Notes under the pieces: generated by a model
Databases searched by the model: none
Told to the model about the DNA's origin: nothing
Seen by the model: the letters and a program-made list of their open reading frames with translations, nothing else
Source: a virus
Reading direction: 5' to 3' (one strand)
DNA: 36,825 nucleotides
IMG/VR virus record: IMGVR_UViG_3300011114_000588
Span: 1 to 36,825 of that record
Shown: piece after piece, positions 1 through 36,825 of the stretch
How positions within the stretch are numbered: position 1 is the first letter of the stretch
How the letters are laid out: each line of letters begins with the position of its first letter
Program-made: the position numbers and the translations under genes

Positions 1-127
1 GCTCGCCATAAACCGCCTTGGCGGCTTGCTCTGCGTTCATGGTGCGGGTGACGACGTTGGCTAGGCGGGTGGCGTAGGACATTGTCTTGGTTCCTTCGTT
101 TGCGGGGTTTACGTTAGGGTCTACTGA
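1..127. repeat. Terminal copy of 127-bp exact overlap (circular closure)
   Basis: Bases 1-127 are identical to 36699-36825. An exact 127-base overlap matches a common assembly k-mer length, so it marks a circular contig rather than a biological terminal repeat. Bases 1-82 therefore duplicate the 5' part of the small leftward gene annotated at 36673-36780. Confidence 0.9.
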
Positions 128-153
128 GGCGCTCACGTTTGAGCATGAGCGCC
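128..153. other. Perfect hairpin between two leftward genes
   Basis: GGCGCTCA (128-135) pairs with TGAGCGCC (146-153) around a 10-nt loop. It lies in the 131-bp gap between the gene ending at 214 and the next leftward gene starting at 82 (=36780). No T-run follows on the minus strand, so it is not a classical intrinsic terminator. An RNA processing or stabilising hairpin in the early operon transcript is possible. The rest of 83-213 holds only short palindromes and no gene. Confidence 0.5.
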
Positions 154-213
154 CTATAGAGCCTAGGCGCTAGCGTTGACGATAGCAGCGGGCGAAAATG
201 GTGAGGTGTTTGG

Positions 214-393
214 TCATTGGGCGACCGGACGGTCTGACGCGCCGCGAACCTTGCGCCGCTCGATGTCGACGAAATCCATCGCCGCTTCTTCGCTCTGGAA
301 GGTTTGGGCGACGGGCGGGCGCGAGCCGCCAGAGTGAAGGCCGTAAGAGTCGTCCTCGTTCTTCGTGATGTCGTAACCTCGGTAAATGGTCAT
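214..393 (-). CDS. Small acidic early protein, 59 aa, unknown function
   Basis: First gene of the long leftward operon. The ATG at 393 is chosen because AGGAG lies about 8 nt upstream and the protein begins with a compact domain (MTIYRGYDITK). The reading frame is open further upstream but crosses the promoter and operator, which argues against an earlier start. The protein is rich in charged residues, has no membrane segment or signal peptide, and I do not recognise a domain. Its residue pattern (GYDI, then EAAMDFVDIERR near residues 36-48) suggests a small alpha/beta fold with a helix. Its position just after the predicted leftward promoter suggests early, abundant expression; anything about function would be a guess. 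Confidence 0.7.
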   Translation of the reverse strand: MTIYRGYDITKNEDDSYGLHSGGSRPPVAQTFQSEEAAMDFVDIERRKVRGASDRPVAQ

Positions 394-424
394 CTCTCTG
401 TCTCCTGTTGGCGTGAGGTGATTG

Positions 425-452
425 ATCATACCTGAATATGTGAGGGTTACAA
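425..452 (-). promoter_or_regulatory. Putative sigma70-type leftward early promoter
   Basis: On the minus strand a -35 box TTGTAA (plus-strand 447-452) is followed after 16 bp by a -10 box TATGAT (plus-strand 425-430). The first downstream ATG is at 393. The -35 box lies inside the palindrome at 446-467, so a protein bound there would block the promoter. This is sequence-based; the transcription start has not been shown. Confidence 0.6.
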
Positions 453-467
453 ATGTTAATTTGTAAC
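446..467. promoter_or_regulatory. Palindromic operator overlapping the leftward -35 box
   Basis: GTTACAAAT (446-454) and ATTTGTAAC (459-467) form a perfect 9-bp inverted repeat with a 4-bp spacer (GTTA). It is AT-rich in a GC-rich genome and covers the predicted -35 box of the early promoter. This geometry is typical of a dimeric HTH repressor site. The candidate ligands encoded here are the HTH protein at 31900-32133 and the GcrA homologue at 34047-34562, but no identical site was seen upstream of the 31900 gene. Confidence 0.6.
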
Positions 468-612
468 AGTGAACTTGTGGAGGGTTCAAAAACGAGAAGT
501 GGGGAAGGGGAGGGGGAATTGAGTGGCTTCCCCTGCCCGTCCAGACCCTCCCGAAATGCCCTGTTCGCCCATAAGTACACATAACGCAACACTCGCGTCC
601 AAGTCATCGAAA

Positions 613-818
613 TCGGTCTTTATCGGTCTTTGGACGGTTTTGGCTAAATCGTCCAATCGGTCTATTTCCGACATTTACCCCTTTAGATCGGTCTTTGACC
701 CGTGTTCGTCGGTCTTTTTCCGACCCTAATCCGACATTGCCCAACGAGGGACCGATCTGACGGGGGGGATACTATATCCCCCCGTCGGTCCCGTCGGTCG
801 GTCTTTTGGCCGGTCTTT
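613..818. repeat. Iteron-like array of TCGGTCTTT 9-mers
   Basis: Exact TCGGTCTTT occurs at 613-621, 623-631, 688-696, 709-717 and 798-806. One-mismatch versions are at 657-665 (TCGGTCTAT) and 810-818 (CCGGTCTTT). Further TCGGTCCC cores occur at 785-792 and, inverted, around 748-755. The first two copies are tandem with a 10-bp period (612-631). All five exact copies share one strand. Direct repeats of this size and density next to a hairpin resemble binding sites for a replication initiator or a DNA-binding regulator. Spacing is irregular, so they are not CRISPR repeats. Confidence 0.7.
748..792. other. Long imperfect hairpin inside the iteron-like array
   Basis: GGGGGGATA (763-771) pairs with TATCCCCCC (775-783) around a 3-nt CTA loop. 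Outside a one-base bulge GAC (759-761) pairs with GTC (784-786), and GGGACC (748-753) pairs with GGTCCC (787-792) with a 5-nt bulge on the left. The result is an 18-bp interrupted stem. There is no upstream plus-strand gene to terminate here. A cruciform at an origin, a leader hairpin of the rightward transcript or a protein site are the main possibilities. Confidence 0.6.
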
Positions 819-950
819 CAGCTGGGCTGTAAGCATGAACAATCATACTCATTATATACACGCGCCTATGCACCTGCCCCGCCCGCCTGCCCATGCCTAG
901 CTCTGCATCATTGCCCAGCCCGTACGATCAACGTCACGCCTCGACGCGCC

Positions 951-976
951 ATGACAGGGGCGCATGACAGGGGCGC
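951..976. repeat. Tandem 13-bp repeat (ATGACAGGGGCGC x2)
   Basis: Two exact adjacent copies at 951-963 and 964-976. The array is also bracketed by CATGAC near 950-955 and GTCATG near 977-982, so it can fold back. It lies in the non-coding control region. Function unknown. Confidence 0.6.
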
Positions 977-1286
977 GTCATGGGCGGGCGCGTGGCCCGA
1001 TAATGTCGACCGGGGCAGTGGGGTATGGCGAGGCGAGGGGGTACCCCCTTCGATGTCGGTGGGGGGGGGTGCGTGTCTGTGTCTGCCCCTCCCCACAAAT
1101 TTTTTGCCCAAAAACAGTATTTACCCGCCCTAAACTTGACTACCCCCGCCCCCACCGCCACTATGCTAATGCGTGACTGCCACAGCGGTGCGCGAGCGGT
1201 CGTTGGTCCTCGCACGACGGGACTGCTCGGCGGGGGTGTGTGTGGCGCGCATCCCCGCCTACGCCACAGCGCCACGGAGTTATGAG

Positions 1287-2125
1287 ATGATTGATCCATT
1301 TAGGGTCGGAGGCCCTGCGTTGATTTCGTTCAGCGGCGGCAGGACTAGCGCCTATATGCTCTGGCGCATTTTACAAGCACACGGGGGGGGCTTCCTAGTA
1401 ATGTTGTGGTGGCCTTCGCTAACACCGGCAAGGAACATGAGGAAACGCTTCGTTTTGTGCATGAGTGTGGATCGCGCTGGGGCGTAGAAATTGTCTGGCT
1501 TGAGTTTCTAGCTAGGTCTGGACCGCGCAACGAGCGTTACGAGGTCGTTGGCTACAATAGCGCCAGCCGCAACGGCGAACCTTTTGCCCGCCTGATTAAG
1601 GCCAAATCCTATACGCCGAATCAGCAAATGCGGTTCTGCACTGACGAGATGAAAGTTTCAGCCATCAGCCATTACTGCGTAAGCGAACTTGGCTGGGATT
1701 CATGGGCTAATGTGGTTGGACTTCGCCATGATGAAGGCCATCGCTGCTTGAAAGCCTACGCAAAGAATGATGAGGGCAAAAGCCCGTGGCAGACGGTATG
1801 CCCGCTTGATAAGGCTAGGGCTACCAAGGCAGACGTTGCGGCGTTCTGGAAGGCCCAGCCCTTTGATCTGAAGCTAGATAAACGCCTTGGCAACTGCGAT
1901 ATGTGCTTCTTAAAGGGCCGGGGCATCCTCAAGACCCTGATCCGCGAGAACCCCGGCATTGCCGACTGGTGGATCGAGCAGGAACGGGTCGGTAAGGGGT
2001 CGTTTAACAAAGAGTTCGCATATGCCGACTTGGTGCGTGAGGTTGAACAACAGCCGCATCTGTTTGATGAGTTAGTGGATGAGGAGTACGACGCAGAGTG
2101 CGGGCTGGCATGTAGTCCACATTGA
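1287..2125 (+). CDS. PAPS-reductase-family (PP-loop) protein, frame interrupted at G8
   Basis: The protein belongs to the adenine-nucleotide alpha-hydrolase fold of phosphoadenylyl-sulfate reductases. The 5' part (ATG 1287, GGAG 7 nt upstream) carries the PP-loop FSGGRTSAY at residues 15-23. The rest lies in the -1 frame from about 1391 and carries NTGKEHEET, FCTDEMK and a C-x-x-C motif (NCDMCFLKG), expected to bind metal or an Fe-S cluster. The two parts join smoothly (…QAHGGG-LPSNVVVAFANTGK…) if the ribosome slips back one base, or one G is missing, in the run at 1383-1390. Many phages carry this family; proposed roles include sulfur transfer to DNA, RNA or host metabolites, not established here. 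It is the first gene of the rightward operon, 54 bp before the terminase genes. Confidence 0.8.
1383..1390 (+). other. G8 homopolymer causing a -1 frame change
   Basis: Eight Gs fall between codon CAC (1380-1382) and CTT of the downstream frame (1391). Frame 0 reads GGG GGG GGC; the conserved downstream frame needs nine Gs or a -1 slip on G GGG GGC. A homopolymer consensus error, a genuine indel (phase variation) or programmed slippage would all give this picture. Confidence 0.7.
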
Positions 2126-2179
2126 CTTATCCCCTCATTTGCTTGAAACTGCCCTTAATCTCCTGAGATTTGGTGACCA

Positions 2180-2494
2180 ATGCCCAAAAGCAGCACGACA
2201 TTTGTACCTAAAGGCAGCGACAGGCAGGGTGTGGTCCCGCCCGGTCGGCCCAAGGGGCTTAAGAACAAGTCATCTGAGGCGGCTAAGGCGGCTATTGCCA
2301 GTTTTATCGACGGCAATGCCAGTCGCATCCAAGGCTGGCTTGATGAGATTTACGAGCGTGAGGGTCCGAAGGCGGCGTTTAACTGCTTTTCGGACATGCT
2401 TGAGTATCATGTGCCGAAGCTGGCGCGCACTGAGGTCACTGGCGCTGATGAAGGCCCGGTTGAGATTGTGATCTCGTGGGCCAAAGACGAATAG
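2180..2494 (+). CDS. Terminase small subunit-like DNA-binding protein
   Basis: 104 aa. The N-terminal basic block PPGRPKGLKNK (about residues 20-30) is typical of a group of small phage DNA-binding proteins found immediately upstream of the large terminase. A helical Ala-rich segment and the C-terminal stretch KLARTEVTG follow. The gene overlaps the large terminase gene by 19 bp. By position and composition it should recognise phage DNA for packaging, but the sequence alone does not exclude another DNA-binding role. The start ATG at 2180 gives a normal N-terminus, but the Shine-Dalgarno upstream is weak (GAGATTTGGTG). Confidence 0.7.
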   Translation: MPKSSTTFVPKGSDRQGVVPPGRPKGLKNKSSEAAKAAIASFIDGNASRIQGWLDEIYEREGPKAAFNCFSDMLEYHVPKLARTEVTGADEGPVEIVISWAKDE

Positions 2495-3816
2495 AGCTAC
2501 CGTACACGGCGCGGGCGGCGTTTATGCCGTTTCACAAGCGCGACCAGCGTTGGGCGTGTCTTGTAGCGCACCGCCGCGCCGGTAAAACGGTCAGTGCGGT
2601 GAATGACATCATTGCTAGGGCGGTGATGAGCACGGGTCCAAACCCGCTTTTTGGCTATATTGCGCCATATCGTAGTCAGGCCAAGAGCGTTTCTTGGGAC
2701 TATTTCAAATGGTACGCCAAGCCGATCATTAAGCAGACGAACGAGGCGGAACTTCAGATCACTTTGGTGAATGGGGCTCAGATCAGGCTGTTTGGGGCTG
2801 ATAATGCTGACGCCATGCGTGGTCTTGGCTTTGACGGCATTTACATGGACGAATATGGCGACTTTCGCCCTAGTGTGTGGGGCAACGTCATTCGCCCTAC
2901 GCTGTCTGACAAGCTCGGCTGGGCTGTTTTCGGTGGAACGCCGAAGGGCAAGAACCAGTTCTGGGACATCTACGACACTGCCGTGCAGAACGCCGATAAG
3001 GATTGGTTTCTGCTGACCCTGAAGGCGTCAACCAGTGGATTGCTGCCAGATACGGAACTGAAGGCCGCTGCATCGCAAATATCTGAGGACCAGTACCTTC
3101 AGGAGTATGAGTGCAGCTTTGAGGCGGCTATTCGGGGCGCGTATTATGGCCTTGAGATGCGTATTGCGTCGGACGAGGGACGAATCCGCAGTGTTCCGTA
3201 TGATCCGTCGCTCCAGACCTATACGGCGTGGGATTTGGGCTACAAGGATGACACGGCTATCTGGTGGTATCAGATGGCTCGCGGCGAGGTGCGGGTGATC
3301 GACTTCCACGCCATTTCTGGTTCCAGCATACAAGAGCTGGCGAAGATTATCACTGACAAGCCCTACCATTATGCCAAGCACTTCCTGCCGCACGACGCCA
3401 AGGCTAAGACGCTGGCGGCGCAGGGCAAGTCGATTATCGAACAGATGGGCGAATATCTGGGGATGCAGAATCTGGCGATTGTGCCGGATTTGAGCGTTCA
3501 GGACGGGATTCAGGCCACGCGCATGATGATGCCGCGTGTGTATTTCGATCAGGAAAAGTGCCATTCGGGCATTGAATCGCTGCGCCAGTATCAGCGTGAG
3601 TACGACGAGGACAAGAAGGCGTACAGGGCGACCCCCCGGCACGACTGGACGAGCCACGCTGCGGATGCGTTTCGTATGCTGGCGATAGCTTGGCGCAATG
3701 AGCCGCCCAAGCTGGTAATCAACACGGATCGACCGCTCATGGTCGGACCCGGCAACACGGCCACACTGAATGATATGTGGGCCGCACAGAGAAAGCCAAG
3801 GAGGCTGAGAATATGA
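2476..3816 (+). CDS. terL: Terminase large subunit (packaging ATPase-nuclease)
   Basis: 446 aa, usual length for the family. The ATPase domain has Walker A AHRRAGKT (residues 31-38), Walker B GIYMDE (121-126) and the coupling motif FGGTPKG (152-158). The C-terminal RNase H-like nuclease shows the acidic residues in TAWDLGYKDD (D253), PHDAK (D307) and the late SHAADAFR (D397). It drives DNA into the prohead and cuts it. GTG 2476 is chosen as start because the adenine-binding region PFHKRDQRW (18-26) and the preceding IELPYTAR belong to the family; ATG 2524 would remove part of it. It overlaps the small subunit upstream and the next gene downstream (ATGA), implying coupled translation. Confidence 0.95.
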   Translation: MGQRRIELPYTARAAFMPFHKRDQRWACLVAHRRAGKTVSAVNDIIARAVMSTGPNPLFGYIAPYRSQAKSVSWDYFKWYAKPIIKQTNEAELQITLVNGAQIRLFGADNADAMRGLGFDGIYMDEYGDFRPSVWGNVIRPTLSDKLGWAVFGGTPKGKNQFWDIYDTAVQNADKDWFLLTLKASTSGLLPDTELKAAASQISEDQYLQEYECSFEAAIRGAYYGLEMRIASDEGRIRSVPYDPSLQTYTAWDLGYKDDTAIWWYQMARGEVRVIDFHAISGSSIQELAKIITDKPYHYAKHFLPHDAKAKTLAAQGKSIIEQMGEYLGMQNLAIVPDLSVQDGIQATRMMMPRVYFDQEKCHSGIESLRQYQREYDEDKKAYRATPRHDWTSHAADAFRMLAIAWRNEPPKLVINTDRPLMVGPGNTATLNDMWAAQRKPRRLRI

Positions 3817-4136
3817 GCGGCGTAAATAACCCCTTTCGCTATCAATACGAACACGTTGCGGCATCCGTAACCGCTCAGGTGCTAGGCACAACGGGCGCTG
3901 TGGGCGACTATCTGCACCGCATCATCATCACCGTATCGACTGCCGCTACGGCTGCTGTGCAGATTGTTGACGGCACGGGCGCTGGCATCCTGACGCACAC
4001 CATCCTGCCCAACAGCCCCGGCGACGGTATTGGCGTCTATAACGTCGAAATAAACGCCGTGTCGGCTAACGGTGCATGGAAAATCACGACCGGCGCTGGC
4101 TCCGAAGTCATGGCCGTCGGCATCTTCTCGGCCTGA
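3813..4136 (+). CDS. Small beta-rich protein between terminase and portal
   Basis: 107 aa. The ATG at 3813 overlaps the terL stop, with a strong AAGGAGG (3798-3804) 8 nt upstream, so it is probably well expressed. The composition (many T, V, I, G, A; alternating hydrophobic residues such as HRIIITVSTAATAAVQIVDG) indicates a beta-sandwich, without signal peptide or membrane helix. The strong ribosome site and position in the head module suggest a small virion or head-decoration protein, but I do not recognise a named family. The end overlaps the portal start (TGATG). Confidence 0.7.
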   Translation: MSGVNNPFRYQYEHVAASVTAQVLGTTGAVGDYLHRIIITVSTAATAAVQIVDGTGAGILTHTILPNSPGDGIGVYNVEINAVSANGAWKITTGAGSEVMAVGIFSA

Positions 4137-6442
4137 TGACAATGGAACCCGTCTCCTCACCCGTCACCCGCCTTCTGACTTGCGTTCATCAATACGATAA
4201 CGAGTTCAAGAAGTGGGACGCCCGCGTCACCAAGATCATCCGCCGCTATCGCGATGACACACGCGGGTCCACGGGCAACGAGACGGCGCGCTTCAACATC
4301 CTGTGGTCAAACGTGCAAACGCTTGTCCCGGCTGTCTACGCCAAACTGCCCAAGGCGGATGTGTCTCGCCGTTTCGGCGACAACGACCCCGTTGGCCGGG
4401 TTGCGTCCCTGTTGATCGAACGCGCTCTGGACTACGAGATTGAACACTATCCCGACTTCCGCGCCTCTATGCGTAATGCGGTGGAGGACCGTTTTCTTGG
4501 CGGTCGCGGCGTGGCTTGGGTGCGGTACGATCCGCACATCAGGAAGCAGGACGTACCGGAAGATGGCTATCAGATCACCGAAGACGTTGAGAATGAGGGC
4601 GACGAGTACGGTGACATTCATAACCAGACTTCGGGCATGGAAGACCGGCCAGAAGAAATTGAGTATGAGTGCGCCCCAACCGATTACATCCACTGGAAGG
4701 ATTTCGGCCATTCCGTAGCGCGCACATGGGAAGAAGTCACAAAGGTCTGGCGCTGGGTCTATATGTCAGAGGAGGCGCTGAAAGAGCGGTTCGGCGACGA
4801 ACTTGCCAAGAAGGTGCCGCTCGACTCCAGCCCTGAGCAGCTCAACAAATACGCCCAGACGAACAAAACCAACGACAAGGCCAAGGTCTGCGAGCTTTGG
4901 GACAAGGAAAAGGGCCGGGTTTACTGGTTCACCGAATCCTACCCGGAAATGCTCGACGACCGTGATGACCCGCTTGAGCTAGAGGGCTTCTTTCCCTGCG
5001 CCAAGCCGCTATACGCGACCACGACCAGCGACAGCCTTGTGCCGGTTCCTGACTTTGTTTTGTATCAGGACCAAGCCAACGAACTCGACATCCTCACCGA
5101 CCGCATCGACGGTCTGGTCAAGGCCCTGCGAGTGCGCGGTGTCTATGACGCTTCACAGCCCGCCTTGCAGCGCCTGCTGACCGAAGGCGACAACAACACC
5201 CTTATCCCCGTCGATAAGTGGATGGCGTTCTCCGAAAAGGGTGGCCTGAAAGGCTCCATCGACCTTCTGCCCATCGACACGCTCGCTAACGCCCTGATCC
5301 AGTGTTATCAAGCGCAGCAGCAGATCAAGGGCCAGATATACGAAATTACCGGCATTTCCGATATCATTCGCGGCAATACGGCGGCGTCTGAGACGGCCAC
5401 GGCACAGCAAATCAAGGGCCAATATGCGGGCCTGAGACTGCGTTCGATGCAGGAAGCGGTGGCCCTGTTTGCGTCAGAACTGCTTCGTCTGAAGGCCCAG
5501 ATCATCTGCACCAAGTTCCAGCCGCAGACGATCCTTGAATATGCCGCTGCGGCGCAGATGTCTGACGCCGACAAGCAACTGATCCCGCAAGCCCTGCAAC
5601 TACTTCAGGACAGCCCGCTGCGGACGTTCCGCATCGAGGTCGCGTCTGACAGTTTGGTGCAGCTTGACGAGAACCAGAACAAGGCCGACCGCGTTGAGTT
5701 CCTGAACGCCTTCTCAAACTTCATGCGTGAGGCTGTCCCTGCTGGTCAGGCCAGCCCTGAAATGGTGCCGACCCTCATGGACATCATGAAGTTCGGCATT
5801 GGCGGGTTCAAGCAGGCCAAACAGATTGAAGGCACGATTGACGTTGCCCTTCAGGCTCTGAGCGCCAAGGCTCAACAGGCCCAACAGAACCCGCCGCCCA
5901 ATCCTGAAATGATGAAGATGCAGGCAGAGCAGCAAGCCGCTCAGGCCAAGATGCAGGCTGATGTGCAAATGGAGCAGGCCAAGATGCAAGCTGATATGCA
6001 GATTGAGCAGATGAAGGCCCAGCTTGCCCAACAGCTTGAGTCCAGCAAGCAGCAGCACGAAGCCAATCTGAAGATGCAAGAACTGTCCATGCAAGAGCAA
6101 TTCGACCGTTGGAAGGCCGATCTCGACGCGGCGACAAAGATTATGGTCGCCCGCATCGGAGCCAACCCCGGAATTGACGTTGCCATGATGGAAGCCGAAG
6201 ACGCGGCTAAAAACACGGTGATTGAAGCCCTGACTGGCCGCGTTGAGCAAAACGCCAACAATGTCGCGGCCCTGCACAACCATGTGGCTGATATGCATGA
6301 GCAGATGATGCAGACAACGCAGGGGGCCTTGCAGCGGTCAGAGGAACTCGCAAGAATGGCTCTTGCGCCCAAACGCATCGTGCGCGGTCCTGATGGCCGC
6401 GCTGTCGGGGTAGAAGTCGTTCAAGCCGGAACCATGCAATGA
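4136..6442 (+). CDS. Portal protein
   Basis: 768 aa, within the range of large podovirus portals. The N-terminal half has the features of phage portal proteins just downstream of terL: an early helical region (…FKKWDARVTKIIRRYRD…), the NETARFNILWSN segment, and later QIKGQIYEITGISDIIRGNT, a sequence type recurrent in portals. Residues about 590-690 are a Met/Gln-rich coiled coil (repeating KMQAD/EQAKMQ), as in portals with a long helical barrel. It forms the ring through which DNA is packaged and ejected. ATG 4136 overlaps the preceding stop (TGATG) without a clear ribosome site, so it is probably translationally coupled; ATG 4142 is an alternative start. Confidence 0.9.
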   Translation: MTMEPVSSPVTRLLTCVHQYDNEFKKWDARVTKIIRRYRDDTRGSTGNETARFNILWSNVQTLVPAVYAKLPKADVSRRFGDNDPVGRVASLLIERALDYEIEHYPDFRASMRNAVEDRFLGGRGVAWVRYDPHIRKQDVPEDGYQITEDVENEGDEYGDIHNQTSGMEDRPEEIEYECAPTDYIHWKDFGHSVARTWEEVTKVWRWVYMSEEALKERFGDELAKKVPLDSSPEQLNKYAQTNKTNDKAKVCELWDKEKGRVYWFTESYPEMLDDRDDPLELEGFFPCAKPLYATTTSDSLVPVPDFVLYQDQANELDILTDRIDGLVKALRVRGVYDASQPALQRLLTEGDNNTLIPVDKWMAFSEKGGLKGSIDLLPIDTLANALIQCYQAQQQIKGQIYEITGISDIIRGNTAASETATAQQIKGQYAGLRLRSMQEAVALFASELLRLKAQIICTKFQPQTILEYAAAAQMSDADKQLIPQALQLLQDSPLRTFRIEVASDSLVQLDENQNKADRVEFLNAFSNFMREAVPAGQASPEMVPTLMDIMKFGIGGFKQAKQIEGTIDVALQALSAKAQQAQQNPPPNPEMMKMQAEQQAAQAKMQADVQMEQAKMQADMQIEQMKAQLAQQLESSKQQHEANLKMQELSMQEQFDRWKADLDAATKIMVARIGANPGIDVAMMEAEDAAKNTVIEALTGRVEQNANNVAALHNHVADMHEQMMQTTQGALQRSEELARMALAPKRIVRGPDGRAVGVEVVQAGTMQ

Positions 6443-7764
6443 CGGTTAGCCTCAAACACACCTTTACCTCGGCTATTCCTGATGTTGGGGACGCAACCCT
6501 CGTTGAGCCGTCTGACTGGAACGCTGAACACACACTGTCGATGGCAACAGGCAAGATGCTTGGGCGCACGACTGCCAGTACGGGCGCGTTCGAGGAAATA
6601 ACCGTCACCTCTCCGCTTGCCCTGTCGGCGCTGGCGCTCTCCATGCCGGTCGCAACGGGCTCTGTTAACGGCTATTTGTCGTCAACGGACTGGACGACGT
6701 TCAACGCCAAAGGCTTGGGAACCGTCACGAGTGTAGGCTTCACCGGGGGGCTGATCTCGGTAGCCACGGCGACGACGACCCCGGCCCTCACGGTGGCCGG
6801 GACAAGCGGCGGTATCCCTTACTTCTCCTCGGCCTCTACATGGGGGTCATCGGCGGCGTTGGCGGCCAATGGTGTCGTTATTGGGGGTGGGGCCGGGGCT
6901 GCTCCGACCACGCTCGGACTTGGAACAAGCGGCCAGCTTCTGACCAGCAACGGCGCAGGCGTCGCGCCGACATTCCAGACGCTCACCGTATCCGGCTATG
7001 TTCCCAACGGCACACAGACCGGCACGAGCGCCCAAGCGCACGGCCTGAACTCGGTTGCCAGCGGAACCAACGCAACCGCCATCGCTGACACCTCCAACGC
7101 CACTGGAACCAAGACCACGGCGGTCGGGGCTTACAGCAACGCCACGGCGTCAGAAGCCACGGCTCTGGGCCATTTCTCCAATGCGGCGGGCATATCGTCT
7201 ACGGCCATTGGCGAGAACTCCAAGGCGACGGGTGACAACTCTACCAGTCTCGGGGACAGCTCCAACTCCAGCGCGGCAAACGCCACGGCGCTGGGCTATC
7301 AGGCTGTGGTTGCTCATGCCAACGCTACGGCGGTCGGCGTGGGGGCAACGACCGGCGCGGCCAATGAAATAGCCGTTGGCCGCAGCACAGAAACCACCAA
7401 GGTTTATGGCGCGTTGAATGTGGTTGGCAAAACCACGCCGCGCATGAGCTCGGCGGCCTCGGCGTCCACCCTGACGCCGAACGCTGACAACTTCGACAAC
7501 TATGCTTTCACGGCCTTGGCTGCGGCCCTGACGCTCAATGCCGATGCGGGAACGCCGCTGGACGGCCAGCCGATCATGATCCGGCTGCTCGATAACGGCA
7601 CGGCGCGGGCACTAACTTGGACAACCGGAAGCTCGAAAGCATTTCGGGCTATTGGCATAACGCTCCCGACCACCACGACGCTGAGTAAAACCCTCTACAT
7701 TGGGGGCCGGTACAATGCGGCGGCTGCGCGTTGGGATATGCTGGCGACAGGGGTGGAGGCGTAG
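6439..7764 (+). CDS. Tail fibre/spike with YadA-like head repeats
   Basis: 441 aa, overlapping the portal stop by ATGA. The N-terminal part is Ser/Thr/Gly-rich and includes a STDWTTFNAKG motif common in phage fibres (about residues 82-92). Residues 120-157 are a module shared with the fibre at 23706. Residues about 200-315 contain about 14-residue repeats of the form S-x-A-x-G (SNATASEATALG, SSTAIGENSKATG, NATALGYQAV), the left-handed beta-roll pattern of YadA/trimeric autotransporter heads. A trimeric receptor-binding fibre is therefore likely. The gene sits between portal and scaffold, an unusual place for a fibre. The C-terminal approximately 110 residues form a separate beta domain. Confidence 0.8.
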   Translation: MTVSLKHTFTSAIPDVGDATLVEPSDWNAEHTLSMATGKMLGRTTASTGAFEEITVTSPLALSALALSMPVATGSVNGYLSSTDWTTFNAKGLGTVTSVGFTGGLISVATATTTPALTVAGTSGGIPYFSSASTWGSSAALAANGVVIGGGAGAAPTTLGLGTSGQLLTSNGAGVAPTFQTLTVSGYVPNGTQTGTSAQAHGLNSVASGTNATAIADTSNATGTKTTAVGAYSNATASEATALGHFSNAAGISSTAIGENSKATGDNSTSLGDSSNSSAANATALGYQAVVAHANATAVGVGATTGAANEIAVGRSTETTKVYGALNVVGKTTPRMSSAASASTLTPNADNFDNYAFTALAAALTLNADAGTPLDGQPIMIRLLDNGTARALTWTTGSSKAFRAIGITLPTTTTLSKTLYIGGRYNAAAARWDMLATGVEA

Positions 7765-7765
7765 G

Positions 7766-7981
7766 ATGGCTCACTATGCCATCGTCATCGACGGGATTGT
7801 GGACAACATCGCCGTCTGGGATGGGGTGACGCTTTGGGCGCCGGGCGAGACGGGCGACGCCATCCTTGTGCCCGACAATTGCGCGCCGGGCTGGACCTAT
7901 GATGGACAGGTGTTCATCGGTCTTGCTCCCATTCCGCAGACCAACGCCATTGCAAACGGCACATCGGCGGTCGCGCCGTGA
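7766..7981 (+). CDS. Small fibre-associated protein, 71 aa
   Basis: The ATG at 7766 has GGAGG about 6 nt upstream, and the preceding fibre stop is adjacent. The N-terminus (MAHYAIVIDGIVDNIAVWDG) resembles short proteins encoded beside phage fibres, with a W-rich beta pattern (ILVPDNCAPGWTYDGQVF). It probably is a fibre cap, adhesin-tip or assembly factor; the exact role is inferred from context only. The stop overlaps the GTG start of the Gly-rich fibre (GTGA), so the three genes 6439-9606 look like one cassette. Confidence 0.7.
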   Translation: MAHYAIVIDGIVDNIAVWDGVTLWAPGETGDAILVPDNCAPGWTYDGQVFIGLAPIPQTNAIANGTSAVAP

Positions 7982-9606
7982 CCTTCGGGATCAACTATCT
8001 CGTTGTTGCGGGCGGCGGTGGTGGCGGAAGCCAAGGTGGCGGCGGGGGAGCGGGCGGTTACCGTGAGGTCACCGACTATTCCTTTCAGGTGGCCCCTAGC
8101 GCCTATTTCATCACAGTGGGCGCGGGCGGCGCTGCCGCCACAAACGGTTCCAATTCCGTCTTCAGCACGATCACCGCCACAGGCGGCGGCAAGGGCGGCA
8201 ACCTCAACGGCAACGGTACGGCGGGCGGCTCCGGCGGGGGCGGCGGCATAAAAAGCGGCTCCGCCACCACCGGCGGCGCGGCTTCGCCATCTGGTCAGGG
8301 CAACGCTGGCGGCGTCAACTGCACCACAGCCAACTTTGGCGGCGGCGGTGGTGGTGGAGCCTCAGCTGTCGGCGGCACGGGCAGCACAACCAACGGCGGT
8401 GCGGGCGGCGCTGGCACGGCCTCGTCTATTTCGGGGGCGTCTGTCACCTACGCGGGTGGCGGCGGCTCAGGGATTTGGACTTCCGGCACGGCTGGCGGTG
8501 TGGGCGGAGCCGGGGGCGGCGGCGCGGGCGGTGTCAACGGCGGCGCATCGCCGGTCGCTGGAACAGCCAACACCGGCGGCGGCGGCGGCGGCGGCGGAAC
8601 GGGCGCAGGTGCGGCCGGTGGCTCGGGCATTGTCATTATCCGGTATCTCACGTCTGACCTTACAGGCTACACAGTCACTGGCGGCACGATCACCACCGAC
8701 GGCGCCTATACCGTCCACACCTATACCGCTGACGGCACGTTCAGGATCGTTGCGTCCAGCCCCACATTTTACATCAACTATCTGCTTGTTGCCGGCGGCG
8801 GCGGCGGCGGGTCTGGCCTTTCCGCCGGCGGTGGTGCGGGCGGCTTCCTTGAGGCCACGGGCTACGCCTATCCCATGTCGACAGGCTCATACGCCGTCAC
8901 CGTGGGGGCTGGTGGCAACGGCGGCGGGAGTGGGACACAAACCAACGGCTCAGTTGGCGGCAACTCTATTTTTGAGGATGTCAAAGCCCTAGGCGGTGGC
9001 TACGGCGCTGGTGCCGGAGGCGCGGCGGGAGGCACAGGCGGCTCGGGCGGCGGTGGGGCGTGGAGCGGCGGTGCAGGCGGCGCGAAGACCACAGGACAAG
9101 GCAATAACGGCGGCGCGGGCTCCAGCGCCGCAACCTACTACGGCCAAGGCGGCGGCGGCGGCGCAGGTGGGGCTGGCGCAAATGGCACAGCCGCAGTTGG
9201 CGGTGACGGCGGTGCCGGTTCCGCATCCAGCATCAGCGGCGCGTCGGTCACTTATGCCGGTGGCGGTGGCGGCGCGGCCTATCAAACGGGCGTTGCCGGA
9301 GTCGGCGGCTCGGGCGGTGGTGGCGCGGGCAACAACAACAACGGCGTGGGAACCAACGGCACCGCCAACACCGGCGGTGGTGGCGGTGGAGCCTCGGGCC
9401 ACTCACCCAATGGCGCGGGTGGCAACGGCGGTTCCGGCGTCGTCGTCCTCCGCTATCTGACATCCGACATCAGTGGCTACACAGTCACTGGCGGGACCAT
9501 CACGACGGACGGCAGCTACACCGTCCACACGTTCAACTCGTCAGGCACGTTCGCCATCTCGGCAGCGGCAGCTGGCAACACCTCCAATTTCTTCATGGTG
9601 CTGTGA
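7978..9606 (+). CDS. Poly-glycine tail-fibre/adhesin with internal duplication
   Basis: 542 aa; start GTG 7978 overlapping the previous stop. The sequence is dominated by Gly with Ala, Ser, Thr and Asn. Two homologous halves can be read: each begins INYL(V/L)VAGGGGGG (near residues 5 and 262), continues through a VGAGG segment and SSISGASVTYAGGGG, and ends with IIRYLTSD/VLRYLTSD, then a TGGTITTDG beta module (about 218-255 and 490-525). Poly-Gly tracts of this kind form polyglycine-II bundles in some phage adhesins (for example T-even-type gp38) and occur in glycine-rich fibre domains. Likely a receptor-binding or fibre-tip protein. Confidence 0.8.
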   Translation: MTFGINYLVVAGGGGGGSQGGGGGAGGYREVTDYSFQVAPSAYFITVGAGGAAATNGSNSVFSTITATGGGKGGNLNGNGTAGGSGGGGGIKSGSATTGGAASPSGQGNAGGVNCTTANFGGGGGGGASAVGGTGSTTNGGAGGAGTASSISGASVTYAGGGGSGIWTSGTAGGVGGAGGGGAGGVNGGASPVAGTANTGGGGGGGGTGAGAAGGSGIVIIRYLTSDLTGYTVTGGTITTDGAYTVHTYTADGTFRIVASSPTFYINYLLVAGGGGGGSGLSAGGGAGGFLEATGYAYPMSTGSYAVTVGAGGNGGGSGTQTNGSVGGNSIFEDVKALGGGYGAGAGGAAGGTGGSGGGGAWSGGAGGAKTTGQGNNGGAGSSAATYYGQGGGGGAGGAGANGTAAVGGDGGAGSASSISGASVTYAGGGGGAAYQTGVAGVGGSGGGGAGNNNNGVGTNGTANTGGGGGGASGHSPNGAGGNGGSGVVVLRYLTSDISGYTVTGGTITTDGSYTVHTFNSSGTFAISAAAAGNTSNFFMVL

Positions 9607-9959
9607 TGGTCGCAGCTTTCCAGTCCACGGCGTTTCAAAACAATGCGTTTCAGGTCGGATCAACGCCGATCATCGTCATCGACACGCATGACGGCGACTA
9701 CCTCAAAAAGAAGTTTGAGGAAGACAAGGCCCGGTCAAAGCGCAAGAGGTCGGAAATCATTCATGCCTACGAGCGTTTGGTTGAGGGGAAACCTGATGTT
9801 GCGGAACAAATCGCCGCGCCGTACATTAAGCCGCCAAACAACAAACGCCATGACCCATTCATCAATTACGACAAGCTGCTTGCGGACGTAGAACGCGCCG
9901 AACAACTTTGGCAAGCGTACCTTGATCTGGACGACGAAGAAGTGCTGATGCTGCTATGA
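9606..9959 (+). CDS. Phage hypothetical with AFQ repeats, 117 aa
   Basis: The ATG at 9606 overlaps the preceding stop (TGATG). The N-terminus has repeated AFQ units (MVAAFQSTAFQNNAFQ), a feature I have seen in small hypothetical proteins of podoviruses near the head genes. A basic helix (KKKFEEDKARSKRKRSE) and an acidic helical C-terminus (DLDDEEVLMLL) follow. No catalytic motif or membrane segment. It overlaps the next gene by ATGA. Perhaps an assembly or minor virion protein; function unknown. Confidence 0.65.
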   Translation: MVAAFQSTAFQNNAFQVGSTPIIVIDTHDGDYLKKKFEEDKARSKRKRSEIIHAYERLVEGKPDVAEQIAAPYIKPPNNKRHDPFINYDKLLADVERAEQLWQAYLDLDDEEVLMLL

Positions 9960-10321
9960 GCCGTTACCGCGCCACCTACGACAGCAAGGGCCTTCTCGCC
10001 ACATTCGAGGGCGGGGAATGTACGTACCTGCGTGATGACTACGATCACGGGTCCAAGCGGTCTGAAACCATCAGCGCCCCCATGCTTATTCGCGACATTG
10101 ATCCGTACAAGAACATGATCGACGGCAAGATAATTACGTCGCGCACTGAACACCGCGAACTTCTCAAGCGCCACAACTGTTTTGAGGTCGGCAACGAGAA
10201 AATGGAGACAAAGGTTGCAGCGCCGCCCAAAGCCGAACGACGCGAGGGATTGCACAGACAACTATCCGATATGAGCGACAGACAGGCCAACAAGATTCTG
10301 AAGCAACTTAAAAGGAAATGA
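9956..10321 (+). CDS. Conserved phage hypothetical upstream of scaffold, 121 aa
   Basis: ATG 9956 overlaps the previous stop and its own stop overlaps the scaffold start. The central segment MLIRDIDPYKNMIDGKIITSRTEHRELLKRHNC (residues about 43-75; key words IRDIDPY, TSR-x-HRE, H-x-C) belongs to a recurrent type of small protein encoded next to head genes in many tailed phages. The C-terminus is highly basic (KQLKRK). No enzyme motif. A head-assembly role fits the neighbourhood but is inference. Confidence 0.7.
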   Translation: MSRYRATYDSKGLLATFEGGECTYLRDDYDHGSKRSETISAPMLIRDIDPYKNMIDGKIITSRTEHRELLKRHNCFEVGNEKMETKVAAPPKAERREGLHRQLSDMSDRQANKILKQLKRK

Positions 10322-11268
10322 TCGTGGACACCCAAGATCAAGTCGAACCCGCCGAAGACACAGTTGACCGCAAGGAACTGCTCATGCAGCAGTTCGATGA
10401 AGTCGAAACCCCGACACAGGAAGCCCAACCGGCTGAGGCTGAGGAGCCCGAAGAAGCGGCTGAGGAGCCCGTCTGGGCTAAGCCGCCGTCAAGCTGGAAG
10501 CGGGAGTACCACGAACCGTGGCAGACCGTTGACCCCAAGCTGCGTGAGTACATCTGGCAGCGCGACGAGGAAACCCGCAACGGCGTTGAGCCACTAAGGG
10601 CCAAGGCCCAGTTTGCTGAACAAATGCAGCAGGCCATCCAGCCCTACGAGAACACCATTCGTGGCTTGGGCATCCAGCCCGCGCAAGCCGTACAGGCCCT
10701 GATGCAGGCAGACCACGTTCTGCGAACCAGCGCGCCAGAACAAAAACGAGCGTACCTCGCCCAGTTGGCGCAGCAGTACGGCATCACTTTGGACGGATCG
10801 GAGTACTACCCTCCTGCTGGGGGTCCGGTTGATCCAATGATCTACAATCTGCAAAACGAACTAAATAGTGTACGTGGCGAGATTGTAGGGTATAAACAAC
10901 AGCAGGAAGAAGCTCAGAATCAAACGCTTCTCAGCGAGATCAACAGTTTCGCTGATAAAGTTAAATATTTTGAGGACGCAAGGCCGACCATGATAACGCT
11001 CCTACAGAGCGGCGTGGCGACTACGCTGGAAGACGCCTATGAAAAGGCAATACGCCTTGACGATGACTTGTTCCAGAAGTCTCAGCAGAGCCGACAAGCC
11101 GAAGCTGAAACCGAAAGAAAGTCAGCGGCCAATAGGGCGGCGAAAGCCGCTAAGGCAGCAGCGGTTTCCGTTAGAAGCTCCACACCCGGAGCCACGACTT
11201 CAACCAAAGCGCAAGATAGACGCGCACTGCTCTTGGAACAATTCAACAGCATGAGTGAGCGTTTCTGA
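10318..11268 (+). CDS. Scaffolding protein
   Basis: 316 aa immediately upstream of the major capsid gene. The composition is typical of scaffolds: a very acidic N-terminus (AEAEEPEEAAEEP), long predicted helices, abundant Gln/Glu, a coiled-coil region (about 180-270) and a Lys/Arg/Ala-rich C-terminal region that could contact the capsid protein. The scaffold would organise prohead assembly and leave before or during packaging. ATG 10318 is preceded by AAAGGAA and overlaps the previous stop. No protease gene was recognised, so exit without cleavage is more likely, which is inference. Confidence 0.85.
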   Translation: MIVDTQDQVEPAEDTVDRKELLMQQFDEVETPTQEAQPAEAEEPEEAAEEPVWAKPPSSWKREYHEPWQTVDPKLREYIWQRDEETRNGVEPLRAKAQFAEQMQQAIQPYENTIRGLGIQPAQAVQALMQADHVLRTSAPEQKRAYLAQLAQQYGITLDGSEYYPPAGGPVDPMIYNLQNELNSVRGEIVGYKQQQEEAQNQTLLSEINSFADKVKYFEDARPTMITLLQSGVATTLEDAYEKAIRLDDDLFQKSQQSRQAEAETERKSAANRAAKAAKAAAVSVRSSTPGATTSTKAQDRRALLLEQFNSMSERF

Positions 11269-11288
11269 TTCAATGAAAGGGCTTTAAC

Positions 11289-12290
11289 ATGGCTTTCGCC
11301 AATAGCTCGATCAGCGACATCATTGCGACAAATATCCAATCTCGCTCTGGTGAGCTGGCCGACAACGTGACGAACAACAATGCGCTCCTTCGCCGTTTGA
11401 AGGATCGCGGGAACGTCAAGACGTTCTCTGGCGGTAACGTGATTTTGCAAGAAATCATGTACAACGACAGCACCACCAACAACACGAACAGCTACTCCGG
11501 TTACGAAGTGCTGAACGTGTCCCAGAACTCGCCGATCTCGGCGGCTCAGTTCTCCATCACCCAGTACGCTTCGGCGGTGACCATCTCTGGTCTGGAAATG
11601 ATCCAGAACAGCGGTAAGGAAGCCATCATCGACCTGCTTGACGGTCGTATGAATGTTGCCGAAGCCCAACTGGCTAACCGTATCAGCGGTGACTTGTATC
11701 TGGACGGCACTGGCAACAGCGGTAAAAACCTTACCGGACTGGGCGCTGCTGTTCCCGATGCTCCGACCACCGGCACCTACGGCGGCATCAACCGTGCGTC
11801 CTTCTCGTTCTGGCAATCCATCGCCTATTCGGCTGTGACGAACGGCGGCTCTGCTACGACCGCTTCGAACATCCAGCAATACATGGATGCTCTGGCCGTC
11901 CAGCTTATCCGTGGCACCGACAAACCTGACCTGATCGTGGCGGATAACAACTACTACCGCCTGTACCTTCAGTCCCTGCAATCCATCCAGCGTATCTCGG
12001 ACTCCGGTTCGTCGATGGCTGGCGCTGGCTTTGCCTCGCTGAAGTACTACGGCGCTGGTATGGCTTCTGACGTTGTGCTTGACGGTGGTATCGGCGCTGC
12101 CGCTACCGCTAACCATATGTTCTTCCTGAACACCAAATACTTGATGTTCCGGCCCCATGTGGATCGCAACTTCGTCCCCATCGGTGGCGAACGTCAATCG
12201 GTCAACCAAGATGCCATCGTCAAACTCATCGGATGGGCCGGTAACCTGACTTGCTCAGGGTCGCAATTCCAAGGAGTCCTGATCGCCTAA
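11289..12290 (+). CDS. Major capsid protein
   Basis: 333 aa; AAAGGG lies about 9 nt upstream of the ATG. The pattern LLRRLKDRGNVKTFSGG (residues about 35-51), YSGYEVLNVSQNSPISAAQF, VTISGLEMIQNSGKEAIIDLLDGR and C-terminal HMFFLNTKYLMFRPH is that of a widespread HK97-fold-type phage major capsid family. It forms the icosahedral shell. Codon choice is clean and the gene is flanked by scaffold and a decoration-type gene, as expected. No N-terminal delta domain or cleavage site is obvious. Confidence 0.9.
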   Translation: MAFANSSISDIIATNIQSRSGELADNVTNNNALLRRLKDRGNVKTFSGGNVILQEIMYNDSTTNNTNSYSGYEVLNVSQNSPISAAQFSITQYASAVTISGLEMIQNSGKEAIIDLLDGRMNVAEAQLANRISGDLYLDGTGNSGKNLTGLGAAVPDAPTTGTYGGINRASFSFWQSIAYSAVTNGGSATTASNIQQYMDALAVQLIRGTDKPDLIVADNNYYRLYLQSLQSIQRISDSGSSMAGAGFASLKYYGAGMASDVVLDGGIGAAATANHMFFLNTKYLMFRPHVDRNFVPIGGERQSVNQDAIVKLIGWAGNLTCSGSQFQGVLIA

Positions 12291-12314
12291 TAAGCGTAAG
12301 GAGGAGATAAGCAC

Positions 12315-12857
12315 ATGGCTTATACTTTTGACGAACCCAAAGTCGGCCTGCTCCAGATCGCTAATACCGATGCTGGCGTAACGATGGCGAATGGCTCCTC
12401 TGCCGTTCCCACCCCGCCGACGATGTTGGGTATGGTTGCCCGCGCTTTCGACCCGACCTACGGCGAAGGGGAGTTCATTCTCCTTGTCGGCGTGGCGTCC
12501 ACGGTTGTTGGCTCGGTTGTCACCTACAGCCCGACCACCTACCAGACGGCTCTTAGCCCCAATACGGCTAACCTGTCGCAGCCTGTCGCCGTCGCGATGT
12601 CTGCCAATCTGGCGGCGTCCTTCGGTTGGTATCAGATCAGCGGCCTCGCCGTTGTGAAGAAAACCGCCGTAAAGGTGGACCCGGCTGGCACCCGTCGTAT
12701 GTATCAATCGGCCACGACTGGTCGCCTGATGCAAACCTCGGCTGCTGGTAAGAACGTCCTTGGTTTGGCTTCTGCTAACCTGACGACCGTGACTGCCACG
12801 ACCTCCACCGTGGTTTGCTCCATGAACCGTCCGCATCTGCAAGGCCCGATCACCTAG
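12315..12857 (+). CDS. Capsid-adjacent structural protein (decoration/head-stabilising?)
   Basis: 180 aa with a very strong ribosome site (AAGGAGGAG) 8 nt before ATG 12315, implying high expression like a virion protein. The sequence is beta-rich, with Ala, Thr and Val (ILLVGVASTVVGSVVTYSP) and no enzyme motif. Its location directly after the major capsid gene and before a terminator-like hairpin suggests a decoration or minor head protein. I do not recognise a named family. Confidence 0.75.
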   Translation: MAYTFDEPKVGLLQIANTDAGVTMANGSSAVPTPPTMLGMVARAFDPTYGEGEFILLVGVASTVVGSVVTYSPTTYQTALSPNTANLSQPVAVAMSANLAASFGWYQISGLAVVKKTAVKVDPAGTRRMYQSATTGRLMQTSAAGKNVLGLASANLTTVTATTSTVVCSMNRPHLQGPIT

Positions 12858-12866
12858 TATGCCCTG

Positions 12867-12886
12867 CGCCCCCCTTCGGGGGGGCG
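12867..12886 (+). terminator. Hairpin with TTCG tetraloop after capsid genes
   Basis: CGCCCCCC (12867-12874) and GGGGGGCG (12879-12886) form a perfect 8-bp stem closed by a TTCG tetraloop, which is exceptionally stable in RNA. No T-run follows, so it is not a full intrinsic terminator. It may be a partial terminator or a 3' stabiliser that raises capsid mRNA relative to the downstream genes. Confidence 0.55.
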
Positions 12887-12908
12887 TAGACTTCCGTTGC
12901 GAGGAATC

Positions 12909-14876
12909 ATGTTAAATGTCGTCTGCGTTAACGCGGGAAACTATCTTGGGCGCGGCGTCGAGTACGTCCGCATCCTGAACGATATGGTGCGCCGCAACTT
13001 GCTTGAGGGCTACCCCGGCAAGTTCATTGTCTTCACCGACGAAGACGGAGATTACGGCCCCAACGTAGAAGTGCGCCCCGTGCCCGTTCCCGGCATCCAA
13101 GGCTGGTGGAACAAACTTGCGCTGTTCAAGGCTGGCGTTTTCGCGGACGGTGAGCGTGTGCTGTATCTGGACCTCGATACGGTCATCACAGGGCGTCTGG
13201 ACGCGGTCGCTAACTATTCCGGGGACTTCGCCATCCTGCGGGACTTCTACCGCGCCCACGGCCTCCAGTCGTCTGTTATGGCGTGGCGTGTGACGCCCAA
13301 GACGCAAGACATCTGGATGTACTGGGTGCGCTCTCAGATGCCCCAAATCATAGGCGGCGACCAAGCGTGGATTGAAACCGCTTACACCGGCAAACCCGAC
13401 ATCTGGCAAACCATTCTGCCCGACTCCTTTGTTAGCTACAAAGTTTCTGGCGGCGCTGCGCCCGACAAGGCGTCGGTTGTGGTGTTCCACGGCAACCCGC
13501 GTCCGCACGAGGTTCCTACCGGCTGGGTTCCTGCGGTGTGGAAAGAGGGCGGCATCACCCGCGTCGAGCTTGATGCGGTGTGCAATACCGACAAGCAGCA
13601 AATCCACGACAACATCATGGGCGCTTGCGATCGCGACCTTCCGTGGTTTGATTTTGACTGGAAGCACCACGACCGTCAGGTTTGCATCGTCGGGGGCGGG
13701 CCGTCCCTAAAGGGCGAGTTGAACGTCTTGAGGCGTCGGCAAAGCATAGGGCAGGAAGTATGGGCGCTGAATGGCGCGGCGAATTACCTTATGAGCCAAG
13801 GCATCACTCCAGACGCGCACGTTATCCTAGACGCCCGCCCCGAAAACGCAGCGTTCGTTTCAAAGCCGCAGCCGCATATCCGCTATTATATCGGCTCACA
13901 ATGCGACCCGGCGATATTTGACTTGCTGGACGGCCAACAGGTTACGCTGTTTCATTGTCAGTCTGAGGGCGTTGAGGGGCTTCTAAGGGATGAAGTCGAG
14001 CGCCCCGTGCATCTTCTGGGCGCAGGAACCACGGTGGCCCTGAAGGCCATGCTACTCGCGGAGCTTGGCGGTTGCCGCACCCTGCACCTGTTCGGCGTTG
14101 ATAGCTGCTACACTGGCGACGACCACCATGCTTACCAGCAGTCATGGAACAATAGCGAGCCTGTGATGGACGTACTTTACGGAGAGCGCACATTCAAATG
14201 CGCCCCGTGGATGGCGGGTCAGGCGCAGGATTTCATTGAATACGCCCAACGGTACACCGGCATCATCACGGTTGCGGGTGACGGCCTGCTGGCGCACATC
14301 GCCCGTGAGGGCTTGCCAGAGAACGCCGTAGACGAAAGGGCGCGTGAAATACTCTCTCGGCTACCAGAAGGCAACATTACCGGCGCAGAAATTGGCGTAT
14401 TTGCCGGATCGCTGTCTGAACGCCTGCTGGCATCAAGGCCGGATATGACGCTGCACATGATCGACTCATGGGGCGACTATGAGCCAAGCCTTGAGGAATC
14501 GGGCGATTACCATGCGACCTTGAGCGACGAGTCGCAAGAAAGTTATTTCCGCATGACGCAGAGCGCGGTAGCGCCATTTGCAAACCGCGCTATCATTCAC
14601 CGCAAGAAGTCTGTGGCCGCAGCGGCGGACGTTGAGGATGGCCTAGACTTCGTATTCATTGATGCTGACCACAGCTACGAAGGCTGTTATTCTGACATCG
14701 AAGCGTGGTCTGGCAAGGTCCGCGCTGGTGGCTTACTATGCGGCCACGATTATGATAATGTTGACTATCCCCAATGGGGCGTGAAACGTGCCGTGGACGA
14801 GTATGTTGCGGCAAATGGGCTACAACTAGACCTCGGTGACAACTTCACATGGTTTGTTAGGACAAAAGGACACTAG
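12909..14876 (+). CDS. Three-domain glycosyltransferase / DUF115-like / SAM methyltransferase
   Basis: 655 aa. Domain 1 (about 1-215) is GT-A-like: YLDLDTV (86-92) holds a D-x-D metal site, GGDQAW (149-154) and VFHGNPRPHE (192-201) match the late GT8-type active-site segments. Domain 2 (about 255-440) resembles DUF115/MptE-like proteins: CIVGGGPSL (259-267), ILDARP (306-311), GAGTTVALKA (371-380), HLFGVDSCY (393-401). Domain 3 (about 488-650) is a class I methyltransferase: AEIGVFAGSLSE (493-504), MIDSW (517-521), FIDADHSYEG (583-592), GLLCGHDYD (608-616). It could build and methylate a glycan on a virion protein or host surface. It sits among virion genes, directly after the capsid hairpin. 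ATG 12909 (GAGG 4 nt upstream) is preferred over TTG 12897. Confidence 0.85.
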   Translation: MLNVVCVNAGNYLGRGVEYVRILNDMVRRNLLEGYPGKFIVFTDEDGDYGPNVEVRPVPVPGIQGWWNKLALFKAGVFADGERVLYLDLDTVITGRLDAVANYSGDFAILRDFYRAHGLQSSVMAWRVTPKTQDIWMYWVRSQMPQIIGGDQAWIETAYTGKPDIWQTILPDSFVSYKVSGGAAPDKASVVVFHGNPRPHEVPTGWVPAVWKEGGITRVELDAVCNTDKQQIHDNIMGACDRDLPWFDFDWKHHDRQVCIVGGGPSLKGELNVLRRRQSIGQEVWALNGAANYLMSQGITPDAHVILDARPENAAFVSKPQPHIRYYIGSQCDPAIFDLLDGQQVTLFHCQSEGVEGLLRDEVERPVHLLGAGTTVALKAMLLAELGGCRTLHLFGVDSCYTGDDHHAYQQSWNNSEPVMDVLYGERTFKCAPWMAGQAQDFIEYAQRYTGIITVAGDGLLAHIAREGLPENAVDERAREILSRLPEGNITGAEIGVFAGSLSERLLASRPDMTLHMIDSWGDYEPSLEESGDYHATLSDESQESYFRMTQSAVAPFANRAIIHRKKSVAAAADVEDGLDFVFIDADHSYEGCYSDIEAWSGKVRAGGLLCGHDYDNVDYPQWGVKRAVDEYVAANGLQLDLGDNFTWFVRTKGH

Positions 14877-14877
14877 C

Positions 14878-15240
14878 ATGGCAATCCCCTCTCGCGTTCT
14901 GGCTTCGGGCAATTCCCCGCTCGCCTCTATTTCGATCAACGGCGACGGGGCTGTTGGCCTTGTTGCTGTCGGCTCCACGGCGGCTACCGCTTTGCAGCTT
15001 TCGGCGGTATGGAACACCATCACCACCTCGGCGGCTTCGACCGGCGTAAAGCTCCAACCCACGGAAGCTGGCGCGGTTGTCGGCATCCGCAACGATAGCG
15101 GTCAGACCGTCACGGTTTACCCGTTCGACACCTCCTCGACCATTAACGCGGGCGCAACTAGCCTTACGATTGCCACCGCCAAGACTGTGCTTCTTTTTGC
15201 GCCCAGTGCTACCACTTGGGCGTCAATCACCACCGCATAA
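14878..15240 (+). CDS. Small beta-rich virion-type protein, 120 aa
   Basis: The ATG at 14878 follows AAAGGA and lies 1 bp after the previous stop. The protein is Ala/Thr/Ser/Val-rich with alternating hydrophobic residues (VYPFDTSSTINAGATSLTIATAKTVLLF), indicating a beta fold without signal or membrane helix. Similar small proteins occur among head and connector genes of related phages and may trimerise on the capsid. It loosely resembles the 107-aa protein at 3813 in composition, though I see no clear alignment. Function inferred from context only. Confidence 0.65.
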   Translation: MAIPSRVLASGNSPLASISINGDGAVGLVAVGSTAATALQLSAVWNTITTSAASTGVKLQPTEAGAVVGIRNDSGQTVTVYPFDTSSTINAGATSLTIATAKTVLLFAPSATTWASITTA

Positions 15241-15251
15241 GGGACACCTCT

Positions 15252-15824
15252 ATGGATTCGGACATCGCCAACGCCGATTCGCACCTACACGTTGAGTTCT
15301 ATGAGTTCGACAAAGCGCCCCACAAGGGCGAGAGCTTCATTCGGATTATGGTTCCGGGTGACAAAACTAACATCGTTGAGACTCCGGTGCGGGAACACCA
15401 TAAAGAACGGTTCCCGCGCCAGTGGCTTTACTATCAGATGCAGAACAACCAGAATGTTGTAATCGGTATGCCGCTCGTTGAGTGGCACAAAGAGCGTCCT
15501 GAAGACATCAGCGAGGTTCAACTGGCCGAATTGCAGATTCTCAAGTTCCAGACCGTTGACCAAGTGGCGACGGCTACAGACGCGCAAATGCAGCGTGTTG
15601 GCATGGGTGCCGTGGCAATGAGAGAACGCGCCAAAGCGTTCCTGTCAGCCAAGGGCCTGTCTCAGCACACTGACGAACTTTCCAAAACGCGGCTGGAGCT
15701 TGACGCGCTGAAAGAACAACTCAGCATCCTCATGGAGGAGCGCAAGCCGCTCCGTGGGCGTCCAAGGAAAGAAGTGACTGATGTCGAGCACGATGCTTCA
15801 ACTGGTGCAGCAAGTTACGAATGA
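15252..15824 (+). CDS. Phage structural hypothetical with C-terminal coiled coil
   Basis: 190 aa. ATG 15252 (AAGGG upstream) begins MDSDIANADSHLHVEFYEFD. The N-terminal part is beta-rich with the phrase HKERFPRQWLYYQM; residues about 125-175 form a helical, charged region (TRLELDALKEQLSILMEERK) followed by a basic patch GRPRKE. This type of protein is common between capsid and neck genes in short-tailed phages, where it may be a minor head or connector-associated component. It overlaps the next gene by 44 bp, showing tight coupling. Confidence 0.65.
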   Translation: MDSDIANADSHLHVEFYEFDKAPHKGESFIRIMVPGDKTNIVETPVREHHKERFPRQWLYYQMQNNQNVVIGMPLVEWHKERPEDISEVQLAELQILKFQTVDQVATATDAQMQRVGMGAVAMRERAKAFLSAKGLSQHTDELSKTRLELDALKEQLSILMEERKPLRGRPRKEVTDVEHDASTGAASYE

Positions 15825-16686
15825 ACTGGGCGTACCTACCCCAGTCAGCGTAGCTGGCAACACCAATCAGGACGTAATTCAAATTCTGGCGCTAATGAAC
15901 GCCAGCGGTTACGAACTGCTGCGTAAGGCAGATTGGCGCGAACTGACTCAGCCTCATTCATTCTTCACTGAGTACACGACGACCACGGGCACTTACAGCA
16001 CGACATCACTCGTCATAACCGACATCCCCTCGACCGCTAGTTTGGATACGACCTACATGGTCGTGGGGACCGGCTTTCCTAACGCCACCTTCATCACCAG
16101 CGTGGATTCGTCTACGCAAGTCACGGTGTCTCAGTACTCCACTGAGGCTGAGACTGCTGGCACAATCTATTTCCAGAAGGTCAAATACGACCTACCGGAC
16201 GACTATGACGCCATCGTCCCGCGCACCCAATGGGACAAATCAAAGCACTGGGAAATGCTCGGCCCCGAAAGCGCCCAGCAATGGGAATGGCTGCTGTCGG
16301 GCTATATCAGCACCGGCCCGCGCATCCGCTGGCGGCTTTACGGCGGCTATTTCCAAATCTGGCCCGGTAACTCCACGGCTGAGTATCTGGGCTTTGAGTA
16401 CCGCAGCAAGGGTTGGGCTAGGAGCGCGGCTGGCGCTATCAAGAACAGCTTCACGGTAGACACCGATACCTGTATCTACCCCGACCGCGTTATGGTCCTC
16501 TCGACCAAGCTGAAGTACTTCCAAGCCAAGGGATTTGACACCACCGCGCTCTACCGCGATTACCTCACTGAGTTTGACACATCGGTGGCTCAGGACACAT
16601 CGGCGGCGAACCTGTCATTTGCTCCCCGCCCCGGCAACGTCCTGATTGGCTACGACAACATTCCTGACAGCGGCTATGGCCGTTAG
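15781..16686 (+). CDS. Head-tail connector/adaptor-type structural protein
   Basis: 301 aa. The helical N-terminus (MLQLVQQVTNELGVPTPVSVAGN) and DVIQILALMNASGYELLRKADWRELTQ are characteristic of podoviral head-completion/adaptor proteins, with an inserted beta domain at about 60-125 and a C-terminal helical region (YPDRVMVLSTKLKYFQAKGFD). The connector closes the portal after packaging and anchors the tail. It begins inside the preceding gene (AAGGAAAG about 11 nt upstream) and overlaps the next gene. The exact homology class cannot be fixed by eye. Confidence 0.7.
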   Translation: MSSTMLQLVQQVTNELGVPTPVSVAGNTNQDVIQILALMNASGYELLRKADWRELTQPHSFFTEYTTTTGTYSTTSLVITDIPSTASLDTTYMVVGTGFPNATFITSVDSSTQVTVSQYSTEAETAGTIYFQKVKYDLPDDYDAIVPRTQWDKSKHWEMLGPESAQQWEWLLSGYISTGPRIRWRLYGGYFQIWPGNSTAEYLGFEYRSKGWARSAAGAIKNSFTVDTDTCIYPDRVMVLSTKLKYFQAKGFDTTALYRDYLTEFDTSVAQDTSAANLSFAPRPGNVLIGYDNIPDSGYGR

Positions 16687-18241
16687 GGGCCTCGTTCAGG
16701 GCGCTGCGGCCCAAGTACAGTCCCTGCCCGCCCCTGTGGGCGGCTGGAACGCCCGCGACAGCTTTGCGAACATGGAAGCGACTGACGCGGTAACACTAAC
16801 CAATATGTTCCCGACCGTCAGTAACGTCGTCTTGCGTGGCGGCTACTCGGAACACGCCACCGGCCTAGACGGCGAAGTTCAGACGCTGATGGCCTATTCG
16901 TATGGCGGGTCCACCAAGCTCTACGCCATCACATCAGCGGGTAAACTCTACGATGTCACAACGGCGGGCGCGGTTGGCGCTGCTGCGGTCAGCGGCCTGA
17001 CCAATGGCATCTGGGAATATATCAACGTCACCAACACCGCTGGCACATCCTACCTGTATGCCGTCAACGGTGTGGACAAGCCGATCCTGTGGGACGGCAC
17101 GACTTGGTTGCGTGTGGACGCGGTTTCGACCGTCGCCATTACAGGCGTGACCACAACGACACTCGCCAACATCTGCTTGTTCAAAAACCGCGTTTGGTTC
17201 TTTCAGAAAAACACGCTGGTGGCGTGGTATCTGCCGACCAACGCGGTCGGCGGCGCGGCGCAGAAGGTGGACCTGAGCGCGGTGGCGCGGTTCGGTGGTC
17301 ACCTTGTCGATCTGGACACATGGACACTGGATGCCGGTTATGGTGTTGACGACAACCTAGCCTTCATCACCAGCACGGGCGAGGTCATCGTCTACAGCGG
17401 CACCGACCCGGCCAGCGCCGCCACATGGGCGCTGATCGGCGTCTGGAAGCTCGGCTCTCCCATAGGCACCCGCTGTATGCTTAAGTGGGGCGGCGACCTC
17501 CTGATCCTTACCTATGACGGCCTGATGCCTATGGCGGGGTCGCTACAGTCGTCACGCCTAGACCCGCGCGTAGCCCTGTCTAACAAGATTCAGGGAGCCA
17601 TTACGGCGGCGACCACTAGCTATGGCGGCGACCATGCGGCTGTTGGCTGGCAGATTGTCTACAACGCCAAGCGCAATGCCGTCTGGATCAACGTGCCCGT
17701 GGCAACCGGCCAACAGCAGCAATATGTCATGAACACAATCACAAAGTCGTGGGCACAATTTACCGGCTGGCCCGCGACTTGCTGGGAAATATTTGACGAC
17801 GATCCGTATTTCGGCGGCACCGGCATTGTCTACGTTGCGTGGGACGATACCTACGCGGACGATGGCGCAAACATCACTGCGGTGGCGCTTCAGGCGTTTA
17901 ACTATTTTGGCACGAGGGGCGTTAAGAAGTACTTCACCCGCGCTCGGCCATCCATCTTCTCGAACGGTTCACCGGCCCTCTTTGTTGGCATGAATGTGGA
18001 CTTTGACACCTCCAACACCACCGCACCCCTGACCTTTACGCCATCGGTTTCCGGGGCTTGGGGCACGGCCCTGTGGGACAGCGGGCTGTGGGGCGACAAC
18101 AATACGATTCAAAATACATGGATCGGGATTACCGGCATTGGCTACTGCGGCGGCACACAACTTCAGAGCGCCAGCCAAGGCTTGCAAATCGAATGGGCAT
18201 CCACAGACGTAGTGTATCAGGCGGGATGGGCTGGCGTATAG
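16676..18241 (+). CDS. Tail hub / DNA-stabilisation-type beta protein
   Basis: 521 aa. The N-terminal phrase QSLPAPVGGWNARDSFANM followed by ATDAVTLTNMFPTVSNVVLRGGY is typical of a large beta-rich tail protein of short-tailed phages, with repeated strands suggesting a propeller (FKNRVWFF, LLILTYDGLMPM, WINVPVATG). Its place after the connector and before internal virion proteins fits a tail nozzle or packaged-DNA-stabilising role, as with P22 gp10. ATG 16676 overlaps the connector by 11 bp; an upstream TTG at 16646 is less likely. Function is by family resemblance and context. Confidence 0.75.
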   Translation: MAVRGLVQGAAAQVQSLPAPVGGWNARDSFANMEATDAVTLTNMFPTVSNVVLRGGYSEHATGLDGEVQTLMAYSYGGSTKLYAITSAGKLYDVTTAGAVGAAAVSGLTNGIWEYINVTNTAGTSYLYAVNGVDKPILWDGTTWLRVDAVSTVAITGVTTTTLANICLFKNRVWFFQKNTLVAWYLPTNAVGGAAQKVDLSAVARFGGHLVDLDTWTLDAGYGVDDNLAFITSTGEVIVYSGTDPASAATWALIGVWKLGSPIGTRCMLKWGGDLLILTYDGLMPMAGSLQSSRLDPRVALSNKIQGAITAATTSYGGDHAAVGWQIVYNAKRNAVWINVPVATGQQQQYVMNTITKSWAQFTGWPATCWEIFDDDPYFGGTGIVYVAWDDTYADDGANITAVALQAFNYFGTRGVKKYFTRARPSIFSNGSPALFVGMNVDFDTSNTTAPLTFTPSVSGAWGTALWDSGLWGDNNTIQNTWIGITGIGYCGGTQLQSASQGLQIEWASTDVVYQAGWAGV

Positions 18242-18669
18242 AAAATGGCCCGGAAATCGGGTATTGGGTGGCTGGAGAACTTGATGCTGGATATTTCGCA
18301 GAACGCTCTCAAGCTATCGGACTGTTAAAAGACGGGGAGATCATAGCGGGCATCATCTACGAAAACTGGAATAGGCGTTCGATGGTAGTTCATATCGTCA
18401 TTAAAGACCGCATTACTCCAGCTTTCATCGGGGCGATATTCGATTACGCATACAACGTGTGCAACATTGAGAAAGCCATCGCCCCGGTCAGCAGTGCTAA
18501 TGCCAAGAGCATTAGGATGGTTGAGAAGATGGGCTTTACTGAGGAGGCGCGTATAAGGGACGCCTCTCCTGACGGCGATATGATCTTGTATACATTGAAG
18601 AAAACCGACTGCCGTTTCTTAGGGAACCGATATGGGAAAAAGTACACCAAGAGCGCCGACGCCGCCTGA
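18226..18669 (+). CDS. GNAT-family N-acetyltransferase
   Basis: 147 aa with the GNAT C-terminal signature: NAKSIRMVEKMGFTEEARIRD (about 92-111; N92, S95 and F104 visible), preceded by strands IIAGIIYENWNRR. It ends in a charged tail (CRFLGNRYGKKY). It would use acetyl-CoA to acetylate a small molecule or protein. It overlaps the tail gene upstream by 16 bp and the next gene by 38 bp, so it is embedded in the virion operon, which hints at modification of a virion or host surface component or an early role of the infecting particle. The substrate is unknown. Confidence 0.85.
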   Translation: MGWRIENGPEIGYWVAGELDAGYFAERSQAIGLLKDGEIIAGIIYENWNRRSMVVHIVIKDRITPAFIGAIFDYAYNVCNIEKAIAPVSSANAKSIRMVEKMGFTEEARIRDASPDGDMILYTLKKTDCRFLGNRYGKKYTKSADAA

Positions 18670-19903
18670 CTATGTGGGCGCGGCTACGGCGCAGGGCGTT
18701 GCGAACCAAGCCTCTGCGGCTCAAGGATCGTCGCTGTCGAATCCCAATATCATCAGCCCTTATGGCAATCAGAACGTAACTTGGGCCAACACCGGCATTA
18801 ACGGCGCTCCGCAAGGCACCGTCACCCAGACGCTCACGCCCGCCGCGCAAGCTACCCTTGAGTCGCAGCAGGAAGTGCAGCGTGGCCTTGCCGATGTGGC
18901 CCAGCAGGGCATCGGCAACGCGCAGGACATCCTCAACACGCCGTTCAGCGCCAATCTGCCTAATTTGCAAACGTCGCTTGGGCAACCGGGGCAACTAAAC
19001 TACGGCCCGCAAGCGGGCCTGTACGGCGCTCAGAGTGGGCTTGACCTGTCTGGCGTTGCCCAGATGCCGGTCAACGCTGGAATGACTGGGCAACAAGCCA
19101 TCATGTCGCGCCTCGCCCCGCAGATCGAACAATCAAGGGCGGCTAACGAGCAGCGTTTAGCTAACCAAGGCATCACGCCGGGGTCTGAGGCTTACAACAA
19201 TTCGATGCGGACGCAGGGCGAACAACAAAACGACCTGTACACCCAAGCCGCGCTTCAGGGCATCGGCCTTGATACAGCGGCCAATCAGCAAGGCTTCAAT
19301 CAGGCACTTGGCGCTGGCGGCTTCTACAACACCGCGCAAGGCCAGAACTTCGGCCAAGCCGCTACTGGCGCTGGCCTGTACAACCAAGCCCAGAACCAAG
19401 CGTACAATCAAGGCTTGGGCGGGGCGCAGTTCGGCAACACCGCGCTTCAGCAATCTCTGGCGCAACAGCTTGCCTTGCGGAATCAACCGATCAACGAGAT
19501 CGCGGCGCTTATGGGCGGCTCGCAAATCCAGAACCCGCAGTTCCAGCAATACACCGGCCAGAACGTCGCGGCGGCTCCCGTGTTCCAAGGCGTCCAGCAA
19601 CAAGGCCAAGCGGCTATGGATATTTATGGCATCAAGGCCAATCAAGCCGCATCGAACGCAGCGGGAATTGGTTCTGCTTTGGGCGCTGGCGCGCAAATTG
19701 CAGGAATGTTTTCTGACAAACGCCTGAAGTCGAACATCGTGCGCGTTGGCACTCACCCGCTTGGAATCGGCATCTACGAATACGACATCTTTGACCGGCG
19801 CGAGCGTGGCGTGATGGCGCAAGAACTCCAAACCGTGAAGCCCGAAGCCGTCATGGTTCACTCAAGCGGATTCTTGATGGTTGATTACGGAGCAATCGCA
19901 TGA
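18632..19903 (+). CDS. Virion protein with C-terminal S74-like chaperone segment
   Basis: 423 aa, Gln/Ala/Gly/Asn-rich in the first ~340 residues with repeated QGxNxA words, a low-complexity, probably helical or disordered virion or ejection protein. The C-terminus SDKRLKSNI (about 367-375) followed by YEYD, RGVMAQEL and HSSGFLMVDYG matches the intramolecular-chaperone (Peptidase S74) type ending, which helps trimerise fibres and is often self-cleaved at a Ser-Asp. This tail is shorter than the full ~130-residue domain. The start ATG 18632 lies inside the GNAT gene; the stop overlaps the next start (ATGA). Confidence 0.7.
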   Translation: MGKSTPRAPTPPDYVGAATAQGVANQASAAQGSSLSNPNIISPYGNQNVTWANTGINGAPQGTVTQTLTPAAQATLESQQEVQRGLADVAQQGIGNAQDILNTPFSANLPNLQTSLGQPGQLNYGPQAGLYGAQSGLDLSGVAQMPVNAGMTGQQAIMSRLAPQIEQSRAANEQRLANQGITPGSEAYNNSMRTQGEQQNDLYTQAALQGIGLDTAANQQGFNQALGAGGFYNTAQGQNFGQAATGAGLYNQAQNQAYNQGLGGAQFGNTALQQSLAQQLALRNQPINEIAALMGGSQIQNPQFQQYTGQNVAAAPVFQGVQQQGQAAMDIYGIKANQAASNAAGIGSALGAGAQIAGMFSDKRLKSNIVRVGTHPLGIGIYEYDIFDRRERGVMAQELQTVKPEAVMVHSSGFLMVDYGAIA

Positions 19904-20211
19904 ATTATCCAATGGGATTGCCGCTTTCGGCAGAAGAACAAGCTCGCCTTTCGGCAATGCAAAACGCTCAAAACATGGGCGCTGATGCGATGTCTCCAAT
20001 TACCACTTCGTCTTATAAAGGTATTAGCGCGCAACCCAGCGGAGCGGCCATGCTTGCCAAGGCGCTTCAAGGCTACGGTGCGGGACGGGGCATTAAGGCG
20101 GCAAAGGCGGGTGGGCCGCAGGAGTTTGACAAGAATTCTGTTTTTGCCAAGCCCACCATTGGTGACTTTGCCCAGCACCCAATGCAATCTCTCAGCAATT
20201 TGTTTCGGTAG
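19900..20211 (+). CDS. Small virion-type protein sharing a motif with next gene, 103 aa
   Basis: ATG 19900 overlaps the previous stop (ATGA). Residues about 38-70 (YKGISAQPSGAAMLAKALQGY then GAGRG) align with residues about 39-65 of the next gene (YKGIAARPSTLGILANALKSY then VGARG). This indicates that the gene is a truncated or duplicated N-terminal module of the larger internal virion protein. It contains no catalytic or membrane features. Probably a virion component; unproven. Confidence 0.65.
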   Translation: MNYPMGLPLSAEEQARLSAMQNAQNMGADAMSPITTSSYKGISAQPSGAAMLAKALQGYGAGRGIKAAKAGGPQEFDKNSVFAKPTIGDFAQHPMQSLSNLFR

Positions 20212-20216
20212 GCAAA

Positions 20217-21857
20217 ATGGCAAACATCAGCCTTACGAATTATGATTCGCAAATTGCTGAACTTCAGCAGCGACAGAGAATGGCTCAGGCGCTTCAAGAG
20301 CAAGCCCTGCAACAGCCTGAAGTGCTTACTTACAAGGGTATAGCTGCTAGGCCATCGACATTGGGCATTTTGGCTAATGCCTTAAAGTCTTACGTTGGCG
20401 CTCGCGGAGAGCGTAAATCTATTGAGGAAACGGGCCTTCTAAACAAATTAGCTAGGGAGCAAGCCGCTGCTCGTGGCTCGTCCTATATGCCCACCGAAGA
20501 ACCGGCTCCCACCGCAGTTGCGCCCCAAGCCCTAGCCGCAGCGTTGGGCGCTCCACCTGTTATGGACACTCAATCCGGTGCCTCGCGCGCGGCTGGAATC
20601 GCGTCTAACCCCCTCGCCGTTGCCGCCCCGCCTCCCGCAGCCCCGCCTCCCGGCATGGTGCCTAACACGCAATCTGGCGCGTCAATCGCAATGGGCATGG
20701 GGCCTAACCCCAACGCCGCGCCCATGCCCATGCCGCCAGCAGCGCCCTCTCCTGCTCCCGCTGGCGCGATGGCCCCCATTAACGTGCCGACTCCCCGACC
20801 GGCTGGACCGTCTGTGGCCCAGCTTCAAGCGGGCCTGAGTAAGGCAATCTCGGACGCTGATAGCGACCCCAATCCGTATGTGCGCCAAAACGCCGCTCGG
20901 ATGATACCTGTTATCCAGCAAAGCATTTCCCGCGCACAGCAGCAGGCCGATACGGCTGATACCCGCTCCTACAACAAAAAAATCGTCACAGAGGAGCGCG
21001 CCTATCAAAGTGCCAACGCCGAAACGCTGCGGAAGGCCGATGTCACAAGGGCGACTGAACAGGCTGAGGCGCTTATAACGGGCGGTGAGTTTAGCGATGC
21101 TCAGGCAAACGCAATAAGGTCGGCGGCGGCGGCGGGAACTGAGGCCCTTAATGCTGTTCGTACGCTTGCTGCTAGTAAGGCATGGGTTGCCAAACACACC
21201 ATTCTTCCGCAAACGGAAGCCAAGCTGCTCGGCTACCCAGACGGGTCGATAGTTTCGAAAAATGACGAAACTCAAGAGGTCGAATTAAAATATAATCCCA
21301 ACCCAGACAGACTTGCTCAATATAACGCTCTAACTGCGCGCATTAACGCGACAAGGCCAACGGCAGCAAGCGCCGGTAGATTAATACCTCAAACCGCAGC
21401 GAAGGGTATTATCGAAAACCGCACAGCGTTAGACCGCGTTGAAAGGGCAAAAGGTCTTTTGGATGCGCGACCAGAGGGTGTTGGCCTAAAGAACTTTCGC
21501 GGAGACTTGCTAAATAGGCGTCTCGACCCGGCTGGCGTTGATTTGAGGTCGGCAATTGCCGATTTTGGCAGTATGATTATACATGATAGGTCCGGTGCGG
21601 CGGTAACTGTTTCAGAGTACCCAAGATTGAAGCCGTTTATACCAAAAGTTACTGATGACCCCGCTTCGATAGCTAGAAACCTTACGCATTTTCAGGCGGA
21701 ACTTGAGTCTATTCTGGGCGAGTCTGAGGCTTTTTATAGCCCTGAAAACGGTTACAGGCCCATTACCGGCAGGGTCGGAACATCTGACGCAGCCCCCGGA
21801 GCAACCCGCACTGGTACATATAACCCAGCCACGGGGAGGGTAGAGTATGCCAACTAA
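20217..21857 (+). CDS. Internal virion / DNA-ejection-type protein
   Basis: 546 aa. The helical N-terminus (IAELQQRQRMAQALQEQALQQ) and the YKGIAARPS motif are followed by a Pro/Ala/Met-rich linker (residues about 100-205, APPPAAPPPG and PMPMPPAAPSPAP), then a long Ala/Gln helical region (SRAQQQADTADTRSYNKK) and a folded C-terminal domain. Low-complexity linkers joined to helices are usual in proteins ejected into the host with the genome. It precedes another ejection-type protein. Codon bias in the last third is more AT-rich than its neighbours. Function by context. Confidence 0.7.
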   Translation: MANISLTNYDSQIAELQQRQRMAQALQEQALQQPEVLTYKGIAARPSTLGILANALKSYVGARGERKSIEETGLLNKLAREQAAARGSSYMPTEEPAPTAVAPQALAAALGAPPVMDTQSGASRAAGIASNPLAVAAPPPAAPPPGMVPNTQSGASIAMGMGPNPNAAPMPMPPAAPSPAPAGAMAPINVPTPRPAGPSVAQLQAGLSKAISDADSDPNPYVRQNAARMIPVIQQSISRAQQQADTADTRSYNKKIVTEERAYQSANAETLRKADVTRATEQAEALITGGEFSDAQANAIRSAAAAGTEALNAVRTLAASKAWVAKHTILPQTEAKLLGYPDGSIVSKNDETQEVELKYNPNPDRLAQYNALTARINATRPTAASAGRLIPQTAAKGIIENRTALDRVERAKGLLDARPEGVGLKNFRGDLLNRRLDPAGVDLRSAIADFGSMIIHDRSGAAVTVSEYPRLKPFIPKVTDDPASIARNLTHFQAELESILGESEAFYSPENGYRPITGRVGTSDAAPGATRTGTYNPATGRVEYAN

Positions 21858-23709
21858 GGTTCGCGCTCCCAACGGTGACGTTATTGATTTTCCTGACGGG
21901 ATGTCCGACGCGGCCATTCAAGAAGCGATGCACCGTAATTTCCCGCCACAAAACGTCGCCCCCGATCCATCAACGCCAATGTCGGCAACCAATACCCGCG
22001 CCTATCTAGAGGGTGGCGGAAAACTCAAGCCGCGCAATTTTGGCGAGGATGTAACGGCGCTGGGCGCTGGTGCGGGTCAAGGTTTTGGCAACATGGCCCT
22101 GACCGGCCAGCGCCTTGTTGGTGGCGGGCTTAACCGTATCGGCCTAGGCGGCGCGGGCGAATGGCTTGTCAATGACGCCAACGCCGGGATAGCTAAGTTG
22201 GAGCGGGAAGCCGCGCCGTATAAGGCGGCGCATCCCAACATCGTCACGGCTGGCAATATTGTATCAACGCTTCCGGTCGGCGGCGTTGCTGGTCGCGTAA
22301 TCGGAACGGGCGCGAGGGCTCTTGGGGCCGCGTCAAAAGCAGCCCCCCTTGTGGCCGCGCTAGAAAGCGGCGGCTTCCGCACTGGGCTTATCCCAAGCGC
22401 GGCGGCGCGAGCGGCTGGCGCTGCCGCCCCTACGGCGGGAACCAGAGTGGCGGATGTCCTTCTTCGCGGAACTGGCGGGGCCGTAGTCGGGGGCGCTGGA
22501 TCAGCGGCAATGAACCCGGACGAAGCTGGAACCGGGGCGGCTATTGGTGCGGCTATCCCATTTGCCGGTCAGGCGCTTGGTGCGGTTGGGAGAAAGGTTA
22601 TATCCCCGATAAAGAACAGCCTGTCGCCAGAAGGCAGGCGACTGGTTCAGTTGGCAGAGCAGAACGGAATTGACCTTACACCGGGGCAGCTTACCGGAAG
22701 CCGCCCGCTGGCCGCGACCGAATCAACCCTGACTCAAATGCCGTTTTCGTCAGGCCCGCAACGTGATGTGTTTCAAAATCAGCGCAATCAATTCAACCGG
22801 GCTGTCCTTTCAAAGGCTGGCGTCAACGCAGACACGGCCACGCCGGAGGTTTTGGACACGGCCTTCAACGACATCGGCAGCAGATTTGATGCGGTCATTC
22901 AACACACCGGCCCCTTGGCCCCGACGCCTCAATTCGGAATCGACATTGCACAAACTGCCGGGAAATACGGTCGCAGGCTTGATGCCAATGTCGCGCCGAT
23001 CTTTAACAACATGGCCGACGAACTACAGGTTATGGCAAACCAGAATTACCCCATAACGCCTGATGCCTACCAAAACATAGCCAGCGATTTACGCAGAACT
23101 ATTCGCCAAAACTCCTCAAATCCGGCCTTGCAAGATGCACTTCACGGGCTTCAGGAGGCGCTTGATAATTTGATGGAGGCTAATGTCCCCCAACAAGTTG
23201 CCGACGAATGGAAATCGGTCAGGGGGGATTATCGCAATCTCCTAACGATAGACAAGGCAATGTCGCAGGCCCCAAATATCGATCAAGTTTCCGGTGACAT
23301 TCCTTTTGGCAGCTTTTCACGGTCGGTGGCGGCGGCGGATAAGTCAGGCTTCGCTCGCGGTCGCGGCGACCTGAATGACCTTGCCCGTGTTGGCACATTT
23401 TTATCAGACCGCATCCCCAATAGCGGGACAGCAGAGCGATCAAATATCATAAATATGCTGAAAAGCGGCGGCGGCTTGGCCGCTGGTATTGGAACCGGAG
23501 CCTTAACGGGGAACCCAATCGGGGCCGTTGCGGGTGCGGTGGGCGGTCTTGCGCTGCCCCCCGTCCTTCAGGCATTTATCAATTCAGCCCCCGGTAAGGC
23601 TTACCTGACAAACCAATTGGCGGGTAAAATCCCCCAAATGGGGAACGCTGAACTTGTGTCCGCGCTAACTGCGGCCCTTACCAGAAAAAATCAGGAACAG
23701 CCCCAATGA
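21847..23709 (+). CDS. Large internal virion / ejection protein
   Basis: 620 aa. The N-terminal motif GDVIDFPDGMSDAAIQEAM (about 9-27) is common at the start of phage internal virion or tail proteins. It is followed by long Gly/Ala-rich hydrophobic stretches (GAVVGGAGSAAM, GAAIGAAIPFAGQALGAVG and, near the C-terminus, AAGIGTGALTGNPIGAVAGAVGG) that could insert into membranes. A helical middle (SDLRRTIRQN…LQEALDNLM) lies between. It probably forms part of the trans-envelope channel during DNA injection. It overlaps the upstream gene by 11 bp and the following fibre by ATGA. Confidence 0.7.
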   Translation: MPTKVRAPNGDVIDFPDGMSDAAIQEAMHRNFPPQNVAPDPSTPMSATNTRAYLEGGGKLKPRNFGEDVTALGAGAGQGFGNMALTGQRLVGGGLNRIGLGGAGEWLVNDANAGIAKLEREAAPYKAAHPNIVTAGNIVSTLPVGGVAGRVIGTGARALGAASKAAPLVAALESGGFRTGLIPSAAARAAGAAAPTAGTRVADVLLRGTGGAVVGGAGSAAMNPDEAGTGAAIGAAIPFAGQALGAVGRKVISPIKNSLSPEGRRLVQLAEQNGIDLTPGQLTGSRPLAATESTLTQMPFSSGPQRDVFQNQRNQFNRAVLSKAGVNADTATPEVLDTAFNDIGSRFDAVIQHTGPLAPTPQFGIDIAQTAGKYGRRLDANVAPIFNNMADELQVMANQNYPITPDAYQNIASDLRRTIRQNSSNPALQDALHGLQEALDNLMEANVPQQVADEWKSVRGDYRNLLTIDKAMSQAPNIDQVSGDIPFGSFSRSVAAADKSGFARGRGDLNDLARVGTFLSDRIPNSGTAERSNIINMLKSGGGLAAGIGTGALTGNPIGAVAGAVGGLALPPVLQAFINSAPGKAYLTNQLAGKIPQMGNAELVSALTAALTRKNQEQPQ

Positions 23710-25004
23710 GCTACAACGGCAACGGCACATTCGTCATCAACAGCGCCGGTCAGCCCGTCTCGGCTGGACAGGTAATAAGCTCATCGGTGTTCAACGCCCT
23801 GACGGCTGACCTTGCCACGGGCCTGACCACGGCCCTGACCAAGGACGGCCAGACCACGCCGACCGCCAACATCCCGCTTGGCGGCTTCAAGCTGACCGGC
23901 CTTGGCGTCCCCACCGCATCGGGAGACGCCCTGTCCTACGGCGCGGTCGGCACGATCAGCACCCTGACCCTGACCAATGCGCTCGGCGTCGCTTATGGCG
24001 GAACCGGGCAGACCACGGCGGCGCTGGCGATCAACGCCCTGCTTCCGACGCAGACTTCCAACGCGGGAAAGGTTTTGACCACGGACGGATCGGTCTGCTC
24101 ATGGTCCGCGACCGGCACACCCGGCACCGTCACCTCCGTTGCGGTTAGCGGCGGCTCGACCGGCCTGACGACCTCTGGGGGGCCGATCACGGCGTCAGGG
24201 ACCATCACCCTTGCGGGCACTCTTGCCGTTGGCTACGGCGGCACCGGCCTGACCGCTGGCACATCTGGCGGCATCCCGTACTACAGCTCATCGTCGGCTA
24301 TGACATCATCGGGGGCGCTCACGGCCAGCGCCCTCGTCTTAGGGGGCGGTGCGGGGGCTGCGCCGACGCCGATGGCCTCGCTTGGGACCACCACCACGGT
24401 TCTGCATGGCAATGCGGGCGGCGCTCCCACCTTCGGGGCGGTATCACTGACGACCGATGTGTCGGGAACGCTGCCTGCGGGCTCTGGCGGTACGGGCATC
24501 ACATCGCTGGCGTCCGGCATCGCCACATGGCTTGGAACGTCGTCGAGCGCCAATCTGGCGACGGCCATGACCGACGAGACTGGCTCTGGCTCGCTGGTGT
24601 TCGCCACATCGCCCAGCCTGACTACCCCGCTTTTGGGAACGCCGACGAGCGGCGACTTGTCCAACTGTACAGGCTATCCGCTCACCGTCCCGCAGAACTC
24701 GCAGAGCGCCAACTATACGACCGTGCTGGGCGATGCGAACAAGCACATCTTCCACCCGTCAACCGACACCAACGCGCGGACCTTCACCATCGCCGCGAAC
24801 GCCTCGGTGGCCTATGTGGTCGGCACTACGCTTTCATTCGTCAACATGACGGCCAATGTCGTGACCATCGCTATCAACTCCGACACGCTGTACCTAGCGG
24901 GGACCGGCACAACCGGCTCGCGCTCACTGGCGCGTTACGGTCTAGCCACGGCGATCAAGATGACCTCGACAACGTGGCTGATCTCAGGAACGGGCCTGAC
25001 CTGA
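23706..25004 (+). CDS. Second tail fibre/spike protein
   Basis: 432 aa, ATG 23706 overlapping the previous stop. The N-terminus MSYNGNGTFVINSAGQPVSAGQVISSSVFNALT is a typical virion-attachment start for podoviral fibres, followed by Ser/Thr/Gly beta repeats with YGGTGQTT/YGGTGLT/GSGGTGITS units that are hallmark fibre repeats. Residues 183-221 match the module in the fibre at 6439 (AGTSGGIPY…GGGAGAAPT). The C-terminal ~110 residues form a beta domain probably exposed as the receptor-binding tip. Two different fibre loci in one small genome suggest a branched or multi-receptor tail. Confidence 0.8.
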   Translation: MSYNGNGTFVINSAGQPVSAGQVISSSVFNALTADLATGLTTALTKDGQTTPTANIPLGGFKLTGLGVPTASGDALSYGAVGTISTLTLTNALGVAYGGTGQTTAALAINALLPTQTSNAGKVLTTDGSVCSWSATGTPGTVTSVAVSGGSTGLTTSGGPITASGTITLAGTLAVGYGGTGLTAGTSGGIPYYSSSSAMTSSGALTASALVLGGGAGAAPTPMASLGTTTTVLHGNAGGAPTFGAVSLTTDVSGTLPAGSGGTGITSLASGIATWLGTSSSANLATAMTDETGSGSLVFATSPSLTTPLLGTPTSGDLSNCTGYPLTVPQNSQSANYTTVLGDANKHIFHPSTDTNARTFTIAANASVAYVVGTTLSFVNMTANVVTIAINSDTLYLAGTGTTGSRSLARYGLATAIKMTSTTWLISGTGLT

Positions 25005-25330
25005 TGAGCGGGGTTACCCAACTGCTTCTGGCTGCGGCGAAAACCTACCCGCCCCTTACGGCCTCTGTCGCGCCCGGTTCCCAAAGCTGGACGGGCTCGC
25101 TCGGCAACTACACCACCACGCAGGATATGGTCTGCACGGCAGGCGGCGGCGACGGAAATTACACCTACGCTTGGGCTGTGGTGTCGGGGACTGGCATCCC
25201 GGCATCGGCCACGGCGTCCCAGACGGCGGCGAATGATATTGTTAACACCACATCGACCTTCAACTGCACCGTCTCTGACGGGGCCGGTTCGACCCCTGTT
25301 GTCAGCAATACCGTGAGCGTTGACCCGTGA
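25004..25330 (+). CDS. Small Ig-like-domain protein, 108 aa
   Basis: ATG 25004 overlaps the fibre stop (TGATG). After a short N-terminus, residues about 18-105 have the strand pattern of a bacterial or phage Ig-like (PKD-type) domain: …TTTQDMVCTAGGGDGNYTYAWAVVSG…STFNCTVSDGAGSTPVVSNTVSV, with two Cys placed as a possible disulfide pair. Ig-like domains in phages usually decorate the capsid or tail and bind carbohydrate surfaces. It is encoded directly after a fibre, so a fibre accessory or capping role is likely, by inference. Confidence 0.7.
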   Translation: MSGVTQLLLAAAKTYPPLTASVAPGSQSWTGSLGNYTTTQDMVCTAGGGDGNYTYAWAVVSGTGIPASATASQTAANDIVNTTSTFNCTVSDGAGSTPVVSNTVSVDP

Positions 25331-25352
25331 TTAGGAAGCCGTAAGGACCGTC

Positions 25353-25589
25353 ATGCCCGACATTCAGAATTACATCCAAATGGGCTTGATGGCGACGATG
25401 GCCGTGTCTGGCTGGTTTTTGCGGATGCTATGGACCGCAACGCAGGAATTGAAAACCGACCTAGCCAAGCTGCGGGCTGATATGCCGCACGAGTACGTCC
25501 TGAAGGACGATTACAAGGACGAGCTGAAGCACATCCACGAGATGCTCGAAAAGATATACGACAAGTTGGAAAAGAAGGCCGACAAATGA
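25353..25589 (+). CDS. Membrane-anchored coiled-coil protein in lysis cassette, 78 aa
   Basis: ATG 25353; no strong ribosome site, only GTAAGG about 10 nt upstream. One hydrophobic segment (residues about 8-28, YIQMGLMATMAVSGWFLRML) is followed by a charged helix (QELKTDLAKLRAD … KDELKHIHEMLEKIYDKLEKKADK), the layout of an N-in/C-out anchored coiled coil. Similar small proteins lie beside endolysins in many phages and are proposed to be spanin-like or regulators of lysis. There is no separate outer-membrane lipoprotein gene, so a classical Rz/Rz1 pair is not present here. Confidence 0.7.
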   Translation: MPDIQNYIQMGLMATMAVSGWFLRMLWTATQELKTDLAKLRADMPHEYVLKDDYKDELKHIHEMLEKIYDKLEKKADK

Positions 25590-25939
25590 TTGAAGAATTG
25601 GTCACTCGCGTCTTCGCCTTGCGAAACGCCACCCACCTTGCCCACTGGTCGAGCAAGTCCTTCAGCGAACATAAGGCGCTCGGCAAGTTCTATGATGGCC
25701 TGATCGACAAGATCGACGGTATCGTGGAAGCCTACCAAGGCTGGAACGGCCTGATCGGAGAAGTGCGCCCGTCCGTGTTTCCGAAGGGCGACATCACGGC
25801 CAAGATTCGCGAGGAAATGGCTTGGATCAACACCCACCGCAGCAAGATAGCAAAGGGTAACACGATGATCGAAAACCTCATCGACGACCTGACGCAGCTT
25901 TACTCCACCACACATTATATGCTGGTTAATCTCAAGTGA
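25586..25939 (+). CDS. DUF5856-type ferritin-like helical protein
   Basis: 117 aa, ATGA-overlapping both neighbours. The pattern LVTRVFALRNATHLAHWSSKSFSEHKALGKFYDGLIDKIDGIVEAYQGWNGLIG recalls phage proteins of the DUF5856/Dps-like group: an HxxHW motif, EHKALGKFYDGL and VEAYQG align with a four-helix bundle. In Dps proteins such residues form metal sites; here only part (H, E, D residues) is visible, so metal binding is unproven. It sits in the lysis cassette between the coiled-coil protein and the endolysin. Oxidative-stress protection or DNA binding is speculative. Confidence 0.7.
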   Translation: MIEELVTRVFALRNATHLAHWSSKSFSEHKALGKFYDGLIDKIDGIVEAYQGWNGLIGEVRPSVFPKGDITAKIREEMAWINTHRSKIAKGNTMIENLIDDLTQLYSTTHYMLVNLK

Positions 25940-26319
25940 CCTACAGCTTCGGGATCAAGTCGGTTAACAAAATGACGGGAGTGCATCCGTCCCTAAAGAA
26001 GGTGCTGTACCGCGCCATCGAGATAACGGATGTGGACTTCAGCATCATCGAGGGCGTACGGACGCTGGAGCGCCAGAAACAGCTAGTGGCGTCCGGCGCG
26101 TCCAAGACCCTCAACTCCCGACACTTGGACGGCCACGCGGTAGACATCGCGCCGTACGTCGAAGGCGAGATCCGCTGGGACTGGCCTCTCTATCACCGGC
26201 TTGCCAAGGTTATGAAAACTGCGGCCAAGGAAATTGGCGTCCCGATTGAATGGGGCGGGGACTGGATTCGTTTCAAAGACGGCCCCCACTGGCAATTGCC
26301 TTGGGGCAAATATCCATAA
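25936..26319 (+). CDS. Endolysin, M15 L-alanyl-D-glutamate peptidase-like
   Basis: 127 aa; GTG 25936 overlaps the previous stop (GTGA). The family signature SRHLDGHAVDIAP (residues 61-73, with H63 and D70) and DGPHWQL (115-121, H118) are the zinc ligands of VanY/M15 endolysins (as in phage A500/T5-type enzymes), and the EGVRTLERQK segment near 39-48 is also typical. It hydrolyses peptidoglycan cross-peptide bonds to release progeny. No signal peptide or SAR segment is visible, so a holin is needed for export; the next gene is the candidate. Confidence 0.9.
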   Translation: MTYSFGIKSVNKMTGVHPSLKKVLYRAIEITDVDFSIIEGVRTLERQKQLVASGASKTLNSRHLDGHAVDIAPYVEGEIRWDWPLYHRLAKVMKTAAKEIGVPIEWGGDWIRFKDGPHWQLPWGKYP

Positions 26320-26330
26320 GGAGAACTGCT

Positions 26331-26489
26331 ATGGGATTTCTCAAAGGCAAGAAGACCTACGTCACTGCCGCCCTCGCCGTGATCGGCGCTGGAGCAGCCT
26401 ACGCGGTCGGCGATGCTACCGCCGTGCAGGCTGCCCAGATGGCCGTCACCGCCCTGCTGGCGGCTACCCTGCGGAATGGGATGCGCTAA
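26331..26489 (+). CDS. Holin-like small membrane protein, 52 aa
   Basis: ATG 26331 has AAGGAG 7 nt upstream. A basic N-terminus (MGFLKGKKTY) precedes a hydrophobic segment (VTAALAVIGAGAAYAVG), and a second hydrophobic stretch ([11 protein letters not shown]) follows after a short loop, so one or two transmembrane helices. Located after the endolysin, it is a holin candidate; small size and Lys-rich start fit class II/III holins. The last 26 bp overlap the convergent Ala-rich gene at 26464-26850. Confidence 0.7.
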   Translation: MGFLKGKKTYVTAALAVIGAGAAYAVGDATAVQAAQMAVTALLAATLRNGMR

Positions 26490-26850
26490 CCACCGCTTCC
26501 GGGTCCGCGAACCCAAATAGCGGCAGGAAGAAGAACGGCTGGCCGCGTTCGCGCATCAGGGCCGCGCCTTGGATTTCATTGGCAGCCCCTGCGGCACCCC
26601 ATGCGGCATCCCCTGCGGCATCCCCTGCGGCATCCCATGCGGCATCCCATGCGGCAGCCCGTGCGGCAATCCCTGCGGCATCCCATGCGGCAGCCCGTGC
26701 GGCATCCCATGCGGCAGCCCGTGCGGCAGCCCGTGCGGCAGCCCGTGCGGCAGCCCGTGCGGCATCTGCTGCCCGCCATTGCTCTGGCGTCATCGCCTTG
26801 AGGTGTTGGAGGAACGCCTCGACGATGGGGGTTTCTGGCCCGTATTTCAC
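26464..26850 (-). CDS. Ala-rich repeat protein, copy A
   Basis: 128 aa; GTG 26850 start, no clear ribosome site. The N-terminus [20 protein letters not shown] and the C-terminal block [19 protein letters not shown]…[12 protein letters not shown] are shared with copy B at 27175-27576, which fixes the reading frame. The centre (about 28-88) consists of 4-residue units ([12 protein letters not shown]) that predict one long, highly Ala-rich helix. It is encoded by a 12-bp minisatellite (26581-26772). Such proteins might be structural, antifreeze-like or DNA-mimic, but no function is known. The 3' end runs into the holin-like gene. Confidence 0.7.
26482..26586. repeat. 105-bp direct repeat, copy A (3' part of Ala-rich gene)
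   Basis: Matches 27196-27300 with three mismatches over 105 bp. It covers the 3' end of the Ala-rich gene and starts exactly at the last bases of the holin-like gene (TGCGCTAAC), marking one duplication breakpoint. Confidence 0.85.
26581..26772. repeat. 12-bp minisatellite, 16 units
   Basis: Sixteen consecutive 12-bp units of the form GGCAKCCCVTGC run from 26581 to 26772 (the last is degenerate: GGCATCTGCTGC). They encode AAAR/AAWD-type tetrapeptides on the minus strand. All six frames stay open through the array because the unit holds no stop, so frame calls rely on flanking homology. Copy number could change by slippage. Confidence 0.85.
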
Positions 26851-26861
26851 GGCACAGGCCC
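26786..26861. repeat. 76-bp exact direct repeat, copy A (5' part of Ala-rich gene)
   Basis: Identical to 27512-27587. It encodes the N-terminus of both Ala-rich proteins and extends 11 bp upstream, including the last codons of the secreted-protein gene that adjoins copy B (remnant GGGCCTGTGCC). This shows that copy A was derived from copy B's locus. Confidence 0.85.
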
Positions 26862-26878
26862 GCCGATTGGGTTGTCGG

Positions 26879-27178
26879 TCACGACAGTCTCTCCCGTGTT
26901 TTCCGTTCGATAGGCGCTTCAGTGTCCTTGGCGGGTAGCGCCTTCAAAATGACAGCGCCAAGGGCCTCGCGGGTTTCTTTCGTCACGCGCGTACCGGGGT
27001 CGCATAACGCCAGCGCGGCCAGCATGGCTGTGTCCTTAACCGCAAGCGCCGCTTGTGCGTTGATAAGCGCGAGTGCCTGACCGGCAACGGCGGCAAGGAC
27101 AACATCGCCCATCAACTCGGGCTTCCGTGCAATTAGTTCTCGGACGGCTATCAGCGCCCGTTGATCGTCCTCGGTCAT
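26879..27178 (-). CDS. Unknown 99-aa helical protein between Ala-rich paralogues
   Basis: ATG 27178 overlaps the stop of the Ala-rich copy B (ATGA) with AAGGAA upstream. The sequence is helical and Ala/Leu-rich (DDQRALIAVRELIARKP; LAAVAGQALALINAQAALAVKD) with a charged C-terminus (ERKTRERLS). No motif is recognised. It sits inside the duplicated region between the two copies, so it was present before or inserted by the duplication. Possible small regulatory or structural protein; unknown. Confidence 0.6.
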   Translation of the reverse strand: MTEDDQRALIAVRELIARKPELMGDVVLAAVAGQALALINAQAALAVKDTAMLAALALCDPGTRVTKETREALGAVILKALPAKDTEAPIERKTRERLS

Positions 27179-27576
27179 TTGGCGGGTTCCTTCTGTGCGC
27201 TAACCACCGCTTCCGGGTCCGCGAACCCAAACATCGGCAGGAAGAAGAACGGCTGGCCGCGTTCGCGCATCAGAGCCGCGCCTTGGATTTCATTGGCAGC
27301 GTCCCATGCGGTAAACCACATAATATCCCATGTGGCATCCCATGCAGCATCTAGTACGGCACCGCCTACGGCTTCGCGTGTGGCAGCTCCCGCGCCGCCC
27401 CGTGCGGCAATCCCTGCGGCACCCCATGCGGCATCCCGCGCGGCAAGCCCTGCGGCTTCCCAACCCCCTGCGGCATCCCCTGCGGCAGCCCGTGTGGCAT
27501 CCCATTGCTTCGGCGTCATCGCCTTGAGGTGTTGGAGGAACGCCTCGACGATGGGGGTTTCTGGCCCGTATTTCAC
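27175..27576 (-). CDS. Ala-rich repeat protein, copy B (ancestral)
   Basis: 133 aa; GTG 27576 overlaps the stop of the secreted-protein gene (GTGA). The N-terminal ~25 residues and the C-terminal [15 protein letters not shown]…[12 protein letters not shown] are nearly identical to copy A; the centre (about 29-90) is a degenerate, more varied version of the repeat, with W, T, I and M. The conserved ends and diverged or re-expanded centre argue that the ends carry the function and the length of the helical rod is variable. It has the intact upstream gene context, so it is likely the parent of copy A. Confidence 0.7.
   Translation of the reverse strand: MKYGPETPIVEAFLQHLKAMTPKQWDATRAAAGDAAGGWEAAGLAARDAAWGAAGIAARGGAGAATREAVGGAVLDAAWDATWDIMWFTAWDAANEIQGAALMRERGQPFFFLPMFGFADPEAVVSAQKEPAK
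27196..27300. repeat. 105-bp direct repeat, copy B
   Basis: Partner of 26482-26586 (three mismatches). Confidence 0.85.
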
Positions 27577-27587
27577 GGCACAGGCCC
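27512..27587. repeat. 76-bp exact direct repeat, copy B
   Basis: Partner of 26786-26861; here it joins naturally to the 3' end of the secreted-protein gene. Confidence 0.85.
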
Positions 27588-28142
27588 ACCGACCGAATAG
27601 GTAGCGCCGACCGGGGCTTGGGTGACGACCTTGGTTCCCACGGCCACCGGAGCGCCCTGTACATCCTCGCTGACCGGGCCGTAGCAGTTAGCCAGCATCG
27701 GGCCAAACAAACGCGCCCGCTTGGTCTTGGTGCAAGCAAACGAGAACATATTGCTGATGCTGGTGGTAGGGGTGCCCCCGGTCACGAAGGTGCGCGGGAC
27801 GGCTGGCGTGTTGCGCTTCCACGTTGGGGCCTGAGCGAACTTCTCGCGGACCTGATACAGCGACCAGACTTGGTTTGGACCCGGTTGGGTGCAGGAGCCT
27901 TTCATGTTGCCGCCGGTAACATCCGCAATCGACGGCCCGTGCAGGACAGGGCAGACGGCCACTGCCTCTGGGTACATGACGACCGTGCCGTTGGCGGCGT
28001 TAACCGCGATTTGCTGACCCGTAAGCGTGGCCCCAGAGGCGGCGCACAAAGCGAACGGCTGGTGGCAGAACACGAACGTGTTGTCGGCGCGAGCCGGGGC
28101 GACCGGCAGCAGCAGGGCCGCTAGAGCGATATAGAGTTTCAT
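27573..28142 (-). CDS. Secreted Cys-rich protein with Sec signal peptide, 189 aa
   Basis: The start MKLYIALAALLLPVAPARA (residues 1-19) is a classical Sec signal peptide, with a likely signal peptidase I site after ARA. The mature part has six Cys (C26, C33, C64, C84 and two further C-terminal ones) and no other recognised domain; FCHQPFALC near 25-33 is notable. The protein would be exported to the periplasm and possibly disulfide-bonded. Phage exports of this kind can alter the envelope or block superinfection, but nothing here proves it. It overlaps the 24-aa gene upstream (ATGA) and the Ala-rich gene downstream. Confidence 0.75.
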   Translation of the reverse strand: MKLYIALAALLLPVAPARADNTFVFCHQPFALCAASGATLTGQQIAVNAANGTVVMYPEAVAVCPVLHGPSIADVTGGNMKGSCTQPGPNQVWSLYQVREKFAQAPTWKRNTPAVPRTFVTGGTPTTSISNMFSFACTKTKRARLFGPMLANCYGPVSEDVQGAPVAVGTKVVTQAPVGATYSVGGPVP

Positions 28143-28213
28143 TTCGTCACCTTTTTCTTTGAGCGGATTTCAGTCAGTCGGTCCATCAGCCGGGTCCATT
28201 GGGCTTCTCCCAT
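28139..28213 (-). CDS. Miniprotein, 24 aa
   Basis: MGEAQWTRLMDRLTEIRSKKKVTK: a short amphipathic helix with a Lys-rich tail. ATG 28213 has a strong GGAGGA 8 nt upstream, and its stop overlaps the start of the secreted protein (ATGA). The ribosome site belongs to this ORF, so it is more likely a real gene than a spacer. It may also serve to couple translation of the secreted protein. Function unknown. Confidence 0.6.
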   Translation of the reverse strand: MGEAQWTRLMDRLTEIRSKKKVTK

Positions 28214-28395
28214 CACAAAATCCTCCAAATCCGATAGCCACCCTCAACCTTTCGCATGGTGAACTTTAGGGGTCGAAGGGTCGAAAAATTAAAGCTACCC
28301 AGTCTTTCGACAAAAAAGCTGTCGCCAATTTCCATGTCCCTAAGCACGGAGCGGTTTGATTTTGGAATGGGCATTCCCTTTTCAATTTCCATCAT
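28213..28395 (-). CDS. Small phage protein, 60 aa
   Basis: MMEIEKGMPIPKSNRSV followed by LRDMEIGDSFFVERLG and a C-terminal FTMRKVEGGYRIWRI. This layout (short acidic N-terminus, GDSFFV turn, RKV(E)GGYRIWR end) recurs in small phage proteins of unknown role, probably with a compact beta fold. Start ATG 28395 or 28392; AAGGTGG lies just upstream. Its stop overlaps the 24-aa gene. No enzyme motif. Confidence 0.65.
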   Translation of the reverse strand: MMEIEKGMPIPKSNRSVLRDMEIGDSFFVERLGSFNFSTLRPLKFTMRKVEGGYRIWRIL

Positions 28396-28436
28396 CCCGC
28401 CACCTTCGGGGCCAGCCTACCGGGGGTAAGGGTCAT
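28392..28436 (-). CDS. Possible 14-aa peptide gene chained by ATGA overlaps
   Basis: MTLTPGRLAPKVAG is read from ATG 28436 to a stop that overlaps the next start, with both ends in ATGA overlaps, matching the style of this operon. The ribosome site is not independent. It may be a leader peptide, or an N-terminal extension of the next protein lost through a frameshift. Low confidence. Confidence 0.35.
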   Translation of the reverse strand: MTLTPGRLAPKVAG

Positions 28437-28618
28437 GACTTCACCCGCTTCTTGCTGCCGCCGACCTTGCCATCACCGTCGCCGTCCATCTTTGCGATCT
28501 GGGCGCGGGCCTCGTCGAGCAGCGATTGCAGATACTGGGCCGTAGCATGAAGGCCCGACAGTTCGTCTCGCAGCTTGCTGATGGTCAGCCAAGGCAGGAG
28601 TGCGTCACGGATGTTCAT
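28433..28618 (-). CDS. Small helical protein, 61 aa
   Basis: ATG 28618 overlaps the stop of the upstream gene (ATGA). The sequence is a helix (RDALLPWLTISKLRDELSGLHATAQYLQSLLDEARAQIAKMDGDGDGKVG) ending in a Gly/Asp-rich and basic tail (GGSKKRVKS). The heptad pattern suggests a short coiled coil. No recognised family; position in the recombination/accessory operon. Confidence 0.6.
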   Translation of the reverse strand: MNIRDALLPWLTISKLRDELSGLHATAQYLQSLLDEARAQIAKMDGDGDGKVGGSKKRVKS

Positions 28619-28875
28619 TTGCTTACCCTACCATAAATCTCATCATTCCACCTTTCAACGAGGGCCATCGAGTGCGGTGACGCCTCCTTGAAACCGGGGC
28701 GCAGGGGCCGCAGCCCCTTCAGCGCCCGCAGACGCATAGCGATGGCCTGATCCAGATAGGCTTGCGTCACGAAGCCGCTGCCAGACGCAAGCAACTTTTT
28801 GTCGTCGTCGTAAATCGAATAGCCATGCACGGCTGACCCGCGCGGCGGCTTGTAGGTATCAATCTTAACTTCCAT
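28615..28875 (-). CDS. Unknown 86-aa protein
   Basis: ATG 28875 is used (GTG 28878 is an alternative), with AGAGGAA upstream; it overlaps the nuclease gene's end by 11 bp. Beta-hairpin-like N-terminus (KIDTYKPPRGSAVHGYSIYDDDKKLLASGSG) and a helical C-terminus (LDQAIAMRLRALKGL). No motif identified. It sits between a resolvase-like nuclease and accessory genes. Function unknown. Confidence 0.6.
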   Translation of the reverse strand: MEVKIDTYKPPRGSAVHGYSIYDDDKKLLASGSGFVTQAYLDQAIAMRLRALKGLRPLRPGFKEASPHSMALVERWNDEIYGRVSK

Positions 28876-29194
28876 CACACAGTTCCTCTCGCATCATTGG
28901 AATGAAGTCCTTCAGGCGCAGCACAACCCGCCACTCCTGACCGTTCTGCCTAAACACTACCAGCGGCACTTGGCTTGCGGGCGTACAGGCTTCGATCTGC
29001 CTGACCCACTGCATCACGGCCAACGTCTCGCGGCGCTTGACCTCAATGCGGAACTTGCCAACCTCAATGTCATCCTCGCCGTTGCGCGCCTGACCCAGCT
29101 TGCGCTTGACGACCGTTCCCAACTCGTCTGTCAGGAGGGCGGCAAGCTCGTTTTCGCCGCGAGCGCCTTTGTTGCGGGACATCCTGCCGGTCAT
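28865..29194 (-). CDS. Holliday-junction-resolvase-like PDDEXK nuclease
   Basis: 109 aa. Residues 7-20 (RNKGARGENELAAL, E14), the acidic GEDDIEV (39-45) and E51-V-K53 (FRIEVKRRE) form the PD-(D/E)XK active-site pattern of the Hjc/phage resolvase and VRR-like families; the following WVRQIEACTP is typical. It could resolve branched DNA before packaging. ATG 29194 has AGGAG 6 nt upstream. It sits downstream of the Sak4/DUF669/exonuclease set, consistent with a recombination pathway. Confidence 0.8.
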   Translation of the reverse strand: MTGRMSRNKGARGENELAALLTDELGTVVKRKLGQARNGEDDIEVGKFRIEVKRRETLAVMQWVRQIEACTPASQVPLVVFRQNGQEWRVVLRLKDFIPMMREELCDGS

Positions 29195-29203
29195 CACATT
29201 CTC

Positions 29204-30169
29204 CTAAAAAGGGATTTCGTCATCAAAAGGCACCGGCCCAGTGTACGGCTCTTTAGGGGCCTTGCTGACGGGCGCTTTAACGTAGCGGCTCCTCGCCATC
29301 ATCTTGACCGGCGAAGGGGCTTCAGCAGGCTCTGGCGGGGCTACAAGCAGGGGCGTATGCGAACTGCATCCAGCGCGCTGCTCATCGCCAGTCAGTGAGC
29401 GGCCATGATGCGAGCAACGCCACAGGCCACCGGCATAGGGCATGGCTGACACGCAAGTGCGGCAATTGGTTTCTGGCGCAGCTCCGTGGTGGCAGAACTT
29501 GTACATATCGCACATCTTGCACTGCCAGTAGGTCGGGTCTTCGCTCAATTTAATCGGAGGCGTTTTGGCGGCAATCAGCCGATCTTTGCGCTCGACAATC
29601 TTGGCGTACTCCTTGGGATCGAAGTGAACCCATTCGGTGTGCAGCTCGTCGGTGTTTTTGTTGACTGCAAAATACAAGGCGCGGTCGATCTTGAGCAGGC
29701 CCATATAGCTTTGCATCTGGGCGTAATGCTGTGGCTTGGCTTCGTAAACGCCAGTCTTGATAAGCTCTCCAAAAGCCTTGTCGCTCATCGTTTTGACTTC
29801 CAGCACCGCCCACGACTTAGGCGCTTCAGGAAAGCCTTGGCCTATGCCATCGACGGAACCGCCGAAGTGGCCTGACTCGTCGCGGCACTCAATCTGCTTG
29901 CCGTCATCGTCGGTATGTAGGTCCACGCCTATGGCGCGCAGTTCCTCATAGACACGGGACTCCTCACGCTTGCCGGTGCCAAACAGGCGCTTGATGCGAC
30001 CGGCAAAGTGCGGCTGCACCGCCCAGTGGAAGTTCAGCCAGACATAGCGGTCACAGTGGTGCCCGATCAAACTCGCGCCCATGTGTTCGCGGTGGTCGTC
30101 CGACTGGGCAGAGTACCAGTCGAATATCCTGCTTTTCGTGGTGTGAATCGGATCGGGCACCTGTGGCAT
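29204..30169 (-). CDS. Cas4/RecB-like PDDEXK exonuclease
   Basis: 321 aa from ATG 30169 (an upstream TTG 30181 also fits). Motifs: GHHCDRYVW (36-44), SVDGIG (105-110, D107), LEVKT (123-127, E-x-K) and QHYAQMQSYM (147-156), the arrangement of a Cas4/RecB-type nuclease. The C-terminal part has a Cys cluster (C217, C220, C226, C236, C239, C252, C268) that may bind zinc or an Fe-S cluster. It likely resects DNA ends for the Sak4-type recombinase. The start overlaps the stop of the DUF669 gene (TAATG), showing coupled expression. Confidence 0.8.
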   Translation of the reverse strand: MPQVPDPIHTTKSRIFDWYSAQSDDHREHMGASLIGHHCDRYVWLNFHWAVQPHFAGRIKRLFGTGKREESRVYEELRAIGVDLHTDDDGKQIECRDESGHFGGSVDGIGQGFPEAPKSWAVLEVKTMSDKAFGELIKTGVYEAKPQHYAQMQSYMGLLKIDRALYFAVNKNTDELHTEWVHFDPKEYAKIVERKDRLIAAKTPPIKLSEDPTYWQCKMCDMYKFCHHGAAPETNCRTCVSAMPYAGGLWRCSHHGRSLTGDEQRAGCSSHTPLLVAPPEPAEAPSPVKMMARSRYVKAPVSKAPKEPYTGPVPFDDEIPF

Positions 30170-30633
30170 TACTTTTCCCAAGCCTTCTTCGTGGTGGGGG
30201 CCGGGGCGGCGAAGTTCGTAGCCATGCGCGGCGCGCTCTGGGATTGAGCGGGCCTGTAAGTGATTACCTTGTTGCGCGACGGGTCTTTCCGGTCGATGTC
30301 CAGAATGAGCTTGAACGGCACATCATGGATGCTCTCGGTGTCCTTGGAGTGGGGTTTACCGCAGGCCACCAGCAGCCTTTTCAGGGCGATGCGGCTGATG
30401 TCTTCGGCTTGCTTGTTCGGGTTGACGATGTTCAGCCGTTCCCAAATCTTGCGACCGGCGCTAGGCCCGTCGATGATGTCGATCACCAGTTCGATGTACT
30501 GGCCGGTTCCAGCCTTCGTGTCCTTTATGTCGGAGGCAGACACCATTGCGGTGTACTCTCCGGGGGCCAGAGGCTCGAAGGTCGAGGGGCGGTCGTCAAC
30601 GTAACTGCTGACATCAAAATCAAATGTGGGCAT
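30169..30633 (-). CDS. DUF669-family single-strand DNA-binding/recombination protein
   Basis: 154 aa. ATG 30633 has AAGGA 9 nt upstream and an N-terminus MPTFDFDVSSYVDDRPSTFEPLAPGEYTAMV. The pattern (…PGEYTAMV, DTKAGTGQYIELVIDIIDG, GRKIWERLNIVNPN) matches DUF669, an OB-fold protein commonly placed beside phage Sak4-type ATPases and proposed to bind ssDNA like an SSB. It would work with the ATPase upstream and exonuclease downstream. C-terminal residues are Ala/Pro-rich, as in SSB tails. Confidence 0.85.
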   Translation of the reverse strand: MPTFDFDVSSYVDDRPSTFEPLAPGEYTAMVSASDIKDTKAGTGQYIELVIDIIDGPSAGRKIWERLNIVNPNKQAEDISRIALKRLLVACGKPHSKDTESIHDVPFKLILDIDRKDPSRNKVITYRPAQSQSAPRMATNFAAPAPTTKKAWEK

Positions 30634-30637
30634 TGGT

Positions 30638-31369
30638 TTAATCCTTGTTGCTGATTGCGGTTTCGAAGGCTTCCCATGACAGCGGGATGCTGTCGGGCAG
30701 TTGATAGCGGTTTTTCGCCATGTAGGCCGGGCGCTCGTTGCAATAGAGCAGACGCTCGCCCGTCGAGATGCCCCGATTGGTGGTCTTGTTGAAGCCAACG
30801 TCATCGTGCTTGACGATGGTCTTGTAGTTCGCAAACAGCACGGCATCGCACCATTCGCGCACGAGAGCATTGGAACGCTCCTGTAGTTTCGGCTGGTAGC
30901 GGTCGAAGGGTTCAACCTCCGGGCTATCAAACCGCTTGATAGTGGTGTGAGCAATAAGGATCACCACCATGCCACGCTCAAGCCGCAGGGCGTTCAGGCC
31001 CTCCAGTATGACGCGCCACTTCTCAGCAGCGATGAGCGCCCCCTTGCCGTAGGCTAGGTCTTTGGCGTCGTGCTTGGCATCAATCTCGCCTTGAATGATG
31101 GCCTCCAGCCAATCAAGGCTGTCGATCACCACCGTGCCAAAGCTGTGGTCTTCTTGGTACAGCGTGGCGATAGCGTTCATCACATCGTCTGTGCTGGTCG
31201 CGATGGGGAAGTGCTGTACTGGCAAGGAGCCTAGCCCGTCCTCGGTGAGAATGAAGATCGGGTTAGGCGCACCGGCTGCAAACGTGGTCTTGCCGATGCC
31301 CTCCACGCCGTACAACTCAATGCGCGGAGCAGAGATGGTATCGTTTACGAGGATTGATTTGAGGTTCAT
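30638..31369 (-). CDS. Sak4-like RecA-type ATPase (AAA_24)
   Basis: 243 aa, ATG 31369 with GGAG upstream. Walker A GVEGIGKTT (21-29) and Walker B TVVIDSLDW (79-87) with a RecA-like core place it among Sak4/UvsX-type phage recombinase ATPases, frequently paired with DUF669 proteins. It pairs strands for recombination-dependent replication or repair. Its stop overlaps the ribosome site of the downstream DUF669 gene, so the operon order is ATPase, DUF669, exonuclease, resolvase. Confidence 0.85.
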   Translation of the reverse strand: MNLKSILVNDTISAPRIELYGVEGIGKTTFAAGAPNPIFILTEDGLGSLPVQHFPIATSTDDVMNAIATLYQEDHSFGTVVIDSLDWLEAIIQGEIDAKHDAKDLAYGKGALIAAEKWRVILEGLNALRLERGMVVILIAHTTIKRFDSPEVEPFDRYQPKLQERSNALVREWCDAVLFANYKTIVKHDDVGFNKTTNRGISTGERLLYCNERPAYMAKNRYQLPDSIPLSWEAFETAISNKD

Positions 31370-31370
31370 C

Positions 31371-31748
31371 CTACAGCTCCACCGCAATGTGCGTCTTGGC
31401 GGGCTTGGAGTCGATCAACGGCGCAATCTCAAGCCACAGCTTCGGGTACTCGTCCCGAATAGCCTTGAGCTTGGTATCGTCCAACTCAAACTTGATCTTG
31501 ATCGGCACGAGAGCCTGATCCCAGTCGTGGGTAAGATCATTCAAAGCCTCAACGTCTGCCTTGAACGTCGTCTTGGCTGTGCTGACGATCTTGAAGCCGG
31601 TATCAAGGTGCGTCGTCGTGCGACCTTCCTTGTTGGGCTTGATCTGCTCCAGCATTTCTTCCTCAATGGCGAGGCGCTGGACGTTGGCCTGACGTTCAAG
31701 GCGCTTGGCCTCAATCCAGTCAGCAGCAAGGGTTTCTAGGCTTTTCAT
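31371..31748 (-). CDS. Conserved phage recombination-operon hypothetical, 125 aa
   Basis: The first gene of the leftward recombination operon; ATG 31748 with AGGAAC upstream. A helical N-terminus (LETLAADWIEAKRLERQANVQRLAIEEEMLEQI) precedes a mixed region with FKIVSTAKTTFKADVEAL and a C-terminal helix-turn. Similar proteins stand before Sak4-like ATPases in phages and may aid recombination. No catalytic residues can be named. Function unknown. Confidence 0.7.
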   Translation of the reverse strand: MKSLETLAADWIEAKRLERQANVQRLAIEEEMLEQIKPNKEGRTTTHLDTGFKIVSTAKTTFKADVEALNDLTHDWDQALVPIKIKFELDDTKLKAIRDEYPKLWLEIAPLIDSKPAKTHIAVEL

Positions 31749-31899
31749 CGTTTGGTTCCTGTTTGTGGCGACCCGCAGTCGGGCAAATCAGGTAGATCAC
31801 CTATTTGTTTTCGGCGCAATATGATTTTTCATAAACTTTACGGTTGCTAATCTTTTTTAGTGGATTAGCGTGGCTGCTTCGCCTCAAGGAAAAATCAAA
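31749..31899. promoter_or_regulatory. Divergent control region of recombination and replication genes
   Basis: The 151-bp gap between the leftward operon (start 31748) and the rightward HTH gene (start 31900) is AT-rich around 31803-31868. It contains AGGTAGATCACCT near 31790 (AGGT/ACCT arms) and the inverted repeat at 31846-31869. Candidate -10/-35 boxes exist in both directions but none is convincing by eye. It is the expected site for regulation by the adjacent HTH protein. Confidence 0.6.
31846..31869. promoter_or_regulatory. Inverted repeat, putative operator of the HTH gene
   Basis: GCTAATC (31846-31852) and GATTAGC (31863-31869) form a perfect 7-bp inverted repeat with a 10-nt T-rich spacer, ending 30 nt before the ATG of the HTH gene. 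Centre-to-centre spacing near 17 bp fits two half-sites on one face of the helix, as for a Cro/CI-type dimer. Autoregulation is a reasonable inference. Confidence 0.5.
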
Positions 31900-32133
31900 A
31901 TGGCAAACATCAAGGGCCGCTGTGAGCCCGCCTATAGCATCGTTACGTCGTTCGGCGGCGTTACGCAAACGGCAAAAATATGCGGCATAACACTTGGAGC
32001 TGTAAGCCGATGGATGTCAAAGGACGGCGGCGGCGGCGTTATCCCTACAGCGCACTGGAAGGCCCTGCTGATCTATGGCCGCGCGCACGGCATAAAAATT
32101 ACCCTGACCGCTCTTTCTGGAATAGTCCTTTAG
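31900..32133 (+). CDS. Cro/YdaS-like HTH regulator
   Basis: 77 aa. ATG 31900 has AAGGAA 9 nt upstream (GTG 31870 is a less likely upstream start). Residues about 18-40 (FGGVTQTAKICGITLGAVSRWMSK) form a helix-turn-helix of the YdaS/Cro type, and the following GGVIPTAHWKALL region is typical of that group. It should bind the divergent region in front of it and control both the primase-helicase gene downstream and the recombination operon. No CI-type partner with a protease or multimerisation domain was found, so a lysogeny switch is not proven. Confidence 0.75.
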   Translation: MANIKGRCEPAYSIVTSFGGVTQTAKICGITLGAVSRWMSKDGGGGVIPTAHWKALLIYGRAHGIKITLTALSGIVL

Positions 32134-32155
32134 CCTGACGCCACAAGGCTGCGCC

Positions 32156-34054
32156 ATGAACAATTCAGACTTCCTGCTTGCCGCTTACGGTGAGCTGCAA
32201 AACAATTACGGCTGGACGGCATCCTTTGCCAGTGACCCCAACGACCCCGCAGCCGGGGCTTGGGCCGGTCAACAATGGACCGCAAAGCCCCTGCAGGCGG
32301 CGTTTATAAACTCGCGCGTCGAAAATAACAATTTTTACAGCGTCGGCGTAATGAACACGCCAGATGTGCCCAAGCGGGCCAAGAGCCTGTTCAAGCGCCT
32401 TGCCGTGCTGTTGGCAGACGATGCAGACCCCGGTTCACTGATGGGGCCAACGTCCTACATCCTCGAAACAAGCGCCGGGAATTATCAGATCGGCGTGTTC
32501 CTCGATCCTGACGACCCCGACACCACCAACGGCCCGCTGATCGACATTGTGCTGTCCTGCATGGCCTCGCGCGGCATTATCAATGCCGACGCCAGCGGCA
32601 ACAACCCAGTGCGTTACGGGCGGCTTCCTAACGGCTGCAACACCAAGAAAACGGCCAACGCTTTTGCATCCAAGCTGCATCACTTTGACGGGCAGCTAGT
32701 CTATTCGCTTGAGGATGCAGCCGCGTCGTTTGGCATCGACTTGGCAGACGCACGGGAATGGGCCAAGAGCCCGCCGCTGCAAGAAGTGAAGTTCACCAAT
32801 CCCAAGATGGATGGCGTTGAAGCCTTCAAGCAGCTTATCAACCCCGACCTTGCAGAACGTAGCTACCATGATCCGCTGCTGAAAATCAGCGCGGCGATGG
32901 TGTCGCGCGGCATGGATAAGGACGGCGCGCTGTCCATGATCCGCGCACTGATGCTCGCCATCAAGCCTGACGAGGGGCCGGAATTGTCGCGCTGGGAGGC
33001 CCGCTTTGGGCATGACCTACAGCGCATGGTAAAAGGCGCTGATAAGTTCGCACCAGAGGCGGGGCCAGATGATGAAAGCGTTGTCCTGACCTTGGATGAG
33101 CTGGAGGCTCGCACATTGAATGTTAACTGGCTGGTCAAGGGCCTGATACCCCGCGATTCGATGGGCATGGTGTTCGGCGGCTCTGGCACCTACAAGTCAT
33201 TCATCAGCCTAGACCTTGCGCTGCACGTTGCACACGGTTTGGATTGGACAGGGCGGCGAACCGAAGCTGGGGCGGTCCTGATTGTCGCCGCTGAAGGCGG
33301 GGCCGGGATATTCCGCCGCGTTCAGGCTTGGCACCAGCACCACGGCCTAGAGCGGGCGAAGAATGTTTTTGTCTGCATCACGCCGTTGATCCTGTCCGAA
33401 GAACACAGCATGGAAGTGCTGCGTAACTCGATCTCGAAAATGCCGGTAAGCCCTGCCCTAGTCATCATTGACACGTTGGCCCAGACGTTCGCGGGCGTTG
33501 AGAATGATAGCAGCGATATTTCAGCCTATCTGAGGTCCATCAACAGTGAGTTGCGGGCTGAGTTCAACACCTCTGTAATTATCGTTCACCACTCAGGCCA
33601 CACAGTCTCAGAGCGTCCGCGTGGATCGTCGGCCCTGATCGGCAACCTAGATTATATCCTTGGGGTGTTTCGGCCAGAAGGCGACGAGCGCACGGCTAGG
33701 CTGTCGGTCATCAAACAAAAGGACAGCGACAAGATCGACGACCTTTATTTTGATATGCGGCACATCGTTTTGGGCGTCGATGAGGATGACGAGGAGATTA
33801 GCAGCCTTGTGGCCGAATGTGGCAAAGGGCCTTCAGAGCTGGGCCGCACTAGCAAGTACGATGGCGCAGTCATTCGCGCATTGAGCGACGGGCCTAAGTC
33901 TGAGGATGAATTGCGGAAGATGACGGCTGAATTAAGCAATAACCCCACGACAGCCCGGAAGGGACTGCGTGAGGCTATTAACAAGCTGGAAGCCGCCCGT
34001 CAGATACGATCGCTTGGCGGCTCAGTATGGGCCTTGTCGCCTCACACTATCTAG
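32156..34054 (+). CDS. Primase-helicase (RepB-like primase + AAA_25 ATPase)
   Basis: 632 aa. The N-terminal domain (about 20-175) resembles RepB/archaeo-eukaryotic-type primases: ADDADPG near 87-93, YQIGVFLDPDD (110-120) and RYGRLPNGCN (153-162). A RecA-fold ATPase (about 320-560) has Walker A GGSGTYKS (341-348), Walker B ALVIIDTLA (434-442) and a VHHSGHT motif. The C-terminal ~70 residues (SKYDGAVIRALSDGPKSEDELRKM…) look like a winged helix. It would unwind and prime phage replication. The gene overlaps the convergent GcrA homologue by 8 bp. Confidence 0.85.
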   Translation: MNNSDFLLAAYGELQNNYGWTASFASDPNDPAAGAWAGQQWTAKPLQAAFINSRVENNNFYSVGVMNTPDVPKRAKSLFKRLAVLLADDADPGSLMGPTSYILETSAGNYQIGVFLDPDDPDTTNGPLIDIVLSCMASRGIINADASGNNPVRYGRLPNGCNTKKTANAFASKLHHFDGQLVYSLEDAAASFGIDLADAREWAKSPPLQEVKFTNPKMDGVEAFKQLINPDLAERSYHDPLLKISAAMVSRGMDKDGALSMIRALMLAIKPDEGPELSRWEARFGHDLQRMVKGADKFAPEAGPDDESVVLTLDELEARTLNVNWLVKGLIPRDSMGMVFGGSGTYKSFISLDLALHVAHGLDWTGRRTEAGAVLIVAAEGGAGIFRRVQAWHQHHGLERAKNVFVCITPLILSEEHSMEVLRNSISKMPVSPALVIIDTLAQTFAGVENDSSDISAYLRSINSELRAEFNTSVIIVHHSGHTVSERPRGSSALIGNLDYILGVFRPEGDERTARLSVIKQKDSDKIDDLYFDMRHIVLGVDEDDEEISSLVAECGKGPSELGRTSKYDGAVIRALSDGPKSEDELRKMTAELSNNPTTARKGLREAINKLEAARQIRSLGGSVWALSPHTI

Positions 34055-34562
34055 CGCCAAAATACAAAACCATTCGGTTGAACGACGGACCCTTTTTAGG
34101 GGCATATGAAGTTATCGCTTGATGGTGGCCGCAATAGGATTTGCCTTTCGGGGCCTGAGCGCCGCACATCATAGCCTCGGCCATGTCGCCTAAGCGGTAA
34201 TCCCCCTCGATAAATCGGCACTGGTTTGGCCTTATGTCGGCTAGGGCCAAGGCAACTTCCGAAGTGGGCTTTTCGTAAACAATTGGCTTAGGCGGCAGGA
34301 CGCGACGGGCTTTGATATTCTTCGCCAAGTGCCATACTTTAGGCCGCGCCGTGGGCGCTATGGGCCTGTGTGGGGCATTGATAGAGGCCCCGACCACGCC
34401 AGCGCGGCGAAGCCTACGCAACTTGCCTATCACCGCGTTCCGGCTTCCAATGCCCATGTTTCGGGCTATCTGAGAAGCCGAAAGGCCCGCGTTAAACAGG
34501 TTAATTAGCTTAACAACGCGCTCGTCACTCCAGCCCTCATTCGGAATTGGATTGTTCTTCAC
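34047..34562 (-). CDS. GcrA-family cell-cycle regulator homologue
   Basis: 171 aa; GTG 34562 with GGAG 8 nt upstream. N-terminal WSDERVVKLINLFNAGLSASQIARNMG followed by RNAVIGKLRRL (about 11-51) is the GcrA DNA-binding region. The C-terminal third (NQCRFIEGDYRLGD … MMCGA … YCGHHQ) retains the Cys/His-containing end seen in GcrA. GcrA works with sigma70 at CcrM-methylated GANTC promoters in alphaproteobacteria; a phage copy may redirect host or phage transcription. It is last in the leftward operon, after tiny early genes. The middle basic/Pro linker is longer than usual. Confidence 0.85.
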   Translation of the reverse strand: MKNNPIPNEGWSDERVVKLINLFNAGLSASQIARNMGIGSRNAVIGKLRRLRRAGVVGASINAPHRPIAPTARPKVWHLAKNIKARRVLPPKPIVYEKPTSEVALALADIRPNQCRFIEGDYRLGDMAEAMMCGAQAPKGKSYCGHHQAITSYAPKKGPSFNRMVLYFGAR

Positions 34563-34758
34563 GTGCTTTCTCCCTCGCCAGACGTTTGGCTGTGTGTGTT
34601 CGACCGGCGGCGCGGCCTATGGCGACATAATAGGCATGGATAAATTCAGGCGTTCTGGGCAGGCCCTTGATGCACCGCAATTGGCTTTCGCCCCGGCCAT
34701 TGCGCCCGCCCTTGGCGCTGGCCTTTTTGCGTTGCTCTTTTGTGTAGGGTTTTTTCAT
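34537..34758 (-). CDS. Basic Lys/Arg-rich protein, 73 aa
   Basis: ATG 34758 is supported by AGAGGAAC upstream and an ATGA overlap with the preceding gene's stop. The N-terminus MKKPYTKEQRKKASAKGGRNGRG is very basic and the rest (IHAYYVAIGRAAGRTHTAKRLAREKAREEQ) is helical. Such composition is usual for small nucleic-acid-binding phage proteins. It overlaps the GcrA start by 26 bp, so both are tightly coupled. Function unknown. Confidence 0.65.
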   Translation of the reverse strand: MKKPYTKEQRKKASAKGGRNGRGESQLRCIKGLPRTPEFIHAYYVAIGRAAGRTHTAKRLAREKAREEQSNSE

Positions 34759-34892
34759 CGTTCCTCTCTTGGGCGGCAAAGGGTGCAATTAAAGAACGTC
34801 TTGGTTTGGGCATCCCATACCGCGTGAGAGCCTTTGAACAATCTAGCGCCGCATCGGCACGTTGTCGCGTGTTGAACGGCTTGGGATTTCAC
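34755..34892 (-). CDS. Zinc-ribbon miniprotein, 45 aa
   Basis: GTG 34892 overlaps the previous stop (GTGA) and its stop overlaps the next ATG. It contains two C-x-C/C-x-x-C pairs (TTCRCGARLF and FFNCTLCRP), a zinc-ribbon pattern. A longer 92-aa reading of this frame is possible but would overlap the 53-aa zinc-ribbon gene upstream in another frame. Possible regulator or host-interaction factor. Confidence 0.6.
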   Translation of the reverse strand: MKSQAVQHATTCRCGARLFKGSHAVWDAQTKTFFNCTLCRPREER

Positions 34893-35050
34893 GGCTCTAG
34901 CTCGCTGGCGCAAGCCTCGCAGATCAATCGTTCTTCGCCGTCGATGGTCGCCAACGTCGGCACATATTCCTGTTCTCCGCATTGCCAACAGCCGCTCTGG
35001 TCGCGGGCCATAACCTTGTCGTAAAGCTTCCAAAGCCCTGCGCGGCTCAT
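34889..35050 (-). CDS. Zinc-ribbon miniprotein, 53 aa
   Basis: Read from ATG 35050, which overlaps the previous stop, to a TGA that overlaps the next GTG. CWQCGE (21-26) and LICEAC (42-47) are paired CxxC motifs with a TIDGEE turn between, a small zinc-binding fold. This frame, not the overlapping open frame, fits the operon's overlap pattern. Possibly nucleic-acid or RNA-polymerase binding; unproven. Confidence 0.7.
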   Translation of the reverse strand: MSRAGLWKLYDKVMARDQSGCWQCGEQEYVPTLATIDGEERLICEACASELEP

Positions 35051-35457
35051 ACCAGCACCCGAATGACTATCGCCGCCAGCAGGGCAGCCCCGGCGACAAC
35101 ACAGGCCACGTTAAGGGTGCGCTCTGTAAGGCGCTGGAAGGCGCTAGGGCGGGCAAATTCGGCCACTTCGCCCGCCTGTAGGGGCAGGCCTCGGTTGGCC
35201 CCATGATTAAGCGCGCGGGCGTGGCTATCAAATGGCATTTTGGGTTGTTCGGAAGGCATGGCGTTTTCCTCTGGTAAGAGCGCGATAAGCAGCGCGCGAG
35301 CGGTCATTAGGCGATGCAATATTTCCTCATCGTCGGGCGCTAGGTTGTGGGCCGTTTCCAGTACCAAAGCCTCAGCCAGTATGGCGACGAAATAATCGGG
35401 TTCGGGCAGATAGGCCAGCTTGGAGGCGCGATATGGGAAGGCGATTATCTCAGCCAT
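35047..35457 (-). CDS. Membrane-anchored protein, 136 aa
   Basis: ATG 35457 with AAGGA about 10 nt upstream. A soluble helical N-terminal part (AILAEALVLETAHNLAPDDEEILHRL) is followed by a single C-terminal transmembrane helix (about 115-136, TLNVACVVAGAALLAAIVIRVLV). It may anchor an early protein at the inner membrane. No recognised family. Confidence 0.65.
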   Translation of the reverse strand: MAEIIAFPYRASKLAYLPEPDYFVAILAEALVLETAHNLAPDDEEILHRLMTARALLIALLPEENAMPSEQPKMPFDSHARALNHGANRGLPLQAGEVAEFARPSAFQRLTERTLNVACVVAGAALLAAIVIRVLV

Positions 35458-35460
35458 TGG

Positions 35461-35889
35461 CTAAATGTCCTTAAATTGGGTTAGTGGGATTTCGATAAGC
35501 GGCTCTATGTCGCTGGCGTCGCCTCTATCGGTGCGACCGCCTAGCAATACGCGAAGGGGGCTATTCGATACGGTTGTGAACATGGTTCGCCCCGGCCATG
35601 CGACCACGAATAAGCCGGGAACGTGGGCGGTCTGGACTAAGGCGTTCATGGCCGACCATTTTGCGAGCGATAGCCAATAAGTCTCGAAGGTCCGCGTTCT
35701 GACCTTTATTTCAACAAAAGCCTCCAGCGTGTCGCCGCTGAACAGGGCATAATCGTAAGCGTAAAAGGCTTTCAGCTTTCGCACATCGTAACCCCAAGCG
35801 GTAGCTACACGTTCGGCTGTGTTGCGTTCGCGTTCGGTATCGCTTGGGGTTTCGTATGTGGGGCGCGTTAGAGCTTGTTTGCTATCCAT
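35461..35889 (-). CDS. PDDEXK-like nuclease-fold protein
   Basis: 142 aa from ATG 35889 (GTG 35895 also possible; no clear ribosome site, so it may be coupled to the overlapping 32-aa gene). D46 (AYDYAL) and E60-I-K62 (AFVEIKVRT) with a preceding helix (NTAERVATAWGYDVRK) match the core of PD-(D/E)XK folds. It could be a host-DNA-degrading or restriction-like nuclease of the early operon, or a structural relative that lost activity. Domain family not named. Confidence 0.6.
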   Translation of the reverse strand: MDSKQALTRPTYETPSDTERERNTAERVATAWGYDVRKLKAFYAYDYALFSGDTLEAFVEIKVRTRTFETYWLSLAKWSAMNALVQTAHVPGLFVVAWPGRTMFTTVSNSPLRVLLGGRTDRGDASDIEPLIEIPLTQFKDI

Positions 35890-35966
35890 GCCCACAAGGG
35901 CAGGCTGAGGGCATAGAGGGCCGCTAGGGTGGTTCCTAGGGCTAGCGTGATGAGTAGGCCGGTCAT
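35868..35966 (-). CDS. 32-aa membrane miniprotein
   Basis: MTGLLITLALGTTLAALYALSLPLWAWIANKL-type sequence: one hydrophobic helix across the whole length with a Trp-rich C-terminal end. ATG 35966 overlaps the stop of the upstream gene (ATGA) and the stop overlaps the start region of the PDDEXK-like gene by 22 bp. The overlap signature argues for real translation. Possible toxin-like or membrane-modulating peptide; function unknown. Confidence 0.6.
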   Translation of the reverse strand: MTGLLITLALGTTLAALYALSLPLWAWIANKL

Positions 35967-36172
35967 TGGGTTAGCCCATCCCTAGCCGCTTGCCACGCGG
36001 CAGTTGCTTGCACGGCCTCCATGACTGCATCGCCGTGTTCGATTTTGGCGTGGGAAAGCTCAATTTCGAACCCAAAATAGGCAAGCATTTTTACTTTTTC
36101 GTATGCTAGACGCTCTTTAGCGCAAGCCTCATCGTTCAAGCGCGCGGCGGCTTCGAGGGCTGGATTGCTCAT
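35963..36172 (-). CDS. Unknown helical protein, 69 aa
   Basis: ATG 36172 has GGAGG 7 nt upstream. The sequence MSNPALEAAARLNDEACAKERLAYEKVKMLAYFGFEIEL is helical, with one Cys and an acidic to basic pattern; the C-terminal part (DAVMEAVQATAAWQAARDGL) is another helix. No motif identified. It starts 2 bp after the stop of the upstream gene, in the same operon. Confidence 0.65.
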   Translation of the reverse strand: MSNPALEAAARLNDEACAKERLAYEKVKMLAYFGFEIELSHAKIEHGDAVMEAVQATAAWQAARDGLTQ

Positions 36173-36174
36173 GG

Positions 36175-36399
36175 CTATGCCTCCAAGCCGCGCAGGGCTT
36201 CGCGAACGCAAGTGACGTTATAGATAGCGCCGTCTGGCGTCTTTTCGCCACGAAGGGCGTTCGCCAGTTTGACGGAGCCAACGCCGGTCCCGTATTGCTT
36301 CACGAATGACAGGGCCATGCGGTAAAGCGGTTCATCGTTATTGATCCAAAGTGAGACGTTCCAAGCGTTCCAGCTACGGTGTCCGTTGTAGGTGTTCAT
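36175..36399 (-). CDS. Small phage protein with WNVxLWINND motif, 74 aa
   Basis: ATG 36399 with CAGGA about 10 nt upstream. MNTYNGHRSWNAWNVSLWINNDEPLYR is the N-terminal signature of a family of small proteins widespread in phages of many hosts, of unknown function (DUF7249-like). C-terminal GEKTPDGAIYNVTCVREALRGLE completes a probable compact helical fold. It belongs to the leftward early operon. Confidence 0.7.
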   Translation of the reverse strand: MNTYNGHRSWNAWNVSLWINNDEPLYRMALSFVKQYGTGVGSVKLANALRGEKTPDGAIYNVTCVREALRGLEA

Positions 36400-36441
36400 G
36401 GTGGCGTGTCCTGTTGATGGTTGATGGTTAGGGTTAGAGTG

Positions 36442-36466
36442 GGAGCCGCCCCAGTGAGACGGCTCC
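36442..36466. other. Perfect hairpin between two early leftward genes
   Basis: GGAGCCG (36442-36448) and CGGCTCC (36460-36466) form a 7-bp stem with an 11-nt loop in the 77-bp gap between genes. No U-run follows on the minus strand. It may mark an mRNA processing or stability element. The rest of the gap holds GGTTGATGGTTAGGGTTAG-like short repeats. Confidence 0.45.
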
Positions 36467-36476
36467 GGCTCAAAAC

Positions 36477-36707
36477 CTAATCCTCTGAGGGATAGAAACA
36501 CAAGTCGAAGCCGTAGTAGGGATCGACGATCTTGCCCAGAGCGCCGCACAGGGCGAAGGACGCTCCGATGGCCCAGTCGTACTCTCCGGCCTCGTAGGCG
36601 ACGCACCAGCAAGTATCGTCGTCGAAGTGGCGAGCCTCGCCGGGTGCGCGGATCATGACTTCCTTGTCGGGGTCATAGCCCTCGTCGGCTGCGATGCTGC
36701 TCGCCAT
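36477..36707 (-). CDS. Acidic Trp/Cys-containing protein, 76 aa
   Basis: ATG 36707 with AAGG upstream (AAGGCGGTTT). The sequence contains DDDTCWCVAYEAGEYDWAIGASFALCGALG, with a C-x-C pair and many acidic residues (pI clearly low), a feature of early anti-host or DNA-mimic candidates but not proof. No recognised domain. The start lies inside the preceding 35-aa gene in another frame, suggesting coupling. Confidence 0.65.
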   Translation of the reverse strand: MASSIAADEGYDPDKEVMIRAPGEARHFDDDTCWCVAYEAGEYDWAIGASFALCGALGKIVDPYYGFDLCFYPSED

Positions 36708-36780
36708 AAACCGCCTTGGCGGCTTGCTCTGCGTTCATGGTGCGGGTGACGACGTTGGCTAGGCGGGTGGCGTAGGACAT
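36673..36780 (-). CDS. 35-aa miniprotein across the contig junction
   Basis: Read from ATG 36780 (also seen at 82 in the left copy) to a TGA at 36673: MSYATRLANVVTRTMNAEQ…HRSRRGL, a helical basic peptide. AAGGAA lies about 7 nt upstream. The last codons overlap the start of the 76-aa gene in a different frame. In the linear window the left copy is truncated by the contig end, but the circular form is intact. Function unknown. Confidence 0.65.
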   Translation of the reverse strand: MSYATRLANVVTRTMNAEQAAKAVYGEQHRSRRGL

Positions 36781-36825
36781 TGTCTTGGTTCCTTCGTTTG
36801 CGGGGTTTACGTTAGGGTCTACTGA
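36699..36825. repeat. Terminal copy of 127-bp exact overlap (circular closure)
   Basis: Second copy of the 127-base end overlap. Joining the ends gives a 36,698-bp circle in which the leftward operon starting at 393 runs without interruption into the genes at 36780 and below. Confidence 0.9.

Follow-up and report, generated by a model that had tools for sequence, protein, structure and literature searches.

The intergenic region at 613-818 of the window, a 36,825-nt stretch that is an entire virus record, probably represents an iteron-type replication origin, which would be bound by the winged helix of the phage primase-helicase, opened by its helicase and primed by its primase. We assign this reading, which draws on sequence comparison and on analogy with known replicons, a probability of about 0.78. 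The preliminary description had proposed an iteron-like origin with the primase-helicase as a possible partner, and this part of the interpretation is retained, while the phage-plasmid mode and the skew signal envisaged with it are not.

Repeat array and hairpin in the intergenic region

Exact matches to the 9-mer TCGGTCTTT were found at five positions of the whole 36,825-nt record (starts 613, 623, 688, 709 and 798), all on the plus strand. The expected number in the whole window is 0.20 (sd 0.43) and five copies were reached in 0 of 100 shuffles; for this 9-mer, chance is thereby excluded. Matches with one mismatch occur inside the array at 657 and 810, and the other five are dispersed across the genome. 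The copies at 613 and 623 form a 10-bp tandem, and the remaining start-to-start spacings are 34, 31, 21, 89 and 12 bp. When a profile was built from the seven copies, the genome's top seven matches all fell within the array, which is partly so by construction. The elements of the region are as follows.

613-621, plus strand: iteron 1, TCGGTCTTT, exact match
623-631, plus strand: iteron 2, TCGGTCTTT, exact match, 10 bp after iteron 1
657-665, plus strand: iteron 3, TCGGTCTAT, one mismatch
688-696, plus strand: iteron 4, TCGGTCTTT, exact match
709-717, plus strand: iteron 5, TCGGTCTTT, exact match, 21 bp after iteron 4
745-800, unstranded: hairpin within the array, inverted repeat 745-767/778-800, with equivalents in relatives
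798-806, plus strand: iteron 6, TCGGTCTTT, exact match
810-818, plus strand: iteron 7, CCGGTCTTT, one mismatch
828-863, unstranded: AT-rich stretch adjoining the cluster, putative unwinding element

The inner arms of the hairpin (763-771/775-783) are perfect and nested in the longer inverted repeat, and its DNA folding energy (z = -2.95) beats 199 of 200 shuffles. The hexamer TCGGTC has a minus-strand copy at 750 opposite plus-strand copies at 785 and 794, with the hairpin between them. The 30-mers at 828-831 contain 27% GC, which places them in the lowest 0.12% among the genome's 30-mers. The five exact same-strand copies, the variants, the tandem, the density beyond chance and the hairpin of the preliminary description are all borne out, and the genome-wide count that it proposed as a check assigned five of five copies to the cluster and none elsewhere. 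Its further claim, that such density is absent from the coding regions inspected, needs amending: elsewhere in the genome, stretches that look coding are locally rich in repeats as well, GGCGGC at ~8.4-8.6 kb and TGCGGCATCC at ~26.5 kb, so density by itself is not unique to 613-818. The suggested GC-skew check gave no turning point at the cluster. Rfam yielded no match, and no tRNA was found.

The array is intergenic, flanked by leftward genes (first start about 393) and by rightward genes. The same intergenic region carries a 13-bp perfect tandem, CATGACAGGGGCG, at 950-976. Further along lies a box at ~1050-1110, consisting of a G-run, a loop and a C-run followed by CACAAATTTTTTGCCC, the sequence of which is kept in relatives whose iterons are not; it is a candidate packaging, late promoter or terminator site.

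Genome and replication genes

The two ends of the record have an exact 127-bp repeat in common, so the record is probably a complete circular assembly and the closed genome 36,698 bp long. Terminase, portal, major head, tail, amidase and endolysin proteins are encoded in the window, together with a replication-recombination block composed of a Cas4-like exonuclease, a DUF669/SSB-like protein, Sak4, the Cro-like HTH protein and the primase-helicase, which is 632 aa long. A phage GcrA-family gene points to an alphaproteobacterial host. The genes relevant to the array are listed below.

31903-32133, plus strand: small HTH protein, Cro-like, encoded upstream of the helicase (P22_Cro 5.1e-6, under the Pfam cut-off)
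32156-34054, plus strand: primase-helicase, proposed initiator (RepB_primase-like N-terminus, AAA_25/RepA-fold helicase, C-terminal winged helix)
33854-34036, plus strand: C-terminal winged helix, residues 567-627, proposed iteron-binding domain (AlphaFold model, PDB folds, covariation)
34047-34562: phage-encoded GcrA-family cell-cycle regulator (Pfam 2.3e-23)

Elsewhere in the genome, a PAPS-reductase-like gene at 1287-2125 has its frame broken at an eight-G run (1383-1390), where an assembly error, a pseudogene and slippage cannot be told apart. Tandem repeats of 12/36 bp, of the TGCGGCATCCCA type, occur in two nearby spots, 26581-26764 and 27391-27504.

The primase-helicase is a single fused protein. 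RSF1010 RepA is the best match of its helicase domain (hmmsearch 1g8y, E 4.5e-10) and stands at the top of the VIA list with Z 24 over 228 residues, a list that is occupied by the helicase domain and gives little information on the other domains. AAA_25 is present in 39 of 39 homologues and PF16793 RepB_primase in 22 of 39 (best 5e-8), with the N-terminus of the window protein scoring E 0.027, under the Pfam cut-off; this N-terminus had zero matches among PDB sequences. Neither Toprim nor the SF3 family was matched by the window protein or the 39 homologues. In the AlphaFold model, the winged helix comprises helices 567-577, 583-593 and 597-613 (helix 3) and a two-stranded wing; most of the PDB folds that it matches are winged-helix proteins, with none reaching E 0.001 for a domain this short. 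No full-length homologue was found in named phages or plasmids, where no record spans 80% of the query.

Direct repeats at a spacing of about 11 bp are reminiscent of some partition centromeres, and the array might be read as the ParR- or ParB-type site of a phage-plasmid. Neither an integrase (PF00589) nor a ParA-type ATPase (PF13614) was matched in the window, which also counts against the phage-plasmid replication suggested in the preliminary description, and the protein that is linked to the repeats and covaries with them is the primase-helicase. We regard a centromere as extremely improbable.

Relatives keep the layout and change the motif

Searches with terL and with the helicase gave several hundred loci among the matches listed (more than 280 relatives reported). 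Motifs of relatives were read from the clusters by eye and statistics were obtained from automatic word counts; a simple EM motif finder was dropped as too permissive, and word counts and reading were used instead. Several terL relatives carry a repeat cluster at the equivalent spot, about 1.0-2.7 kb upstream of terL, with another motif: ATCGGTGCA in L007, ATGGGACG/ATGGGTCGCT in L026 and L030, ATGTCCGG in L017 and L018, AGCGTGACA in L064 and L072, and AAGGCTTACA in L076. Among helicase relatives the motifs include AGTGAAGCA (L202), AGTGAGCGTA (L204), AAACGCGCC (L216), TTTGTCCGG (L217, L245, L249, L256), TTTGTCGGG (L218, L236, L285), ATGACGG (L228) and TGTCCCGG (L089, L091), with further ones besides. 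Nearly all clusters contain a hairpin, typically of the GGGGTACgtaGTACCCC or CCCTATAGGG type, with inverted copies alongside. For DNA folding, the L245 segment was left out of account, because its coordinates were slightly off and did not include the main hairpin of that locus.

The exact 9-mer pair was found in further viral contigs, mostly as isolated pairs, so the exact motif is not what is conserved. A search for the exact motif among terL relatives returned zero clusters, a null that misleads because the layout, not the motif, is kept. As read from the clusters, the trait shared across relatives is this layout of short direct repeats and a hairpin with inverted copies, the motif differing in most lineages. 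Absence of the cluster from close relatives, which the preliminary description had named as speaking against its reading, did not occur, though the motif changes. Very dense arrays of another kind, unlike iterons, lie 3.3-3.4 kb downstream of the helicase in L344 (CCGCCGCATAAG) and L216 (CCCAGGCGGC).

Clusters lie 3' of the helicase gene

Of the non-coding repeat clusters, counted as those outside long open frames, 32 fell 3' of the helicase gene (460 kb of sequence) and 1 fell 5' of it (484 kb); by locus, 25 of 53 with a long flank had a cluster on the 3' side versus 1 of 54 on the 5' side. These counts include near-identical or overlapping records and are not fully independent. Roughly one in two loci whose 3' flank was long lacked a cluster under the criteria used, among them L198 and L199, which have degenerate or few repeats round a hairpin. 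A distant subgroup, L309-L322, has a cluster that starts at the stop codon of the helicase gene (positions about -140 to 0, counted from that codon). In the window it is 3.3 kb away from the gene, so linkage alone is weak evidence here. Taken with the tracking of the winged helix by the motif (below), the 3' location and the stop-codon clusters uphold the earlier suggestion of the primase-helicase as partner.

The terminase genes follow 1.4-1.9 kb downstream of the array, with a similar terS/terL position in the terL relatives. A packaging (pac/cos) or late-control site would fit this location, and the separate box at ~1050-1110 is conserved in sequence. That box is nevertheless a better candidate for packaging than the repeats. 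Moreover, the cluster is absent in five helicase-less terL relatives on long contigs (L029, L041, L060, L078, L082), and the distant subgroup has it at the helicase gene, which makes a packaging or late-control role for the repeats very improbable.

The motif covaries with the winged helix

Mantel tests were used to relate the similarity of motifs to that of proteins, on 19 non-redundant loci (set 1) and on 30 loci (set 2) that overlap set 1 and were enlarged after the first test. The motif correlated with the winged helix (r = 0.38, n = 19), and did so too when the remainder of the helicase (r = 0.35, p = 0.0016, n = 19) or the core (partial Mantel r = 0.31, p = 0.0002, n = 30) was controlled for; these correlations are moderate, and Mantel tests correct only partly for shared ancestry. 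Given the winged helix, the motif was not significantly correlated with the rest of the helicase (r = -0.13, n = 19) or with the core (n = 30). In nearest-neighbour prediction on additional loci, winged helix and core were not separated, because the neighbours they picked were identical; either one predicted TGTCCCGG for L315 and L317, whose actual motif is TGTCCGG.

These data also bear on the possibility of an operator array, in which the Cro-like HTH protein (31903-32133) or GcrA (34047-34562) would bind the repeats and control divergent promoters. The cluster does sit between leftward and rightward genes, a promoter-like match on the minus strand at 425-452 is no better than chance, and the HTH protein is conserved among these phages. 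However, the motif does not follow the HTH protein given the winged helix (r = 0.06, p = 0.29, n = 19), and in L236 and L245 identical HTH proteins accompany different iterons. GcrA homologues occur in some relatives only, and the stop-codon clusters are not located at a divergent promoter. An operator array thus seems unlikely, and the Cro-like protein more probably regulates the replication genes than binds the iterons. The pair L202 and L204 counts against the HTH protein and is also the hard case for the winged helix: the HTH proteins are 94% and the winged helices 90% identical, yet the motifs differ. Some of the winged-helix differences are located where helix 3 begins, and if the winged helix sets the motif, a few recognition residues must matter.

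Natural recombinants

Returning to the origin reading, L236 and L245 differ in their winged helices (34-40% identity) as well as in their iterons, with helicase cores 84% identical. Their DNA is similar up to +1730 of the gene, loses similarity across the winged-helix segment and regains it at 87%. Between L285, a sibling of L236, and L245, similarity drops out across the winged helix (1636-1796) and again across the iterons and hairpin (5759-6088), after which the two are 94% identical over 695 bp; L218, L236 and L285 have winged-helix type and motif in common. A second case is provided by L311 and L315, with cores about 98% identical, winged helices 55% identical and motifs TGTCCCGG versus TGTCCGG; L315 and L317, whose winged helices are closer (71%), have the same motif. 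As judged from these comparisons, natural recombinants switch the winged-helix segment and the repeats together.

L285 and L245 differ in further stretches, at 2151-2632, 3837-4045, 4186-4912 and 5350-5713, so exchange is not confined to the winged-helix and iteron segments, and differing stretches between the gene and the cluster could encode another binder. Between these otherwise closely related phages, the helicase domain (about residues 284-520) has also diverged more than the N-terminus, which suggests additional recombination within the gene.

Proposed mechanism and significance

We propose that the C-terminal winged helix of the primase-helicase binds the TCGGTCTTT-type iterons, as the covariation suggests, and that binding would cause the helicase to assemble as a ring where the hairpin and the adjoining AT-rich stretch lie. 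The helicase would then open the DNA, with melting of the AT-rich stretch, and the RepB-type N-terminal domain may prime, perhaps at the hairpin, like RSF1010 RepB' at ssi sites. Binding, loading, melting and priming are modelled on RSF1010, SaPI Rep/Cch2, pRN1 and P4 alpha. Iterons and winged helix would co-evolve and be swapped by recombination; such joint exchange would let relatives keep the layout while the recognition sequence changes, and would give every lineage its own origin specificity.

More tentatively, there may be a widespread phage group with a single fused RepB-RepA-winged-helix initiator, in which recognition domain and iterons are exchanged together as an incompatibility-like code, which would keep relatives in the same infected cell from starting replication at one another's origins. 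In uncultured phages, origins are seldom located, and here layout and covariation predict origin and initiator domain together; with many natural winged-helix/iteron pairs, a recognition code could be read. The data also raise the question of why origin specificity diverges fast between phages that otherwise share replication genes.

Comparison with known systems

No description of a RepB-RepA-winged-helix fusion combined with iterons was found in the literature covered, outside which most subscription papers fell. The phage system would function much as those of SaPI, P4 and pRN1 do, without belonging to any of them: its helicase is RepA-fold, not SF3, and no Toprim domain was found. The SaPI Rep and Cch2 helicases are not known to have the RecA/RepA fold, and the helicase superfamily of P4 alpha likewise differs from the RepA fold. 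In SaPI Rep and SCCmec Cch2, the C-terminal domain of the helicase recognises the origin repeats, and the SaPI origin lies directly downstream of the helicase gene (PMC7581432). The phage system would share both the recognition by the helicase C-terminus and the downstream origin; it differs in helicase fold, in the fusion with a RepB-type primase-like domain and in its occurrence in full phages. P4 alpha is one protein that binds origin repeats via a winged helix, unwinds and primes (PMC4234260), as proposed for the phage protein, but it has a Toprim primase and a different helicase fold. In pRN1, a small regulator gene is followed by the primase-helicase ORF904 with a C-terminal winged helix and then by a stem-loop, which diverges in sequence within conserved flanks and has been proposed to be recognised by the C-terminal part, with similar phages such as BIP-1 (PMC4234260). 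The phage shares this gene order of regulator, primase-helicase and downstream stem-loop; in pRN1 the helicase is of the SF3 type and iterons are missing, whereas the phage has a RepA-fold helicase and clear iterons.

RSF1010 (IncQ), with the hexameric helicase RepA, RepB', RepC and oriV, resembles the phage in its RepA-fold helicase and iterons and probably in a RepB-type primase-like domain, and the phage hairpin is possibly analogous to the ssi sites (ssiA/ssiB). The RSF1010 iteron unit is 20 bp, whereas the phage units are of the 9-mer type with a highly variable motif. A separate DNA-binding part recognises the origin repeats of RSF1010 (PMC4538821); the phage has one fused protein in place of three separate ones, with RepC replaced by the winged helix. 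In its parts the phage system is thus closest to RSF1010, but fused and with different iterons.
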